A stretch of DNA of 64,000 nt from Planctomycetaceae bacterium (GTDB taxonomy: Bacteria > Planctomycetota > Planctomycetia > Planctomycetales > Planctomycetaceae): positions 1 through 64,000 of the forward strand of contig JAKFVC010000091.1 of assembly GCA_021732415.1 (NCBI GenBank), read 5' to 3'. The translations under genes and the position numbers were made by a program. Shown in pieces: positions 1 through 64,000 of this stretch. Positions within the stretch are counted from its first letter, which is position 1. Each line of letters starts with the position of its first letter. A model generated the notes under the pieces. The model was given only the letters and a program-made list of their open reading frames with translations, had not been told where the DNA came from and made no database searches.

Positions 1-11
1 CCCCCAACCCC

Positions 12-40
12 TCTCCCCTGATTACGGGGGCGAGGGGAGA
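12..40. repeat. Short inverted repeat (CTCCCCT/AGGGGAG family)
   Basis: TCTCCCCT at 12-19 pairs with AGGGGAGA at 33-40 around a G-rich loop. A second copy of the same design lies at 24208-24243. There is no T-tract after it, so an intrinsic terminator is not indicated. It lies upstream of the arsenite exporter. Confidence 0.6.
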
Positions 41-87
41 AGATTCGACGTTTGCGTCCGCGCCCAAGATCAATAAGGCTAGTAAAA

Positions 88-1140
88 ATGTCCGCTCCTT
101 GCCGTCCGCAACTTTCCTTCCTCGACCGCTATCTGACTTTATGGATCTTTGCGGCCATGCTGGCGGGTATCGCCGTCGGCCATCTGCTGCCGTCGTTGGG
201 AACATCGATCAGCGCCCTGAATTGGGGCACGACGAATGTGCCGATTGCCATTGGCCTGATCCTGATGATGTACCCTCCTCTCGCCAAGGTACGTTATGAG
301 AAGCTGGGGCAGGTCTTTCGCAATTGGAAGATTCTCGTGCTTTCGCTGGTTCAGAATTGGGTCATTGGCCCGGTGCTGATGTTCGCGCTGGCTCTGGTGT
401 TCCTGCCGGATCGTCCCGAGTACATGGTCGGGCTGATCATGATTGGTCTCGCCAGGTGCATTGCGATGGTCATTGTCTGGAACGAACTGGCCCGCGGAGA
501 CAGCGAATATGCAGCCGGACTCGTGGCTTTTAATAGCGTGTTTCAGGTTCTGTTTTATAGTGTTTATGCGTGGATATTTATCACGATCCTGCCGCCCCTG
601 TTCGGCTTGCAGGGGAGCACCGTTCAAGTCAGCATCGGTGAGATCGCCCAGAGCGTGTTTATTTACCTGGGTTTACCGTTCCTGGGAGGGATGGCAACCC
701 GTTTCGTGATGTTGAAGGCGAAGGGTCGCGACTGGTACGAGCAGCGTTTTATCCCCGCGATCAGCCCGCTCACCCTGGTGGCCCTGTTGTTCACGATCTT
801 CGTCATGTTCAGTTTGAAGGGAACACTGATCGTCCAGATTCCGCTGGATGTCTTGCGAATCGCCGTGCCGCTGCTCATTTACTTCGTGGTGATGTTCCTG
901 GTGAGTTTCTGGATGGGATGGAAGATTGGCGCCGACTATTCGAAGACGGCGACCATCGCCTTTACGGCATCAAGTAACAATTTCGAACTGGCGATTGCCG
1001 TGGCGGTGGCCGTGTTTGGGATCAACTCGGGTGAGGCGTTTGCGGCCGTCATCGGCCCGCTGGTCGAGGTGCCGGTGCTGATTGGTCTGGTGAATGTGGC
1101 GTTGTATTTTCAGCGGCGGTATTTTGTCGCGGTGGCGTAA
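88..1140 (+). CDS. arsB: ACR3-family arsenite efflux permease
   Basis: A 350-residue integral membrane protein, the usual ACR3 length, with about ten hydrophobic segments. It should export As(III) across the inner membrane using the proton gradient. The ACR3 hallmarks are present: the essential Cys in GLARCIAMV (C124) with VWNE just after it, the FTASSNNFE stretch near 292-300, and the Glu in GPLVEVP (E327). The reading frame stays open upstream to position 52, but the ATG at 88 gives the family N-terminus; no clear ribosome site precedes either. No arsR or arsC is visible downstream; they may lie left of the window. The symbol is the loose name used for such exporters (also acr3 or arsB3). 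Confidence 0.93.
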
Positions 1141-1334
1141 CTCCTTTCTCGCGGATGTCACGGTCTCTGCTCCAGCCGACCCCCATCTTTACACGAGGAA
1201 TTCATCATCCGGCACTGGAAAGTGCACAGGATGGCCGGTAAGTTTTGTGCGGAGACAATCGCCTCAAAAGAAGCTGCAATTGTCATTCGCAACTCCATCT
1301 GTACCTGGCAACTTCTTCGACTTGGGAAGCATCA

Positions 1335-1748
1335 ATGTCCGTCCTCCTGCGATTCAGACCGAAACCCAGATGCCTGCGAGATAAGTTAGAAGTCTGGATC
1401 ATCCGGAAGGCAGACGGAGCGCTCCAGGTGTTTAATCTGGCTGGACTAATTCCTTACATCCTGTTTGTTTTGGGCCTGATCATTGGCTTGATCGTCAGTT
1501 TTGCGCTCAATCCAGATACTCAGTTGAAGTGGGATTCCCCGGTTCGCTTTATGCCGATACTGCTTGGCCCGGGAGGAGGCGTGTTTCTGGGCGTGATGAT
1601 TCGATACGCCATCGTCTTGCATCACTACGAAGACTATGAGTATTCCGAGGCCGAGATCGAAGCCGCTCAACAGTTCGCGGCACGTGCTGACAAGCCACAA
1701 AAGAAGAAGTCCAGCAAACGACGCCGGCGTGTTGTGGAAGATGATTGA
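1335..1748 (+). CDS. Small membrane protein, unknown function
   Basis: A 137-residue protein I do not recognise. Two hydrophobic segments (roughly residues 34-58 and 70-95, the second with a GPGGG turn) suggest two membrane helices. An acidic stretch rich in Y, E and D follows (HHYEDYEYSEAE), then a very basic tail (KKKSSKRRRR) ending in acidic residues. The ATG at 1335 is preferred because the frame upstream is Cys-rich and not protein-like. It is convergent with the histidine kinase gene, 84 bases away. A basic cytosolic tail on a two-helix anchor could bind nucleic acid or phospholipid, but that is only inference. Confidence 0.7.
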   Translation: MSVLLRFRPKPRCLRDKLEVWIIRKADGALQVFNLAGLIPYILFVLGLIIGLIVSFALNPDTQLKWDSPVRFMPILLGPGGGVFLGVMIRYAIVLHHYEDYEYSEAEIEAAQQFAARADKPQKKKSSKRRRRVVEDD

Positions 1749-1832
1749 CAGGCTGGAAGCCGATCCCGTCCCGAAGAGTTATTCCAACACTGATCGAAAT
1801 GCACTCGCTGGCGCTTCGAGCTTGTATCGCGG

Positions 1833-4676
1833 TCACTTCGTGACGCTTTGTTGCAGGGACTCTATGGATATGCCGTCCAGTTGTTGAATCAACTGCCCCA
1901 CGATCGTCGTGAGTTGCTCGACCAATGGGTGACAGGCCGTAAGTTGACCGGCTGCCGCCTGATCTTCGAGATTTGATGTGACATCGGCCGCGATGGTGGA
2001 AAACGCGGCAATTGTCCCGCACAGCTTGTGCGCGGCTTCACGCAGATGTCGTGCGTCGTGTCCTTGAAGTGCCTCCTGAATCTCCGTCAGTTGGGCGGGC
2101 AGACCGGCCTGCAAGGCCTGGCAGATCTTCTGCAGGATGATGGGGTCGTTGCCGCAGGATGCCAGCAGGACTTGTGGAGCAAGGAGTCCATGTCCCTTTG
2201 GCGCAGCTTGGATGAGCGGCACTAATTGCTGCGGATCGTGATGGATGGCACGATCAATCGCGGCCCACAGATTCGCCGCCATGACCGGTTTCGAGAGAAA
2301 CTCATCCATGCCGGCCGCCAGGCAAGAATCGCGGTCCTCGCGTCGTGAGCTCGCGGTGAGCGCGATCACTGGCAAATGGCCTCCGGCGGCCTGCTCCTGA
2401 GTGCGAATCGCCTCGATGACTTGAAAGCCGTCCAGCTCGGGCATGTGAATATCCAGGAGCAACAAATCGAACTTGTCCGCATCGAGTAACTCGAGTGCCT
2501 CACGCCCGTTCTTCGCCAATCTCACGCGATGCCCGCGGCGTACCAGCAACTGTTCGAGAAGTTGCACATTAAACTCGTTATCCTCGGCGACTAAGATTCG
2601 GAGTTGATTTGCGGATGAGGAGTCTGCGTCGCGCCTGCCCGCGTCACGTGGGAATGCGGGAGCAGTGATGTTCGCGTCAAGATTGCCATTCGTGGAGGTC
2701 CGCTCGGTGGTCATGACACGGTAGATCTGTGCGAGCAACTCTTCTTGCAGGATCGGTTTGAGGAGATGAGCATTGATCCGCAAGGCGCGGGAACGGTTGG
2801 CATCGCCGGGGCGGTCGCCCGAGGTTAATAGAATGATCCGAGCGGCGGACAGCTCTTCCCGTTCGCGGACCATGGCGGCCAGCGCCAGGCCGTCGGTGCC
2901 AGGCATACGGCCGTCAAGTAATATTAATGAGTACGGCCGACCGCGGCTGACTCCTTGTTGCAACGATTGCATCGCCGCGGCCGCGTTACTGGTGGCCACG
3001 GGATCCATCTGCCAGTTCTGCAGCCAGCGTTCGAGGATCTGACGATTTGTCGCATTATCGTCGACGATCAACACGCGGAGTTTTCGTAGCTGCTCGGATG
3101 ATAAAGCAGCACTACGCGGTGCCGTATCTGGCCGGCGCTGGAAGCGTGCCGTGAAGGTAAAGGTGCTCCCTTGACCCGGTAGACTGCGGACCGAGATCGC
3201 GCCCCCCATTAACGCTACTAGCTGGCTCGCGATCGTCAGGCCCAGCCCGGTCCCTCCGTATTTGCGTGTGGTGGAGGTATCTTCCTGTTCAAAGGCCTTG
3301 AAAATGGTCTGTTGCTTGTCGAGCGGGATTCCAATCCCCGTGTCACGAACGGTAAAACGCAGCAGGACATCGTCGCTCGGCGCGCCGTTGCCCACGGTGT
3401 CGACGCTGACGAGGACCTCGCCCAAGTCCGTGAACTTCACCGCATTTCCGACCAGATTCAAGAGGACTTGTCGCAGTCGTCCTGCATCGCCGATCAACGC
3501 GTCGGGGACTCCCTCCTGGATGTTGCAGACGAGCTCTAATCCTTTCAGATGAGCGCGCACGGCCAAGGCGCGTAGGGTCTCGCCGATGGCCGACTGCAGT
3601 GAAAAGTCGCTACGGTGCAATTCGAGTTTGCCGGCTTCGATCTTAGAAAAATCGAGCAGATCATTAATGAGCCCTAATAGGTTGTCTGCTGCAGACTTGA
3701 CTGTTTTCAGGGACTGCCTCTGGTTGTCATCCAGCGGCGTGTCCAGAGTGAGCTCGGTCATGCCCAGGATGGCATTCATCGGGGTGCGGATTTCGTGACT
3801 CACATTGGCGAGGAACTCGTCCTTAGCACGATTGGCAGCCTCGGCGGTCTCCTTGGCATGGACGATGTCGTCTTCGAGCCGCTTGTGTTCGGAAATGTCC
3901 TGCACGACCGCAATCGTATGCGTCGGGTTGCCGGCCGAGTCACGTTGTAAGGAGACCGAGATATTAATCCAGATCACAGTGCCGTCCGCCCGAACGAGGC
4001 GTTTCTCTTCAAAGTAATTCGGGATCTCGCCTCGAATTAAGGGATTAAATTTCTCCATCGTATCGGCGAGGTCTTCAGCATAGGTCAGCTCCTTAAAAGT
4101 CTTCTTCAAGAGCTCGTCCCGGGTGAAGCCGACGATGTCGCAATACTTCTGATTGGCGTCCAGATATCTGCCGTCCAGACCGGCGTGAACCATCCCGACC
4201 GCGGCATTTTCAAATGTGCCCCGGAAGCGGTCTTCGCTTTCTCGCAACGCCGCTTTCGCCTGTTGAACTTCGACTTCCGCACGGCGCCGCTCTTCGGCGA
4301 CCAGGAGGGCCTGTGTCCGGTGGAGGGATTCATTGACCAGGCTGATGAAGGCCCCCGTCATCACGAACAAGGCCAGGGCCACAGTGTCCCCAGTCCCCTT
4401 CAGACCTAGCGTAAAAGTGGGTTCAACCACAAAGAAATTGGCCAACAGGGTACTTAGGACAGTGACCAGCATTCCGACGCGGAATCCACCCAGGTACGCG
4501 GCGATGATGACCGCAGGAAAGAACGTACTGTACAACGCTCGAATCCCCATCAGCGGGCTCAGGTACCAGCGCAACAGCAACGTGCAGGCCATAGCGATCA
4601 GTGGGATGCCATAGATCGTCAGCCGCGAGCTCGATCGACCACGCATGCCGATCCTTGTGATCCAGTCCCAGTTCAC
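1833..4676 (-). CDS. Membrane hybrid sensor histidine kinase (PAS, two receivers, HPt)
   Basis: A sensor kinase of 947 residues when begun at the GTG at 4676, which has GGAGG eight to ten bases upstream. An in-frame ATG at 4646 is the alternative. Order: a DUF4118-like membrane region with about four helices (20-120), a short coiled coil, a PAS domain (about 146-266), HisKA with the phospho-acceptor in NVSHEIRTP (H294), the ATPase domain with NLVGNAVKF, DTGIGIP and GTGLGL, receiver 1 (LLDGRMP), receiver 2 (LLDIHMP) and a C-terminal HPt (AAHKLCGT). All phosphotransfer residues appear intact, so the chain could run an internal His-Asp-His relay. It is divergent from the sigma-54 response regulator at 4894, its likely output. 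The sensed signal cannot be read from the sequence. Confidence 0.93.
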   Translation of the reverse strand: MNWDWITRIGMRGRSSSRLTIYGIPLIAMACTLLLRWYLSPLMGIRALYSTFFPAVIIAAYLGGFRVGMLVTVLSTLLANFFVVEPTFTLGLKGTGDTVALALFVMTGAFISLVNESLHRTQALLVAEERRRAEVEVQQAKAALRESEDRFRGTFENAAVGMVHAGLDGRYLDANQKYCDIVGFTRDELLKKTFKELTYAEDLADTMEKFNPLIRGEIPNYFEEKRLVRADGTVIWINISVSLQRDSAGNPTHTIAVVQDISEHKRLEDDIVHAKETAEAANRAKDEFLANVSHEIRTPMNAILGMTELTLDTPLDDNQRQSLKTVKSAADNLLGLINDLLDFSKIEAGKLELHRSDFSLQSAIGETLRALAVRAHLKGLELVCNIQEGVPDALIGDAGRLRQVLLNLVGNAVKFTDLGEVLVSVDTVGNGAPSDDVLLRFTVRDTGIGIPLDKQQTIFKAFEQEDTSTTRKYGGTGLGLTIASQLVALMGGAISVRSLPGQGSTFTFTARFQRRPDTAPRSAALSSEQLRKLRVLIVDDNATNRQILERWLQNWQMDPVATSNAAAAMQSLQQGVSRGRPYSLILLDGRMPGTDGLALAAMVREREELSAARIILLTSGDRPGDANRSRALRINAHLLKPILQEELLAQIYRVMTTERTSTNGNLDANITAPAFPRDAGRRDADSSSANQLRILVAEDNEFNVQLLEQLLVRRGHRVRLAKNGREALELLDADKFDLLLLDIHMPELDGFQVIEAIRTQEQAAGGHLPVIALTASSRREDRDSCLAAGMDEFLSKPVMAANLWAAIDRAIHHDPQQLVPLIQAAPKGHGLLAPQVLLASCGNDPIILQKICQALQAGLPAQLTEIQEALQGHDARHLREAAHKLCGTIAAFSTIAADVTSNLEDQAAAGQLTACHPLVEQLTTIVGQLIQQLDGISIESLQQSVTK

Positions 4677-4893
4677 GGCTGCAGCACCTCCGGGGGTTGG
4701 TGTCGAATGGTTTTTACTGTATTGCTGAGCCGTCGGTGCTCGACCGACTCGGTGGTGAATGGAATGCCAATTATGACAGCTGGTCTCGGAAATGCAGGCT
4801 CCGCAGGTCGCAAGGCTGGACAAGCAGAGCGTTCAGGTTGAAAATGCGGCTGACTTTCCTGCTCGCCCTGATCCCACGACTGTTGACTGATCT

Positions 4894-6381
4894 ATGGTCC
4901 ATTTGTTGCTCATTGACGATGACCCGGTCCTCATTCCCGAGCAGGTCAGACAGGCGTTTCCGGCTCCGCGCTTCAACGTGGATGTGGCGGCCACGGGTGC
5001 CGCAGGTTTGTCGCGAGTCAGTGCCGCGCCGGTCGATGTCATTCTGCTCGATCTGCGCCTGCCCGACCAGTCCGGGCTGGATGTCTACCAGCAGATTCGC
5101 AGTATTGACGCGCGCATTCCGGTGATTTTTATCACCACGGCGAAGGGCGCTGATGCCGCCATTGAGGCGATGAAGCAGGGGGCCTATGACTATCTCTTTA
5201 AGCCCCTGGATTTGAATCAACTGCGGCGCGTGGTGGGCGAAGCGGTCGAAGTAGCGCGCCGCATGCGCGAGCCGGCAATCGTGGCAGAGACATCGTCCGA
5301 TAGTGGTGATGTCGAAGGGACGATCGTCGGGAGTTGCCCCGCGATGCGCGAGGTTTATAAAGCCATCGGTCGCGTGGCCAGCCAGAACGTGCCAGTCTTG
5401 ATTACCGGAGAGAGCGGCACTGGGAAGGAATTGGTTGCGCGTGCTATTTATCAGCACAGCCATCGTTCTCAGGCACCATTTCTCGCCCTGAATTGTGCCG
5501 CGATCCCCGAGAATTTGCTGGAGAGCGAACTGTTCGGACATGAAAAGGGGGCGTTTACCGGTGCCGAACGCAAACGCATTGGCAAGTTCGAACAAGTGAA
5601 TGGGGGCACGCTGTTTCTCGACGAAATTGGTGATATGCCGCTGGCTCTGCAGTCCAAGATCCTGCGTGTCCTGCAGGAACAGACCTTCGAACGAGTGGGA
5701 GGTAATGAGACCATTCAAACCGATGTGCGGTTGATCGCCGCGACGCATCGAGATTTAAAGGCACGATCGGCGGCGGGAGCATTTCGGTCCGATTTGTACT
5801 ACCGCCTGGGGGTCTTCACCATTCATCTCCCGGCGCTGCGCGAGCGGGGCGAAGATCTGCCGATGCTCGTCAAGCATTATGTCCGGCGGTTCAATACCGA
5901 GCTCAAACGCGAAGTGCGTGAGCTGTCTCCGGAGTCGCTGGAACTCTTGCGGGACTATTCGTGGCCGGGCAACATCCGAGAACTGCAGAGCGTGTTGAAG
6001 CAGGCAATGTTACAGACCCAGGGGCCGGTGTTAATCCCGGCATTCCTGCCCGATTTACTTGGAGCGGGAGCGGGAGATCAGCAGATTGCCCCTGCGGACC
6101 TCACACCGATTCCAGCCAGTGACTCGCTGCCAATTCCGGAACACCTCGATCTGGAAAACTATATCCGGGCGCGACTGAATCCCGAAGCCACTGATCTATA
6201 CGCAGAAACGCACCGCGAGGTGGATCGGCTGCTGCTGACGATTGTCCTGGAATTTACGGCCGGCAATCAGCATCATGCGACGCGCCTGCTGGGAATTGCC
6301 CGGCAAACCCTGCGTCTGAAGCTCCGCGACCTGGGTCTGCACGTCAAGCAGACGATCGAGTCTGAAGACGAACAGGTGTGA
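4894..6381 (+). CDS. NtrC-family sigma-54-dependent response regulator
   Basis: 495 residues. The receiver domain (1-120) has the acidic pocket in LIDDDP and the phospho-acceptor in LLDLRLP (D53). The AAA+ central domain has Walker A GESGTGKE (172-179), the sigma-54 contact loop GAFTGA (219-224) and Walker [11 protein letters not shown] Fis-type helix-turn-helix closes the protein (about 445-485, [16 protein letters not shown]). With all elements present it should bind enhancer-like sites, oligomerise when phosphorylated and open sigma-54 promoters. It is divergent from the hybrid kinase (217-base gap), its natural partner. The next gene, dps, carries an excellent -24/-12 promoter and is the best local target. 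Confidence 0.95.
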
Positions 6382-6412
6382 GTGAGCGTTGATTGGAATT
6401 AGTGTGGATTCC

Positions 6413-6655
6413 GATCCTGAAGGGATCGCAGAGAGTAGCCGGTGGTTGAGGAGCGGAGCGACGACACCACCGGTCAGGTCGTGATTATGTTTGCATCCTG
6501 AAGGGATGCCAGAGGGAACGACCTTGCCGCGACTCGATGCGAATTCCTCTGCGATCCCTTCAGGATCGAGCTGGCGGGAGGCTGTTGTCCGGTGGTGTCG
6601 TCGCTCCGCTCCTCAACCACCGGCTACTCTCTTTAATCCCTCCGGGATATAAGAC
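6413..6655. repeat. Inverted repeat cluster (CCTGAAGGGATCGCAGAG / GCCGGTGGTTGAG modules)
   Basis: Two modules occur in both orientations. GATCCTGAAGGGATCGCAGAG (6413-6433) returns inverted at about 6547-6567. GCCGGTGGTTGAGGAGCGGA with a GACGACACCACCGG tail (6438-6472) returns inverted at about 6589-6625. A further CATCCTGAAGGGATGCCAGAGG unit sits at 6494-6515. Because modules keep their order but flip, this looks like a multi-hairpin mobile or REP-like element. Confidence 0.75.
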
Positions 6656-6744
6656 TTCCTCGGGCCGCCGCGTCCGAATTACATGCACTTTGGGCTCATT
6701 TCCAATGCGACTTCGTGATCCATTGATCATTCGGCCCGCGCGAC

Positions 6745-6758
6745 TGCACTTTGGTGCA
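6745..6758. promoter_or_regulatory. Palindrome, possible activator site upstream of dps promoter
   Basis: TGCACTTTGGTGCA is a perfect 5-4-5 palindrome. A related half, TGCACTTTGG, lies at 6684-6693. The palindrome is about 95 bases upstream of the -24/-12 element, a usual distance for NtrC-type enhancer sites. Assignment to the adjacent regulator is inference. Confidence 0.35.
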
Positions 6759-6840
6759 ATTTCTAGCCAACCGGGCAATTCACCTGTCGTAGTCTGCCCA
6801 TTCTGCCGGACTAAACGTCCCGCGCATCCCGTTAGGCCGT

Positions 6841-6857
6841 TTGGCATACAGTTTGCA
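6841..6857 (+). promoter_or_regulatory. Sigma-54 (-24/-12) promoter of dps
   Basis: TTGGCATACAGTTTGCA matches the RpoN consensus TGGCA-N-TTGCW with the GG and GC dinucleotides exactly 12 bases apart. The GTG start of dps is 86 bases further on, leaving a short leader. An NtrC-type activator is encoded immediately upstream. Confidence 0.7.
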
Positions 6858-6942
6858 TTTTGCTGCTCACGTCGCGTTCATCACGTTCTTGGACGAAACC
6901 TGGCGGCAGGAAAAATGCTGCAGCTCTCTATGGAGATATGTC

Positions 6943-7434
6943 GTGAGTCGGTCAAAAACATTCTCAACCCGCAATGACCTCGACCCGGAGGTCCGCGAGA
7001 AGTCGATTACTCTGTTGAATCAGCATCTCGCCGATACGTTTGATCTGTATAGTCAGACCAAGCAGGCCCACTGGAATGTCAAGGGGCTGCATTTCTATCA
7101 ACTGCACCTGTTGTTTGATTCACTCGCCGAAGAGGTCGAGGGGTACGTGGATCTGATTGCCGAGCGGGCGACAGCGTTGGGCGGTACGGCATCGGGGACA
7201 GTACGGATGGCCGCGAGCAATTCGCGCCTGTCGGAGTATCCCGCCGATGCGGTCAGTGGGGCACAACACGTCGAAGCATTAGTCACACGTTTTGCTCAAT
7301 TGGCGAAGAGTTCGCGCACGGCGATCGATATGGCGGCGATGTTCGGAGATGCCGACACGACCGATTTGTTTACGGAAGTGTCTCGAGGCCTCGATCAGAA
7401 CTTGTGGTTCCTGGAAGCTCATTTGCAGGGTTAA
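6943..7434 (+). CDS. dps: Dps-family ferritin-like DNA-protection protein
   Basis: 163 residues from a GTG start with GGAG seven bases upstream; the longer open frame begins inside the promoter. Dps proteins form dodecameric shells that oxidise Fe(II) with peroxide and shield DNA. The ferroxidase residues of the family are recognisable: H43 in KQAHWNVKG, H55 and D59 in QLHLLFD, D70 and E74 in YVDLIAE, followed by RATALGG. The protein should be cytosolic. Its sigma-54 promoter and position next to an NtrC-like regulator suggest stress- or nutrient-controlled expression. No other gene follows it in an operon; a small hairpin and a larger repeat lie downstream. Confidence 0.94.
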   Translation: MSRSKTFSTRNDLDPEVREKSITLLNQHLADTFDLYSQTKQAHWNVKGLHFYQLHLLFDSLAEEVEGYVDLIAERATALGGTASGTVRMAASNSRLSEYPADAVSGAQHVEALVTRFAQLAKSSRTAIDMAAMFGDADTTDLFTEVSRGLDQNLWFLEAHLQG

Positions 7435-7449
7435 GTGGTTGTCTGGACC

Positions 7450-7470
7450 TCGCACTTGAGGTGCGATTTC
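7450..7470 (+). terminator. Possible terminator hairpin after dps
   Basis: TCGCAC at 7450-7455 pairs with GTGCGA at 7461-7466 around a five-base loop, followed by TTTC. It starts 16 bases after the dps stop. The stem is short and the T-run weak. Confidence 0.4.
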
Positions 7471-7521
7471 TGGTCACTGCTGCAGTATATGACGGACATC
7501 GCCTATATTGCTTCGCGTGTC

Positions 7522-7603
7522 GCCGAACCTGTAGCCTGACTCTCTGAGTCGGGACTCTGTTGCCTCAACGCACCCGACTCGGAGAGTCAGGCTACAGGCT
7601 CGG
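7522..7603. repeat. Palindromic repeat, GTAGCC-type family, copy 1
   Basis: Left arm CCTGTAGCCTGACTCTC, then GAGTCGGG; right arm CCCGACTC, then GAGAGTCAGGCTACAGG. The arms pair almost perfectly around a spacer of about 20 bases. Other copies are at 28225, 34161 and 62022. Confidence 0.8.
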
Positions 7604-7650
7604 CAAGCCTCGCTTTAGCATCAGCCGTTACAAACCAAGGAATAGCCTCC

Positions 7651-8664
7651 ATGAAAGCCGTCACATACAACAAAGGCCTCGCGGCAAATCATCCCGATAG
7701 CCAGGTCGACTCGACTCTGGATCGTCCGGCGCCGGGACCGCGTGACTTGCTGGTGGAGGTGCGGGCGATCTCGGTCAATCCGGTCGATACGAAAGTTCGT
7801 GGCGGTGGCGGACCTGGAAGTACCGTGGCGGTGCTCGGGTGGGACGCTGCCGGAGTCGTGGCTGAAGTGGGATCTGGCGTGACCTTGTTTGCGCCCGGCG
7901 ATGAGGTCTACTACGCGGGAGTCATCAATCGCAGTGGATCCTATGCCGAGTATCATCTGGTCGATGAGCGACTGGTCGGACACAAGCCGAAGAGCATCAC
8001 CTTCCCCGAGGCGGCAGCGTTGCCACTGACTACGATCACGGCGTGGGAAATGTTGTTTGACCGCCTAAAGTTGCGTGTGGGCACGCCGATCGAGGCCGGT
8101 TCCATACTCATCGTAGGCGGCGCTGGAGGAGTCGGTTCGATTGCGACTCAGTTGGCGCGAAGGCTGACTGGCCTGACGGTGATCGCCACGGCGTCTCGTC
8201 CGGAAACGGTCGCCTGGTCGCGCGATATGGGCGCGCATCATGTCATTGACCATCGCCAGCCGATTGCCAAACAGGTGCGGGCGATTGTGCCGGGCGGCGT
8301 CAACTATGTCCTCGCGCTGACCAAGACGGAGGATCATTTCGACGAGATCCTTTCGGCGATGGCTCCCCAAGGTGCGCTGGCGTTGATTGAGAATCCGGCC
8401 ACGCCGTTAGACATTACGAAGCTGAAGCCCAAGAGTATTTCCCTGCACTGGGAGTTCATGTTCACGCGCGGTCTGTTCGAAACTGCGGACATGTATCAAC
8501 AAGGAAGGTTGTTGAGTGAGGTGGCGAATCTCGTCGATGCGGGCCTGGTTCGGTCGACCATTCACGCCAATTTCGGGACGATCAATGCCGCCAATCTTCG
8601 ACTGGCACATGCCTTGGTCGAGAGCGGGAAATCGATCGGTAAAGTCGTCCTGACGGGGTTCTGA
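7651..8664 (+). CDS. Zinc-type alcohol dehydrogenase-like / quinone oxidoreductase
   Basis: 337 residues of the medium-chain dehydrogenase superfamily. It has an N-terminal GroES-like domain (residues 1-125, with the AISVNPVDTKVR strand typical of quinone oxidoreductases) and a Rossmann domain with the nucleotide-binding turn GGAGGVGSIATQ near 155-166. Catalytic-zinc Cys/His ligands are not evident, which favours an NADPH-dependent quinone or enone reductase over a zinc alcohol dehydrogenase. It most resembles the long-annotated zinc-binding alcohol dehydrogenase family protein subgroup. The ATG at 7651 follows a GGAA ribosome site. It stands alone between two repeat-bearing gaps, so the substrate cannot be inferred. 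Confidence 0.9.
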   Translation: MKAVTYNKGLAANHPDSQVDSTLDRPAPGPRDLLVEVRAISVNPVDTKVRGGGGPGSTVAVLGWDAAGVVAEVGSGVTLFAPGDEVYYAGVINRSGSYAEYHLVDERLVGHKPKSITFPEAAALPLTTITAWEMLFDRLKLRVGTPIEAGSILIVGGAGGVGSIATQLARRLTGLTVIATASRPETVAWSRDMGAHHVIDHRQPIAKQVRAIVPGGVNYVLALTKTEDHFDEILSAMAPQGALALIENPATPLDITKLKPKSISLHWEFMFTRGLFETADMYQQGRLLSEVANLVDAGLVRSTIHANFGTINAANLRLAHALVESGKSIGKVVLTGF

Positions 8665-9138
8665 ATCGTCCCGTGAGATAGGCTTCCAGCCTGTCATCTA
8701 AATCGCGTCTGCGACAGTACTTTCCGCCACTGGGCTTGCTCCCGTGTTTTCCGCGTTTCTGCACTTCCACCCAAATATCCCCGGATTATAGTGCAAAAAG
8801 GCGCGGAAACTGCCCAGTCAGGGGTGGCGTTACGGACGAACCCCCGGGCTCACGCCGCCGGGGTCACTTGGGCACTTGATCGCAGTTTTTTCTGACGATC
8901 CGAACTTCTTTTGTGAATTGAAGTTAGAGCGATGGTCGTTACCCGGATAGCAATGAATGGAGCGATTCAGTTCCCGACTCCGACTGCGAATCTGAAGACG
9001 TCGTGAAAGGTTTCTGTAGCCAACTGGTACTTGAACATAGAGCGTGCGATATGACGCACTTTCCTAGAGCAGTTCTACCGCACACGCCCAACAGCGATTC
9101 ACTTTGGGGCGTCTGTTTTTCGAGTTGGAGAATTTCCC
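8665..9138. other. Intergenic region upstream of RND efflux genes
   Basis: 474 bases without a supportable gene. Near 8672-8692 is a small AGGCTTCCAGCCT hairpin that resembles the sequence at 1750-1760. A CCCGGGCTCACGCCGCCGGGG repeat is at 8841-8863. The rest, with a T-run near 8885, should hold the promoter for the efflux genes, but I cannot define one. Confidence 0.5.
8841..8863. repeat. GCCCGGCGGCGTAAGCCCC repeat, copy 1
   Basis: The core reads CCCGGGCTCACGCCGCCGGGG. Related copies are at 29822-29846 and 37219-37246. It is a short imperfect palindrome. Confidence 0.65.
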
Positions 9139-10551
9139 ATGCGTCGATTTTTCATCACTGCGACTCTGTTGGGATTCGTTTTGACGGGATGTTCCCAGAG
9201 CGCGCCGGCAGCGAAACCCGCGGCCGCTGAAGTCGTCGTTGGGACTCCCGTGCGGACGCCGATCGTCGAATGGGACGAATATGTCGGTCGCGTGGCGGCC
9301 ATCGAGTTCGTGGAAGTCCGGGCTCGCGTCAGTGGGTATCTCGATTCCACACACTTCAATGAAGGCCAAATGGTTCGCGAAGGGGATCTGCTGGCGGTGA
9401 TCGATCCGCGTCCGTTCATGGCCGAACTTGCCCGTACGCAATCTGATGTGACCACTGCCGAATCACAAATCCAACAGACCAAGGCCGCAGTCATTCAAAG
9501 TGAGGCGGAAGTGAAAGTGGCCGAGGCCCGCTTCGACTTGGCGGTAAGTCGCTTCGTGCGATCGAAACCGCTGGTGGCTCAGAAGGCCATGTCACAGGAA
9601 GAGCTCGATATTCGCGAAACGGAGCAGAGTCAATCCAAGGCCAACGTGCTCGCCAGTAAGGCCAAGTTGGAACTGTCTAAGACCGCGGTCGCTTCGGCAC
9701 AATCCGCGTTGGAGTCTGCTAAAGCTTTAGTGGCGATCGCCAAGTTGAATGTGGAGTACACTCAGGTGCGAGCTCCGATCACCGGCCGAGTCAGCTCGCG
9801 GCTGGTGACGGACGGCAACTTGATCAATGGTGGCAATGCACAGGCGACATTGATCACGACGATCGTTTCTCTCGACCCGATTCACGTCAATTTTGATGCT
9901 GACGAACAATCGTTCCTCAAATATGTGAAGCTGACGCGGGAAGGCAAGCGTCGGAGTTCACGCGACTTTAAGACGCCCGTCTATGTGGGTTTGGCGAACG
10001 AGCCGAATCAGTTTCCTCACCGCGGCCACATCGATTTCGTCGACAACCGCATGGATCCCGAAACGGGGACGATGCGTGGGCGTGCCATTCTGCCGAACCC
10101 CGATCTGGCTTTGACGCCGGGGTTGTTCACGCGAGTCCGCTTTCCAGGCAGTGGCCGCTACGAAGCGGTGCTGATTCCTGACATGGCAATCGGTACGGAT
10201 CAGTCGGAGAAGTATGTCTTCGTAATCGACAAGGAAAACAAGGCTCGTCGACAGGTCGTCGAGATCGGTCCATTCGTCCGCGGCCTGCGAGTCATCCGCA
10301 AAGGTCTGGACGGAACCGAGCGGTTCGTACTGCGTGGCCTGCAGCGAGTTCATCCCGGGGAACCCGTAGTGGCCACGGTGGAGAAGCTCAAGCTGGAGCC
10401 CGAGGAATTTCCCAGTGACGGCGAGCCCGTCCCGAAAGAGCAGTGGCTCACCCGCCCACGTCGTGCTGCAGAAGCAGCCAATAACCCGAAAACACCCGAG
10501 CAGCCCCAGGCTAAGTCTGAGGACAAGCTGCAGTGCAAGTCGGATATCTAA
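9139..10551 (+). CDS. RND efflux periplasmic adaptor lipoprotein
   Basis: 470 residues. A lipoprotein signal peptide ends in LTGC (C18), so the mature protein is anchored by lipid and works in the periplasm. The body is a membrane-fusion adaptor: a biotinyl-lipoyl half near residues 45-80 (VRARVSGYL), a long alpha-helical hairpin rich in A, Q, S and K (about 100-195), the second lipoyl half (VRAPITGRVSSRLV), then beta-barrel and membrane-proximal domains. The C-terminus is long, Pro- and Lys-rich and probably disordered. It pairs with the pump gene 202 bases downstream. The start follows TTGGAGAA. It links the inner-membrane pump to an outer-membrane channel not encoded here. Confidence 0.94.
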   Translation: MRRFFITATLLGFVLTGCSQSAPAAKPAAAEVVVGTPVRTPIVEWDEYVGRVAAIEFVEVRARVSGYLDSTHFNEGQMVREGDLLAVIDPRPFMAELARTQSDVTTAESQIQQTKAAVIQSEAEVKVAEARFDLAVSRFVRSKPLVAQKAMSQEELDIRETEQSQSKANVLASKAKLELSKTAVASAQSALESAKALVAIAKLNVEYTQVRAPITGRVSSRLVTDGNLINGGNAQATLITTIVSLDPIHVNFDADEQSFLKYVKLTREGKRRSSRDFKTPVYVGLANEPNQFPHRGHIDFVDNRMDPETGTMRGRAILPNPDLALTPGLFTRVRFPGSGRYEAVLIPDMAIGTDQSEKYVFVIDKENKARRQVVEIGPFVRGLRVIRKGLDGTERFVLRGLQRVHPGEPVVATVEKLKLEPEEFPSDGEPVPKEQWLTRPRRAAEAANNPKTPEQPQAKSEDKLQCKSDI

Positions 10552-10753
10552 GCTCGTCGCACACTGGAAATCCTGGTGATCCGGGCAGTGTAACCCCTGG
10601 ATTCTTCCTCGCCAAATGCAGGTTCGGGGCCTTACGGCAGCCGGCTCACCATGGCGCCATAAACTTGAGTCGGCAGTCAATAACCAACCCAAGTGTCTGC
10701 AAACAATTCGGAACAGAAGTGTTAGTGAACAGCATAGCCTGGACTGAATCATC

Positions 10754-13700
10754 ATGAAAATTGCACACTTCTTTATCGACCGGCCCATCTTCGCCGCGGT
10801 GATATCCGTGGTCACAGTGATCCTCGGTGGCATCGCCTATCTGGTGCTGCCGGCGGCTCAGTATCCCGATATCGTTCCTCCGACCATTGTCGTGCGGGCT
10901 CAATATCCGGGCGCCTCTCCCGAAGTCATCGCTGACACGGTGGCCACGCCGATCGAACAAGAGGTCAACGGCGTCGAAGACATGCTCTATATGTCGTCGC
11001 AATGTACGGTCGACGGCCAGATGGAACTGACCGTGACGTTCAAGTTGGGAACGAATCTGGATACGGCCCAGGTGCTGGTTCAGAATCGCGTGGCTACCGC
11101 TGAGGCCCGTCTGCCCGAGGAAGTGCGACGCCTGGGAATCACGACAATCAAGTCGTCTCCTGACATCCTGATGGTGCTCCATCTGGTCTCGCCCAACAAG
11201 AAGTTTGACCAGTTGTACCTGGGTAACTATGCCCTCATTCAAGTTCGCGATACGTTGGCCCGCGTCGATGGCGTCGGCAGTGTAACTACGCTGGGACTGC
11301 GTGAGTACAGCATGCGAATCTGGCTTGATGCCGAACGGCTCTCTCATCTGTCGCTGACTGCGGGAGATGTCGTTGCCACGCTGCGAGCGCAGAATATCCA
11401 AGTCGCGTCGGGTGTCATTGGCCAGGCTCCGCTCGACAAAAGTGGCGATTTTCAGTTGACGGTGAATACCCTAGGACGTCTGCTCGATCCGCAACAATTC
11501 GCAAATCTGATTGTCAGGACGGGGACCGACGGTCGCGTCGTCCGAGTCGGTGATGTGGCCCGCATTGAACTGGGGGCTCGCGATTACTCGATTAATACTT
11601 ACCTGGATGGACTCAATGCAGTTGCGTTGGTGATTGCTCAACGTCCTGGTTCGAATGCGTTGGCGACTGCAGACGGCATCGAGAAGGCCATTGATAAGCT
11701 GTCGAAGAATTTTCCTGACGGGATGGAATATCGTATTGCCTACAATCCAACGACGTTCGTACGTGAATCGATTAACTCGGTGATTCATACCCTGTACGAA
11801 GCAGCGTTGCTGGTCGTGATCGTCGTGCTGGTCTTCCTGCAAAACTGGCGAGCGACCCTGGTGCCGCTGATCGCGATTCCGGTCTCGCTGATTGGAACGT
11901 TTGGGGCGATGCTGGCCTTCGGGTTCTCGCTGAATATGCTGTCGCTGTTCGGTCTGGTGTTGGCCATCGGTATCGTTGTCGACGATGCGATCGTTGTGGT
12001 GGAAAACGTAGAGCGGCATATTGCCACGGGACTGTCACCTCGGGCCGCAGCTTATAAGGCGATGGACGAAGTATCGGGTGCTGTGATCGCGATCGCCGTC
12101 GGTCTGTCGGCCGTGTTCGTACCAACGGCCTTTATTTCCGGAATTAGTGGTGAGTTCTACCGACAATTTGCTCTCACGATTGCTGTGTCGACACTTCTGT
12201 CGGCATTCAATTCGCTGACACTCAGTCCCGCGTTGTGCGCCCTGCTCCTGCAACCGCATGGTGCGAAAAAAGATTGGTTCTCTCGTGTCTGGGACTTTGT
12301 GTTCGGCTGGTTCTTCAAGCTGTTCAATCTGGTGTTTGATCGCGTGAGCCACGTTTATGCGAACACGGTCGGCTGGAATGTGCGGAGGGCCGTGGTGCCG
12401 CTGTTTGCCTATGCTGTGCTGGTCGGTTTGACCGCATATGGATTCATGAAGGTGCCGACCGGATTCATTCCCCGTCAGGACAAAGGCTATTTGATTACCG
12501 TCATTCAATTGCCCGATGGTGCTTCGTTGTCGCGAACTGATGCCGTGGTGAGAAAGGCGCAAGAGATCATCCTGAAGCATCATGGGGTCGGCCACGCGGT
12601 CACATTCGTCGGATTCTCCGGAGCGACCCGCTCGAACAGCCCGAACGCGGCGGCCATCTTTATTGGTGAGAAGCTGGAGCATGAACGTCATGGCGAGGCA
12701 GACCATGAACCCATCTTGAAGCAATTGCCCTCGTTGCAGAAGGAGTTAATGCAGATTCCCGATGCCAACATTTTCGTCGTCCCGCCCCCGCCGGTGCAGG
12801 GATTGGGGACTTCGGGCGGTTATAAGTTCTTAGTCCAGGATCGTGGCGGTCACGGGTTCAAGGCACTGCAGGAAGCGACCGACGGCCTGATTGCTGCGGC
12901 TCGGAAAGAACCGTCGCTGGCGGGTGTGTTCACGACGTATCGTGCTTCGACGCCGCAGTTGTTTGCGGACGTCGATCGAGTCAAAGCCAACATGTTGAAC
13001 GTCCCGTTGACGAATGTGTTCGAAGCCCTGCAGGTGAATCTGGGTTCTGCGTACGTCAACGATTTCAATTTGTATGGTCGCACGTTCCAAGTTCGAACTC
13101 AGGCGGAGGAGGCGTTCCGCAATCATGAGGAAGACATCACTCGCTTAAAGACCCGGACTGCAAGTGGCCGGATGGTGCCGCTGGGATCGGTCGTGAACGT
13201 CAAATGGCAGAGCGGTCCCGATCGCGTCGTGCGTTATAACATGTATCCGTCCGCTGAGGTTCAGGGCGATACATCTCCGGGGTTCAGTTCAGGGCAGGCC
13301 ATCGAAACGATTGAACGATTGGCCAAGGAAAAACTGCCGCAAGGGATGACGATCGAGTGGACCGATCTGGCCTATCAGCAACAGTTGGCCGGCAACACGG
13401 CGCTCTATATTTTTCCGTTGTGCGTGCTGTTCGTCTTCCTGGTGCATTCGGCAGAGTACGAAAGCTGGACGCTGCCGCTGGCCATCATCCTGATTGCTCC
13501 GGTGTGCTTGCCGTTCGCCCTGGCTGGTGTGTCGTTGCGAGGTATGGATAACAACCTGATTACACAGATCAGCTTCGTGGTGTTGATCGGTCTCGCGGCG
13601 AAGAATGCCGTGTTGATCGTCGAGTTCGCGAAGCAGCTTGAAGAAGAGGGACGGACTCCGATCGAAGCGGCTATTGAGTCTTGCCGCCTGCGATTGCGGC

Positions 13701-13966
13701 CGATCGTGATGACGTCATTCGCGTTTATCCTCGGCGTATTGCCACTCGCTCGAGCAACGGGGCCGGGATTTGAATTGCGTCAAGTTCTGGGGACGGCCGT
13801 GTTCGCGGGGATGTTGGGAGTGACCGTGTTTGGTTTGTTCCTGACGCCGACGTTCTATGTTGTGCTGCGTGCGATGTCGATTCGGTTCTGGGGAAATACC
13901 ATGGTCCATCATCATGCGGAACATGTGGAATCCGAGCCCGAACAGGTGGGTGTTGGATCGGACTGA
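10754..13966 (+). CDS. RND multidrug efflux pump, HAE1 (AcrB) type
   Basis: 1070 residues, the standard HAE1 length. An N-terminal helix follows MKIAHFFIDRPIF. Two six-helix halves each carry a large periplasmic loop. The proton-relay residues are present: the Asp pair in GIVVDDAIVVVEN in helix 4 and the Lys in GLAAKNAVLIVEF in helix 10. The porter and docking domains show the usual GTNLD and PPPPVQGLGTSGG stretches. It should be a proton-driven trimer exporting hydrophobic compounds with the upstream adaptor. No outer-membrane factor or TetR/MarR regulator is adjacent, so the channel must be encoded elsewhere. Confidence 0.96.
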   Translation: MKIAHFFIDRPIFAAVISVVTVILGGIAYLVLPAAQYPDIVPPTIVVRAQYPGASPEVIADTVATPIEQEVNGVEDMLYMSSQCTVDGQMELTVTFKLGTNLDTAQVLVQNRVATAEARLPEEVRRLGITTIKSSPDILMVLHLVSPNKKFDQLYLGNYALIQVRDTLARVDGVGSVTTLGLREYSMRIWLDAERLSHLSLTAGDVVATLRAQNIQVASGVIGQAPLDKSGDFQLTVNTLGRLLDPQQFANLIVRTGTDGRVVRVGDVARIELGARDYSINTYLDGLNAVALVIAQRPGSNALATADGIEKAIDKLSKNFPDGMEYRIAYNPTTFVRESINSVIHTLYEAALLVVIVVLVFLQNWRATLVPLIAIPVSLIGTFGAMLAFGFSLNMLSLFGLVLAIGIVVDDAIVVVENVERHIATGLSPRAAAYKAMDEVSGAVIAIAVGLSAVFVPTAFISGISGEFYRQFALTIAVSTLLSAFNSLTLSPALCALLLQPHGAKKDWFSRVWDFVFGWFFKLFNLVFDRVSHVYANTVGWNVRRAVVPLFAYAVLVGLTAYGFMKVPTGFIPRQDKGYLITVIQLPDGASLSRTDAVVRKAQEIILKHHGVGHAVTFVGFSGATRSNSPNAAAIFIGEKLEHERHGEADHEPILKQLPSLQKELMQIPDANIFVVPPPPVQGLGTSGGYKFLVQDRGGHGFKALQEATDGLIAAARKEPSLAGVFTTYRASTPQLFADVDRVKANMLNVPLTNVFEALQVNLGSAYVNDFNLYGRTFQVRTQAEEAFRNHEEDITRLKTRTASGRMVPLGSVVNVKWQSGPDRVVRYNMYPSAEVQGDTSPGFSSGQAIETIERLAKEKLPQGMTIEWTDLAYQQQLAGNTALYIFPLCVLFVFLVHSAEYESWTLPLAIILIAPVCLPFALAGVSLRGMDNNLITQISFVVLIGLAAKNAVLIVEFAKQLEEEGRTPIEAAIESCRLRLRPIVMTSFAFILGVLPLARATGPGFELRQVLGTAVFAGMLGVTVFGLFLTPTFYVVLRAMSIRFWGNTMVHHHAEHVESEPEQVGVGSD

Positions 13967-14308
13967 GAGGTTGTGAGGAGTATTTTTAATTAACCTACGA
14001 AGAATTGTTTTGCCACTGATTCACACGGATTGAACACGGATAAGATAAACTGGTTCTCTGGGCAACCTTCTATTTCCCGTAGCACAACTTGCCGCACATT
14101 CAGTTGATCATGAAAGAATGAACCACGAATCACACAAATGACACGAATCGAAATCCTGAAAAATGAAGTCGTAGTAGCAACAAGCACTTCCGAAATTCGT
14201 GTCATTCGTATTATTCGTGGTTTAAAAGTATTCCCTCTCTTGCATCACAAACGTTGAGCCGCAGCCTGCAGGTCGTTGTCAATACCCTCAAAATCATAGG
14301 ATTTCGTT
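13967..14308. other. Intergenic region with dispersed repeats
   Basis: 342 bases. It contains a CCACTGATTCACACGGATTG-like sequence near 14012-14042 and a pair of CACGAATCACACAAATGACACG arms (14121-14223). No gene is evident. Confidence 0.6.
14121..14223. repeat. CACGAATCACACAAATGACACG palindrome, copy 1
   Basis: The left arm (14121-14148) begins AACCACGAATCACACAAATG. The right arm (14195-14223) is its inverted counterpart, ATTCGTGTCATTCG...ATTCGTGGTTT. In this copy the AACCACG end is outermost. The arms are about 46 bases apart. Related pairs at 43016 and 58675 have the opposite arm order. Confidence 0.8.
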
Positions 14309-15598
14309 ATGCGAAAACGCGCTGTGGTCACTGGAATCGGCTGCATCTCGCCGGTGGGAAACAATCCTGCTGCTGCCTGGCAGGCAGTCTGTTCGGGGCA
14401 GTCCGGTGTCGCGCCGATTACACGGTTTGACGCTGTGGGGTTTCCCACGCAAATTGCTGCTGAGGTGAAGGGGTTTTCGTTAGCGGATTATGGTGACTCG
14501 CAGTTCGTCGAGGAATTCAAACGCTGCGGATGGAATATTCGATATGGAATTGCTGCCGCGCGGCAGGCCGTGCGAGATTCGGGGTTGGATTACGCAGGGC
14601 TCAGTGATCCGTCACGGTTTGGCGTATATCTCGGATCGGGCGAGGGAGCTCAGAACTTTGACGTCTATATGCAGATGGTCGCGGAGTCACATGCTCCCGA
14701 CGGCGTATTTGATCTTGGTAAGTTCACTCGATTGGGACTGCAGCGGCTTGATCCAGCGGATGAGCTCGATCAGGAGCCGAATATGTTGGCTGCGCGAATT
14801 GCCGGACAGTTTCAGGCGTTTGGTCCTAATATGAGTAGTTTGACGGCCTGTGCGGCGTCGGCGCAGGCGATTGGAGAAGGTGCAGAGATCATTCGTCGCG
14901 GGACGGCCGACATCATGATCGTTGGCGGATCTCATAGCATGATTCATCCCTATGGGATGACGGGCTTTTGTTTACTCAGTACGCTGTCGACCCGCAATGA
15001 CGATCCGACGGCTGCTTCGCGACCGTTTGATCGCGAACGTGACGGGTTTGTCCTGGGTGAAGGTGCTGCCATGCTCGTGCTGGAAGAGTACGAGCATGCC
15101 AAGCAGCGTGGAGCACAAATTTATGGGGAGGTCCTCGGTTATGGCGTGGCGGCTGATGCTTATCGCATTACTGACATTCCTCCGGATGGCAATGGTCTAT
15201 CGCGGGCCATGCAACATGCTTTGCGCGACGCCGGGTTGAACGCGGATGACGTCAGCTATGTGAACGCTCACGGGACGAGTACCGGTGCCAATGACCGATC
15301 CGAGACCTGTGCCTTGAAGGGGGCTCTCTCATCCCATGCACATCGGATTCCCGTATCGAGCACGAAGAGCACGACCGGACATCTGGTGGCGGCGTGCGGT
15401 GCTCTCGAGTCGATGTTCTCGTTATTGGCATTAAGAGACTCCATCGTTCCACCGACGGCGAACTATGAGTTCCCCGATCCCGATTGCGATTTGGACTATG
15501 TTCCCAATCACGCGCGCGAACAGCGTTTAAAGGCAGTTATGTCCAACAATTCCGGATTTGGCGGTCAGAATGTCTCGCTGATTCTGGCACGTGTGTGA
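14309..15598 (+). CDS. Beta-ketoacyl-ACP synthase (KAS II-like)
   Basis: 429 residues with a complete thiolase fold. The catalytic triad is present: the nucleophile in LTACAAS (C181), the first His in VNAHGTST (H321) and the second His in KSTTGHLVAACG (H358, with K353). Such enzymes condense an acyl-enzyme with malonyl-ACP to extend a fatty acid or polyketide. Length and motifs place it with FabF-like enzymes, though CAAS replaces the usual CASG/CATG, so it may be a specialised paralogue. No acyl carrier protein, ketoreductase or malonyltransferase is near, which argues against a housekeeping fab cluster. AGGA seven bases before the ATG supports the start. Confidence 0.92.
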   Translation: MRKRAVVTGIGCISPVGNNPAAAWQAVCSGQSGVAPITRFDAVGFPTQIAAEVKGFSLADYGDSQFVEEFKRCGWNIRYGIAAARQAVRDSGLDYAGLSDPSRFGVYLGSGEGAQNFDVYMQMVAESHAPDGVFDLGKFTRLGLQRLDPADELDQEPNMLAARIAGQFQAFGPNMSSLTACAASAQAIGEGAEIIRRGTADIMIVGGSHSMIHPYGMTGFCLLSTLSTRNDDPTAASRPFDRERDGFVLGEGAAMLVLEEYEHAKQRGAQIYGEVLGYGVAADAYRITDIPPDGNGLSRAMQHALRDAGLNADDVSYVNAHGTSTGANDRSETCALKGALSSHAHRIPVSSTKSTTGHLVAACGALESMFSLLALRDSIVPPTANYEFPDPDCDLDYVPNHAREQRLKAVMSNNSGFGGQNVSLILARV

Positions 15599-15725
15599 GT
15601 ATTGATCAAATCTCGCCCGGTCTGTAATCTCAAATCGAGAGTTGCTTGCGCGTTGGCCGCGCTGCGTAGTGATTTACGATTTAGTCGATGATCAATGATC
15701 CCGAAGCGGGTAAGGGGCCTGTGAG

Positions 15726-16658
15726 ATGGCGAGATTAATTACCATTGGTGCTGCGCAAAGTGGCCCGATTCGGCGTGATGAAAACCGTGCTACGATCGTC
15801 GAGCGACTGATCCAGCAGATGCGCGAGGCTCATCGTCAGGGCTGTGACCTGATCGTGTACACTGAGGTCGCGTTGACGGCGTTCTTTTCGCATTGGTGGA
15901 TCGACAACGAAGAGGAACTGGATAGCTGGTTCGAACGTGAGATGCCCGGGCCCGAGACTCAGCCGTTGTTTGATGAGGCGGCTCGGTTAGGGATTGGATT
16001 TCATCTGGGGTATGCCGAGCTCGCATTCGAAGAGGGACGCAAGCGGCACTTCAATTCAGCCATTCTGGTTGGCAAAGACGGTGTCATCATCGGCAAGTTT
16101 CGCAAGATGCATTTGCCGGGTCACTACGAGCGGCGGCCGAATAATCCGTTCCAGAATCTGGAGAAGCGGTATTTCGAGTTTGGCGACGGGCCGTTGCAGA
16201 CTTGGCGGGCATTTGGCGGCGTGGTCGGGATGTGCATTTGCAACGATCGCCGCTGGACCGAGACCTATCGCCTGTTGGCACTAGGCGGGGTCGAGCTGAC
16301 CTTGATCGGCTATAACACTCCGGACCATATTCCGGAATACCCGCAAATGGACCGGCTGTCCAACTTTCACCATCAATTGTGCATGCAGGCCGGAGCTTAT
16401 CAGAATGGCACGTGGGTCGTGGCCGTCGGCAAGGCAGGCGTCGAAGAAGGCGTCAGCCAGATTGGATTGACGTCAATCATCGCACCGTCCGGTGAAGTTG
16501 TCGCGCAAAGCAAGACCCTGGGCGACGAACTGGTTGTGCATACTTGCGATTTGGATGAGACGATCGCCTATAAACAACTATTCGATTTCGCTGCCAATCG
16601 CCGGATTCAACATTACGGTCCGATCGCATCGCAATTGGCCGCGATTTCGCCCCCGTGA
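15726..16658 (+). CDS. Carbon-nitrogen hydrolase, N-carbamoyl-D-amino-acid hydrolase-like
   Basis: 310 residues of the nitrilase superfamily. The catalytic triad falls at exactly the positions known for Agrobacterium D-carbamoylase: E47 (YTEVALT), K127 (KFRKMHLPG) and C172 (CICNDRRW). The DRRW after the Cys and the HLPGHYERRP segment are also typical of that subfamily, so the reaction is probably hydrolysis of an N-carbamoyl-D-amino acid to the amino acid, CO2 and ammonia. No hydantoinase or racemase gene is adjacent. The protein lacks a signal peptide and should be cytosolic. The start has AAGGGG upstream. It is convergent with the kinase-tubulin gene, with a palindromic repeat between them. 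Confidence 0.92.
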   Translation: MARLITIGAAQSGPIRRDENRATIVERLIQQMREAHRQGCDLIVYTEVALTAFFSHWWIDNEEELDSWFEREMPGPETQPLFDEAARLGIGFHLGYAELAFEEGRKRHFNSAILVGKDGVIIGKFRKMHLPGHYERRPNNPFQNLEKRYFEFGDGPLQTWRAFGGVVGMCICNDRRWTETYRLLALGGVELTLIGYNTPDHIPEYPQMDRLSNFHHQLCMQAGAYQNGTWVVAVGKAGVEEGVSQIGLTSIIAPSGEVVAQSKTLGDELVVHTCDLDETIAYKQLFDFAANRRIQHYGPIASQLAAISPP

Positions 16659-16674
16659 AGGAGCTTTCGACGTC

Positions 16675-16772
16675 ATGGGAGGGTGAGGGACCCAGAGGGT
16701 ACCCCGCCGAAGCGCGAGCGTCTCTCGGCCGTCGCCAGACTATGCGGTTCGGCGGGAGCCTCACCCTCCCAT
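16675..16772. repeat. SWEGEAPAEP-type palindromic repeat, copy 1
   Basis: Left arm ATGGGAGGGTGAGG; right arm CCTCACCCTCCCAT. Inner arms GCCGAAGCGCGAGCG and TATGCGGTTCGGCGGGAGCC. It lies between the 3' ends of two convergent genes. The interior and flanks match the copy at 31012 in inverse orientation. Confidence 0.85.
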
Positions 16773-16783
16773 CGACTCGAATC

Positions 16784-19700
16784 TCAGAATTTCAGAGGGA
16801 CCGTCGGCACGATTTCATCGGGAGCCGGTTCTTCCGTTGATTGACTCCACGCCATCGGCGCGGCCTCATCGAGATCGCGCCATTCGATGTCGACTCGACT
16901 CTGCAGGCGGCTGCCCAGTTCTTTATACATGGGTACGCCTCCCGTCACTTCGGCGGCCAGTTGTGAGAGTGGAACTGAGTTCTCGATTGTACACAGGGTG
17001 AGGTCGGTCAGTGGCCCTTCGACGATGGTCGTGTGTGGTGACAGGCCCCGCAGTACGCTGGCTTCTGTACCGGCCGGAATGACCAGGCATTGGGCCGTGA
17101 TCTGGTTGTTGTCAGCCTGGGACGCGGTCAGCCTGGATCGTAAGAGCTCCACCACCTTATTCATCGAACTGGATTGAGACCCAGTGCGACAGGCACCCAG
17201 AAGTTTGCGATTGATGTCCTGAACGCATTCCAGCACATTCAGTCGCGAGGACTGCAGCAACGGCAGCCAGAGCACTGGCTGCAAGTCGACGACGGGATCC
17301 AGCAATTTGCGGAGTTCTCTTCCCTGGGCGACTAGTTGTCGTTCGGTGTGAGTATCGATCTGCTGGGCGATCTCGAAGCGCCTCAATTCCAGTTGCTCGC
17401 GCAGCATATTGCGATAGGCTAGCACGATGGTCGCACTCTCGGACAGATCGCCTTCCGCACCAGGGTCCGCAGGTGTGGGAGCCGGGGTCAGATTCGACAG
17501 GCGTGTGAGATCACGCGAGAGGCGATCGAGTTGTTCGATCAGCGTGGTGACCTCGGCATCCACGATGCGGACGATCTTGGCCGTGACGCGCAATAGGAAC
17601 TCATTGAGCCGGAAATTGGCATAGGTCCGCAGAATGTCGCGCAGTTTGTCATCCGGTGACTGGCCGCGTATCCAGGCGACAAGTCCCCGGCGCTCCGGAC
17701 GATGAAAGCCCTCGCTCCGGGCGAGTTCGCCGACTTCGTGAGCCTGATCCATTTGTGCGACGGCAAGTTTAATCGCGTCGTCATACAGTGTCTGCAATTC
17801 GTGCTGGATCGCCATTGCACTGCGGCGTGCGCCGTCGAGACGCAGGTCGGGAGCGTCGATGATCCCCTGCACCCAGGCAAACAACTTATTAATGCGAGGT
17901 CGCGTGCGGGCCGTGAGCCGGTCTGCGACTTGCATGAAGAGTTGATCGTCGCCGAGATTATCGAGTCCCTCGTGGAAGTCGCTCTGCAGGCAACGGTCCA
18001 GCAAATCGAGGACGATGCCGGCCCGAACTGCTCCCTGTTCGCTTTCCTTCGTGACTCCCAAAGCCTGGTCGACCAGGTTGACGACGAAATCTTCGACACT
18101 CGCGCCGCTTTCCAGGCGAATGACCTCGGCGGCGTCACTCCGAATATGTTCCACATCGAGTTGAGATTGCACGAATTGTTGCCGTACGCCCACCGCGGTG
18201 GCGGCTGTGACCGCATCGCCCGTGTTCGACGTCAACGCGCTAAGCTTTAGGGTTTTCACGTTCACTGATGTGGTATGGGGTGCGGGAGCCTTGCGGCCCT
18301 CACGCCAAAATCCAATCACGTCATCACTGGCGACGCGCGTGGCCTCGGCAATTGTCGTGCTGCCGCCTGCGCCCAGTGCGGTCACCTGTGCGCGATGTGC
18401 GTGCAGGGGGATGGCCTGCAGGCCTTCGGCACCGGCGGATGCTGGTCGACGCAAGAGATCATTAGCGGCAGTGAAGTTGGCGGCATATAAAAACTCGGCC
18501 ATTTGTTCCGCGGCCAGTTCCCATTCGGTTTGTCCCAGGCCTTCACCCAATTGGAACATCAACGTTTCGCCGAACGCCGCGTTGTCGCCATGAAAGGGAA
18601 CTGCACCCAGCAGTGGCTCGCCGGGATAATGACTTCCCGGGGCACTGTAGTGATGCAACTCGCGCATCAGGGCGTAGGCATTGGCGCGAGATTTATCACG
18701 TTCCGAATGGCTGCGAGGTGTCGCATGCAGGAGGACCCCCTGCATGCGTTCATGAGGCAATTCCTGCCGTTTGAGTTCGCTGCGGATGGCATACGTCAGA
18801 TCGGGGATGGCACCGCTTCCAGTGCCGCCACCCACGCTGCCGATCAGGGTGACGCGTGGCGCACGCCCATCGGCCGCTCCCTGGCTGGCCGCCTTGCTGA
18901 TCGCGTTGGCCAGCGCCGTACGGACACGCGGTCCGTTGGAGACCAGCGCGAGCCGCCCCAATGGGCGATAGCCATTCGTCGTAAGATCTCTCGGGATATT
19001 GTAAAACCAGCGGCGTCCCAGCCATTTCAACACGGCCGCCGTTTGCGAGCCATAGGCATCTGCCGGTTTGATGGGGATGGGAACCACATGCACTCGATCC
19101 AGGTCTTCTTCACGAAAACGCGAAGACAGGGATCGCGTGTTACTATCCAGAACAATGATTTCGACAGGGGGCCATTGGCTCGCAGGTCCGAAGCGATCAT
19201 TGAGGCGGTTGACCAACCGAGTGAGGACCTCGACACCCAGTCCGCCGACGCCGATCAGAATGGTCGGATCCGTTCCAGTTCCAGCGTTTGATTCGGCAGG
19301 GGGCGTGCGGGACGGCTGCTTCCCGGCAGTGTTTCCAGCAACCGGCGGGGCTTTGGAGTTGATCGTATCGGTCGTGGTCGCAGTTCGTACCTGCGGAGTG
19401 TTCGATTGAGGAGCCCGCGGAATGGCCGAAGGTCTGGGGATAGGCGTCGGCGTCATGTGGCCAGAGACGGCAGCCGGGCGGTCGCTCCCGGATTCTTCTC
19501 CGCGAATGGCTTCTCTTAAAGCCGTCACCAGGTCCATGCAGCTTCCAAAGCGCAGGGACGGGTCCTTCGACAGAGCCCGGGCAATGACGGGCCGTTGAGC
19601 GCGGGGCAGGGCCGAGAGATCGGGGACTCCGTGCAAGTGGGCCGCGGCAATCTGAGCTGTGCTGCCGCCGGGAAAGGGGAGCACTCCAGTCAGCATGTGC

Positions 19701-20323
19701 GCATAGACGAGTGCCAGACCGTACTGGTCGCTATGGCGGTTCGGTTTGCCTTCAAACAGTTCCGGCGGCGAATAGGTGGGAGTCAGTCCGCCCACCATCG
19801 AGGCCGAACGTTCATATAAGTTCTTAACGAGACCAAAGTCGCCCAGCTTGGCGCGGCCGCTGAGCAGCAGGATGTTCTCGGGCTTCACGTCAAGATGTTG
19901 CAGCGAGTAACTCTCATAAAGATAGTCAAGAGCCTCGGCGGTATCGCTGACGTAACGCAGGAGTTCCACCTGCGGAATGCCCACCGACTGGGCCTGACGC
20001 AGTTGTGCGAAGCGATCTTTCAGGCTGCCGTCGGCCAATTCGGTAACGATGACCAGATTGCCTTCGCACATCTCGATGCGTTCGATCGACAGCAGCAACG
20101 GATGTCGAACATCCTTAATGCGAGCCAGTGCACGCAGTTCCGTCTCCGCCTGAGTGGGGTCGGCGTCGCCATAAATAATCTTGACCGCCTTGGGGATCCC
20201 TCCCGGCGCAATCGTCTTCCAGACCTCACCGTATCCCCCGCGACCGAGGAGTTCGGTGGTCTTGTAGCCCGCGATCGGTTCTTGCCGATCAAATGAATGC
20301 TTGCCCGATGATCCCGCAACCAT
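16784..20323 (-). CDS. Ser/Thr protein kinase fused to a tubulin/FtsZ-like domain
   Basis: 1179 residues. An N-terminal Hanks-type kinase (about 20-272) has the glycine loop LGRGGYGEV, the lysine in AVK (K47), the catalytic loop HLDVKPEN (D145; Leu replaces the HRD Arg), DFG (162-164) and SPPE. A Pro/Thr-rich linker (275-350), itself a likely phosphorylation target, leads to a GTPase-like domain. That domain starts ILIGVGGLGVEVLTRL (355-370) and carries the tubulin signature GGGTGSG (498-504), as in the Tubulin_2/FtsZ-like families. The last 500 residues are mostly helical with no clear membrane helix. It is the third gene of a tight operon, 19 bases after the AAA+ gene. No phosphatase is adjacent. 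Confidence 0.93.
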   Translation of the reverse strand: MVAGSSGKHSFDRQEPIAGYKTTELLGRGGYGEVWKTIAPGGIPKAVKIIYGDADPTQAETELRALARIKDVRHPLLLSIERIEMCEGNLVIVTELADGSLKDRFAQLRQAQSVGIPQVELLRYVSDTAEALDYLYESYSLQHLDVKPENILLLSGRAKLGDFGLVKNLYERSASMVGGLTPTYSPPELFEGKPNRHSDQYGLALVYAHMLTGVLPFPGGSTAQIAAAHLHGVPDLSALPRAQRPVIARALSKDPSLRFGSCMDLVTALREAIRGEESGSDRPAAVSGHMTPTPIPRPSAIPRAPQSNTPQVRTATTTDTINSKAPPVAGNTAGKQPSRTPPAESNAGTGTDPTILIGVGGLGVEVLTRLVNRLNDRFGPASQWPPVEIIVLDSNTRSLSSRFREEDLDRVHVVPIPIKPADAYGSQTAAVLKWLGRRWFYNIPRDLTTNGYRPLGRLALVSNGPRVRTALANAISKAASQGAADGRAPRVTLIGSVGGGTGSGAIPDLTYAIRSELKRQELPHERMQGVLLHATPRSHSERDKSRANAYALMRELHHYSAPGSHYPGEPLLGAVPFHGDNAAFGETLMFQLGEGLGQTEWELAAEQMAEFLYAANFTAANDLLRRPASAGAEGLQAIPLHAHRAQVTALGAGGSTTIAEATRVASDDVIGFWREGRKAPAPHTTSVNVKTLKLSALTSNTGDAVTAATAVGVRQQFVQSQLDVEHIRSDAAEVIRLESGASVEDFVVNLVDQALGVTKESEQGAVRAGIVLDLLDRCLQSDFHEGLDNLGDDQLFMQVADRLTARTRPRINKLFAWVQGIIDAPDLRLDGARRSAMAIQHELQTLYDDAIKLAVAQMDQAHEVGELARSEGFHRPERRGLVAWIRGQSPDDKLRDILRTYANFRLNEFLLRVTAKIVRIVDAEVTTLIEQLDRLSRDLTRLSNLTPAPTPADPGAEGDLSESATIVLAYRNMLREQLELRRFEIAQQIDTHTERQLVAQGRELRKLLDPVVDLQPVLWLPLLQSSRLNVLECVQDINRKLLGACRTGSQSSSMNKVVELLRSRLTASQADNNQITAQCLVIPAGTEASVLRGLSPHTTIVEGPLTDLTLCTIENSVPLSQLAAEVTGGVPMYKELGSRLQSRVDIEWRDLDEAAPMAWSQSTEEPAPDEIVPTVPLKF

Positions 20324-20342
20324 AGTCGACGTCCAGGTCCAG

Positions 20343-21701
20343 TCAATTGTGTTGAGTTTTCAGAACCATAGCGAAGTAGCTGTGGACCACGATGTCGCAA
20401 TACTCAGGCAGTAACTCGACCGGCTTATTGTTATAACGGCAGTAGTTGCTGATCTGAGTGAGCAAATCGCGCGGATGGCAGCGCCGCTTCGCCCGCTTAC
20501 AAGGCCGATAGTGTTCTTCCAGTAAATAGTTCACTACGTCTTTGCGATATTCGCAGCCGAAGCGCTCACAATACATGCGGAACAAATGGTGAAACTCTTC
20601 GTCGGTCGGATCTTTGGCATGAATCTTGTAAGGAATGCGTCGCAGGAAGGCCTCGTCGACCAGATCTTCCGGTTCGAGATTCGTTGAGAAAATCACGATC
20701 TGTTCGAATGGAACCTGGATCTTTTTGCCGGTCGGCAACGTCAGATAGTCGTGGCGTGATTCGAGGGGCACGATCCAGCGATTGAGCAGATCGGCGGGGG
20801 CGATGCGCTGGCGGCCGAAGTCGTCAACCAGCAGGCAACCGCAGTTGCTTTTCATCTGCAGGGGGGCCTCGCAGACGTTGGATTCGCGATGATGTCGCAG
20901 TTCCAGATTATCGAGTGTCAATTCACCACCCACGATGACCGTCGGGCGGATGATCTGAATCCAGCGGCGATCGATGCTGGAGGTCAGGAATTGCTCATCA
21001 CCGGATTGTTCGACTTTGCGGTGAAATTGCGTGTCGTAAAACTTAATGATCTGATCGCCGGCGATAATTGCGTGCGGGACCCAGATGCACTGTCCGAAGC
21101 AGAGCGTGAGCTGTCGGGCGAGCGTTGATTTGCCGTTGCCGGGGGCTCCGTATAAGAACAGGCCGCCGCTGGAGGTGATTGCCGGGCCGAGGCTCTCAAA
21201 TAATTGGGGATCAACCGAGATTCCCGCGCAGGCCTTCGTCAATCGGGCCCGGTCGGGTTTTTCGTGGGCGATCGATTGTGCGTCGACTGACAGAACGTAT
21301 TCGGCGAGCGGAATGGGTGCGGGACCGACATAGGCGCACTCGCGCAATAGCTTTTGCGCCTTGGTGATTCCCAGTTCGGTTAACCCATAGACGAAATCGT
21401 TGAGTCTCGCCGTTGTCTTGTGTTCGACAACTTTTCGCGTCCGGAGCGTATCGAGAATCTTGCTGACGATGCCAAACGGCAGCGCCACTTCCTTGGCCAG
21501 AATGCGACCGGTCACACTGCCGTAAACGGCCAGTTGCTTGCAGATCAGTGACTCGATGAGTGTTTCATTCAGGCCGGATTGCTCGAGAGACGAGGGCTCG
21601 ACCGGACAGAACGAATCCTCGGTGAGGAGTTCGCGCAGCAGGTGCGGATCGATCGAAGCTTGTTCGGAGGCGGCGAGCATGGCACGAAGTTCCGGTTTCA
21701 C
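20343..21701 (-). CDS. AAA+ ATPase with N-terminal winged-helix-like domain
   Basis: 452 residues. The first 125 contain a helical segment and a winged-helix-like region (LIESLICKQL through DTLRTRKVVEHK, then YGLTELG). The ATPase core has Walker A GAPGNGKST (185-193), Walker B CLLVDDFG (289-296), a sensor-1-like IFSTNLE and an arginine pair in FLRRIPYK. The basic, Cys-containing C-terminal segment (RPCKRAKRRCHP) may bind nucleic acid or partners. The start is a GTG 12 bases after the stop of the FHA-EAL gene; an ATG seven codons later is possible. It lies between the FHA-EAL and kinase-tubulin genes and so probably works with them. I do not recognise a named family. Confidence 0.88.
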   Translation of the reverse strand: MKPELRAMLAASEQASIDPHLLRELLTEDSFCPVEPSSLEQSGLNETLIESLICKQLAVYGSVTGRILAKEVALPFGIVSKILDTLRTRKVVEHKTTARLNDFVYGLTELGITKAQKLLRECAYVGPAPIPLAEYVLSVDAQSIAHEKPDRARLTKACAGISVDPQLFESLGPAITSSGGLFLYGAPGNGKSTLARQLTLCFGQCIWVPHAIIAGDQIIKFYDTQFHRKVEQSGDEQFLTSSIDRRWIQIIRPTVIVGGELTLDNLELRHHRESNVCEAPLQMKSNCGCLLVDDFGRQRIAPADLLNRWIVPLESRHDYLTLPTGKKIQVPFEQIVIFSTNLEPEDLVDEAFLRRIPYKIHAKDPTDEEFHHLFRMYCERFGCEYRKDVVNYLLEEHYRPCKRAKRRCHPRDLLTQISNYCRYNNKPVELLPEYCDIVVHSYFAMVLKTQHN

Positions 21702-21713
21702 ACGACTGTCCGC

Positions 21714-22937
21714 TTAGTGGACATCGCTCTGACGACTATTGGATGACGGGGATGGTGCGATCGCGGAATCCAAGGCACCAAAGGTCTCGGTGTCTTTCAA
21801 ATGGGCACGAGCGCGTTCGAACCGTGCTTGTTCCACATAATGGGCCGCTGGCAACGGTTTGCCATGCAAATAGCCTTGAGACAGGATGAAGCCCGCCTCG
21901 CGACACGCCTGGGCTTCGGCAACACTTTCGACACATTCGGCGAGCGGTACAATGCCCACTTCGAGAATCATCTGGACCAGCATGGCTACGACCCGTCTTC
22001 GTGCTGCATCAGCGGTGTGGAGATCGTGAATCATGCAGCGGTCGAATTTGACATAATGCGGATGGACGGCCGCCAGTTCGGCGATGCGGGCCTGGCCGGC
22101 TCCAAAATCGTCAAACGCCAAGCTGATGTCGAACTGCTCCAAGCCTTTACGCAGGGCGATCATATCCCCCAGGTTCGTCATCGCGCCTTCGTGCATTTCG
22201 ATCGTAATCGGCTGTTGGGGCGCGATCCGGCGGAGCTCCTCGCACGAGAGTAACAATGTCCCGGTGTCGAGTTCGGCGGGATGTGTATTCAGGAAGAGAT
22301 GCGGAACATCGGCGAGCTGGTAACTGTCCTCGACGGCGACTCGACGCAGGTGTTCGCTGAGTTTCGCACTCAGACCAAGCTGAGCGGCTGCTGAGAACAT
22401 GAAGTTGGGTGTCTCGAGTCCGATCAAGCGGCTGCGTGCCAGGACTTCATAAGCGATGACTTTTCCGCTGTTCAGGTCGATGATGGGTTGATAGTGCGGG
22501 ATGATCGCCTTGCCAGTCAGCAGTTGATCGAACTGCACGATGGCCAGAGCCTGGTCGCACGTATCCTTCTGTCGCGTATGAGACAGGCTTCCGCCTAGAC
22601 TGCGGGACAGGCGAAAGGGAATATCTGCAAATTGAACGAGATCATTGTCGTGCAGCTCCGTCGCGCCGCTCAGGCGGTCGCCATTCACGAAGGTGCCGTT
22701 GGTGCTGCCCAAATCACGGAGACAGAGGTTGGTCCCTTCCTGGAAGAATTCCGCATGCAGCCCCGACACCGTGTTCCCGGGAAGCATCAGCGACAAGCCC
22801 GGCTTGCGGCCCACCTGAAATGGCAGCGGATTGAGGATGAAGTACCGCGGTTCATCTCCGCCCGTGGGGCGGCCAGATAGGACCCAATCGTCCAGCGAGG
22901 TGGTCGCGGCGTAGTTCGGATTGTCTTTCGTCAGCAT
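21714..22937 (-). CDS. FHA domain fused to EAL-type c-di-GMP phosphodiesterase
   Basis: 407 residues. An FHA domain (about 32-120) shows the phosphothreonine pocket: VGRK, SGLH and GSTNGTFVNG. An EAL domain (about 140-385) follows. Its motif reads EVL rather than EAL, but the other catalytic positions are there: the Asn in LNTHP, Glu in ITIEMHE, the metal pair in AFDDFGAG, Lys in VKFDR, Glu in AECVE and Gln in SQGYLHGKP. It is probably an active or weakly active c-di-GMP hydrolase whose FHA domain docks a phosphorylated partner. First gene of the operon that encodes the kinase, which suggests the kinase phosphorylates its binding partner. GAGG seven to eight bases before the ATG supports the start. 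Confidence 0.93.
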   Translation of the reverse strand: MLTKDNPNYAATTSLDDWVLSGRPTGGDEPRYFILNPLPFQVGRKPGLSLMLPGNTVSGLHAEFFQEGTNLCLRDLGSTNGTFVNGDRLSGATELHDNDLVQFADIPFRLSRSLGGSLSHTRQKDTCDQALAIVQFDQLLTGKAIIPHYQPIIDLNSGKVIAYEVLARSRLIGLETPNFMFSAAAQLGLSAKLSEHLRRVAVEDSYQLADVPHLFLNTHPAELDTGTLLLSCEELRRIAPQQPITIEMHEGAMTNLGDMIALRKGLEQFDISLAFDDFGAGQARIAELAAVHPHYVKFDRCMIHDLHTADAARRRVVAMLVQMILEVGIVPLAECVESVAEAQACREAGFILSQGYLHGKPLPAAHYVEQARFERARAHLKDTETFGALDSAIAPSPSSNSRQSDVH

Positions 22938-23588
22938 TACTTGGCCTCGATCCCCGAGCGATAGTTTGGGCGCACTTGCTTCGCGCTGCTTGAAACATGT
23001 CTCGAAATCACCAATGCGTCAAATTCGGCCGTATCGGAAAAGGTCAACTCCGATGTCTTGAAGTCGTGAAAGGCAAGTTTTGACGACAACGTCTGGTTGC
23101 GCGATGGGATGGGAGACGCCGTTTGTGCGGAAAGCACCGGTCTTCGAAATGATCAGACGATGTTTCAGACCGAATGTACAGTAATTATAGGTGGAGGGAT
23201 ATGACTTCGTATTAGGAATACGCGGGTGGATCTGATGGAAATGTATTGAGCGCCGAAGGCGTTCGCCTCGGCAACGCATCTTCGGCATAATCGGAATTGC
23301 CGGTAGATTGACCCGCGGAGGCCCGCCGAATCGGATTGATAGAAGATGTGAGCCGATTGCCCTCTTCAGCACCAAAGGTGCGCACTAGGCCAACCCAGGG
23401 CAACGCCCTGGGTAGAAAGGCAAACGACATTCAAAGCCCTGAAGGGGCGCACCAGGCCGGAAATTCGGTCGACTAGCGCGCCCCTTCAGGGCTTAACTGC
23501 ATCCACCGGTCTCCACCCAGGGCGTTGCCCTGGGCTGGCTTAGTGCGCACCTTTGGTGCTGAAGACAAATGTCGACTTTGGCTGCATC
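22938..23588. other. Intergenic region upstream of the FHA-EAL operon
   Basis: 651 bases between the operon and thpR. The 300 bases next to the operon should hold its promoter, but no motif stands out. A 200-base palindrome fills 23364-23564. I see no gene. Confidence 0.6.
23364..23564. repeat. 200-base imperfect palindrome
   Basis: Outer arms CTTCAGCACCAAAGGTGCGC and GCGCACCTTTGGTGCTGAAG are perfect complements. The next layer is ACCCAGGGCAACGCCCTGGG against CCCAGGGCGTTGCCCTGGG. The centre pairs AAGCCCTGAAGGGGCGC with GCGCCCCTTCAGGGCTT. A strong cruciform is possible. It lies between two minus-strand genes. Confidence 0.85.
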
Positions 23589-24125
23589 TTACCCGTGGAG
23601 CGCCACTGTCTGCTCACAGTGATAGACCGGTCCGTCGGTGGTCAACTCGCTTGAATAGAGATGAAAATCCGTGATCGCGAGCGGTGCCAGTGAGAGGTGT
23701 TCGTTTCGCCGGAGAAATTCGTCAACGACGCGGTGTGGGGCTTTGGGCGTACACCGGGCGAGAGTGATATGAGGTGAATAGGGTCGCGATTCGGTGGGTA
23801 ATCCTGTAGCGCGAAGCACATCCGCGATTCCGGTGTGTAGCTCGGTCAGGGCGGGATTCGCCTTGATGCCTGCCCACAGCACCGACGGGAGGCCGCGTGG
23901 TGGAAACTGTCCGACCCCTTGAACTTGCAGTGTGAAGGCATGCACTTGGATCTTGGTCAGGGCGATCGCCAAGGGCGCCGGATCCGATTCACCAATGAAA
24001 TGTAAGGTGACGTGCATTTGGCCGGATGTGGTCAAACGCAGTCCCGGGACCGGACGCGGTTGGATTTGCGCCAGGGCAGCGAGAGTGTCTGGCGGAAGAT
24101 CGATTGCGATGAACAATCTGGCCAT
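23589..24125 (-). CDS. thpR: RNA 2',3'-cyclic phosphodiesterase (ThpR/LigT family)
   Basis: 178 residues, the normal size. The two signature HxT motifs are present: HVTL (H38) and HITL (H119), separated as in the 2H phosphoesterase fold. The enzyme opens 2',3'-cyclic phosphates at RNA ends to 2'-phosphates; it was first described as a 2'-5' RNA ligase. The N-terminus MARLFIAIDLP is typical. It is cytosolic and appears to be a single gene. The start ATG lies a short way from a GTGGG-rich gap separating it from the lactonase. Confidence 0.93.
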   Translation of the reverse strand: MARLFIAIDLPPDTLAALAQIQPRPVPGLRLTTSGQMHVTLHFIGESDPAPLAIALTKIQVHAFTLQVQGVGQFPPRGLPSVLWAGIKANPALTELHTGIADVLRATGLPTESRPYSPHITLARCTPKAPHRVVDEFLRRNEHLSLAPLAITDFHLYSSELTTDGPVYHCEQTVALHG

Positions 24126-24207
24126 CTGGCATCAACGTCCGTGGGCCTTGCGCATAATTATCTACACACATTTTTGTTCAACAAACGCTGAATAAATGGA
24201 GAAAACT

Positions 24208-24243
24208 GCTCCCCTCTCCCCGGAGTACCAGGGCGAGGGGAGC
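24208..24243. repeat. Short inverted repeat (CTCCCCT/AGGGGAG family), copy 2
   Basis: GCTCCCCT (24208-24215) pairs with AGGGGAGC (24236-24243). It resembles the hairpin at 12-40 and lies between two minus-strand genes. Confidence 0.6.
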
Positions 24244-24340
24244 CAAAATCCATCGTATTTTCCAGCGATGTCTTCGGTCTCTTCACTTGGGCAGATACCA
24301 GTGGGCATGGCGGAACGTAGACCCGACCCCTGCTGTCCGT

Positions 24341-25483
24341 TTAGCGAATCCGGATGCACGAGGGGCTGGGTATCGAAATTGGCTCGCCCAGTTTTGTCAG
24401 GCCGCCGCTTTGCTGATTAATCTTAAAGACCGCGACGTTGTTGCTGGGCATGTTAGCGCAGAGCAGCAGTTCGCCGTTGGGAGTAATGACGAGATTCTGC
24501 GGGCCCTTGCCCAGGCTCGATTCAATCCCCAGCGTCGCGAGTTTGCCTTCTTCGTCAATACTGTAAATGACGATGCTGTCGTGGCCGCGGTTTGTGCCGT
24601 ACAGGAATTTCCCGTTGGGAGTGATCTTCAAGTCGGCACAGTAGGTTTTGCCGACGAAATCTTCGGGAATCGTGGTAATGTTCTGCTGCTCAAGCAACGT
24701 GCCCTCGGCCTTGTCGTAGTTGAACATCGTGACGGAATTCTTCAATTCATTGATGACGTAGACGTACTTCCCGTTGGGGTGAAAAGTGAGATGCCGCGGG
24801 CCGTTTCCCAAGCGGGTTGTGACGAACGGCGGAGTCGTGGGAGTGAGTTTCGCCGTGGCGGGATCCAACTGATAACGAATCACCTGATCGAGTCCCAAGT
24901 CGGCCGCGAAGGCGAAGCGATTATCGGGGCTCACCACGATGCAGTGAGCGTGAGAGACGATCTTTTTGTCGGCATCTGCAGCGGGTTTGTGCTGAATGAA
25001 CGATGCGGCCTCACCGAGTGATCCATCGTCCTTCGCGGGAAGTGACGCGACGCTACCTGACGAATAGTTGGAGACCATGACCGACTTACCGGTCGCGTCG
25101 ACTTCCAAATAGCAGGCGGCAGTGCCCATCGCGGATTGCCGATTCAGCAGTTTGAGTTTTCCAGTCCCATCGGTGATTTCGTAAGCGGCGATCTGTTCGT
25201 TGTCTTTACCACCGAACTGGCCCGGGGCATAAATCGAATACAAGTACTTGCGGTTCGGGGAGATCGCCATGAAGAAGGGGTGTTCGATGCCGGGGGTGCG
25301 GTGCGCCAGTTTCATCTCGCCGGTTTGGGTGTTGAGCTGATAGGCGTGAATCGCTCCCTCTTCACCTTTGGCGAAGGCCGAGATGAACACGAGCAACTCG
25401 TTGGCGGAGACGGTTTGTGGGGCGCTCATGAATACCATTCCGATCACCAGGGGAAGGAAACCGCGTGCGAAGTGGCGTGTCAT
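24341..25483 (-). CDS. Exported lactonase-family seven-bladed propeller
   Basis: 380 residues. The ATG at 25483 gives a clean signal peptide (MTRHFARGFLPLVIGMVFMS, then APQTVSANE); the longer open frame is not protein-like. The mature part repeats the pattern of the 6-phosphogluconolactonase-like propeller (PF10282): GIEHPFFMAISPNRKYLYS, YLEVDATGKSVMVSNY, HCIVVSPDNRFAFAADLG, GPRHLTFHPNGKYVYVINE and PQNLVITPNGELLLCAN. Exported members in planctomycetes have no proven substrate, so sugar-lactone hydrolysis is only possible. It is divergent from the DUF1592 cytochrome gene. Confidence 0.9.
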   Translation of the reverse strand: MTRHFARGFLPLVIGMVFMSAPQTVSANELLVFISAFAKGEEGAIHAYQLNTQTGEMKLAHRTPGIEHPFFMAISPNRKYLYSIYAPGQFGGKDNEQIAAYEITDGTGKLKLLNRQSAMGTAACYLEVDATGKSVMVSNYSSGSVASLPAKDDGSLGEAASFIQHKPAADADKKIVSHAHCIVVSPDNRFAFAADLGLDQVIRYQLDPATAKLTPTTPPFVTTRLGNGPRHLTFHPNGKYVYVINELKNSVTMFNYDKAEGTLLEQQNITTIPEDFVGKTYCADLKITPNGKFLYGTNRGHDSIVIYSIDEEGKLATLGIESSLGKGPQNLVITPNGELLLCANMPSNNVAVFKINQQSGGLTKLGEPISIPSPSCIRIR

Positions 25484-25793
25484 GGTGGTCTCGCTGTGAG
25501 GACATGGGGTTGGTGGAATTGAGGTGGATTCTAATCGACGATGCGCGGTGACTCTACCGGGACGGAGAATAAACTGGTTTCGACGAATCGCTGACGCTGG
25601 CAGCATCGGCCGCGGGGCCGGAATTCGCATCAGAGATTGTTTACGGTTCGATTGTCCGATATCCTATAGGGACACCGTGAGTTTCCGTGACTGTGACCGC
25701 TGGCGCGCCCGCCGCAAGATCACTGCTGCCGCTCAGGATTGTTTGTCCCGCCGTCTTTCAAGAACCTCGATCCCGCCTGGTGGAGTCCCGCGT
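25484..25793. other. Divergent promoter region
   Basis: 310 bases between the lactonase and DUF1592 genes. It includes GACGCTGGCAGC near 25588, which resembles the palindrome at 37290. A CGGCCGCGGGGCCGG sequence follows. No promoter can be defined with confidence. Confidence 0.45.
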
Positions 25794-28220
25794 ATGCCTC
25801 GTTGTGCCGCGATTTTGCTCGCCTTTTTCGTCGTTGCTACCGGTGCGAGTCCGTTGATCGCGGAAGATGCTCCTGACTTTTCCAAGGGCGGATTGCCGTT
25901 CCTGAAGAAACATTGCGTGGAATGTCATAGCGGCAAGGAGCCCAAGGCCGAGTTGGCGCTGGACGTCTTTCAGGATGCGGCGTCGCTCGTGAAGCAGCGC
26001 AAGATCTGGGACAACGTGCTGCGGATGATCGCCACGGGAGACATGCCTCCAAAGGCCAAGCCGCGGCCGACCGTGGCTGAGTCGGAACAATTTACTGATC
26101 ACATCAAGGCGGTGTTTGATTTCGCTGACCGACATGCCAAGCCCGATCCGGGCCGGGTGACGATGCGGCGGCTCAATCGTCAGGAATACACCAATACGGT
26201 CCGCGATCTGGTCGGGGCCGATTTCAATCCGACGGAAGATTTTCCCGCCGACGATGTCGGGCACGGGTTCGATAACATTGGCGATGTGCTCAGCCTGTCG
26301 CCGTTGCTGATGGAACGCTATCTGGATGCGGCCGAAACGATTACCAGTCGAGTCATCCTGGTCAATCCACCCGCTCCGGCGCGGCGCTATTTGTCGGGTC
26401 GCTTCCTGCAGCCCAACAATGCCCAGACGTCGCAGGGACGCTTTCGTCAACTCAATCCGACCTCTACAGAGGCCGTTCACTCGGGACCGTTTACTGCGGG
26501 TGGCGACTATCTTAAGTTTTCGGCTGACGCCGACTTGATCGTCCGGGCTAATTTGTATGCGGAGACGAAAGGCACGTCCCCGGTCAAAGTCGCGTTCTTC
26601 CTCTCTGGCGCCGGTGTGACCGAGCCGTCGAGTGATGCGGAGATCGAGCAACTGATGGGAGCGAATGTCGCCGCCATGAAGCCGATCAAGATTGTGCAGG
26701 TGTTTGAAATCACGGCTCGTGAAGCGAAGGCCACTCAGCAGATTGAGTTCCCCTACAACCATTTGGGTGTTATTCAGCGGGCCGGTTTGGCGCTAATGAA
26801 ACCTCCCGCCGGTGAAGAGCCGGCTCAGTTATTTATCGAGCATATCTGGAGCGAAGGTCCGTTGGAGACACGGCCGGCATCGCACGTGAAGCTGCTGGCT
26901 TGCACGCCGGGGAAGACTCCTGCCGAACAAACGGTCGAAGTCCTGACGCGATTCTTGCGACGTGCTTTTCGTCGCCCGGGAACTCCCGATGAACTGGCGC
27001 GGCTTGTCAAACTTGTGGAGACGGCCCAGGCTGGAGGCGAGAAGTGGGAGGCCGGGATTCAACAGGCGATTCAAGCGACGTTGTGCTCGCCGAAGTTCCT
27101 GTTTCGCGTGGAACTGGACGACCGCCCGCAGAGTCCCGACACGCAGCCGCTGGATGAATTTCAGTTGGCGTCGCGCTTGTCGTACTTCCTCTGGAGTACC
27201 ATGCCGGATGACGAACTGCTGGACCTGGCGGGCAAGAAAGAGCTCACTGCAAACTTGTCGGCTCAAGTGAAGCGCATGTTGGCGGATCCGAAGTCGAACG
27301 CACTTGTCGATAACTTCGCGCTCCAGTGGTTGCAGATCAAGCGGTTGAAGTCGACCTCGCCGGATACGACGTTATTCCCGCAGTTTAATGAAGCGCTGCG
27401 GGGAGCCATGTTGCAGGAGAGTGTCCTCTTTTTCGCGTCGGTCATGCGTGAGGATCGCAGTATCCTCGACCTGGTTGACGCGGACTATACGTTCCTGAAT
27501 GAGCCGCTGGCCCGCCTGTATGGCATTGACGATACGAACGGAAATCTGAAGGGACAGAAGGTCGAGAAGCCCGGCGGCGAGGCCATTCGAGGTGAAGATT
27601 TCAAACGCGTGTCGCTGCAGGGGCGAGCTCGCGGCGGCTTGTTAACTCAAGCCAGCGTGTTGACCGTGACATCCAATCCGACTCGCACGTCGCCGGTGAA
27701 ACGTGGCCGCTGGGTTCTGGAGCAGATTCTTGGTGCTCCGCCTCCACCGCCACCTCCTAACGTTCCGGAACTGGCTGAGGACAAGCAGGCCACGGCCGGT
27801 GCTTCGTTGCGTGAGCGAATGGAGATTCATCGTAAGAATCCGGCCTGTGCGAACTGTCATGCCAAGATGGATCCGATCGGTTTCGCCCTCGAAAACTACG
27901 ATGGCGTTGGTGGATTTCGGCTGAAGGACGGCACCTTTGACATCGATCCGTCGGGTGAGTTTGCGGATGGTACGAAGGTTAAGGGGCCGGAAGAGTTGAA
28001 GACGCTGATTCGCGGGAAGAAGGAATTATTTGCTCGCTGCCTGGCGGAAAAAATGTTGATCTATGCGTTGGGCCGCGGGTTGGAGTATTACGACCGCCCG
28101 ACGGTCGACAAGATCGTCGCGGCGCTGGCTGCTGGTGATTATAAGTTTTCGATCTTGATGACAGAAATTGTGCAGAGCGAGCCGTTCCGATTGCGGCGCG
28201 GCAGCGATGTCGCGGAGTAG
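25794..28220 (+). CDS. Exported planctomycete haem protein (DUF1587/1592/1588/1585 type)
   Basis: 808 residues. The chosen ATG follows TGGTGGAG and gives a signal peptide cleaved near LIAEDAP. A cytochrome-c-like module has CVECH (C41). DUF1587 follows (FDNIGDVLSLSPLLMERYL), then DUF1595 (FLRRAFRRPGTPDE), DUF1592, DUF1588 (TRTSPVKRGRWVLEQ with a poly-Pro stretch) and DUF1585. A second haem-type CANCH (C685) lies between the last two. This architecture is characteristic of Planctomycetota and Verrucomicrobia. It is thought to be periplasmic, but its substrate is unknown. The DUF1552 gene follows after 86 bases, the standard partnership, so the two products probably act together. Confidence 0.93.
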   Translation: MPRCAAILLAFFVVATGASPLIAEDAPDFSKGGLPFLKKHCVECHSGKEPKAELALDVFQDAASLVKQRKIWDNVLRMIATGDMPPKAKPRPTVAESEQFTDHIKAVFDFADRHAKPDPGRVTMRRLNRQEYTNTVRDLVGADFNPTEDFPADDVGHGFDNIGDVLSLSPLLMERYLDAAETITSRVILVNPPAPARRYLSGRFLQPNNAQTSQGRFRQLNPTSTEAVHSGPFTAGGDYLKFSADADLIVRANLYAETKGTSPVKVAFFLSGAGVTEPSSDAEIEQLMGANVAAMKPIKIVQVFEITAREAKATQQIEFPYNHLGVIQRAGLALMKPPAGEEPAQLFIEHIWSEGPLETRPASHVKLLACTPGKTPAEQTVEVLTRFLRRAFRRPGTPDELARLVKLVETAQAGGEKWEAGIQQAIQATLCSPKFLFRVELDDRPQSPDTQPLDEFQLASRLSYFLWSTMPDDELLDLAGKKELTANLSAQVKRMLADPKSNALVDNFALQWLQIKRLKSTSPDTTLFPQFNEALRGAMLQESVLFFASVMREDRSILDLVDADYTFLNEPLARLYGIDDTNGNLKGQKVEKPGGEAIRGEDFKRVSLQGRARGGLLTQASVLTVTSNPTRTSPVKRGRWVLEQILGAPPPPPPPNVPELAEDKQATAGASLRERMEIHRKNPACANCHAKMDPIGFALENYDGVGGFRLKDGTFDIDPSGEFADGTKVKGPEELKTLIRGKKELFARCLAEKMLIYALGRGLEYYDRPTVDKIVAALAAGDYKFSILMTEIVQSEPFRLRRGSDVAE

Positions 28221-28224
28221 ATAC

Positions 28225-28291
28225 GTAGCCCGATTCTCTGAGTCGGGTGGCTTCAGATTAGAAACGCACCCGACTTAGAGATTCGGGCTAC
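28225..28291. repeat. Palindromic repeat, GTAGCC-type family, copy 2
   Basis: GTAGCCCGATTCTCTGAGTC on the left; GACTTAGAGATTCGGGCTAC on the right, around a spacer of about 25 bases. It sits inside the DUF1592-DUF1552 gene pair, so it must be transcribed if they form an operon. Confidence 0.8.
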
Positions 28292-28306
28292 CAAGGAGCA
28301 GGGCCG

Positions 28307-29653
28307 ATGAACCCTTCGAAGAAACTATCCCGTCGCACGGTGTTGCGCAGTATGGGCGGTGTCGCGGTATCGTTGCCGTGGCTCGAGGCGATGGGACCGG
28401 TTACCGCGTGGTCGAATGAACCTGCCGCGCCAGGTAAGACTGTGCCCAATCGCATGGCGTTCATCTATGTGCCCAACGGCAAGAACATGGATGACTGGAC
28501 GCCCAAGGCCGAGGGCACGGACTTCGAACTGCCAGCGATCCTGCAGCCTTTGGCATCGGTCAAAGATAAGCTGCTGGTGTTGAGTGGCCTGACTGCTGAT
28601 AAGGCTCGGGCACATGGGGATGGTGGTGGTGATCATGCCCGGGCCCTGGCTTCGTTCCTGACGGGAGCTCAGGCGCGGAAGACTGATGGTACCGATATTC
28701 GCGTGGGGGTCTCTGTCGATCAGATTGCGGCATCGCGGATCGGTGAAAAGACGCGATTGGCTTCGCTCGAAATCGGTTGCGAACAAGGTGCGATGGCGGG
28801 CAATTGTGATTCGGGGTATAGCTGCGTTTACTCCTCGACGATGTCGTGGCGGTCGGCGACTCAGCCGTTGCCTAAGGAAGTGAATCCGAAGCTCGTCTTC
28901 GAGCGGTTGTTTGCTTCAGCACCCGATGCCAACCGTGCGAAACGTGATGCGCGGCGCAAGAGCATCCTCGATTTCGTCAGCCAGGATTCGAAAGACTTGA
29001 CGGGTCGGCTGGGGCGGAATGATGTTCGCAAGCTGGATGAGTATTTCTCCGCGATCCGGGATATCGAACTGCGGATCGAACGGGCTGAGAAACTGCCGCC
29101 GATCAAAGCGCCGGACTATGCTGCCCCGGCGGGCATTCCGGCCGCGTACGATGAACATATTCGGCTAATGTGCGATCTGGTTGTGCTGGCATTCCAGGCC
29201 GATGTGACCCGCGTGGTGAGCTTCGTGTTGGCCAATGAAGGTAGCAACAAGCCGTATCCGTTTATTGATGTTCCCGAAGGCCATCACGATCTGTCGCATC
29301 ATGGTGGCGACGATGCGAAGAAGGCTAAGATCCGCCAGATCAATTTGTTCCACACGAAGCAACTGGCCTACCTGTTGGAGAAACTGAAATCGACACCGGA
29401 AGGGGACGGTTCATTGCTGGACCATGCGATGGTGGCGTATGGCAGTGGGAATTCGGACGGAAACGCCCACAACCACGACAATCTGCCGATTCTGGTGGCG
29501 GGTGGAGGCTGTGGGACTTTGAAGACCGGTCGGCATATTCGTTATACGAATGAGACGCCGCTTAATAATTTGTGGGTGTCGATGTTGAATCGGATGGAAG
29601 TTGATCTGACGCAAATTGGTGACAGCACCGGTGGGTTGTTGCATTTGTCGTAG
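28307..29653 (+). CDS. DUF1552 protein with Tat-type signal
   Basis: 448 residues. The N-terminus has a twin-arginine motif (KLSRRTVLRSMGG) followed by a hydrophobic stretch, so it should be exported folded. DUF1552 features are clear: RMAFIYVPNGKNMDDWTP, LSGLTADKARAHGDGGGDHAR, SVDQIAAS, the SYRSATQPLPKE-like region (MSWRSATQPLPKE) and the HNHDNLPILVAGG close. The fold is related to sulfatase/DUF1501-like proteins, and the conserved His/Asp residues could bind metal. Its gene partner is DUF1592. AAGGAG lies eight bases before the ATG. The biochemical role of this pair is unknown. Confidence 0.93.
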   Translation: MNPSKKLSRRTVLRSMGGVAVSLPWLEAMGPVTAWSNEPAAPGKTVPNRMAFIYVPNGKNMDDWTPKAEGTDFELPAILQPLASVKDKLLVLSGLTADKARAHGDGGGDHARALASFLTGAQARKTDGTDIRVGVSVDQIAASRIGEKTRLASLEIGCEQGAMAGNCDSGYSCVYSSTMSWRSATQPLPKEVNPKLVFERLFASAPDANRAKRDARRKSILDFVSQDSKDLTGRLGRNDVRKLDEYFSAIRDIELRIERAEKLPPIKAPDYAAPAGIPAAYDEHIRLMCDLVVLAFQADVTRVVSFVLANEGSNKPYPFIDVPEGHHDLSHHGGDDAKKAKIRQINLFHTKQLAYLLEKLKSTPEGDGSLLDHAMVAYGSGNSDGNAHNHDNLPILVAGGGCGTLKTGRHIRYTNETPLNNLWVSMLNRMEVDLTQIGDSTGGLLHLS

Positions 29654-29681
29654 TGGACGAGAAATTTGTAAGCGCAATAGT

Positions 29682-29810
29682 TGGGAGCGCGAGGCTCCCG
29701 CCGAGCCTAAAGCGAGCTTTAGGCTCGGAGTCCGCCGGAGGCTGGATGCAATGCCTCCGGCGGACGCCGACCTGCGGTCGCTTTAGGCTCGGCGGGAGCC
29801 TCGCCCTCCC
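29682..29810. repeat. SWEGEAPAEP-type palindromic repeat, copy 2
   Basis: GGGAGCGCGAGGCTCCCGCC pairs with GGCGGGAGCCTCGCCCTCCC at the far end. Inner arms GAGCCTAAAGCGAGC / GGTCGCTTTAGGCTC and GTCCGCCGGAGGC / GCCTCCGGCGGAC. It lies between two convergent genes. Confidence 0.85.
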
Positions 29811-29821
29811 AGCAGAAAAAT

Positions 29822-29846
29822 CCTGGGGCTTACGCCGCCGGGCTCG
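29822..29846. repeat. GCCCGGCGGCGTAAGCCCC repeat, copy 2
   Basis: CCTGGGGCTTACGCCGCCGGGC, inverted relative to the copy at 37219. It directly follows the SWEGEAPAEP repeat, in the same convergent gap. Confidence 0.65.
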
Positions 29847-29872
29847 CCTGAATTGCGTTTGAGGTCACGACG

Positions 29873-30979
29873 TCAAAGCAATTCATTAATACTCTCGGGT
29901 TCGCGACATTCAACCCCGGCGGCTCGATGGCGCCAGATTGATGAAACCCGATAGACTTCGCGGCGCAGGCGGTTGATGCCTCCCAGCGGGCGATGGTCGG
30001 CGAGGGTATGCCAGACATTGAATGAGAGCCGCTGGCAGGCGTTGGTCCGTTGCAGGGTCGAGATTTCTTGCCGCGGAATCATCAGCAAGGCCACCGTTCT
30101 GAATGGCGATTCGCTTTCGGGCCATTCGATGGTGGCGTCTTCAATCGGCATCGTCTCGTCCGAGGTCCGCAGTTGGACCTGGAACTCAAACAAGATCTGT
30201 TGGGACTGCAGAGTCTCTTCCAGCATTAAATGCAGGCCGTTGGCATCGCTGCCCAGTTTTCTCACGAGGTCCAGCCAGGAACCGGGTTGCTCACCGGCTG
30301 GCCGCACGCGGTACTTTGCGATGAATTGGTCATAGCGAATCGGGGCCATGCTGTAGTAAGTCTGGCTGGCCGGATGAGCGGGCAGGTGTCCGGCAATCCG
30401 TGCGGCCGTAATGGCTTCGTTCCAATGCCACAGGAGCGGGTTCCAGTTTCCCCCGGTCAGCACACCTTGCAGCGTTGCCAGCGGATTGTCATTGGCCGCT
30501 ACGAGGACTTGTTCCAGTCGCAGCATGTCTTTGACATTGCGTGCAAAGAACACCGGGTGATTGATCATCACAAAATCTTGTGTTCGCCCAGCTTCCTCAT
30601 CACCGGGCAAACGAGGACCTTCGACACCGAGCAGCTTGACCGACAGTCCGCGACCGTCGGGTAGCCAGTCCGCTTGTTCCTGACTGGCGGAGTTGGAGAA
30701 ATGGATCACGGCGGGATAAGTCCGGTCCGTGCGAAACAGCCCCTGGGCCAGTTCGGCGGGCAAATTTGGCAGGACGCGGAACTCACCTACGGCACAGCCC
30801 ACAGTCTTCACGTGGACGTCGGATTGATAGTGACCGGTTTTCGCGCGACTCCGTTCCAGGATCGTGGTGACCGCTTGCACGACTAGGCGGGTGTCCTCGC
30901 TTTCGTCGGCGGGAATGACTTCCGTGTGCTCTGTGTAGTGGAGCGGGACTCGATTCGTCGCAGTCATGGAACTTGCCAT
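29873..30979 (-). CDS. Catalase-family haem protein
   Basis: 368 residues from the ATG at 30979 (an ATG at 30967 is as likely; neither has a good ribosome site). The sequence fits the short catalase-like (y4iL-like) group: the HVKTVGCAVGEFRVL strand, NLPAELAQGLFR, YPAVIHFSNS, DGRGLSVKLLGVEG, TQDFVMINHPVFFARNVKDM and, further on, YYSMAPIRYDQFIAKYRVRP. These resemble the haem pocket region of catalase without its long N-terminal arm and flavodoxin-like tail. Peroxidase or lipid-peroxide activity is more likely than fast catalase. It lacks a signal peptide. The open frame runs upstream through an in-frame repeat; I treat that as accidental. It is followed by the convergent DUF1552 gene. Confidence 0.83.
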   Translation of the reverse strand: MASSMTATNRVPLHYTEHTEVIPADESEDTRLVVQAVTTILERSRAKTGHYQSDVHVKTVGCAVGEFRVLPNLPAELAQGLFRTDRTYPAVIHFSNSASQEQADWLPDGRGLSVKLLGVEGPRLPGDEEAGRTQDFVMINHPVFFARNVKDMLRLEQVLVAANDNPLATLQGVLTGGNWNPLLWHWNEAITAARIAGHLPAHPASQTYYSMAPIRYDQFIAKYRVRPAGEQPGSWLDLVRKLGSDANGLHLMLEETLQSQQILFEFQVQLRTSDETMPIEDATIEWPESESPFRTVALLMIPRQEISTLQRTNACQRLSFNVWHTLADHRPLGGINRLRREVYRVSSIWRHRAAGVECREPESINELL

Positions 30980-31011
30980 TCGTAAGGAATTCTTTGCACA
31001 GAGTCGACTCG

Positions 31012-31097
31012 ATGGGAGGGTGAGGCTCCCGCCGAACCGCAAGCGTCTATCGGCCATCGCCAGACTATGCGGTTCGGCAGGAGCCTCACCCTCCCAT
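31012..31097. repeat. SWEGEAPAEP-type palindromic repeat, copy 3
   Basis: ATGGGAGGGTGAGGCTCCCG and CAGGAGCCTCACCCTCCCAT at the ends, with GCCGAACCGCAAGCG and CTATGCGGTTCGGC inside. On the minus strand the copy reads SWEGEAPAEP in frame with the catalase-like gene downstream. It lies between the short-chain dehydrogenase and catalase-like genes. Confidence 0.85.
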
Positions 31098-31116
31098 GAC
31101 GTCGAATCTCGGCGGA

Positions 31117-31905
31117 TCATTTGATTTGCTTGGGGCGTTGCCATGTTTGCATCAAATGCAGAATCACGGGTCGCGGCGTAAAACGGACGCTGAATGCCAG
31201 CATCCAATTCATGAGACCGGGGATGATGATTCGCTTGCGTCGGCGTAAACCGCGATAAGCCGCATCGCAGACGGCATCTGTGGACATACTGCCGTGGATG
31301 AAGTTCCAGTTTTTATCCATGCGCGATCGGGCACCGAAATCGGTGCGCGTGGGGCCGGGACAGAGGCACGTCACCGCGACGCCATGTTCTCGAACTTCCT
31401 GCGACAACCCTTCCGAGAATGACAGCACAAACGCCTTGGTCGCGAAATAGACAGTGGAATAAGGACCCGGCTGAAACGAGGCCGTCGAACCCACGTTTAC
31501 GATGATGCCTCGCCGTCGCGCGATCATCTCCGGCAGGATCAGATGCGTCAGCTGCACCAGCGTCACCATATTCAGTTGCATCATCTCGAGATGATCGGCA
31601 GTGGAGATCGCTTCGAAGTGGTCGTTGCGGCCGAAGCCGGCATTATTCACCAGCACATCAATCGTGAGATTGTGCAGTTGCAGGTCCTGATAGAGCGTTC
31701 GCGCCGCATCGGCCGTGCTCAGATCGAGCGGAATCACAACGTGCTCGATGCCATGCCGCGTCTGCAGCTCTGTGGCCAGTTGTTGCAGCCGATCGGCCCG
31801 GCGCGCGACAAGCACCAGCCGAGCCCCATCCGCGGCAAACCGTCGGGCCAAGCCCTCGCCAATTCCACCTGAGGCACCTGTAATCAGAACCGTTTCAGCT
31901 GACAA
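31117..31905 (-). CDS. Short-chain dehydrogenase/reductase (SDR)
   Basis: 262 residues from a TTG start that has GGAG eight bases upstream; no in-frame ATG is better placed. It has the classical SDR motifs: cofactor turn TGASGGIG (10-17), NNAG (87-90), the catalytic Ser (S140), Tyr (Y153) and Lys (K157) in PYSTVYFATKAF, and PGPTRTDF after it. An Arg in VARRADR suggests NADP(H). Such enzymes reduce or oxidise hydroxyl/carbonyl groups; the substrate cannot be told. The C-terminal hydrophobic stretch (MLAFSVRF) may associate with membrane. It lies in tandem upstream of the catalase-like gene. Confidence 0.92.
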   Translation of the reverse strand: MSAETVLITGASGGIGEGLARRFAADGARLVLVARRADRLQQLATELQTRHGIEHVVIPLDLSTADAARTLYQDLQLHNLTIDVLVNNAGFGRNDHFEAISTADHLEMMQLNMVTLVQLTHLILPEMIARRRGIIVNVGSTASFQPGPYSTVYFATKAFVLSFSEGLSQEVREHGVAVTCLCPGPTRTDFGARSRMDKNWNFIHGSMSTDAVCDAAYRGLRRRKRIIIPGLMNWMLAFSVRFTPRPVILHLMQTWQRPKQIK

Positions 31906-31965
31906 AGCAGTGACTCCCGAGACATGTGTGATGAACGAGCAGAACCGTGATGAATGAGTTGTAGC

Positions 31966-32190
31966 TCAGACGCTAGTTTTGCTCCATGCCGGCGAATCGC
32001 TGGCCGGGAAGGATTCTTCCGAGGCCTCTTGAACGATGTCTTCGATGTCGGATTGGGAGTCCAACTGATGCTGGAGATATTCCTGCTCAGCCTTCAGCCA
32101 GAAGTACCAATCATTTCCTTCCGGACAGCCAGCTTGCACCCAAGCCCGATAGGCGGCGTCCTGAATTGCTTGATGTTCGAAGCTTTGCAT
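31966..32190 (-). CDS. DUF2934 family small protein
   Basis: 74 residues. The N-terminal half follows the DUF2934 pattern: IQDAAYRAWVQAGCPEGNDWYFWLKAEQEY. The acidic C-terminal half contains ASEESFPASDSPAW, a motif I recall from the ends of other short bacterial proteins. AGGGG precedes the ATG. Function unknown; likely cytosolic. A second DUF2934 protein is encoded at 35465. Confidence 0.8.
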   Translation of the reverse strand: MQSFEHQAIQDAAYRAWVQAGCPEGNDWYFWLKAEQEYLQHQLDSQSDIEDIVQEASEESFPASDSPAWSKTSV

Positions 32191-32729
32191 GATGTTGATC
32201 CCCTGGTGAGTTTTCCTAAGCTTTCACCCACGGCGGACAGCCGTACGTCGGGGGGCACGAATCCAGGACGAGGTGGTCCTGGAGAACGCTCCCTGTCTCA
32301 ATTCTATGTGTTTCACCACCCCCGCAAAGTAAGTACCGAAGATGAGAAGAATGACTGTGCGGCAGTCTTGTGCCGAATCGGCTGCCTTCCGGGAAGAAAT
32401 GCTTCCCGCACGGTCGCCATAAAGCCACTCTGGTTGATCGAAACTCACGCTAATCAACGCAGATTCGGCAGTTAAGCCAAATTTGCGGGATCGGATGACC
32501 CCCGAGGAATCTCATGACAAGTGATGGCATAGTAGTTTGCAACAATCGTTCCCAAGGTGGACACCTAACGCCGAACGACGCCTGAAACCACGTTGCCTGA
32601 GGGGGCGTCTTTATAAAAGACTGAATGTCATCTTTACGTTGCCTTGATCGGATCTTCGCAATCGGTCTGTTTAATCAAGTCTCACCTCCCCGCACTTTTA
32701 GGTTGCAATCACTCGATGGAGTCAAGCTC
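32191..32729. other. Intergenic region between divergent genes
   Basis: 539 bases between the DUF2934 gene and the PhoX-like gene, both transcribed outward. I see no gene, repeat or clear promoter. GGAG at 32718-32721 serves the PhoX start. Confidence 0.5.
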
Positions 32730-34145
32730 ATGGCGAACAGCCCATTTCTTTCAACTCACGGCGATGTCTCGCGCCGCGGCTTTCTGCAGGCGTCAGCGGC
32801 TGTCGGTTCATGGTCAGTCGCTTTAAGTTTTGATGCCTTGCTGCAACGGGCCGCGGTGGCCGCCGAGCGTCGGACGGTGGGGCCGCTGCAGCCGACTGTG
32901 GACGAAACCACGGGGCTCGAATTGCTGAAATTGCCCGCTGGTTTTAAGTATCTCTCCTTTGGTTGGAAAGGTGACCCGATGTCCGACGGAGTCCCCACTC
33001 CGGGGGCGCACGACGGCATGGGCGTGATTCATGAGGCGGACGGGATCGTGACCCTGGTCCGTAATCACGAACAGGGTGACGACATGGGCGCGTTTCGCCC
33101 TCAGGGTAGTCCTTATGACGCGAAGGCCAGCGGCGGGTGTACGAATCTGACATTCGACACCAAGGCTGGAAAATGGGTGAAAGCGTGGAGCAGCCTGGTG
33201 GGGACGGCTCGCAACTGTGCGGGCGGAGTCACTCCGTGGGGCACTTGGTTGAGCTGTGAAGAAACGGTCTATGGGCCCGGCGACAAGGACGACAAGGACA
33301 AGACGAAAACCTACAACTTCGCTCAAGATCACGGCTACATTTTTGAAGTCCCGCAGACGGAGGCCAGCACGCCGCAGCCACTGAAGGCGATGGGCCGGTT
33401 CGTCCATGAAGCGGTCGCCATCGATCCGGTTAGCGGCTACGTTTATGAGACGGAAGATCGGACCAACGCGGGGTTCTATCGCTTCATTCCCAAGCAACTG
33501 GGGCAACTCGCTATGGGGGGCAAGTTGCAGATGATGAAAGTGACTGACTTCCCCGAACTGCGTAAAGACGTCCCCGCCGATCGCTGGTTGCCGGTGACCT
33601 GGGTCGATATTGAAGATCCGACACGGGCTCACTCGCCGGGCAAGCAGGACTCACAAGGGGTGTTTTTGCAGGGAAAAGCTCAGCAGGGGACGACGTTCGC
33701 GCGGCTGGAAGGTTGCTGGTACGGCAACAAGTTGATCTATGTCGTGTCGACCAGCGGTGGCAACGTGAAGGCGGGGCAGATCTTCCAATACGACCCCGCA
33801 CGCGATGCCATCAAACTCGTCTTCGAATCTCCCAGCACCGATATTCTGGATGCACCGGACAATGTGTGCGTCAGTCCGCGGGGAGGCATTGTGCTCTGCG
33901 AGGACGGCAACCGCGAGCCGCAGAAGCTGCAGGGGTTGACCGCTGCCGGTCAGTTGTTCGAGCTGGCGGCGAACAACGTGGTGTTGAAACCCGGCGACTA
34001 CAAATCAGTCAAAGCCGGCGATTACCGCAAGGATGAATGGTGCGGAGCGACCTTCAGCCCCGACGGACGCTGGCTGTTCGCCAATCTGCAATCTCCTGGA
34101 TTCACGGTGGCGATCACTGGGCCGTGGGCTGAACTTGGGCTGTAG
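32730..34145 (+). CDS. PhoX-family (DUF839) exported phosphatase-like protein
   Basis: 471 residues from an ATG eight bases after GGAG. A Tat-type signal is present (VSRRGFLQASAAVG). The body resembles the PhoX beta-propeller: GLELLKLPAGFKYLSFGWKG, HDGMGVIHEADGIVTLVRNHE, GGCTNLTFD, TPWGTWLSCEETV, GRFVHEAVAIDP and FAGCWYGNKLIY-like strands with FSPDGRWLFANLQSPG near the end. The C(E)E motif in SCEET and RNHE are metal-ligand positions in PhoX, which needs Ca and Fe. It would hydrolyse phosphomonoesters in the periplasm, presumably for phosphate scavenging. No pho box was identified upstream. Convergent with the cyclopropane synthase gene. Confidence 0.9.
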   Translation: MANSPFLSTHGDVSRRGFLQASAAVGSWSVALSFDALLQRAAVAAERRTVGPLQPTVDETTGLELLKLPAGFKYLSFGWKGDPMSDGVPTPGAHDGMGVIHEADGIVTLVRNHEQGDDMGAFRPQGSPYDAKASGGCTNLTFDTKAGKWVKAWSSLVGTARNCAGGVTPWGTWLSCEETVYGPGDKDDKDKTKTYNFAQDHGYIFEVPQTEASTPQPLKAMGRFVHEAVAIDPVSGYVYETEDRTNAGFYRFIPKQLGQLAMGGKLQMMKVTDFPELRKDVPADRWLPVTWVDIEDPTRAHSPGKQDSQGVFLQGKAQQGTTFARLEGCWYGNKLIYVVSTSGGNVKAGQIFQYDPARDAIKLVFESPSTDILDAPDNVCVSPRGGIVLCEDGNREPQKLQGLTAAGQLFELAANNVVLKPGDYKSVKAGDYRKDEWCGATFSPDGRWLFANLQSPGFTVAITGPWAELGL

Positions 34146-34160
34146 GTCAGGCTGTGCCTG

Positions 34161-34210
34161 ACGCGTATGCCGTACGACCCGACTCAGAGAGTCGGGCGTA
34201 CGTTACGCGT
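34161..34210. terminator. Strong shared hairpin between convergent genes (GTAGCC family, copy 3)
   Basis: ACGCGTA...CGTACG-CCCGACTC pairs with GAGTCGGG-CGTACG...TACGCGT, a stem of over 20 base pairs with a three-base loop. It contains the stop codon of the minus-strand gene and begins 15 bases after the plus-strand stop, so it could end both transcripts. No T-tract is present on either side. Confidence 0.6.
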
Positions 34211-35444
34211 ACCAGTCTGCGCGTGTTGTCGGCAGGCTGTTATTCGCTGCGCGGGCAAACACGACTTGGAAGAGTTGCAAGTCGCCGCTCAAAAACGTGG
34301 CCGACGATGACGCCAGATAAAGTCGCCACATGCGGACGAAGTTATCGTCGAACATGGCTCGTACTTGATCGGTGGCTGTTTCGTAGCGGGCGAGCCAATC
34401 CGCACAGGTGCGTGCGTAATGGAGCCGCAGGTTTTCGACGTCGAGGACCGAGAAACCTCCGTCTTCGAAGATGTCCATCATTTCCCGCAGGCTCGGCGCA
34501 TAGGCACCCGGAAAGATGTATTTGACGGTCCACGGATCAAGCGGTTTGGCGATATTGCGGCCAATACTGTGAATCAAACCGCGGCCTTCCGGAGTGAGCA
34601 CGCGGCCAATTACTTCACCCAGCGTGCGATAACTTTCAGGACCAACATGTTCGAGCATCCCTACCGAAACGAACGCGTCACACTCGCCGGTGATGTTGCG
34701 GTAGTCGTCTTCGACGAATTCGACGCGATCACTGAGCCCCTCGGCAGCGGCTCGCTGGCGGGCATAGGCGACTTGTTCTTTCGAGAGATTATACGCTTGG
34801 ACTGTCACCCCGTAGTGGCGTGCCATATGCAGGGCGAGAGCACCCCAACCGCAGCCCGCTTCGATCACTCGTTCGCCCGGTTTCAGACGCAGCTTGGTAC
34901 ACACATAGTCCAGCTTCGCCGTCTGGGCTTCCTCCAGGGTCGCTTCCTGACGGGCATAGTAGGCACACGTATAGACCAGTTGTTGGTCCAACCATAACTT
35001 GTAGAAATCGTTGCCGATATCGTAGTGATGATGGACGCGCCGCTTGGAAGCCGCGAACGTGTTCCGTGGGACCTGGCGGCTGAAGAATGTGGGCCAGAAT
35101 TGAGGCGTCGCCACACGCGCTAAGCCCCGATTCATCTCGACCAGAGTCTGGATCAGGTCTCCTTCGATCGTCAATTCATTGGCGGCGAAAGCTTCGCCAA
35201 AACTGAGGATAGGGCTGACCAGCAGCCGGCGGAGCACACGCGGCCGATGAATGATCGCTCGGCCAATTGGCGAAGCGCGGTCGCCAATGACCGTTCCATC
35301 CCACAAGACGATCTGGATCGCCGGGCGGCCGATTTGCTGGTACAGTTTTTCGACAAATAGTCGTTCCAGACCGAGGGAACGTCGCACGGGCAAACCAGGC
35401 GCGTCTCCTCCCGCGGTCGATCGCGGCTGCGATTGCGAAATCAT
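34203..35444 (-). CDS. cfa: Cyclopropane-fatty-acyl-phospholipid synthase
   Basis: 413 residues. The enzyme adds a methylene from S-adenosylmethionine across the double bond of membrane-phospholipid acyl chains. The C-terminal methyltransferase has the SAM motif VIEAGCGWGALALHMA and the VSVGMLEHVG and FPGAY segments characteristic of the family; RVHHHYDIGNDFYKLWLD marks the linker seen in the E. coli enzyme. The N-terminal 100 residues form the family's lipid-binding domain. It is peripheral to the inner membrane. A closely related mycolic-acid-type cyclase is not ruled out but less likely here. It follows a DUF2934 gene 20 bases away on the same strand. Confidence 0.94.
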   Translation of the reverse strand: MISQSQPRSTAGGDAPGLPVRRSLGLERLFVEKLYQQIGRPAIQIVLWDGTVIGDRASPIGRAIIHRPRVLRRLLVSPILSFGEAFAANELTIEGDLIQTLVEMNRGLARVATPQFWPTFFSRQVPRNTFAASKRRVHHHYDIGNDFYKLWLDQQLVYTCAYYARQEATLEEAQTAKLDYVCTKLRLKPGERVIEAGCGWGALALHMARHYGVTVQAYNLSKEQVAYARQRAAAEGLSDRVEFVEDDYRNITGECDAFVSVGMLEHVGPESYRTLGEVIGRVLTPEGRGLIHSIGRNIAKPLDPWTVKYIFPGAYAPSLREMMDIFEDGGFSVLDVENLRLHYARTCADWLARYETATDQVRAMFDDNFVRMWRLYLASSSATFLSGDLQLFQVVFARAANNSLPTTRADWYA

Positions 35445-35464
35445 GCAGGAAACGCTCTTTCCGT

Positions 35465-35761
35465 TCAGGTCTGCCCTTGCAGTTCTTGCTCAGCAGCCAG
35501 CCAGAAGGGAACGCCATCGCCCTCAGGCTTGCCGGCCGCTTCCCATTTCAAGAAGGCCCGGACGCGTAATTCGTCGGGGCAAATGGAAGTTGCGGTGCAG
35601 CACGATTCCGCGGCGGGAGTTTCCTCAATCACGTCCACTGGAGCAGGTGCGGCGGGAGGCGCAGCGACCTTCGTTTTAGTGGCCGTCGACTTCATGGCTT
35701 CGGGGCGATTTGCGGCTTCGGTTTTGTAGTGTGGCTTGCTCAATTCTACAGTCCTTTTCAT
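35465..35761 (-). CDS. DUF2934 protein with Ala/Pro-rich N-terminus
   Basis: 98 residues. The C-terminal third carries the DUF2934 pattern: DELRVRAFLKWEAAGKPEGDGVPFWLAAEQEL. The preceding 60 residues are rich in A, P, T and K with AAESCCTATSICP, a Cys cluster that is odd for this family. A GTG four codons upstream (35773) is an alternative start. It lies 20 bases before the cfa gene and may be co-transcribed. Function unknown. It shows the same GxPEG...FW.AEQE core as the protein encoded at 31966. Confidence 0.8.
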   Translation of the reverse strand: MKRTVELSKPHYKTEAANRPEAMKSTATKTKVAAPPAAPAPVDVIEETPAAESCCTATSICPDELRVRAFLKWEAAGKPEGDGVPFWLAAEQELQGQT

Positions 35762-36139
35762 CTCGAGTTTCACCGGACAACTCTCATCAGCATCCAGATT
35801 GCCGACTGAGACTTCGATTTGGCCCCGGATCGATAACCGGCATCACTGCGAGGTGTCGAATCCAAGTGCAATTTTCACGCCGATTGGCATTATCTGCGAT
35901 GCGCGTCCTCGGGACAACTTGATTTCTGGAATCTTGCGTTTTTTCGTGAGCGTCGTGGGACGGGTCTCCAGGCCCGTCCGTCCCTCGTCCGGCGATTGAT
36001 TGCCGGAATCCCTGGGTTGGTCTCATCTCAAATTATTGACACGAAGAGCCAGTTTGTGCTCTTTGATCGCCTGCGAGTGTTGTCGAGTTTGGCTGCGAGA
36101 ACCGGGCGGACGGGCCTGGAGACCCGTCCCACGACACGT
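35762..36139. other. Intergenic region with GGGACGGGTCTCC palindrome
   Basis: 378 bases. A 185-base inverted repeat fills the right half. The left half contains no recognisable promoter or gene. Confidence 0.6.
35951..36135. repeat. GGGACGGGTCTCC inverted repeat
   Basis: CGTGGGACGGGTCTCCAGGC (35953 on) returns inverted as GCCTGGAGACCCGTCCCACG, ending at 36135. The arms are about 130 bases apart. A single related arm, AGGACGGGTCTCCCGGCCCC, lies at 42791. It abuts the 3' end of the cyclase-like gene. Confidence 0.8.
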
Positions 36140-37180
36140 TCATTTCTCAACTGGCAGAGAGAGTGCCAGGGCGGTGGTCGACCAGCCAGCTGCAGCCATC
36201 GAAATGAATTGGTCCTTGCCGTGCGGATAGCCCGATTCAAAATGGGTTTGAAACGGCTTACTGCGCGAGACGACATGCCACGAACCGTCCGGCTTCTGGA
36301 TGGAGATCAGGTAGTTCAAACCCTTGCGGTACGCTGCGGAGTCGCCCGCCACTCCGCCAGCTTGATGCAAGGCGACCAGTACAGTGCCCGTGGCATAGGC
36401 GTCGCTCGACAGATCGGGAAGCTGTGCCCACCCGCCATCTTCGCGCTGGGCCTTCAGTAATTCCTCACTGGCCGCCTGCCGGTCGGCTTCCGGAGCCCCC
36501 ACGAGATGCAGTGTCCGCAGGCGGAAGACGCGGTCTTCGGTGTCCTCGGGACGCGCTTCCAGCAGCCACTTGGTGACGCGCGCCGTGCGGGCGTCGATCC
36601 GTTCCTTTTGCTCGGGGGTCCCAAACGTTTTTAACCCGCGGAGTGCGACGAAGCTCGATGTGAACACGCTTTGTTCGCTGGGTGGCCGGCGTGATTGCGG
36701 CTGCCAATGTTCCTGATCGTTCTGAAACTGCAGCAGAAATTCGGTGACCGCGGCCGTGGTTTCGTCGGGCGCGCGGCCGCCGTTATCAAGAGCCCACAGG
36801 GCGTAGCCAGCGGTATCGATTTGCCCCCCTTGGCCTTTCCCCATCAGGTAGTTGGCTTTATTCCGCGCGAGGAAGTCGGCGATAAACTGCACCTGGGTCT
36901 TCATGTGCTCTTCGTCAATCTTGAAGCCGCGTGTGCGAGCGACCGTGAGGGCCTGGATGGGCAGCCCCTGATTGTGGCAGGTGAAGCATTGCTTGCGTTG
37001 CTCGAGAGAGCCTTTGGCCCCCAGTTCCAGCAGGGGAATCGATTTGGTGACGGCGGCGCGAACGGCGTCCGCGGTTGGAGCCTCTTCAGCGGATGCGGGG
37101 CAGGTCAACAGACCATAGATGATGAACCATGCTGCAAGAAAAAGGGTGGCAGTTGATGCTGTTCCAGTGGTGAGTTTCAT
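36140..37180 (-). CDS. Exported squalene-cyclase-like protein with haem-type motif
   Basis: 346 residues. A signal peptide ends near CPASAEE. A c-type haem motif, CFTCH (C65, H69), is followed by alpha/alpha-barrel repeats of the prenyltransferase/squalene cyclase type: IDTAGYALWALDNGG, LKAQREDGGWAQLP and ISIQKPDGSWHV, with QxxDGxW repeats. The catalytic DXDD/DCTA motif of triterpene cyclases is not seen, so this is probably not an active cyclase. A periplasmic haem-binding or substrate-binding toroid is the best reading. Planctomycete genomes encode several such chimeras of unknown role. Followed by the inverted repeat, then divergent DUF2934/cfa genes. Confidence 0.85.
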   Translation of the reverse strand: MKLTTGTASTATLFLAAWFIIYGLLTCPASAEEAPTADAVRAAVTKSIPLLELGAKGSLEQRKQCFTCHNQGLPIQALTVARTRGFKIDEEHMKTQVQFIADFLARNKANYLMGKGQGGQIDTAGYALWALDNGGRAPDETTAAVTEFLLQFQNDQEHWQPQSRRPPSEQSVFTSSFVALRGLKTFGTPEQKERIDARTARVTKWLLEARPEDTEDRVFRLRTLHLVGAPEADRQAASEELLKAQREDGGWAQLPDLSSDAYATGTVLVALHQAGGVAGDSAAYRKGLNYLISIQKPDGSWHVVSRSKPFQTHFESGYPHGKDQFISMAAAGWSTTALALSLPVEK

Positions 37181-37218
37181 AGTTGCCTTTTCTGCAACGA
37201 TTCAATTCTGGTCCCACG

Positions 37219-37246
37219 TGAGCCCGGCGGCGTAAGCCCCGGGATT
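37219..37246. repeat. GCCCGGCGGCGTAAGCCCC repeat, copy 3
   Basis: GAGCCCGGCGGCGTAAGCCC followed by CGGGATT. A second palindrome, GACGCTGGCAGCGTC, is at 37291-37305. Both lie upstream of the 346-residue gene. Confidence 0.65.
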
Positions 37247-37289
37247 CTTCGTGGTGATCGATGCTGCCAGTGCCAGTGCCGGAGGACAC

Positions 37290-37306
37290 AGACGCTGGCA
37301 GCGTCT
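37290..37306. repeat. GACGCTGGCAGCGTC palindrome
   Basis: A perfect 7-1-7 palindrome just beyond the 3' end of the 1778-residue gene. Fragments of the same word occur at 25588 and 46668. Confidence 0.5.
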
Positions 37307-37318
37307 CCCACGGGGAGT

Positions 37319-40300
37319 TTACTTCTTCTTCAACTCAATCTCATCCAGCAAATCATCCGTCGCATTGCGTCCCTTATTCTTACCGTTCGGAGCCGCCTTC
37401 TCCAACTGCCGCTCGTCGCGCGTCGCCGTCGTCACTGCCAGCGTTCCCCACAGATGCGGATCGAGTCGCGCTTCCCACGCTTCGTCGGTCGTCCCTGTGG
37501 CGAGCGTGTTGCTCCAATAGAAACGGCGTTGGACCGTATGCCCGTCGTCGCTCGCCAGGACACCCCAATCGCACCGCAATAACTGTCCGTCGACTGGCTT
37601 CCAGCCCAGTGATCTGAGCGGTATGGCAGCCGTAAAGGTGAATTGGTTATCGCCGTCCGCTTTGAAGTTCAGCTTGGCGTCAGTCAGCCGAATTACGCGG
37701 TCAAACTTGGTTGTCCCGCCGGCATCGGTTCGCGTCTCCCAGGCTTCGTTCGGACTCGCATCGGCCGCGATTGGCTGATAGAGCACCGCTTGCAGCTTGC
37801 CCTCGGCGACTGTAAACAACATTCGCAAATCCCCGGCGACCGGTCCCTTACGTCCGGCCGCGGCCTGTCCGTCAATTCCTAACTGCAGATCAAGGCAAGC
37901 CCCCGTCTTAAAGTAGCGATGAAAATCGGTCCCCGAATTGCTGAGCTGGCCGAGTCCCGTCACGCTCCAGCGAACGTAAAGGTTCTCGTTGTCATAGCCC
38001 ATCCCAAACTTGGCCCCGTCGAGTTCCGCCACTTCGACGACTTGACCATCCTTCACGAGCAAGCATTCTAAGATGCGCGCCTGGCTCTTCGCTTCGCGTC
38101 GAGCGAGCTCTTCCTGACGTTGCCGTACTCGTCGGGCGTCGTCGGTCGACACCACAACTTCCCCTTCCAGGCGGCGGAATTTGTCCAATCCCAGCACCTC
38201 GGTAATCATGATGAAGTTATGTCCGTGAACGATATAGTCCTTACCATCTGGCGTCTGCGTAAAGTAACCGTGGAAGTGCTCTTGCCCCGCAGTCAAATTG
38301 TCCAACGGAGTATCGCGCTGCACACTGGCCAGCGAGGTCTCCACCGTACTGCGCGGGTCGAACTTGTGACGCAAGATTTGTCCGGCAAGCAAACCATCGG
38401 CCGTCCAGATTTTCCACTGGCCGTTGTTGCCATGCACGATGACGTATTCACCCAGATCACCAGCCTTGGCCGTGGCATGTCCGATCACGGCAAATTCATT
38501 GCTGACGTATCCCGGTTCATAAGGAGGCAACCACAGTCCCGACACGCTTTGATGCTCGGTCGGATAACTCCAGCGAACGTGCCCGGTTTTGTCGATCGCC
38601 TGTGTTTCCTGGCCCAGGCCGTCGCCGTGCCTGACGCGTCGTTGCGATGGCATACCAAACGCCAGGACATCGCCGTTATTGAGCTCATAGAGTCCCACAC
38701 GCGGTGACGGTGACTCGATCTTTTCAAAGACCGGCGTGCCGTTCTTCAACACCGATTTGGGTTGATACATCTGCGACCCGGCCCAGCAATGCAGGGCGGA
38801 GGTGAATCGTCCCAGTTGGAGGCCCCCCATCTGCGGCGGCTTGAGTTCCAACGTGACTTCGTGGGGATTGACCTCGCCGTCACCATTCACATCGGCCCAC
38901 AAGAACGTATAGTCCTTCGGCACCTTGCCCTCGGCGAGCAATTTGAGAATACCGGGCGTCTTCAATTGATCGAACGCATTGGCCTCACCAAATGCCGCTG
39001 CCAGCGCGGTGACACCCTTGGCCTCGTCGTACCGATAGACGACTCCCACCTGCTGTGACGCCGAATGGGACAGCGGTGTCGTCGTCAGATAAGTGTGCCC
39101 CTGATAGCGGACGGGCACGCAGTTCTCGGGCATCCACGGGGCCATCTTATTCTTGATGCGTGAGTGCCCCGTCTTCCAATCGATCGCAAATTCAATGTGA
39201 TGATAGAACAGCCGCGCCTTGTCGGCCGGATCGAGGACGCCGCCTCCTCCGTAGTGAGTGTTCCCGTAAAACTCGCGGACGAACTTGCCCTTGGCATCGT
39301 ACTGCACAATGCGGCGCGGAATGTCCTGGCTTTCGACGACCCACAACTGGCCGGAATTATCGACGACCAGAGTTTCGATCTGATTGAATTTCTCAGGATC
39401 CCAGGGACCGACTTGTTGCCCGCCTGCATGTCCGATCGTACGTAGCTTTTTGCCTTGCGGATCATAGACGTGAATGACCTGCTCGGGGTGGACTGCCACA
39501 TAGAACAAGCCATCCGCTCCAATCGCGAGACGATGTGCGATCGTGGACTGCCCATCAATCTCAGGCAAGATAGAAGTCGCCGCGCCTGATTCGGGATTGA
39601 TCTGCACGATTTGACCCTGCATCACCGCGAACAGAGCACCATCGGCGCGGTAGGCCAGAGATACGGGAACCGCTGGGCCCACTGGACTTTGTTTCGAGTC
39701 CGCCTTGTCATTCTCAGCCAATTTTACGGTTGTTTCGCTAATCACTTTGCCCGTCTGGCCATCACGGACTTCCAACCGCTGAGCAGACAGCGTATCCAGC
39801 GGAGCTTCCTCCCCCAGGTATTGCAGGGCGGCCACTCCCCAGACGCGGCAACGTCGCGGGTCGAGCGTGCGGCCACCGTGGTCGCGCCGCAGTGATGCCG
39901 TTCCCCGCTGACTGTTATCTGCCCATTGCGAAACCACTCGCAGTCGCACGGCGCGGGTGGTGATCTCACCACCAAACGGGACGTAGCCGTCGAGATACAT
40001 CGCACAGTCATTGCGTTCAAATGCAGGTTCATACGAGTCGCGACGAGCCTGTTCATACTTCGCGACTTGTCGCCAGCCGGTCGCATCGGTGAGCGGAACG
40101 GAGCTTGCCGTCGCATCGTCCCAGACATCGATCTCCGTGAGTGCACCGTCGATCTCTTTGATCGCCAATCCCGCCAACTTCTGCGGTTCCTTCCATTCCA
40201 GGACATACACTCCCGGATTCTCTGGCGATAGCGCTTCGGTCCGTTGAGCGTCCCATTCACCTGACGCGTTGACCTCACCTGAATTCACGCGCACCTCAGC

Positions 40301-42655
40301 TTGAGGCGTCACATTGGTGAATCGGCGACGCAGCAACTTCATCCCTTCAAACCGCGCGAACCAACCAGGAGCAGCCTTGGCCTCGGCACCGAGTTTGCCT
40401 TCGCCCGTTTTGGCCGGTTTATCCAGATCGATTTCGAGCGGATCCTTTGAAGCGTCTTTAGTCAGCAAATCATCAATCAGATTGTCCTCGGCAGCATCTT
40501 TGGCTAGTCGCACGCGTAGTCGGAGGCCGCGCGTCCGGGTCTCAGGAGGCATGGGGATACACGTCCAACCGGGCTTAGGTTGTTCGGGGCAGAGTTGCCA
40601 GTTCGCCTCCTGGCGCGGATTGGGCGGATAGGGAGCATCCGCTTTCAGGACGCTCATCTCGACTTGATATTCCGGTCCGACGCACGGCAGTACCACGCTC
40701 CCCAGCGGTACCGGTTCGCGGAACGCCAGTACGACGTATTGGTACTTCTTATCTCCGCCGGCCGTATCAATGGTGATGGGGAAGATCGACTCGCGACGAT
40801 CAGGTGAGACCTGTCCTTGCCCCGCCGGTTGGCCGGTCAGTCGCAGCAGCCGCAAGAAGTCGACTCGCGGATTCGGTTGGACGCGACGCGTGCCGAGCGG
40901 ATCAGGAATCCGTTCCGCGAATTTTGGCAGACAGTGTTCCATGTCAACCACTTCTGATCGCGTGGCATTTTCCAGCCAGGGCACGGGTGATGTCAGCGAA
41001 ATGGCGACTTTCCCGTCATGAGCCGCGAAGCCAACCAGAGTGCCTTGCCGCTCGACGCTCGACAGGGCGGCCAGCCGTTCGATCTGATGTGTCTTCGGAT
41101 CGAGGCGATGGAGGGAATCGCGTTCTTGAATGTAGACATAGCGATTATCGGCGGTGAGGCATCCCACGCCGCTGAACGGACCGAAGCTGTGCTTGCCCCA
41201 TTGCTTGCGGCCCTCGAGATTGCACTCGATCAGACTGACGCCCCCTTCAACTCCGGGCGATCCGAAGTAAAGTCGATCGCCGCACGTCGCACCCGAGGTA
41301 ATCGAAGCATGATCGGCCAGCCAGCCGTTCGCTCCCGATTCACCGTTCAGCCAGGGGGTCATCCCGGGGAAGATCTGCGGCGTATTCGGATAAACGGTCA
41401 TCTGATACCGCAGTCCCAGCGGCGGCGAAGTAATCGCTTTCCAGCGATATTTGCCCGGAGCGACCGCCAGTCCCATTTCATCCTTCAAATCCCAGGACTC
41501 GGTATTCGAGCCCTTCTTCCGATCAACCTGGGCCACCAGATTGCGAATGGTACGGCCTTCCTGATCGGTGATGACGAGGGCCAACTGACCATCAAACGGC
41601 TGCTCGAACGAGATCGCCTTACTGCCGGTCATGGCCGGTGCATTGGCGGCAATCGCGGCTTTTCCCGCCGACTGGTCATTCACCAAAGCCGCCATCTGCC
41701 CAATCCAGGCCACCGGACCGCGTTGGCAGGATGTCATCTCCAGCTTGATTGCCACCGTCTGCAGAGGGGGAAACATCAGCAGTCGATCAATCGCCCGCTC
41801 ACCGCCACCAGCCTGTTGATGCAGGACTTGGGCGTCGATGTGCTTCCAAGCAGACTCTGGAGCGACGGCCGGATTCAATCCCTCCGCACCCCGATAAGCA
41901 AACAGCCGGTACTTGTCGGCATTACAGCTCAGCCACAATCCGGTAAGTGCCTGAGGCGTGTCCCACGACAGAATGTAGAACGAGGGGAGGGCTTCACTGA
42001 CCGGGCCGCGTTGCATCTGTTTGGCCGCCCCGGGCCGCATGTCGCGACTCGTATTGAACCAGGCTTCGCTGCGGGGCAGGGCATCGGGGTGTGCTCCAAA
42101 CGGAGCCCGCTCGCCACTGCCGACCGCTGCCGCAGTGATGCTCGCCAGCCGAGGTTGCCAGAACAGCCACGCCAGCGGACCGCGGTACTCGCGAGTCGCC
42201 TGCAAACGGACAGCCTGGGTTTTGAAATCTGCGGGGAAGGTGTGCGTGGAACTGATCGTCTGCCAGTCAGTCGGCTTGGGCTTGTCTGGAGAGCCCGTAA
42301 ATCCCGGCTGGAGTGTCTGTGCCAGAAAATTGCCGGACGGTCCACCGCAAGTACTCAGCAATGCCGTCCCCAACGGGGTTGGTTTGCGAAAAACCAGCAC
42401 AAGCTGCCAGCCCTCTGTGGCCTGAACTTCATTCCGCACTGGCTTATCGACAATCGGATCGAAATGAGCCCGAAATGCGGCCGCCGTCAATGGCTCGCGC
42501 TGACCCTTATTAATGATCGCCGACCGTTGCAGGTCGACATCCGCCAGCGTGAAAGCGCGGGCAGCATCCACATTTCCGGCACCTCGAGCGGGCCCAATCG
42601 TCAGCAGACAGGCCAACAATAAACCTGACAGGCAGCGAACAAACAAACGCGACAT
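37319..42655 (-). CDS. Very large exported propeller protein with CBM9-like C-terminus
   Basis: 1778 residues, the largest gene here. A signal peptide ends near GPARGAG. The N-terminal 340 residues contain beta-rich modules resembling discoidin-type folds. A FlgD-like Ig stretch is near 345-405 (FDGQLALVITDQEGRTIRNLVAQVD). NHL/SMP-30-like propeller blades follow (GLFYVAVHPEQVIHVYDPQGKKLRTIG, VVDNSGQLWVVES). ADVNGDGEVNPHEV is an EF-hand-like calcium loop. The last 220 residues look like a CBM9-type carbohydrate-binding fold. The protein should be outside the cytoplasm, perhaps binding or acting on polysaccharide; no catalytic motif is visible. The run ends in a basic tail, ELKKK. It is monocistronic. 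Confidence 0.85.
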   Translation of the reverse strand: MSRLFVRCLSGLLLACLLTIGPARGAGNVDAARAFTLADVDLQRSAIINKGQREPLTAAAFRAHFDPIVDKPVRNEVQATEGWQLVLVFRKPTPLGTALLSTCGGPSGNFLAQTLQPGFTGSPDKPKPTDWQTISSTHTFPADFKTQAVRLQATREYRGPLAWLFWQPRLASITAAAVGSGERAPFGAHPDALPRSEAWFNTSRDMRPGAAKQMQRGPVSEALPSFYILSWDTPQALTGLWLSCNADKYRLFAYRGAEGLNPAVAPESAWKHIDAQVLHQQAGGGERAIDRLLMFPPLQTVAIKLEMTSCQRGPVAWIGQMAALVNDQSAGKAAIAANAPAMTGSKAISFEQPFDGQLALVITDQEGRTIRNLVAQVDRKKGSNTESWDLKDEMGLAVAPGKYRWKAITSPPLGLRYQMTVYPNTPQIFPGMTPWLNGESGANGWLADHASITSGATCGDRLYFGSPGVEGGVSLIECNLEGRKQWGKHSFGPFSGVGCLTADNRYVYIQERDSLHRLDPKTHQIERLAALSSVERQGTLVGFAAHDGKVAISLTSPVPWLENATRSEVVDMEHCLPKFAERIPDPLGTRRVQPNPRVDFLRLLRLTGQPAGQGQVSPDRRESIFPITIDTAGGDKKYQYVVLAFREPVPLGSVVLPCVGPEYQVEMSVLKADAPYPPNPRQEANWQLCPEQPKPGWTCIPMPPETRTRGLRLRVRLAKDAAEDNLIDDLLTKDASKDPLEIDLDKPAKTGEGKLGAEAKAAPGWFARFEGMKLLRRRFTNVTPQAEVRVNSGEVNASGEWDAQRTEALSPENPGVYVLEWKEPQKLAGLAIKEIDGALTEIDVWDDATASSVPLTDATGWRQVAKYEQARRDSYEPAFERNDCAMYLDGYVPFGGEITTRAVRLRVVSQWADNSQRGTASLRRDHGGRTLDPRRCRVWGVAALQYLGEEAPLDTLSAQRLEVRDGQTGKVISETTVKLAENDKADSKQSPVGPAVPVSLAYRADGALFAVMQGQIVQINPESGAATSILPEIDGQSTIAHRLAIGADGLFYVAVHPEQVIHVYDPQGKKLRTIGHAGGQQVGPWDPEKFNQIETLVVDNSGQLWVVESQDIPRRIVQYDAKGKFVREFYGNTHYGGGGVLDPADKARLFYHHIEFAIDWKTGHSRIKNKMAPWMPENCVPVRYQGHTYLTTTPLSHSASQQVGVVYRYDEAKGVTALAAAFGEANAFDQLKTPGILKLLAEGKVPKDYTFLWADVNGDGEVNPHEVTLELKPPQMGGLQLGRFTSALHCWAGSQMYQPKSVLKNGTPVFEKIESPSPRVGLYELNNGDVLAFGMPSQRRVRHGDGLGQETQAIDKTGHVRWSYPTEHQSVSGLWLPPYEPGYVSNEFAVIGHATAKAGDLGEYVIVHGNNGQWKIWTADGLLAGQILRHKFDPRSTVETSLASVQRDTPLDNLTAGQEHFHGYFTQTPDGKDYIVHGHNFIMITEVLGLDKFRRLEGEVVVSTDDARRVRQRQEELARREAKSQARILECLLVKDGQVVEVAELDGAKFGMGYDNENLYVRWSVTGLGQLSNSGTDFHRYFKTGACLDLQLGIDGQAAAGRKGPVAGDLRMLFTVAEGKLQAVLYQPIAADASPNEAWETRTDAGGTTKFDRVIRLTDAKLNFKADGDNQFTFTAAIPLRSLGWKPVDGQLLRCDWGVLASDDGHTVQRRFYWSNTLATGTTDEAWEARLDPHLWGTLAVTTATRDERQLEKAAPNGKNKGRNATDDLLDEIELKKK

Positions 42656-42790
42656 CAGACATTCTCCAGCAGAAAATCAGCAAAACAGCGAGCTCCCGGG
42701 CCACGTCCCGACGCTCATCTGTTCGCATGTCCGCAGTGCCGAACATAATAACACAGCCAACTTCGATATCCAGCGAATTCCACGCACCGT

Positions 42791-42815
42791 AGGACGGGTC
42801 TCCCGGCCCCGTCCG
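42791..42815. repeat. GGACGGGTCTCC single repeat arm
   Basis: AGGACGGGTCTCCCGGCCCC and the following GTCCG match the left arm at 35953. No right arm is visible. Confidence 0.5.
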
Positions 42816-43015
42816 AGTGCCGTCAAATGAGACTACGGCCATTACTTTTAAATGATGGCGAGGCGAGATTTGCGGCGCGTGGCATTCGCGAGATTAATTG
42901 ATTCGAAACGCCTAAAGTTACGGCCGGCGAAGCTCAAGACCTTACAGAATTCAGTGAATACGATCAAAGTCCAGATGACTCGCGTTAATCACTATGATCG
43001 TGAGATCGGTCAGTT

Positions 43016-43097
43016 CTTATTCGTGTCATTGGTGTGATTCGTGGTCACTTTTCTTCGGAGATTTTTAACCACGAATCACACCAATGACACGAATAAG
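43016..43097. repeat. CACGAATCACACAAATGACACG palindrome, copy 2
   Basis: Left arm CTTATTCGTGTCATTGGTGT through ATTCGTGG; right arm AACCACGAATCACACCAATG through ACGAATAAG. The arms are nearly perfect complements, about 20 bases apart, with the ATAAG ends outermost. Confidence 0.85.
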
Positions 43098-43272
43098 ACT
43101 CGCCATTCGCCCCTTCTTGGTCTGCTCATGGCACCCGGCTCGCTTGTTCATTTGGTATGACGTCGCGCCTTGCGTTATGTCTGAGATTGTGACAATCTGG
43201 CCCCGTTCATTTGTGGTTGTTGATCTGTTGCCTGCAGATCATCCGCCAAGCCCTACAAATTCGGATTTCTCT

Positions 43273-45534
43273 ATGCGTTCGATGTTTCTGGTTGCTGTCG
43301 GAAGTTGGTTCTCAGTCACCATCGCTTTTGCAGAGGCACCTTTCGGAATTCCGCAGCGGACGCCGTGGGTCACTTCCCGAGTGATCGGTTCCCCTGAACC
43401 GCCGTCTCCCTATCAAACGGTTCGCGTCTACGAACAATTGAAACTGGATCGCCCGCTGGATATGGCGCCGTGGCCACTCGGGGGCCGCTGGGTCGTCTCC
43501 GAAGAGTCTGGCCAACTCCATACGTTTGCGAACGCCAAGCCCGAGCGGACTGAGCCGTTTCTCGATGTCCGACGAAGAAATCCGCGCGACCCGCAAGCGT
43601 TTGAATCCTGCCGCGTCTGGAGTTTTACCTTCCACCCCAAGTTCGCCGAAAACGGCTATCTCTACGTCTGCTACGCCGATTCCAAACCGCAACCTTCCCG
43701 GACCCGCATCGCCCGCTATACCGTCGATGTCAAGAACGGCAAGACGCCACCCACCTGCAATCCTGATACGGAATTTATCGTCCTGGAATGGCTGGCTGGG
43801 GAAGACCATTTCGGTGGCTGCGTGAAGTTCGGTGCCGACGGATATCTGTATTGCCCGGTCGGTGACGGCAGCGGCTATGCGGATGGCAACAGCAGCGGCC
43901 AGGATCTGTCTGATTTTCAAGCCTCCATGTTGCGGATTGATGTCGACCATCAAGACAAAGGCCGAGCGTATGCAATTCCCAAAGACAATCCGTTTCTGAC
44001 CGTGGCTAACGCTCGGCCAGAGATCTACGCGTTTGGCATGCGGAATATCTGGCGAATGAGTTTCGACCGTGCGACGGGCGACTTGTGGGCGGGTGACGTC
44101 GGACAGGACCTGTGGGATATGGTCCTCCGAGTCGAAAAGGGAGGCAACTACGGCTGGTCCGTGACGGAAGGGACTCATCCCTTTCGCCCCGAGCGTCCCG
44201 TCGGCCCGGCCCCGATTTCGCCACCGGTGATCGAACACGATCACAGCGAGGCCCGATCGATTACCGGTGGCTTCGTCTATCGCGGAACACGGCAGCAGGA
44301 ACTGATCGGCACCTATCTTTATGGAGACTTCGACACGGGCAAGATCTGGGGCATCGAATACGATCGCGCCGCGAAAAAAGTTCTGCGACATCGCGAACTG
44401 GTCGACACGGCGTTGCGGATTGTGGGGTTTGCCGAGGACCTCGATGGCGAACTGCTGATCATTGATTACACCGGCACGCTGCATCAATTAGTTCCCCGCC
44501 CTCCGATTGCCGCCTCGCCGGTGCCACAAGAATTCCCCAGACTCTTGAGCCAGACTGGTCTATTCGCCAATACCAAAAATCACGAGCCGGCCGCCGGCGT
44601 CATTCCGTATTCGGTGAATTCGCCGTTATGGTCTGACGGGGCACATAAGGAACGATTCATCGCCGTCCCCGGCGACAACCAGGTGGAATATCATCCCACG
44701 GACGCCTGGAAGTTTCCCGAAGGTTCGGTCCTGGTGAAGACGTTCGCCCTCGACCTCGAACCCGGCAACGCCCAATCGCGGCGGCGTTTAGAAACCCGCC
44801 TCTTGCACATCGAACAGGACCATTGGCGCGGATACACGTACGTCTGGAAAGAAGACCAGTCGGACGCCGAATTGTTGGACGCGCGCGGTGCGAACAAGAC
44901 ATTTGTCGTGAAGGACGCGACAGCGCCAGGCGGCCAGCGCGAGCAAGTCTGGCATTTTCCTAGCCGCAGTGAATGCACCCTGTGCCATACCATGCCGGCT
45001 AAGTTTGTACTGGGACTGAATACTCCGCAGATGAACCGCGACCACAAATACGGGACGGTGCAGGCGAACCAGCTCGACACACTGGATCACATTGGAATGT
45101 TCACTAAACGAGTGTCGGACTATTACGATCGGAAAGATGCGGCCACCGGCAAGGTCACTTCGTCCCCACGCGAGCGACTCGTAGATCCTCACGATGCAAT
45201 GGCAACCATCAACGACCGAGCGCGATCGTATCTGCATGTGAACTGCGCCGACTGCCACATCCGCTGGGGCGGAGGAAACGCCTTGTTTCAACTGCAATAC
45301 ACGCTACCACTGGAGGCGACCGGCACGATCAATACTCTCGCCACACACGGCGACTTCGGGATTCCGGGTGCGAAGATCCTCGTCCCGGGTGACGCTGAGA
45401 AGTCACTCTTGTGGCATCGGATGCGCATCACCGAACGCGGGAGAATGCCGCATGTGGGATCGAATGTTGTTGATCGTCCTGCAGTCGAGCTGATCAAAAA
45501 GTGGATCAGCGAATTGAAATCAGAATCGCGATAA
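43273..45534 (+). CDS. PQQ-type sugar dehydrogenase fused to di-haem cytochrome region
   Basis: 753 residues. Signal peptide from the ATG at 43273 (MRSMFLVAVGSWFSVTIAFA). The first half (about 45-410) is a glucose/sorbosone dehydrogenase propeller: RVWSFTFHPKFAENGYLYVCYAD, DHFGGCVKFGADGYLYCPVGDG, FGMRNIWRMSFD, GDVGQDLWD and EHDHSEARSITGGFVYRG. The second half has SPLWSDGAHKERFIAVPG and two haem motifs, CTLCH (C568) and CADCH (C658). This lets electrons pass within one chain from sugar oxidation to haem. Such fusions occur across planctomycetes; the substrate is unknown. Convergent with the 260-residue gene. Confidence 0.92.
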   Translation: MRSMFLVAVGSWFSVTIAFAEAPFGIPQRTPWVTSRVIGSPEPPSPYQTVRVYEQLKLDRPLDMAPWPLGGRWVVSEESGQLHTFANAKPERTEPFLDVRRRNPRDPQAFESCRVWSFTFHPKFAENGYLYVCYADSKPQPSRTRIARYTVDVKNGKTPPTCNPDTEFIVLEWLAGEDHFGGCVKFGADGYLYCPVGDGSGYADGNSSGQDLSDFQASMLRIDVDHQDKGRAYAIPKDNPFLTVANARPEIYAFGMRNIWRMSFDRATGDLWAGDVGQDLWDMVLRVEKGGNYGWSVTEGTHPFRPERPVGPAPISPPVIEHDHSEARSITGGFVYRGTRQQELIGTYLYGDFDTGKIWGIEYDRAAKKVLRHRELVDTALRIVGFAEDLDGELLIIDYTGTLHQLVPRPPIAASPVPQEFPRLLSQTGLFANTKNHEPAAGVIPYSVNSPLWSDGAHKERFIAVPGDNQVEYHPTDAWKFPEGSVLVKTFALDLEPGNAQSRRRLETRLLHIEQDHWRGYTYVWKEDQSDAELLDARGANKTFVVKDATAPGGQREQVWHFPSRSECTLCHTMPAKFVLGLNTPQMNRDHKYGTVQANQLDTLDHIGMFTKRVSDYYDRKDAATGKVTSSPRERLVDPHDAMATINDRARSYLHVNCADCHIRWGGGNALFQLQYTLPLEATGTINTLATHGDFGIPGAKILVPGDAEKSLLWHRMRITERGRMPHVGSNVVDRPAVELIKKWISELKSESR

Positions 45535-45543
45535 AATTCGACG

Positions 45544-45818
45544 AATTTGGACTGCGGTGATTCATCACCGCTTTCCTATTCAGGCTCGAGAGCCGGACCT
45601 ACTGGCAAGTCCAACTTTGGAGCGTTTGAGATGGGAGGGCGAGGCTCCCGCCGAGCCTAATACGAGCTTTAGCTCGGCGTCCGCCGGAGGCATTTCAACA
45701 AACCGGCCTCCGGCGGACGCCGACCTGCGGTCGTCTTAGGCTCGGCAGGAGCCTCGCCCTCCCAAAATTCAATGTCTCAAAAATTAGAAAGCGGTGATGA
45801 ATCACCGCAGTCCAAATT
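45544..45818. repeat. Outer palindrome GGACTGCGGTGATTCATCACCGC, interrupted by a second repeat
   Basis: Left arm (45544-45575) AATTTGGACTGCGGTGATTC, then ATCACCGCTTTC; right arm (45787-45818) GAAAGCGGTGAT, then GAATCACCGCAGTCCAAATT. The 32-base arms are perfect inverse complements 211 bases apart, with a SWEGEAPAEP-type repeat lying between them. Confidence 0.9.
45632..45764. repeat. SWEGEAPAEP-type palindromic repeat, copy 4
   Basis: TGGGAGGGCGAGGCTCCCGC and CAGGAGCCTCGCCCTCCCA at the ends; GAGCCTAATACGAGC and GTCGTCTTAGGCTC inside; GTCCGCCGGAGGC and GCCTCCGGCGGAC at the centre. The layout matches copy 2 (29682) base for base over long stretches. It is nested in the outer palindrome above. 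Confidence 0.9.
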
Positions 45819-45822
45819 TTGC

Positions 45823-46605
45823 TCAGACGCGGAACAAGCGATTGCGTACGCCATCCAGCCGGAACGACTTCGAATAGTGATAGACCTTCGCACCACCGGG
45901 GACATCATTCGCCACGCGCACTAGAAACTCAATCCACTCGGGACAGTTGAACGCCGTGTAGGTTAGCTCCATGCCGGTGATCAAGTCTGCCGGTTCACGC
46001 GTCAGGTCGGGGAACAAGACCGGCCCGGTATCGGTCTGATAGACATTGTCTCGCTCGTTCACATTAAACGTCTTGACGGGATAATAAAGAGCGACGCGAT
46101 AGCGGTCCGTTTCATATTCTGTACAGGCCGTGAGCGGATGCTGCGCAAAGGTCGCGGCGATGATCGCTGCGGGGGTCTCCAGCCATTCTCCGGCGGTCTC
46201 GTGGACGTGAATTTTCAGAGAATCAAACGCCACAGCCGTATCGCCGGTCTGGCGGTCGGGTTGAGGTCGATTGTGTCCGTACAACTGCACCGTCTGTTCC
46301 TGCCCGAGGTACGCGTACGACTTAATGTTGAGAAATCGGTCGGTCGAAATCACCGGGACAAAATCCGCGTTTGGGACCGTCCAGATGTCGCTTTTGACCC
46401 CCACCCGTTCGGTCTTGCAACTCGCACCCAGCACAAAACGCTGGGCCGTTCCAGTGGCCTTTTCGGTAATATCGCACACGCTATCGAGTTGAATCCGCGC
46501 GTTGTTGAGCGAATACGGCGGCTGATGCGACACCGTTTGCGGTGGCTTTTTGAGCGTATCGATGCGAAAGGTCAGGAACGATCTGGAGAAATCAATCGTC
46601 GGCAT
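45823..46605 (-). CDS. Conserved-looking 260-residue protein, unknown function
   Basis: I do not recognise the family. No signal peptide or membrane segment. Predicted mostly beta, with repeated short strands (TDRYRVALYYPVKTFNV, GMELTYTAFNCPEWIEFLVRV). Motifs worth searching: MPTIDFSRSFLTFRIDTLKK at the N-terminus, QTVQLYGHNRPQPDRQTGDT in the middle and DGVRNRLFRV at the end. AGGAA lies before the ATG. A decayed copy of its two ends, with matching upstream DNA, is present at 54366-54740, so it belongs to a duplicated family. Divergence between the two upstream regions is moderate. It is read toward the sugar-dehydrogenase gene. Confidence 0.8.
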   Translation of the reverse strand: MPTIDFSRSFLTFRIDTLKKPPQTVSHQPPYSLNNARIQLDSVCDITEKATGTAQRFVLGASCKTERVGVKSDIWTVPNADFVPVISTDRFLNIKSYAYLGQEQTVQLYGHNRPQPDRQTGDTAVAFDSLKIHVHETAGEWLETPAAIIAATFAQHPLTACTEYETDRYRVALYYPVKTFNVNERDNVYQTDTGPVLFPDLTREPADLITGMELTYTAFNCPEWIEFLVRVANDVPGGAKVYHYSKSFRLDGVRNRLFRV

Positions 46606-46818
46606 GTCCGGTTCCTCGGTATCTGTGAAGAGTTGTCGCGTTCCGATTCAACTGGCGACGCTGGCAGGCATGATCCAGCAGTGTCTCCCCGAGGCTTGGG
46701 AATGTCTCGTCATCGCCATGAGCATGCAGAGATGTAACATACTTAAAACCGGAATCGCAAGTATCTGGTTGTCGCGCTGTTCTGTGGCGGGAAACCAAGA
46801 TTCAGCACCGAGGCGCCG

Positions 46819-47799
46819 TCAGGGCGACGGCTCTGTCTGGCGTGGAGCGACTGTCGCAATCTCTGCCAGCGTGTTGCCCAGACCCTCATTCGAAGGGATA
46901 TTCGGCATCTGTGTTCGCAGGCTATCGAGCAGACTGCGACTCATGTGCGCCTGAAATAAATCAATGGCCGTAGTCAGATCGTGGCGCAGCAGCGCATCGA
47001 TTATGCCGAGATGTTCACGGAACGATTTCGCCTGGTGCCGCTTGTCGGAGGGGCAGGTCAGGCTGCAATACATGCTCCGTCGAATCAGCGGTTTCACCAG
47101 GTCGATCAGGACTGAGCTGGTGGTCTGTTCGACCAGCAGAGTGTGGAAGTGATAATCGGCCTGACGACGTTCGCGTTCGGGAAGTGACTCGATGGACTGC
47201 AGGATCGTTTCGGTCTCGGCTTTCAGTTGTTCCAGGATCGCCTGAGGAATCCGTTGGCCGGCCCGCCGCATGACTTCCGATTCGAACATCGTTCGAATCT
47301 CGATCGTGTCGATCACGTCCTGCCACGTCAGCGAGCCATAACGCCAGCCGCGCCGCGGCTCACGGATCAGGATGCCGTCCCGGGTCAGCCAGTCCAGCGC
47401 ATGCCGGACCGTGCCCATGCTGGCCCCAAACTGATCGGCGAAGCTACGCGGGTTGACATCGGCACCAAACTGGCAGTTCCCCTGCAGGATCCAGTCGAAG
47501 ATCAACCAGTAGGTCGCATCGATCTGGGACTGTTGTTCGACCTCCCCCGCTGCTTCGACAGGCTGGGGAGCTTGAGTGGGCCATTCCGCGACGTACGTGG
47601 AACCGGTCGGAGTCTGTTTTACCCAACCATCGTCGATCAGTCGCGAGAGCGCCTTACGAACGGTCGTCCGGCTGACGTTGAGATTGGTCGCCAGCCTGCC
47701 AGGTTTCAGACTGGCCCCCAACTCGAGCTGACGAGTCGACAATTGCCCCAGCAAATGGTTGTAGACCCGCTCATCCAGCAATTCACGTTCACCTGCCAT
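46819..47799 (-). CDS. GntR-family regulator with two winged-helix domains and FCD domain
   Basis: 326 residues. A first winged helix (about 8-72) carries GRLATNLNVSRTTVRKALSRLIDDGWV; a second (about 92-155) carries SFADQFGASMGTVRHALDWLTRDGILI. Usual FadR-type regulators have only one. An FCD ligand-binding domain follows (165-300), with the metal/ligand residues D(x)3R region EIRTMFESEVMRRA and FHTLLVE. FCD domains sense small organic acids. Two DNA-binding units in one chain could read extended or double operators. It lies between the LRR lipoprotein and 260-residue genes on the same strand. No operator was found. Confidence 0.9.
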   Translation of the reverse strand: MAGERELLDERVYNHLLGQLSTRQLELGASLKPGRLATNLNVSRTTVRKALSRLIDDGWVKQTPTGSTYVAEWPTQAPQPVEAAGEVEQQSQIDATYWLIFDWILQGNCQFGADVNPRSFADQFGASMGTVRHALDWLTRDGILIREPRRGWRYGSLTWQDVIDTIEIRTMFESEVMRRAGQRIPQAILEQLKAETETILQSIESLPERERRQADYHFHTLLVEQTTSSVLIDLVKPLIRRSMYCSLTCPSDKRHQAKSFREHLGIIDALLRHDLTTAIDLFQAHMSRSLLDSLRTQMPNIPSNEGLGNTLAEIATVAPRQTEPSP

Positions 47800-47946
47800 C
47801 CCACCTCCAACCGGTCAATCCTTGATGTAGTGCGCCGCCATTGAGGGCACATGCTGGATTCCCTGTCTGTCAAGAAACCGTAGCACTGGTGGCCGCATAT
47901 CGTATCGTTACCAACTTTTCTGTCGCGAGCAACGCCGGGCCAGCGT

Positions 47947-48867
47947 TTAGTGCTGGCTGACGACATTCACTTCGGGCAGCAGACCCCGCAGCCGCACGAC
48001 TCCGTTCTTGGTGATCCGTGTTCCCTGCACATGGATTAGAGTGAACTCGGTCAATTGAGCCAGCGGATGCAGTGGTTCGAGTGCCGCATCCGACAATTCC
48101 GTCTGCTCCACAAACAGACCCTTCAAGTGCGGCGAATTGTCTGCCAACACGGCGGCCAGCGCGGGAATATCTGCATCCTGGAGGCGCGTCCCATTCAAAT
48201 AGAGTCGCTCCAGCTTCGGCAGCCCGGCAATTGCTCGTACGATTCCTCCCCCCACCTTCGTGCGGGCCAAATGCAACAATTTGAGTGCCGACAGGCCCGT
48301 TAGTGGGGGAAGCCCCTCGAAGTCCACGGTCGTATTCTGCAGGTACAGCGACTCCAGGTGGGTCATGCCGGAGAGCTGTGCGAGGCCGGCACCCTGAATT
48401 TGCGTGTCATTCAAATTCAACGTGGTGAGCTGTGTGAGTCCTGCCAGTGATTTGAGTCCGACATCGGTGATCTGACAGCCGGCCAGGTTCAGTTCGCGGA
48501 GTTCGTGCAGGCGGCTCAGATGATGCAGACCGGCGTCGGTGACTTTCGACTTGTCGATCTGTAGTACCTGGAGTTTCGTCAGTAAGCCAATCGACTGCAA
48601 TCCGACATCACCGATCGGACTTCCAGACAATGTCAAGGATTTGAGATGGGGCAGGGCGGCGAAGTGCGTAGCGACCGCGTCGGTCATGGTGGAAGACGTG
48701 ATCGACACCACATGCTGGCTGTCGTCCAGCGCACTTTTGGCGTGGCCTTCAGCTTCCACGATAGCAAGGGCTGCCCGCTCCGGTGAATGCGGACCACCGC
48801 ACCCAGCGATCAGGCAGCAGCACAACATGTAGCAAGTCACGAGTCGGGAAGCAGTCGACCAACGCAT
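47947..48867 (-). CDS. Leucine-rich-repeat lipoprotein
   Basis: 306 residues from an ATG eight bases after AGGAG. The signal peptide ends in LIAGC (lipidated C23), so the product is a membrane-anchored lipoprotein. Eight or so leucine-rich repeats follow, of the type LTxLNLxxTxIxxAGLxxLxxL; for example LRELNLAGCQITDVGLKSLAGL, then LTTLNLNDTQIQGAGLAQLSG. These resemble ribonuclease-inhibitor-like LRRs. Binding of peptides or surface partners is likely but no partner is known. It is followed by the GntR regulator gene on the same strand after 147 bases. A similar LRR array forms the C-terminus of the propeller protein at 54801. Confidence 0.9.
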   Translation of the reverse strand: MRWSTASRLVTCYMLCCCLIAGCGGPHSPERAALAIVEAEGHAKSALDDSQHVVSITSSTMTDAVATHFAALPHLKSLTLSGSPIGDVGLQSIGLLTKLQVLQIDKSKVTDAGLHHLSRLHELRELNLAGCQITDVGLKSLAGLTQLTTLNLNDTQIQGAGLAQLSGMTHLESLYLQNTTVDFEGLPPLTGLSALKLLHLARTKVGGGIVRAIAGLPKLERLYLNGTRLQDADIPALAAVLADNSPHLKGLFVEQTELSDAALEPLHPLAQLTEFTLIHVQGTRITKNGVVRLRGLLPEVNVVSQH

Positions 48868-49409
48868 CAGAGTCGCTCCTGAAATTGACGGGCATCTGGC
48901 ACATCGGACGCAATACCCTTGCCCACCGCCATCGAAATCCGATCTTATCGCAATGTGGCATTTTATGCCATGTGCCACGAAGTGTCTTGCGTGTTTTGAA
49001 TAGAAATTGCCTGGTAGGCAATGAATCGCGGCGTACTGTGATCGACGTCGACCCACTTTTGAGCAGAGTTGAAGGGACACGGAAGCAGCCCTGTCGACGG
49101 CCAGGTTACATGTTAAGAGTTGCATCAAGATATGAGAAATAATCTGCAAATAACGACGTTTATGCAGATAACCGAAGGGATGCTTAGCGTCTACTTGGTG
49201 TGATGTCAGGGTGAAATGTGAAAGTGCTGTGAAGATCCCGTGAATAATCCCTTTCCTGGCAGGTGCGTCGCCCGATGCCCTAGACGACCAAAGTGGTTTT
49301 TTATATTATTTGTCACATGACGCCCGCTGGCAGTTTGGTTTCAGTGAAAACGTTCGCTCTGCGAACTCATTCTGTTTCGCCTCTTTCGTTCCTGGTTCGG
49401 AGGAATCTC
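48868..49409. other. Intergenic region between divergent genes
   Basis: 542 bases between the LRR lipoprotein and the DUF1559 gene. AT-richer than the flanks in places (49150-49210, 49300-49320). No gene and no obvious repeat. TGGCAGGTGCGTCGCC near 49257 has RpoN-like spacing but a poor -12 element. Confidence 0.5.
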
Positions 49410-50339
49410 ATGAAGATTCGGTCGCAGCCCCGTGGGTTTACGTTGATTGAGTTGCTCGTGGTCATCGCCATCATCGCCGTGCTCATTGCACTCTTGTTGC
49501 CCGCAGTGCAACAGGCCCGCGAAGCAGCCCGGCGGTCGCAGTGCAGGAACAACCTGAAGCAGATCGGTATCGCACTGCACAACTATCACGAGCAAGTCGA
49601 CTGCTTTCCTCCGGGAACGATCTTCGGTGACCAGGACTATGGCTGGGCAACGTTCCTGCTGCCCAGTCTGGATCAGGCGAATATTTATAATAAACTCGAC
49701 TTCAACAACTACGGCAGCATCATTACGAGCAATTCGGTGTATACCGAGCGATCTCTGCCGCTGGTGGCAGGGGTCACGGACGTGCTGTTGCCGGTTTTCT
49801 TGTGCCCGTCCAACAGCATGTTGACGCATTCACCGATTCGCCCGGGTGCCGGTTCCCCCAGCGGGTCGCTGGGCGGGTTTGCTCGCAGCGACTATAAGGG
49901 ATGCCTGGGATCTGGCGGTGCCGCGATCACCGGCATGTTCGGCAAAATCAAGGCGACCTATCGCCCGACGCGCATCCGTGATGTTCTGGACGGTACCAGC
50001 AATACGATCGCCGTTGGCGAAGGCTATACGAAGTTCGCGCGGGCGATTGATGGACCGACGCATCCCAATGTCGGAGATTTCGGCATCTGGCTGGGGACGA
50101 ACAATCAGCATCAGAACGTGGTCGGCGAGACCAGTGTCGCCCACATTCCCAACGGCGGAAACGCACTGCCGGTGACGACTCTCAATCAGTTCGACGACTG
50201 CTTTGCCAGTCTGCACACGGGTGGTGTGATGTTTCTGTTCGCCGACGGATCGGTTCGCTTGGTCTCGGACAACATCAATATGCAGACCTATAGCTACCTG
50301 GGTGATAAGGCGGACGGCAACGTGGTCAATGCGGAATAA
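49410..50339 (+). CDS. DUF1559 type IV prepilin-like protein (H-X9-DG)
   Basis: 309 residues; the ATG follows GGAGGAA. The N-terminus is a class III-like prepilin leader: QPRGFTLIELLVV, cleavable between G9 and F10, with E at +5 of the mature chain, then a hydrophobic helix. AREAARRSQCRNNLKQIG follows, the DUF1559 N-terminal hallmark. The end has HTGGVMFLFADGSVR, the H-X9-DG signature. These proteins are abundant in planctomycetes, with dozens per genome. They are presumed pseudopilins assembled at the surface. No pilus assembly gene is nearby. A small lipoprotein gene follows, the usual pairing. Confidence 0.95.
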   Translation: MKIRSQPRGFTLIELLVVIAIIAVLIALLLPAVQQAREAARRSQCRNNLKQIGIALHNYHEQVDCFPPGTIFGDQDYGWATFLLPSLDQANIYNKLDFNNYGSIITSNSVYTERSLPLVAGVTDVLLPVFLCPSNSMLTHSPIRPGAGSPSGSLGGFARSDYKGCLGSGGAAITGMFGKIKATYRPTRIRDVLDGTSNTIAVGEGYTKFARAIDGPTHPNVGDFGIWLGTNNQHQNVVGETSVAHIPNGGNALPVTTLNQFDDCFASLHTGGVMFLFADGSVRLVSDNINMQTYSYLGDKADGNVVNAE

Positions 50340-50476
50340 TCTGGATGCGAACTGAATAGCCTCGCGTGATTCTGGGGCAATTCGATTTCGTGCCACTGTT
50401 TCGCGACTGTACACAGTCGTTAAGCAGTGCTGCCTCCAGGTGTGAGTCCCGAATTTATGTCAGGTCGCTTGGGGAG

Positions 50477-50546
50477 CACTGGTTCATGACCGAGTACAGT
50501 CATGAACCAGTGGCACGAGCTTGGTCGGCTGCAAGGCCGACAGCTC
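50477..50546. repeat. Tandem perfect hairpins
   Basis: CACTGGTTCATGAC (50477-50490) and GTCATGAACCAGTG (50499-50512) form a perfect 14-base stem with an eight-base loop. Immediately after, GAGC-TTGGTCGGC (50517 on) pairs with GGCCGACAGCTC (ends 50546). Two stems in a row lie between the DUF1559 and lipoprotein genes. Confidence 0.8.
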
Positions 50547-50607
50547 ACTGGTTTCTCAAGCTCTATTCGATTTTCCGGCAATTTCCTGTTTCATAGGAGC
50601 GGCTGTC

Positions 50608-51030
50608 ATGCAATTGTCATTTCGTCAGATGTTCCTCTTAACTGTGGGAATCTGCACCCTTTCGGCTTGCGGCAGGAGCGGCGAGTTTCCGGTCGCGAAA
50701 GTGGAGGGGGTCGTCAAATGCAACGGACGTCCGGTCACTGCGGGCCTGGTGGTTTTTGTGCCGACCGGAGCGTCAGAAGAAAAAACCGATGAATCGGGAC
50801 GATCGGCCTCGGGAGTGATTCAATCGGATGGAACCTATGAGCTGACCACTTACGCCAAAGGAGATGGCGCCATCGTCGGGACCCATGCGGTTCAGGTGTT
50901 TGCACCCGCTCCAGTGGATGACGATGCTCCGCTGACAGATGCCAATCGTTACGCTTGCGGCAAGGCGCCGCTGGAGAAGACCGTGGAGGCCGCGGAAAAC
51001 GTCATCGATCTGGAACTCACCGCTCCTTAG
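50608..51030 (+). CDS. Small transthyretin-like lipoprotein
   Basis: 140 residues; AGGAG lies eight bases before the ATG. The signal peptide ends LSAC (C21), giving an anchored lipoprotein. The rest is a single beta-sandwich of the carboxypeptidase-regulatory/transthyretin type: VEGVVKCNGRPVTAGLVVFVPTG, GVIQSDGTYELTTY and GTHAVQVFAP. It commonly follows DUF1559 genes in planctomycetes and might bind the surface pseudopilin. No catalytic site is seen. Confidence 0.87.
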   Translation: MQLSFRQMFLLTVGICTLSACGRSGEFPVAKVEGVVKCNGRPVTAGLVVFVPTGASEEKTDESGRSASGVIQSDGTYELTTYAKGDGAIVGTHAVQVFAPAPVDDDAPLTDANRYACGKAPLEKTVEAAENVIDLELTAP

Positions 51031-51201
51031 TTGGTCGCTCGCGCAAGCCGTTTGATTTAACATCCGTGCCAGCGCGGTGTGATGAGCAAATTCAGGTGCG
51101 TGTTCGGCGTAATCTGGATGGTTGTCAGCGATTCTCGAATTCCCGCAGCTTGGATTCAAACATCCCCAAGCCCTCTCAGTCCGTCAAATTGGAGTCCTCG
51201 G

Positions 51202-52635
51202 ATGCAGTCAACCCAGCGCCACGATCTGTCCTCTGGACTCCGGATCCTGCGTCATCTCCTGTGCGGGCTCGTGCTGGTCGGCGTTTCGGCGGCAATCGCC
51301 AATGCTCACGACCACCCCAGCCACGAGAAGCCCAAGGCCGTTGAAGCCGCGATTCTTTATCGGCCCACGGCGATGCCCGATCGCCTGCTGCTCTCCTGGC
51401 ATGGAGACCCGGCTCGCTCGCAGGCCGTGTCGTGGCGAACGGATGGCACGGTCAAGGAGGCGTTTGCGGAAATTGCGCTGGCCACTTCCGGGCCGAAATT
51501 CGTCTCGACTGCCGCCAAGGTTCTGGCGAAAACCAGCCCGTACCAGAGCGACTTGGGACTGCTGCATTTTCACAGTGTCCGATTCAACGATCTACGTCCC
51601 GATACGCTTTATGTCTATCGCGTCGGGGACGGCACTAACTTTAGTGCCTGGTGTCACTTCCGCACGGCCAATGCCGAGCCGCGGCCATTCACGTTCGTCT
51701 ATTTCGGCGACGCCCAGAACGATATTAAGTCCCACTGGTCGCGCGTCTTTCGTGAGGCATTTTCGGATGCTCCACGAGCTTTATTCATGTTGCATGCGGG
51801 GGATCTCGTGAATCGCGGCAACAGCGAAGCGGAATGGGCCGAGTGGTGCGATGCCGGCGGCTGGGTGAATGCCTCCATCCCGACACTGGCGGTGGTCGGC
51901 AATCATGAATACGACATGGAGCGGTCTGTTCCCTTGCCGAAGGACCCGGCCGAGCTGAAGAAGGTGCCGCGTGGTTTCACCCGGTCCTGGCGTCATCGCT
52001 TTGAGTTCCCCGACAATGGACCGCAGGAACTGCCCGAGCATCTGCATGAGACTGTGTATTATGTCGATGTGCAGGGCGTGCGGATCATCAGTCTCAATTC
52101 GATGGAGAAGCCCGAGCCCCAGGCTCGCTGGCTGGAGTCTGTCCTCCGCGACAATCCCAATCGTTGGACCATCGTTTCGCATCATCATCCGGTTTACTCG
52201 GCAGCGATCGGCCGGGACAATCCGGAACTGCGGAACGCCTGGCAACCGTTGTATGACAAGTACCGCGTGGATCTCGTCTTGCAGGGGCACGATCACGCGT
52301 ACTTGCGGACCGAGCTCCGTAGTCACGAGAATATTCCCTCGGGGGCGACCGCCCGCAGTCCGGCAGGCACGATGTATGTGGTGTCGGTCTCGGGGCCCAA
52401 GATGTATAACAAGGGTGCTGCACCCGGTGTTCGCCGGGGACACAACACGCAGCTCTACCAGGTGATTTCGATCGACGGTGACGCACTGCGATATCAAGCC
52501 AAGACGGCGACGGGTCAGTTGTACGATGCCTTCACGCTGAAGAAGAAACCCGGTGCCGTGAATGAGCTCATTGAGCAGGTTCCGAACACGCCCGAGGTGA
52601 TCTCGCCCGCGGCAACGGAAGATCAGGCCCCTTGA
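51202..52635 (+). CDS. Purple acid phosphatase-like metallophosphoesterase
   Basis: 477 residues; the ATG lies seven bases after GGAG. A signal peptide ends near AIANAHD. A fibronectin-like N-terminal domain (about 50-155) is followed by the calcineurin-type phosphoesterase. Its metal ligands are visible in order: FGDAQN, HAGDLVNRG, GNHEYD, SHHHPVYS and QGHDHAYLR. The Tyr that gives plant purple acid phosphatases their colour may be the one in GNHEYDME-adjacent sequence but this is uncertain. It would dephosphorylate esters outside the cytoplasm. The HTTM gene begins ten bases after its stop, so the two are an operon. Confidence 0.92.
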   Translation: MQSTQRHDLSSGLRILRHLLCGLVLVGVSAAIANAHDHPSHEKPKAVEAAILYRPTAMPDRLLLSWHGDPARSQAVSWRTDGTVKEAFAEIALATSGPKFVSTAAKVLAKTSPYQSDLGLLHFHSVRFNDLRPDTLYVYRVGDGTNFSAWCHFRTANAEPRPFTFVYFGDAQNDIKSHWSRVFREAFSDAPRALFMLHAGDLVNRGNSEAEWAEWCDAGGWVNASIPTLAVVGNHEYDMERSVPLPKDPAELKKVPRGFTRSWRHRFEFPDNGPQELPEHLHETVYYVDVQGVRIISLNSMEKPEPQARWLESVLRDNPNRWTIVSHHHPVYSAAIGRDNPELRNAWQPLYDKYRVDLVLQGHDHAYLRTELRSHENIPSGATARSPAGTMYVVSVSGPKMYNKGAAPGVRRGHNTQLYQVISIDGDALRYQAKTATGQLYDAFTLKKKPGAVNELIEQVPNTPEVISPAATEDQAP

Positions 52636-52645
52636 GGAGTCGCGC

Positions 52646-54193
52646 GTGTCCGCTGATTCGCTTAGTTCAACCAGCGCTGAACTCCCGCCGCACGAGCACG
52701 AACCGCTTGTAACAGGTAAGGCTGCCCGCCTGGGCTGGCGCGAGTCATTGTTTGTGCCCGTCGACATCGCGAGCCTGGTCTATTTCCGCATCTTGTTCGG
52801 CGCGCTGATGGTCTATCATGTGGTGTCGACCATTCGCAGCGGCTGGATCGATCAGCTCTATATTCAGCCGGTGATGCATTTCACGTATCCCGGTTTTGGC
52901 TGGGTTCGCCCCTGGTCGGGGACGGGAATGTACTGGCACTTTTATGTGCTGGGAGTTGCTGCGGCGGGTATTTTATTCGGCGCCTGCTATCGCCTTTCAG
53001 CGCTGATTTTTGCGGTCGGCATGACCCATGTCTTTCTGATTGAGAAAGCGTTCTATCTCAACCACTATTATCTGATCGTGCTGTTGAATTTCCTGTTGAT
53101 CGTGCTGCCGGCGCATCGCGCCTTGTCGGTTGACGCCTGGCTGCGACCCCGCCTGCGGTCGCCAGTGGTTCCTGCCTGGACGCTCTGGTTGTTGCGGTTG
53201 CAACTGGCGATTCCCTATTTCTACGGCGGCCTCGCGAAGCTCGACAGCGATTGGCTGCAGGGCTATCCATTAGGGATGTGGCTGCAGCGCCGCGCGAATC
53301 TTCCCTGGATCGGCCCTTACCTGGCTCAGGACTGGGCGGGGATTGTCTTCGCGTATAGCGGCTTGCTGCTGGATTTGCTCGTCGTCCCGCTGCTGCTCTG
53401 GAAGCGGACCCGTTGGGTGGCTTATCTGCTGGCTGTGCTGTTTCACGTTCTGAATTCTGTGTTGTTCGAAATTGGAATCTTCCCGTGGATGATGATCGGG
53501 GCCACTCTGGTGTTCTTTCCACCAGACTGGCCGCGTCGTCTGCTGCTGCGGCGCCTGCCGGCTGAAGCGTTTCATGTCCCATGGCCTTCCTCGCAGTGCC
53601 AGGCTCTGATTACCAGCCTGTTGGGGGTCTATGTGGCCTGGCAATTGTTGTTTCCCCTGCGCGGCTTGTTATATCCCATGTCGGGGATCTGGACCGAAGA
53701 AGGGCACCACTTTGCCTGGCATATGATGCTGCGAGAAAAGGACGTTGGTATTCGGTTCTATGTTCGCCATCCGGGCACGGGGCAGGGAGGGGTGGTTGAC
53801 GTCCGCTCGTTTCTGACCTCGCGGCAGATGAGCCGCATGAGCAAAGACAGTGATATGATTCTCACGTTTGTGCATTTCCTGCGAGATCATTACCGGGATC
53901 ATGGCCAGGGAACATTACAGATTCGAGTGCTCGCACTGGTTTCGCTGAACGGTCGCAAACCGCAGTTGATGATGGATCCCGATATCGACTATGCGCAAGT
54001 GAACCGCACCTGGGGCGCGCAACCGTGGATTATCCCGCTCCATGAACCGCTACGGCGAGATCCCTGGATCGTCCCCCTGGCGGACTGGGAGCGGCACGTC
54101 TCGGTTCCATCTCCCGCCGAAATGACTCTACCGGCACCAAAACAGTCTCAACTCGGATCCCCGGGACTTGAAACGGCAGACTACGAGTTTTGA
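52646..54193 (+). CDS. HTTM / vitamin-K-dependent gamma-carboxylase-like membrane protein
   Basis: 515 residues from a GTG start with GAGGAG upstream, ten bases after the preceding stop. About eight to ten hydrophobic segments occupy residues 45-350, with conserved HTTM (horizontally transferred transmembrane) features: VYFRILFGALMVYHV, FLIEKAFYLNHYYLIVLLNFLL, IPYFYGGLAKLDSDWLQG and LLDLLVVPLLLWKRTR. The last 150 residues are soluble. Human gamma-carboxylase belongs to the same superfamily, with a catalytic Lys; whether this protein carboxylates anything is unknown. Co-transcription with a phosphatase is unusual. The end GLETADYEF may be exposed. Confidence 0.92.
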   Translation: MSADSLSSTSAELPPHEHEPLVTGKAARLGWRESLFVPVDIASLVYFRILFGALMVYHVVSTIRSGWIDQLYIQPVMHFTYPGFGWVRPWSGTGMYWHFYVLGVAAAGILFGACYRLSALIFAVGMTHVFLIEKAFYLNHYYLIVLLNFLLIVLPAHRALSVDAWLRPRLRSPVVPAWTLWLLRLQLAIPYFYGGLAKLDSDWLQGYPLGMWLQRRANLPWIGPYLAQDWAGIVFAYSGLLLDLLVVPLLLWKRTRWVAYLLAVLFHVLNSVLFEIGIFPWMMIGATLVFFPPDWPRRLLLRRLPAEAFHVPWPSSQCQALITSLLGVYVAWQLLFPLRGLLYPMSGIWTEEGHHFAWHMMLREKDVGIRFYVRHPGTGQGGVVDVRSFLTSRQMSRMSKDSDMILTFVHFLRDHYRDHGQGTLQIRVLALVSLNGRKPQLMMDPDIDYAQVNRTWGAQPWIIPLHEPLRRDPWIVPLADWERHVSVPSPAEMTLPAPKQSQLGSPGLETADYEF

Positions 54194-54279
54194 CGCGCCC
54201 TATTAGGAATAAGTGAGCACAAAGAGACGTGAGCAATAACGCTCCATTGCCTCAGACAACCTCTCTCGAAATCAGACAG

Positions 54280-54369
54280 GTGAGCCCAGTCCCGTCAGGG
54301 CGGCGGTAATTTCGAAATGCTCGCGTAGCGTGACTTCAAGATGCCCAGGCCTCAGGGCACTGGGCTCAC
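54280..54369. repeat. GTGAGCCCAGTCCC inverted repeat
   Basis: The left arm at 54280-54293 and right arm GGGCACTGGGCTCAC at 54355-54369 pair over about 12 bases, with GGGCTGGGC-like inner pairs. It ends within the decayed gene copy. Confidence 0.6.
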
Positions 54370-54552
54370 TTCAACAATTCAATAACGACTTCAATGCGTC
54401 CCACGCAGAACAGTCGATTACGCACCCCATCCACCGCAAATCCGCGCGTTGTTGAGCGAATACGGCGGCTGTTGCGACACCGTTTGCGGTGGCTTTTTGA
54501 GTGTATCGATGCGAAACGTCAGGAACGATCTGGAGAAATCAATCGTCGGCAT
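54366..54552 (-). pseudogene. Decayed paralogue of the 260-residue gene at 45823
   Basis: The first 38 codons (from ATG at 54550-54552) match the N-terminus of the gene at 45823 almost perfectly, including the ribosome-site GAGGAACC and MPTIDFSRSFLTFRIDTLKK. Then the middle 200 or so codons are missing. The C-terminal VDGVRNRLF is present but one base out of frame, so the chain stops after 44 residues. In the shifted frame the tail reads on past RLF to CVGRIEVVIELLK. The upstream DNA to about 54740 also resembles the matching stretch before the intact gene. This is an internal deletion in a second family member. Confidence 0.85.
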
Positions 54553-54800
54553 ATCTGGTTCCTCGGTATCTCAGGAGAGTTGTCGCGCGTAGAATCATCT
54601 GGCGCTGTCGGAATGCATTGGGAGCGACCCTGCAAGTTGTCCCCGAGGCTTGGGAGGGTCGCGTTATCGCCGTGACCCGGAGAAGATGGACCATACCTCG
54701 AACTCGACTCGCAAGTATCTGGTCGTCACGATGTAACGATTGATAGATGTCTGGTGCACTCAGGCACCAATTCGATACCTTGCTCGAAGCGAGGCACGCG

Positions 54801-57194
54801 ATGAACGGTCGAAATATGCTGCAGAACTTGCTCAGACCAATGGCGTTGGCACTGCTGGCGCTCGTTCTATTGGCAGGTCCCCTCGTCGCCGAAGACTGGC
54901 CGCAATGGCGAGGCCCTCGACGCAATGCCGTGTCTCAGGAAACCGGATTGCTGCAGTCCTGGCCCGCAGGGGGCCCGCGCGTGGTCTGGCAGGCCTCGGG
55001 GGTTGGATCGGGTTTTTCCAGCGTCGTGGTCAGTCGGGGCCTGGTGTTCACGATGGGCAAGCAGGAGGCGGACGTCATCGTCTCCGCCATTCAGGCTGAT
55101 ACGGGTAAGACGGCGTGGACGCGCAAGATCGGCACGACCCAGCGCAATCCTTGTTCGACCCCGACCGCGGACGAAGATCGGCTATATGCCCTGGATCCCG
55201 ATGGCGAATTGGTCTGCCTGAACTCGCTCACCGGAGACATTCTCTGGCAACGGAGTTTTCTGGAAGATTTCGCTGGACGGATGATGTCAGGCCGCGGATA
55301 TGGCGAGTCGCCCCTGGTCGACGGTGAGAAACTGATCTGTACGCCGGGTGGTCCCGAGGCCGCTGTCGTGGCATTGAATAAGCGAACTGGCGAAGTCCTG
55401 TGGAAATCCACGTTGCCCGACCTGGGATCGGCAGGGAGGGATGGTGCCGGGTTCTCGTCGATTGTGCCGCTGGAAGTGGCTGGCGTCAGGCAATATGTGC
55501 AACTCGTGGGGCGTGGAGTCATTGGTGTGGCCGCGGCAGACGGTCGCTTTTTGTGGGGATTTAATTCCATCGCCAACGGCACCGCGAATATCCCCACGCC
55601 GGTCGTGCGGGATAATTTCGTCTTCGCTGCGAATGGCTATAACGCGGGGAGTGTTCTGCTACAGATCGTACCGGAAGTCAGTCCCCCGGGCAGTCCACAT
55701 GCCTTTAAAGCCAAGGTCATCTATGAGCTAACCAGCAGTCAATTTCAGAACCATCACGGCGGGGTCATCTTAGTGGGAGATCGACTGTTTGGAGGGCATG
55801 GCAATAACAATGGTCTGCCGACGTGCCTGGACTTCAAAACGGGAGAGATTTTGTGGAAGCGAAGGGGCCCTGGTGTCGGTTCGGCAGCCGTCGTGTATGC
55901 CGATGGTCACTTGTGTTTTCGTTACCAAAATGGCCTGGTCGCGCTGATTGCCGCCGCCGACTCGGGATATGAGTTGAAGGGCACGCTGGATGTGCCCGGT
56001 GCTGGAGGAGACAGTTGGGCTCATCCGGTGATCGCGAACGGTCGGTTGTATCTGCGTGAGCAAGATACTCTGTGGGTGTATGATTTGAAGAGCGAGCCAA
56101 CAGATTCTGCCACCACCGAGCAGATACCGGCATTTGTCGCCTCGAATGCGACGTTCAAAGCCTTGCACGAGTTGGGGATCTCCGTGGAACCGCTGCTTTC
56201 AGCGGCTCGGCCGGTGCGAGGTCCCGCCGATCGACCTGTGCCGGTGGCTGCCGATAAAGCACGCCGGCTTTACCGGTATGCGGTGGCACCGGATGTGCCC
56301 GAAGGATCCGCATCACCGGTGATTGTTTCGCTCACTCGAAAGCATCTCACACCAGAGGGGACGTTTTCCCCGGAACTCCTGGATCTATTGAAGCCAGCCT
56401 CGGGATCGCTCATCCTGAACCTCGCCGGAACGCAGATCTCTGCCGCCGGGCTCGAACAACTTCAGGCCTGTCCGCAAATCGTGGGTCTCAATCTTGAGCT
56501 GTGCAGTCACGTCGATGACGCGGCGCTCGCAAATCTTTCCGTGCTGAAGCAGTTACGAGTATTGATTCTGACTGGCACGGGAATCACCGGCGCTGGTTTG
56601 CGCAGTTTGATTCCGCTGGCCACTCTCACGGCGCTCGATCTCGAAGTGTGTGATGGCATGACCGATGAAGCTTGTGAGACTCTGGGAATGTTGCGACAGT
56701 TGAAAGCGCTAGTGGTCAAAAAGACGGGTTTCGAGAAACAGATGATTTCCGATGCCGGGTTGCAGCATCTCAAACCATTGGTCGATCTGGAGATGCTGAA
56801 TCTTTATGGCAACAAGATTACCGATGCCGGGCTGATCCATCTGGAAGGATTCAGCAAATTGAGAGATCTGAATCTCAGTCTGCTGGCGATTACAGACAAG
56901 GGCCTCGTGCATCTGAAACCACTGAGCCAGCTGGAGCACCTCGAACTACTGTATTCCGTGGGATTTTCCGGTCCAACGATCACGAATGGAGGCATCGCGC
57001 CCCTGGGCTCGTTGACGAATCTGACGAGCCTCAATCTCACCGGAGCCCGGATGACAGATGCAGGGCTGGAGCAATTGCAGGGGTTAAAGAAGTTAAGAAC
57101 ATTGTTGCTGGTACATACGGGGGTGAGCGTTAGCGGTATTAAGGCGTTTCAAGCCGCTGTGCCTGGCTGTGTCGTAATAAAGGAAGGGAAGTAA
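54801..57194 (+). CDS. PQQ-like beta-propeller fused to leucine-rich repeats
   Basis: 797 residues from the ATG at 54801 (GAGG eight bases before). A signal peptide ends near GPLVAEDWP. Residues 33-430 form a quinoprotein-like propeller of the BamB type: EDWPQWRGPRRNAVS, LYALDPDGELVCLNSLTGDILWQ, VVALNKRTGEVLWKS, NHHGGVILVGDRLFGGHG and YLREQDTLWVYDL. A linker (430-520) leads to leucine-rich repeats (to the end), for example LTALDLEVCDGMTDEACETLG and LTSLNLTGARMTDAGLEQLQG. Propeller and LRR both bind proteins, so this may be an extracytoplasmic scaffold. Planctomycetes have many such proteins. Upstream is the decayed gene copy. Confidence 0.9.
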   Translation: MNGRNMLQNLLRPMALALLALVLLAGPLVAEDWPQWRGPRRNAVSQETGLLQSWPAGGPRVVWQASGVGSGFSSVVVSRGLVFTMGKQEADVIVSAIQADTGKTAWTRKIGTTQRNPCSTPTADEDRLYALDPDGELVCLNSLTGDILWQRSFLEDFAGRMMSGRGYGESPLVDGEKLICTPGGPEAAVVALNKRTGEVLWKSTLPDLGSAGRDGAGFSSIVPLEVAGVRQYVQLVGRGVIGVAAADGRFLWGFNSIANGTANIPTPVVRDNFVFAANGYNAGSVLLQIVPEVSPPGSPHAFKAKVIYELTSSQFQNHHGGVILVGDRLFGGHGNNNGLPTCLDFKTGEILWKRRGPGVGSAAVVYADGHLCFRYQNGLVALIAAADSGYELKGTLDVPGAGGDSWAHPVIANGRLYLREQDTLWVYDLKSEPTDSATTEQIPAFVASNATFKALHELGISVEPLLSAARPVRGPADRPVPVAADKARRLYRYAVAPDVPEGSASPVIVSLTRKHLTPEGTFSPELLDLLKPASGSLILNLAGTQISAAGLEQLQACPQIVGLNLELCSHVDDAALANLSVLKQLRVLILTGTGITGAGLRSLIPLATLTALDLEVCDGMTDEACETLGMLRQLKALVVKKTGFEKQMISDAGLQHLKPLVDLEMLNLYGNKITDAGLIHLEGFSKLRDLNLSLLAITDKGLVHLKPLSQLEHLELLYSVGFSGPTITNGGIAPLGSLTNLTSLNLTGARMTDAGLEQLQGLKKLRTLLLVHTGVSVSGIKAFQAAVPGCVVIKEGK

Positions 57195-57604
57195 CTATAA
57201 CTAAGAATGTCTAACAGTACCGATTAGGAATCGCCCCCGTCGGGCTTGCCCCGACGGAGCGCTGACTGGCCAGCTACCGACCCGAGAATTTCGCCGAATT
57301 CTCAACCTTTACGTCTCCGATGCCCCCTGCCGCCTCCCAGTCGCTGCTTTGACAACGTTCACTCACGGCGGCAGGGGGCATCGGAGACTACGCGTTGAGG
57401 GGGCAGGCAAGTTTCGCTCTGGTAGCTGGCCAGTCAGGGCTCCGCCGGGACAAGCCCGACGGGGGCCTGATCGTTCAGATTTGTTAGAGGTTCTAAGTTG
57501 CCATTCGAGAAGCGGGGCGAATCTGCATCACCCCAGCCGGGGTGAGGACAATGCCGGACAGATTTGTCCTGCGAGAAACTATTTCTTAATAGGGCCTGCT
57601 CGTT
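57195..57604. other. Intergenic region filled by a long palindrome
   Basis: 410 bases, of which about 275 are a three-layer palindrome (57211-57487). The last 115 bases should hold the amidohydrolase promoter; none is recognisable. Confidence 0.6.
57211..57487. repeat. 277-base three-layer palindrome
   Basis: Outer CTAACA / TGTTAG; next CGCCCCCGTCGGGCTTG and CAAGCCCGACGGGGGC; then CTGACTGGCCAGCTAC and GTAGCTGGCCAGTCAGG; and at the centre GTCTCCGATGCCCCCTGCCG with CGGCAGGGGGCATCGGAGAC. The centre loop is about 25 bases. No open frame or transposase is in it, so it resembles a non-autonomous mobile element or a large hairpin. Confidence 0.85.
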
Positions 57605-58528
57605 ATGCAAGTTGAACTATCTCGTCGAGAATTCTTAAAGAGCTCCACCGTCGGCTCCTGTGCGCTTTTGTCGACGCTCAATTCCGGACTCGCAGCCGAC
57701 GCGGTACCTCCTCGGATTGACACGCATCTGCATTGCTTTGCGGGGCGTGACAACGCGAAATTTCCGTATCACGCTCGAGCGACCTACATTCCTGAAGAGG
57801 TGGCGACTCCCGAACACCTTTTGCAGTGCATGACTGAGGCCAAGGTGGATTATGCCATCGTCGTTCATCCCGAACCTTATCAAGATGACCTGCGATATCT
57901 GGAGCATTGTCTGCAAGTCGGCAAGGGCAAGTTGAAGGGGACCGCGCTGGTGTTCGCCGATCGTGAGGGATCGCTGAATCAATTGCCGGATCTTAGTCGC
58001 CGCGTACCAATCGTGGCGGTTCGCGTCCATGCCTATCTTGCCGATCGGTTGCCGCCGTTTGGCAAGCCGGAGTTAGGAAAACTCTGGAAAATGGCGACTG
58101 ATCTGAATCTCGCGGTGCAGTTACATTTTCAACCGCAGTTCGCGGCTGGGTTCGAGCCGTACATTAAAGAATTTCCGAAGACGACGGTCATCATCGATCA
58201 CCTCGGACGTCCTTTCGGGTCAACGCCGGAAGCCAACGCCGCCGTGATGGCCTGGTCGAAGTACGGGAATACGGTGATGAAACTGTCATCTATTCCCGAA
58301 GTGGGAATGCAGTCTCAAGAGGAGATCGCCGCCGTGATCAAGAAGCTGGCTGGCGCCTGGGGAGCAGACCGGATGATTTACGGCGGGGGTTTCAACGGTG
58401 CTGCGACGGGTCGCTCGTATGCAGCCGCGTTTGAGGCTGCTCGATCGTATATGGCGCATCTGTCCGCCGAAGATCAGGCGAAAATCCTGGGTGGAACGGC
58501 GCAGAAGTTGTTTAAATTCGGCAGTTAA
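57605..58528 (+). CDS. Amidohydrolase-2-like TIM-barrel protein, Tat-exported
   Basis: 307 residues. A twin-arginine signal (LSRREFLKSSTVG) is followed by the barrel: IDTHLHCF with the HxH metal pair (H41, H43), YAIVVHPEP, VRVHAYLADRL, QLHFQPQFAAGF and VIIDHLGRP (His). In the family a late Asp normally sits in GSDWP or GSDYP. Here that place reads YGGGFNGAA, so the Asp is missing. The protein may be inactive, use another residue, or be a lactonase-like variant. The ATG has no strong ribosome site. The amidohydrolase-2 group includes decarboxylases and lactonases, so the substrate is open. Confidence 0.86.
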   Translation: MQVELSRREFLKSSTVGSCALLSTLNSGLAADAVPPRIDTHLHCFAGRDNAKFPYHARATYIPEEVATPEHLLQCMTEAKVDYAIVVHPEPYQDDLRYLEHCLQVGKGKLKGTALVFADREGSLNQLPDLSRRVPIVAVRVHAYLADRLPPFGKPELGKLWKMATDLNLAVQLHFQPQFAAGFEPYIKEFPKTTVIIDHLGRPFGSTPEANAAVMAWSKYGNTVMKLSSIPEVGMQSQEEIAAVIKKLAGAWGADRMIYGGGFNGAATGRSYAAAFEAARSYMAHLSAEDQAKILGGTAQKLFKFGS

Positions 58529-58674
58529 AATAGGTCGATATGCAAAACAGAATCACCAGCACAAAACGTTTAGGCTTGTGCCGGTAGAATCTGCTGGAGA
58601 AATACTTAAGTCTCGCTCACGAAACTGCCACAAAACATTCGCATAATTAATCACAGGTTGGGTCTCGCCAGGAC

Positions 58675-58755
58675 CTATTCGTGTCATTTGTGTGATTCGT
58701 GGTTCTCCTGCATAGGAATTTCTCAACCACGAATCACACAAATGACACGAATAAG
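58675..58755. repeat. CACGAATCACACAAATGACACG palindrome, copy 3
   Basis: Left arm (58675-58704) CTATTCGTGTCATTTGTGTG, then ATTCGTGGTT; right arm (58725-58755) AACCACGAATCACACAAATG, then ACACGAATAAG. It lies between the amidohydrolase and ABC-transporter genes, which converge. Confidence 0.85.
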
Positions 58756-58794
58756 GACGGAGAGATCGAGTGGCATGCGGTTACGTTGGGAACT

Positions 58795-60732
58795 CTAACT
58801 CTCGCTGATCGCGACATCGGGGCCGAGTTGCAACCGGACCATATCGCGGTAGCGACCGCCGGCTCGGAGCAGTTCGGCGTGAGTACCCATTTCGATGATC
58901 CGTCCGTGATCGACAACCACGATGCGGTGCGCGTGACGGATGGTGCTCAAGCGGTGGGCGATGACGAAGCTCGTGCGGCCCTGCATCATCGAGACCAGGC
59001 TCTCCTGGATGTACTGTTCGCTTTCAGTGTCCAGATTGCTGGTGGCTTCGTCCAGGATCAGGATGCGAGGATTGGCCAGCACGGCGCGGGCAATCGCGAT
59101 CCGCTGGCGTTGACCACCACTTAAGCGCACGCCGCGTTCGCCGATGCGGGTGTCATAGCCCCGTTCCAGCTCCATGATGAAGCCGTCGGCATGGGCGATG
59201 CGGGCCGCGTCACGGATGTCTTCCAGGGTGGCATCTTTGTCGCCATAGCCGATGTTGTCGGCGATGCTGCCGTCGAACAGGAATACTTCCTGCTCGACAA
59301 TCCCCAGCAGATTGCGAAAGCTGTCGAGATTAATGTTCCGCAGATCGATGCCGTCGAGTTTGACTGACCCGGAAGTCGGGTCATAGAACCGGGCGATCAG
59401 ATTGCAGAGTGTCGTCTTACCCGCGCCACTGGGACCGACGAAGGCAATCATCTCACCCGGCTGGACATCAAGGTTAATGTCAGTCAGGGCCGCGTGGTCT
59501 GCACCGTCGTAACTGAAGCCGACGTGCTCCATGGTGATCCGTCCGGCGACATGGCCGGTTTGCAGTTCGAGAGCGTCCTTGACCGGCGGAAATTCCAATG
59601 GTTCCGCGAGCAAATCGAGGACCCGGTCGAGGGCTGCGAGATTATTCTGGAAGGTAGTCGAACTATTGGCCAATACGGCCAGCGGTTCGAGGAGCATCGC
59701 CAAATAGAAGAGGAACATCATCAGTTCGCCGAGCGTCAACGAACCAGCCAGCACCTGCCACCCACCGTAGAGCAGCAATCCGGCGGACGCGAGTGGCAGA
59801 GTAACTTCCCAAGCGATTTCGATGCCCCGCGACCACCACCACGTGAGGAGCTCCTGCCGCGCCATCAAGTGGTTGCCGCGGACGAACCGGCCGGTTTCGC
59901 TGCGCTGCCGCGCGAAGGCCCGGACGACTCGCATGCCCCCGAAGGCCTCAGCGGCCTGGCCGTCGATTTCTTCACGTTGCAGGCGGATGTCTCGATAGAG
60001 TGGTCGCAAGCGGCCAACGTAAGCACGGTGCGTGATGATCACCAGCGGCAACAACGTCAGGCCACCCACTAGCAATCGCCAATCGACCAGGGCGAGGATG
60101 ATCAAGCTGCCGGTGAATTGAATCGCGGCGCGCCAGGGGTTGTAGAGGAGGCTGAAGATCAGCTCGCCGACGCTGCCGGCGTCTTCGCGCAGGGTGCTGG
60201 CGACGCCGCCTGATTTGAGTTGATAAATGCGATGAAGTGGGAAGCGGACGGCGTGCTCGAACAGTTGCTTCCGCACGGCGACTTGGACGCGTTTTGTGGC
60301 CCGCGTGGCGTGCCAGCGTCCGGCCACGTGAATCACTGTTTCGATCAGTGAGATTCCGACGACCACGAGTGACAACGTGAGGATCAACTGCCATTTATCC
60401 GTGGGCAGCGCAAATCCCAGCCAATTGCCGGCCGGATGAGCCGACTGTCCGAGGGCACTATCAATGACGATTCGCGTGACGGCAGGCGGGATCAGCTTGA
60501 GCAGCGTCGAAACAGTGAGAGTCGCGAGGGCGAATAACACGGCATTTTGTTCGGCTCCCAGTAGTCTCCAGAACTGCCAGATCAATTCCTTAAACGGCCG
60601 TGACAGTTTTTTGCGTGGGGGAGCGCTTGAGTGAGGTTTGTGCAGCGGGACAATTTCGCCCGCCTGTCGCTTGCGACGCGTTTCTTCCAGATAATCGGTA
60701 AACCGCTGGCGACTGGTGGGAGGGACACGCAT
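58795..60732 (-). CDS. ABC exporter half-transporter (membrane and ATPase domains fused)
   Basis: 645 residues. The membrane domain (about 70-360) has six hydrophobic helices, and the ATPase domain (about 400-645) has Walker A GPSGAGKTTL, the Q-loop GIVEQEVFLF, the signature LSGGQRQR, Walker B ILILDEATSN and the switch His in VIAHRLSTIRHA. It should dimerise and export a lipid, drug or peptide. The N-terminal 65 residues are basic and cytosolic (RKRQAGEIVPLHKPH and PPRKKLSRPFK). It resembles the MsbA-type lipid exporters but without the family's key signature I would not name it. It converges on the amidohydrolase and is divergent from moxR. Confidence 0.94.
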   Translation of the reverse strand: MRVPPTSRQRFTDYLEETRRKRQAGEIVPLHKPHSSAPPRKKLSRPFKELIWQFWRLLGAEQNAVLFALATLTVSTLLKLIPPAVTRIVIDSALGQSAHPAGNWLGFALPTDKWQLILTLSLVVVGISLIETVIHVAGRWHATRATKRVQVAVRKQLFEHAVRFPLHRIYQLKSGGVASTLREDAGSVGELIFSLLYNPWRAAIQFTGSLIILALVDWRLLVGGLTLLPLVIITHRAYVGRLRPLYRDIRLQREEIDGQAAEAFGGMRVVRAFARQRSETGRFVRGNHLMARQELLTWWWSRGIEIAWEVTLPLASAGLLLYGGWQVLAGSLTLGELMMFLFYLAMLLEPLAVLANSSTTFQNNLAALDRVLDLLAEPLEFPPVKDALELQTGHVAGRITMEHVGFSYDGADHAALTDINLDVQPGEMIAFVGPSGAGKTTLCNLIARFYDPTSGSVKLDGIDLRNINLDSFRNLLGIVEQEVFLFDGSIADNIGYGDKDATLEDIRDAARIAHADGFIMELERGYDTRIGERGVRLSGGQRQRIAIARAVLANPRILILDEATSNLDTESEQYIQESLVSMMQGRTSFVIAHRLSTIRHAHRIVVVDHGRIIEMGTHAELLRAGGRYRDMVRLQLGPDVAISES

Positions 60733-61067
60733 GAGGATTCTTTATATTAAAAGGCAGTCGGAAGGCGCGGGTGTAGTTGGTTCGTAGCTGAAGGGACCGG
60801 GTGAGTCAATGATCCGGCGTTCGGGTGCGAGCGGTCATTTCGGGTAGCAGCGTGGTTTGAGGGTAACGGAGAAAATGCAGGACTTGTTATTGCCGATGCT
60901 CACCCTCTATCTCTCAAACCCTCACACTCTCACACGGCCCGTAACTTCCAGCGTTATCGCTTCCAAATGGAATTCAACATTCATCATTGACTGACCTCAC
61001 CTCTCTTCTACACCATAGAGCACTCTGGTTTCCGGTCAATACCCCGCGTGAAGGAAGTGTTTTCATA
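60733..61067. other. Divergent promoter region
   Basis: 335 bases between the ABC exporter and moxR genes. AT-rich near 60738-60750. AAGGA at about 61050 may serve the MoxR start, though about 12 bases away from it. No repeat is seen. Confidence 0.45.
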
Positions 61068-62012
61068 ATGCCCTCAGGTGAGTCCCACCGCGAACCGTTG
61101 CGGCGATTGCAGGAAAATCTGGGCTTGGTCATCCGCGGCAAAGCCGAGTGCCTGGAGATCTTGACCATTGCCCTGCTGGCGGGTGGATCGGTCCTGATGG
61201 AAGACGTCCCCGGGGTTGGCAAGACGACGCTGGCCAAGGCGTTGGCGAAATCGGTCGACTTGAGCTTCAATCGCGTGCAGTTCACTCCCGACCTGTTGCC
61301 CGCGGATATCCTGGGATCTTCGATCTACAACCCCGTGGACGGGCAGTTCAACTTTCGACCCGGGCCGATCTTTTCGCACGTCCTGCTGGCCGATGAAATC
61401 AACCGTGCATCGCCGCGGACTCAATCGGCATTGCTGGAGGCGATGAGCGAATCGCAGGCGACTATCGAAGGCGTTCGGCATGTACTGCCCGCGCCGTTTC
61501 TGGTGCTGGCGACCGAGAATCCCGTGGAGTTTCATGGGACCTATCCGCTGCCGGAAGCTCAGCTGGATCGGTTCCTGGTGTTGATCAACATCGGCTATCC
61601 CGATGCGGCGACCGAGTTGGAAATTCTCTACGCCCAGCAATCCGATAAACCCATCGATCAGTTGCGTTCGGTGCTGACTCGGGAAGAGTTACTGGAGATG
61701 CAACGGCAGGTGTGTGACGTAAAAGTTGCCAAGAATGTCGGGCGTTACATGGTCGAGATTGTCGAGCGGACCCGCCGCGATCCTCGCCTGCGGTTAGGAG
61801 TCAGTCCACGCGGCACGCTGATGCTGTTTCGAGCGGCCCAGGCGTCGGCTTATCTGCACGGCCGCGATTATGTGTTGCCGGATGACGTGCAGAGTTTGAC
61901 CGGATATGTGCTGCCGCATCGTCTGATGTTGACCTCGCAGTCCAAGTACAGCGGTGCGACCAAGGCGGAAATCATCGCAGACATCGTCAAACAGGTCGCG
62001 GTCCCAGTGTAG
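61068..62012 (+). CDS. moxR: MoxR-family AAA+ ATPase
   Basis: 314 residues. The family motifs are present: Walker A EDVPGVGKTTLAKALA, the strand RVQFTPDLLPADILGSSIY, Walker B HVLLADEINRASPRTQSALLEAM with MSESQ, sensor-1 FLVLATENPVEFHGTYPLPEAQLDRF, and a C-terminal lid. MoxR proteins act as chaperones that help metal insertion or complex assembly, usually with a DUF58 and vWA partner nearby; neither is in this window. An in-frame start 27 codons upstream is less likely. The next gene is separated by a repeat. Confidence 0.95.
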   Translation: MPSGESHREPLRRLQENLGLVIRGKAECLEILTIALLAGGSVLMEDVPGVGKTTLAKALAKSVDLSFNRVQFTPDLLPADILGSSIYNPVDGQFNFRPGPIFSHVLLADEINRASPRTQSALLEAMSESQATIEGVRHVLPAPFLVLATENPVEFHGTYPLPEAQLDRFLVLINIGYPDAATELEILYAQQSDKPIDQLRSVLTREELLEMQRQVCDVKVAKNVGRYMVEIVERTRRDPRLRLGVSPRGTLMLFRAAQASAYLHGRDYVLPDDVQSLTGYVLPHRLMLTSQSKYSGATKAEIIADIVKQVAVPV

Positions 62013-62304
62013 CCCTCTGTTGTAGCCTGACTCTCCAGAGTCGGGCACCAAGCCGACGAGGCGTACTCGACTCGGAGGAGTCAAGCGTACGGGAGACGAA
62101 GAGCACCCGACTCAGAGAGTCGGGCTACGGAATACGGAATTGCGATTAATCCGCCCGTTTGGCGGTTTCACAATTGCTGGCAGCAATCCAACCGATATAT
62201 ACTGAAACGATTATGCGATCTGCCTGAATGTGAATGCCTGCCGATTTTACCGGTTGTTCGCTCGCCCGCCTCGCGCTCAGACCTCTACCGACGATGGTTC
62301 TGGT
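62013..62304. other. Intergenic region with GTAGCC-family repeat
   Basis: 292 bases after moxR. A composite repeat fills the first 117 bases, and the last 170 bases should hold the promoter of the cytochrome gene. Confidence 0.5.
62022..62129. repeat. Palindromic repeat, GTAGCC-type family, copy 4 (composite)
   Basis: TGTAGCCTGACTCTC and GAGTCGGG on the left; GAGCACCCGACTCAGAGAGTCGGGCTACGG on the right. A further GCGTACTCGACTCGGAGGAG with TCAAGCGTAC between them resembles the 34161 copy (GTACG arms). Two subtypes seem to be joined here. Confidence 0.75.
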
Positions 62305-64000
62305 ATGCCCTATATCCCGCGATACGTTGTTCTGTGCTGCCTGTGTCTCTGCAGCGCACCGGTGTTTGGTGACGAACCATCCCCGGAGCAGATTGAATTC
62401 TTTGAGAGCAAGATTCGCCCGGTCCTGATCAGCCGTTGCTTTGAATGTCACGGCAATGGTCAGTCGAAGGGTGGGCTAAGTCTCGAGAACCGCGAGTCCT
62501 TCCAAAAGGGAGGCGAAGCGGGGGCGATTGTCGAACCGGGCAAGCCCGACGAGAGTTCGCTGATCGAAGCGATTCGACACGCGGGCTCAATCAAGATGCC
62601 CCCCAAGCAGAAGTTGTCGGACGCGGAGATCGCGGATTTGACCAAATGGGTCGCCGGTGGGGCAGTCTGGCCGACTCTCAATGTGAAGATTCCGCTCGGC
62701 AATTTGTTTGATGACGTCGCTGAGACATCGCTTGGCGATGCACTGGATTCGGACCAGTTTGGTGGTGCGGCTGATGCGACTGACTTGGGTGTCGATCGCG
62801 TTGTGCAGGGTTGGGGCACTGACACGGAAATCGCGAGTGGGATCAAGTTTGATTTTGAATCAGTGGGCAGCGGTCGCGAAACTCACGGTCTGGTGATGAA
62901 CGACGCCTGGGCCGAAAACAGCGGCATTCGCACGCTGGGCCAGGCTTTCCCGGCGAATTCTCCCAAGACCGAGCAGGGGATTGGCCTGCATGCCAATGCT
63001 TTGGTTACGTTTGATCTGACGGAGATTCGCAAAGCTGGCGGGTTGCCGCCGACTCAAGCGTTTGCTTTCCGATCGGAACGAGCCGGCATCAACGATGACG
63101 CGATGGGCAGCGAAGCGAGCGTTCAGATGGTGGCCATCGTCAGCCGCACGACCGGGGATGCGGCTCAGAAGGTGATTGCGGCCTATGTCAACGGCGTTCT
63201 CGTTGAGGTCAAGTTTCAAGACGGCAAGTTCGCGGTGACCGGGACCGTTCCCTCGCCGATCAAGGCCAATGGTCAGTACGCGAATTTCAACGTTCCGATC
63301 CCGGCCGAAGCTCAGTTTGTGACGCTCGTCGCGACGGGTGCGGCGATGGGACCGGGGGGCAACGCGATCAGCAGCGATCACGCGGTGTTTTCCGGGGCGC
63401 GACTGGAGTTCGAAGCTCCGACAGTCACGGTGGCTCAATTGGGGCGCGCGGCTCCTCTCGGCGAGTATGTGATTTCCGCCGAGCAAAGGGCCTTCTGGTC
63501 CTTTCAGCCGATTCGTGATCCGCAGCTTCCCGCCGTTCAGACGACTGGCTGGGTGAAGAAACCGCTCGATAACTTTGTCCTGGCCGAAATCGAAAAACGG
63601 GGCTTGAAGCCGGTTGCCACGGCAGACCGCACCGCGTTGATTCGCCGATTGTCGTTTGACTTGATCGGACTCCCGCCGACTCCGGATGAAGTTCAAGCGT
63701 ACCTCAACGATAAATCGCCTGACGCGGACGAAAAGGTGGTTGACCGACTGTTGGCTTCTCAGCACTACGGTGAGCGTTGGGGGCGCCATTGGCTTGATGT
63801 GGCGCGGTATGCGGAAGACCAGGCTCATACATTTGCCGCCCGCAACTATCCGAACGGGTTTCGCTACCGGGATTGGGTCGTGAATTCGCTCAATCGTGAT
63901 TTGCCGTACGACCGCTTTGTGACCGAGCAAATCGCGGGTGACTTGTTGCCCGACGGTGATGCGACCGAACGTTTGCCGGCCTTGGGATTCTTCGCGTTGG
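62305..64000 (+). CDS. Exported cytochrome/DUF1549-type protein (cut off at window edge)
   Basis: At least 565 residues, open to the end. The ATG at 62305 gives a signal peptide (MPYIPRYVVLCCLCLCSAPV). A planctomycete cytochrome-c module carries CFECH (C45). A middle domain (about 150-370) resembles NPCBM/NEW2, with GIGLHANALVTFDLTEIRKAGG. Then DUF1549 begins (about 400 onward): AFWSFQPIRDPQLPAV, KPLDNFVLAEIEKRGLKP, RRLSFDLIGLPPTPDE and RYAEDQAHTF. DUF1553 is expected past the edge. The usual companion is a DUF1501 gene. The role is thought to be periplasmic electron transfer or oxidation, but is unproven. An alternative start at 62294 is out of frame. Confidence 0.93.
   Translation, partial: MPYIPRYVVLCCLCLCSAPVFGDEPSPEQIEFFESKIRPVLISRCFECHGNGQSKGGLSLENRESFQKGGEAGAIVEPGKPDESSLIEAIRHAGSIKMPPKQKLSDAEIADLTKWVAGGAVWPTLNVKIPLGNLFDDVAETSLGDALDSDQFGGAADATDLGVDRVVQGWGTDTEIASGIKFDFESVGSGRETHGLVMNDAWAENSGIRTLGQAFPANSPKTEQGIGLHANALVTFDLTEIRKAGGLPPTQAFAFRSERAGINDDAMGSEASVQMVAIVSRTTGDAAQKVIAAYVNGVLVEVKFQDGKFAVTGTVPSPIKANGQYANFNVPIPAEAQFVTLVATGAAMGPGGNAISSDHAVFSGARLEFEAPTVTVAQLGRAAPLGEYVISAEQRAFWSFQPIRDPQLPAVQTTGWVKKPLDNFVLAEIEKRGLKPVATADRTALIRRLSFDLIGLPPTPDEVQAYLNDKSPDADEKVVDRLLASQHYGERWGRHWLDVARYAEDQAHTFAARNYPNGFRYRDWVVNSLNRDLPYDRFVTEQIAGDLLPDGDATERLPALGFFAL

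Follow-up and report, generated by a model that had tools for sequence, protein, structure and literature searches.

The window is the whole stretch of 64,000 nucleotides of DNA from a Planctomycetaceae bacterium that was analysed. A three-gene cassette is located in it at positions 16784-22937 of the minus strand, with intergenic gaps of 12 and 19 bases and with exact ORF coordinates. The ORFs, the Pfam searches and the structure models agree with a preliminary description of the locus, in which three minus-strand genes for an FHA-EAL protein, a winged-helix AAA+ ATPase and a kinase-tubulin protein had been recognised. Gene 1 (16784..20323, 1179 aa) was assigned by Pfam and by a tree of relatives as a Hanks-type Ser/Thr kinase joined to a Tubulin_2/FtsZl1 part and an alpha-helical, coiled-coil C-terminal part. 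Its kinase domain (aa 20-260, 19544..20266; Pkinase PF00069, E=4e-30, above the curated cut-off) carries the VAIK Lys48, the HLD Asp145 and the DFG Asp162. It is followed by a linker rich in Pro, Thr and Ser by composition (aa 280-350, 19274..19486), a tubulin-fold region (aa 350-675, 18299..19276) with the sequence GGGTGSG of the tubulin T4 loop (aa 498-504, 18812..18832), and a long alpha-helical/coiled-coil part (aa 701-1070, 17114..18223) seen in the secondary structure of the model. Tubulin_2 (PF13809) was matched at aa 355-567 with E=1.9e-28, at 100 bits against a curated cut-off of 27.

Gene 2 (20343..21701, 452 aa) has a GTG start, an ATG at 21680 being possible too, and encodes an N-terminal winged-helix domain followed by an AAA+ ATPase. 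No family above cut-off was given for it by Pfam or NCBIfam, and the assignment was made from invariant alignment columns, a structure model and Foldseek matches. The Walker A motif GAPGNGKST (aa 185-193, 21123..21149), in which G185 and G188-K191 are invariant in 37 relatives, the Walker B motif LLVDD, the sensor-1 Asn and an Arg-finger pair form invariant or nearly invariant columns in these 37 relatives. By these motif columns and the predicted fold (model pLDDT 86), gene 2 is a regular AAA+ ATPase. Gene 3 (21714..22937, 407 aa) was assigned by Pfam as an FHA-EAL protein, with an FHA domain (aa 42-103, 22629..22814; E=1.4e-16) that holds the Arg, Ser, His and Asn for phosphothreonine binding, and an EAL domain (aa 136-361, 21855..22532; E=1.2e-38) with the full set of catalytic residues. 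The locus had been taken for a signalling module, and a catalytically complete kinase, intact FHA phosphothreonine and EAL sites and an AAA+ partner, as predicted from their residues, are consistent with this.

For the conservation of the cassette, Tubulin_2 genes were surveyed in 40 near relatives, and the AAA+ alignment was used for a search of the named genomes, by which 80 loci were obtained. The trio was found in the genus of the window (G001-G003), in two further genomes (G008, G011) and in other families (G028, G037, G032, G036), and one more trio (G324) was located through the AAA+ search. A tree was built of 107 AAA+ sequences. The 41 loci that have a kinase-tubulin gene as a neighbour all fall into one clade of 50 (SH-aLRT 100), and none of the 57 sequences outside the clade has such a neighbour. 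Among the clade loci with adequate flanks (n=32), the kinase-tubulin gene is present in 29, the FHA-EAL gene in 29 and both in 28; neither is found near any of the 39 loci outside the clade, and no neighbour gene is common to these AAA+ paralogues across Planctomycetia. The gene order, which had been put forward for checking in relatives, is thus retained as a trio, with the arrangement itself varying. The order FHA-EAL, AAA+, kinase-tubulin on one strand is found in the genus of the window and at L079, L151 and L157; FHA-EAL is divergent in Pirellulaceae (e.g. L160, L162); the order is AAA+, kinase-tubulin, FHA-EAL at L148, L155 and L167, and kinase-tubulin, AAA+, FHA-EAL at L163. Since proximity is retained in families f1, f4, f5 and others while order and strand change, a function is argued for, and the cassette is almost certainly a conserved functional module. 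The inheritance of the trio together across many planctomycetes likewise argues for a real signalling system. The FHA-EAL gene is missing beside a few AAA+/kinase-tubulin pairs, e.g. L159 of Rhodopirellula europaea 6C, and orphan FHA-EAL genes occur elsewhere in genomes, so its tie to the cassette is looser and the idea that it is strictly operon-bound was rejected.

Co-occurrence was counted over 298 genomes of the class. An identity of at least 50% stood in for clade membership in counting AAA+ proteins of the cassette type, and the counting was done by hand. Tubulin_2 is present in 138 genomes and the cassette-type AAA+ in 56, and all 56 of the latter carry Tubulin_2 (Fisher p ~1e-22, uncorrected for kinship). 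In the window's own family (n=84), 15 genomes have both, 2 have Tubulin_2 only, none has AAA+ only and 67 have neither; the respective counts in family f5 are 24, 1, 0 and at least 10. Adjacency is not the only basis of the pairing, because the best AAA+ and the best Tubulin_2 matches are on separate contigs in four genomes (G438, G515, G518 and G543). In the kinase-tubulin tree, for which the AAA+ search supplied most of the linked rows and the Tubulin_2 search of near relatives most of the unlinked ones, one branch with a support of 100 divides the AAA-linked proteins from the unlinked ones. Protein distances are correlated, in part through shared species ancestry, at r=0.82 for kinase-tubulin and AAA+, 0.48 for kinase-tubulin and FHA-EAL, and 0.35 for AAA+ and FHA-EAL, and by this ranking the AAA+ and kinase-tubulin proteins form the core pair. 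Comparison of the sequences thus shows the AAA+ and the kinase-tubulin as a co-inherited pair, with the FHA protein with EAL as the third member.

The three kinase residues (the VAIK Lys, the HxD Asp and the DFG Asp) are each present in 41/41 linked relatives, and the Arg, Ser, His and Asn of the FHA phosphothreonine site in 39/39 each. The EAL catalytic set (E, N, E, D, D, K, E, Q) is complete in the window, intact in 35/39 and damaged in 4/39 (L027, L028, L135 and L154). At these four loci, the damaged FHA-EAL gene is adjoined by a receiver-GGDEF-CBS or CBS-type gene without GG[DE]EF, and at four other loci (L074, L079, L156 and L158) an intact GGDEF cyclase gene with RFGGDEF or RYGGDEF precedes FHA-EAL. 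Judged by their motifs, both c-di-GMP enzymes, GGDEF and EAL, are kept or lost together at these eight loci. FHA and AAA+ are kept in all eight, and the kinase in seven, that is, in all those with a kinase-tubulin gene in view; no kinase-tubulin gene was found beside L154. The control or hydrolysis of c-di-GMP is read from these patterns as a usual but replaceable output and not as the core of the cassette. Phosphorylation of the Pro/Thr linker had also been suggested as the mechanism, and a conserved linker was considered and rejected: in the alignment of relatives its composition varies, and the Pro/Thr-rich form is confined to the window's own lineage.

For the tubulin-like part, aa 343-1179 were modelled with 29 sequences, at a pLDDT of 81. 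The matches of the model in the PDB were TubZ, gamma-tubulin, alpha/beta-tubulin, CetZ and FtsZ (E from 6e-5, TM-score on the targets 0.27-0.50), the best for aa 350-675 being TubZ, tubulin and FtsZ. The top 50 matches are solely tubulin-superfamily proteins or complexes containing them, and each of the 19 at E<=0.001 is an entry for TubZ, tubulin or FtsZ or for a complex of them; these structure matches support the GTPase fold of the tubulin type that had been suspected around GGGTGSG. A sequence search of the PDB with the tubulin segment gave coiled-coil and helical-bundle chains as the best matches and no tubulin. Tubulin_2 matches 29/29 linked relatives, and the coiled-coil/helical section after the tubulin-like part (model 452-728) has helices of up to 54 residues. 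The FtsZl1 family was described by Makarova and Koonin in 2010, with four planctomycete members that have an N-terminal kinase (PMC2875224). Gene 1 is like these proteins in its PF13809 domain, its coiled-coil and helical C-terminal part and its kinase fusion; domain match and model place its tubulin part in FtsZl1/Tubulin_2. Its fold is predicted to be like that of FtsZ, TubZ and tubulin, from which it differs by low similarity, the lack of a T7 acid, the extra coiled coil and the kinase fusion.

On this evidence a mechanism is offered tentatively, at somewhat less than an even chance for the whole of it: kinase and FHA would form a signalling complex on a scaffold of tubulin fold and coiled coil, which the AAA+ ATPase would remodel, and the output would usually be local c-di-GMP hydrolysis. 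The cassette would be a cytoplasmic signalling system of Planctomycetia. The tubulin fold and the coiled coil would mediate the assembly of the kinase-tubulin, and the assembled kinase would phosphorylate Thr residues of its own or of close partners. This phosphothreonine would be the docking site for the FHA domain, which would bring the EAL phosphodiesterase to the complex, so that c-di-GMP would fall locally, and the AAA+ ATPase would remodel or take apart the kinase-tubulin assembly and thereby reset the complex. The tubulin fold would serve mainly as an assembly platform, and GTP turnover is probably unneeded in many lineages.

The model of the preliminary description gave the opposite weighting: an FtsZ- or TubZ-like filament dependent on GTP, severed by the AAA+ ATPase and controlled by the kinase and c-di-GMP, possibly as a stand-in for FtsZ. 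The fold and its best structural matches, the long coiled coil of gene 1 and the GGGTGSG intact in the window speak for it, as does the genome, which was expected to be without FtsZ: PF00091 gave only a match below cut-off, to gene 1, in the window's genome and matched 13/14 control genomes. The exact form GGGTG[ST]G of the T4 loop is, however, found in just 5/40 linked proteins and the relaxed form.GGTG[STG]G in 19/40; about half of the linked relatives are altered at the T-G step (GGVGSG, GGLGSG, GGTASG, GGTCSG, GGITSG and GGCGSG). The T1 consensus GxGGx[GA] is kept in 22/41. No conserved acidic column for the T7 catalytic acid was found at model positions 269-345 in the alignment of relatives, and T6-H7 was also not found in FtsZl1 by Makarova and Koonin (PMC2875224). 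In the aligned relatives, the phospho-signalling residues are constant whereas the tubulin-type GTP chemistry is variable, and the GTP-dependent polymer is not supported. Moreover, the occurrence is patchy: since, in the window's own family, just 17/84 genomes have any Tubulin_2, the cassette is not a general division protein or FtsZ replacement. A filament of this kind is considered unlikely.

The scaffold reading assigns protein remodelling to the AAA+ ATPase, and its winged helix could point to DNA binding instead. The AAA+ protein would then regulate the transcription of the operon and of target genes under modulation by the kinase-tubulin, with c-di-GMP as a downstream signal. In the N-terminal domain of the model, helices and strands follow one another as in a winged helix, and the regulator AAA+ protein GtrR is also among the Foldseek matches; against this, the solved structures that the model matches best are those of Lon, RuvB and an uncharacterised AAA+ protein from Pyrococcus, and the sigma-54 activator family is matched weakly by only 1/37 AAA+ members. 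We regard this regulator role as improbable.

The published systems also bear on what the cassette is. The kinase-tubulin fusion is not new, as it was published in 2010 (PMC2875224) and reported again in planctomycetes in 2023 and 2024, where the tubulin-like domain is described as joined to purely cytoplasmic planctomycete kinases more often than any other domain (PMC9871819, PMC11032199). The fusion is the same here; no operon partners are mentioned in the accessible text of these two accounts, and, unlike in them, the fusion is here resolved into AAA-linked and unlinked groups (PMC9871819, PMC11032199). The label "undescribed" does not hold for the fusion and stands for the cassette, of which no account was found in the literature searched, with subscription journals mostly outside its scope, as were the supplementary gene lists of 2010. 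The operons predicted for FtsZl1 in 2010 have vWA, P-loop GTPase, separate kinase and OmpA-like genes (PMC2875224), unlike the partners here, an AAA+ ATPase and FHA-EAL. The GAP1-N2 conflict systems, whose tubulin type was described as confined to firmicutes and actinobacteria (Kaur et al. 2020, PMC7159879), resemble the cassette in having NTPase and tubulin-domain genes in an operon and in the idea of regulated assembly. No vWA or P-loop GTPase gene was found among the neighbouring genes scanned by Pfam (6.8 to 35 kb), and the GAP1 GTPase, FNIII and vWA components of GAP1-N2 are absent from them; as no vWA, GTPase or FNIII gene is there, the locus corresponds neither to the vWA/GTPase operon of 2010 nor to the GAP1-N2 system of 2020.

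An anti-phage or conflict role, in which the kinase would sense infection and the other genes would be effectors, akin to the GTPase-tubulin-vWA systems (Kaur et al. 2020), would fit the patchy presence and the occurrence of other Tubulin_2 genes in predicted conflict systems (PMC7159879). The PADLOC models PD-T4-6 and mad6 match the kinase domain and IetA weakly matches the AAA+ protein, but the kinase matches span the generic kinase domain only, and these matches were rejected as defence evidence. Nor was any nuclease, pore, vWA, GTPase or FNIII gene found among the scanned neighbours. Defence genes are fast-swapping, whereas the AAA+ protein is highly conserved (mean column identity 44% over 37 divergent rows) and has been inherited along with its partner, and such a role is judged quite improbable. 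That the genes are chance neighbours without a functional link, for which nothing but the patchy distribution speaks, has a negligible probability and is refuted by the conserved synteny under differing order and strand, the 56/56 co-occurrence and the co-divergence of the core pair.

For the FtsZl1 proteins, known since 2010, no tested function was reported in the literature searched. One branch of the family now has two fixed partners, of which the AAA+ ATPase is a dedicated one, and a testable three-protein system is thereby obtained from an orphan family. Selection keeps the kinase, the FHA domain and the AAA+ ATPase and lets the tubulin GTP loop drift, and this separation of kept from drifting activities predicts which activity is to be assayed first. 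In its strongest form, the scaffold reading would have the kinase-tubulin of an FtsZ-less budding bacterium assemble by itself into a scaffold that serves as a subcellular site, where Ser/Thr phosphorylation would recruit a c-di-GMP phosphodiesterase and a dedicated AAA+ ATPase would disassemble the scaffold; we hold this form to be possible and rather doubtful. If true, tubulin-superfamily assembly, Hanks-type signalling and c-di-GMP would be coupled directly in one operon, a possible route to how budding Planctomycetia that lack FtsZ might link phosphorylation with c-di-GMP.

The sequence RRWxYNIPRSxxTEGxRPLGRLA was located at aa 437-459 of the kinase-tubulin fusion (window 18947-19015, minus strand), corresponding to model residues 95-117 of alignment A2, and its conservation across the kinase-tubulin family in this alignment was above that of the GTP loops. 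To our knowledge, no role has been assigned to this motif in the family.

In family f3, Tubulin_2 genes were found mostly as two to four per genome with no AAA+ partner nearby (L059, 9092-15151; L060, L062-L065, L068-L070, L072 and L073), including a head-to-tail pair in L059. The AAA+ protein has a large family of close paralogues without kinase-tubulin partners, from Obscuribacterales/Melainabacteria (L197-L208) and Planctomycetia (L080-L098 and L169-L196), many of which carry an N-terminal extension. Several of the Obscuribacterales copies are preceded by a conserved upstream gene and are located close to MoxR-type ATPase genes.

The GGDEF and EAL genes adjacent to the cassette were either both intact (L074, L079, L156 and L158) or both degenerate (L027, L028, L135 and L154). 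Outside the cassette, an FHA-EAL gene was located immediately downstream of another Hanks kinase gene (L225, 6088-10185), an arrangement which suggests that the pairing of kinase and FHA-EAL extends past the cassette system.
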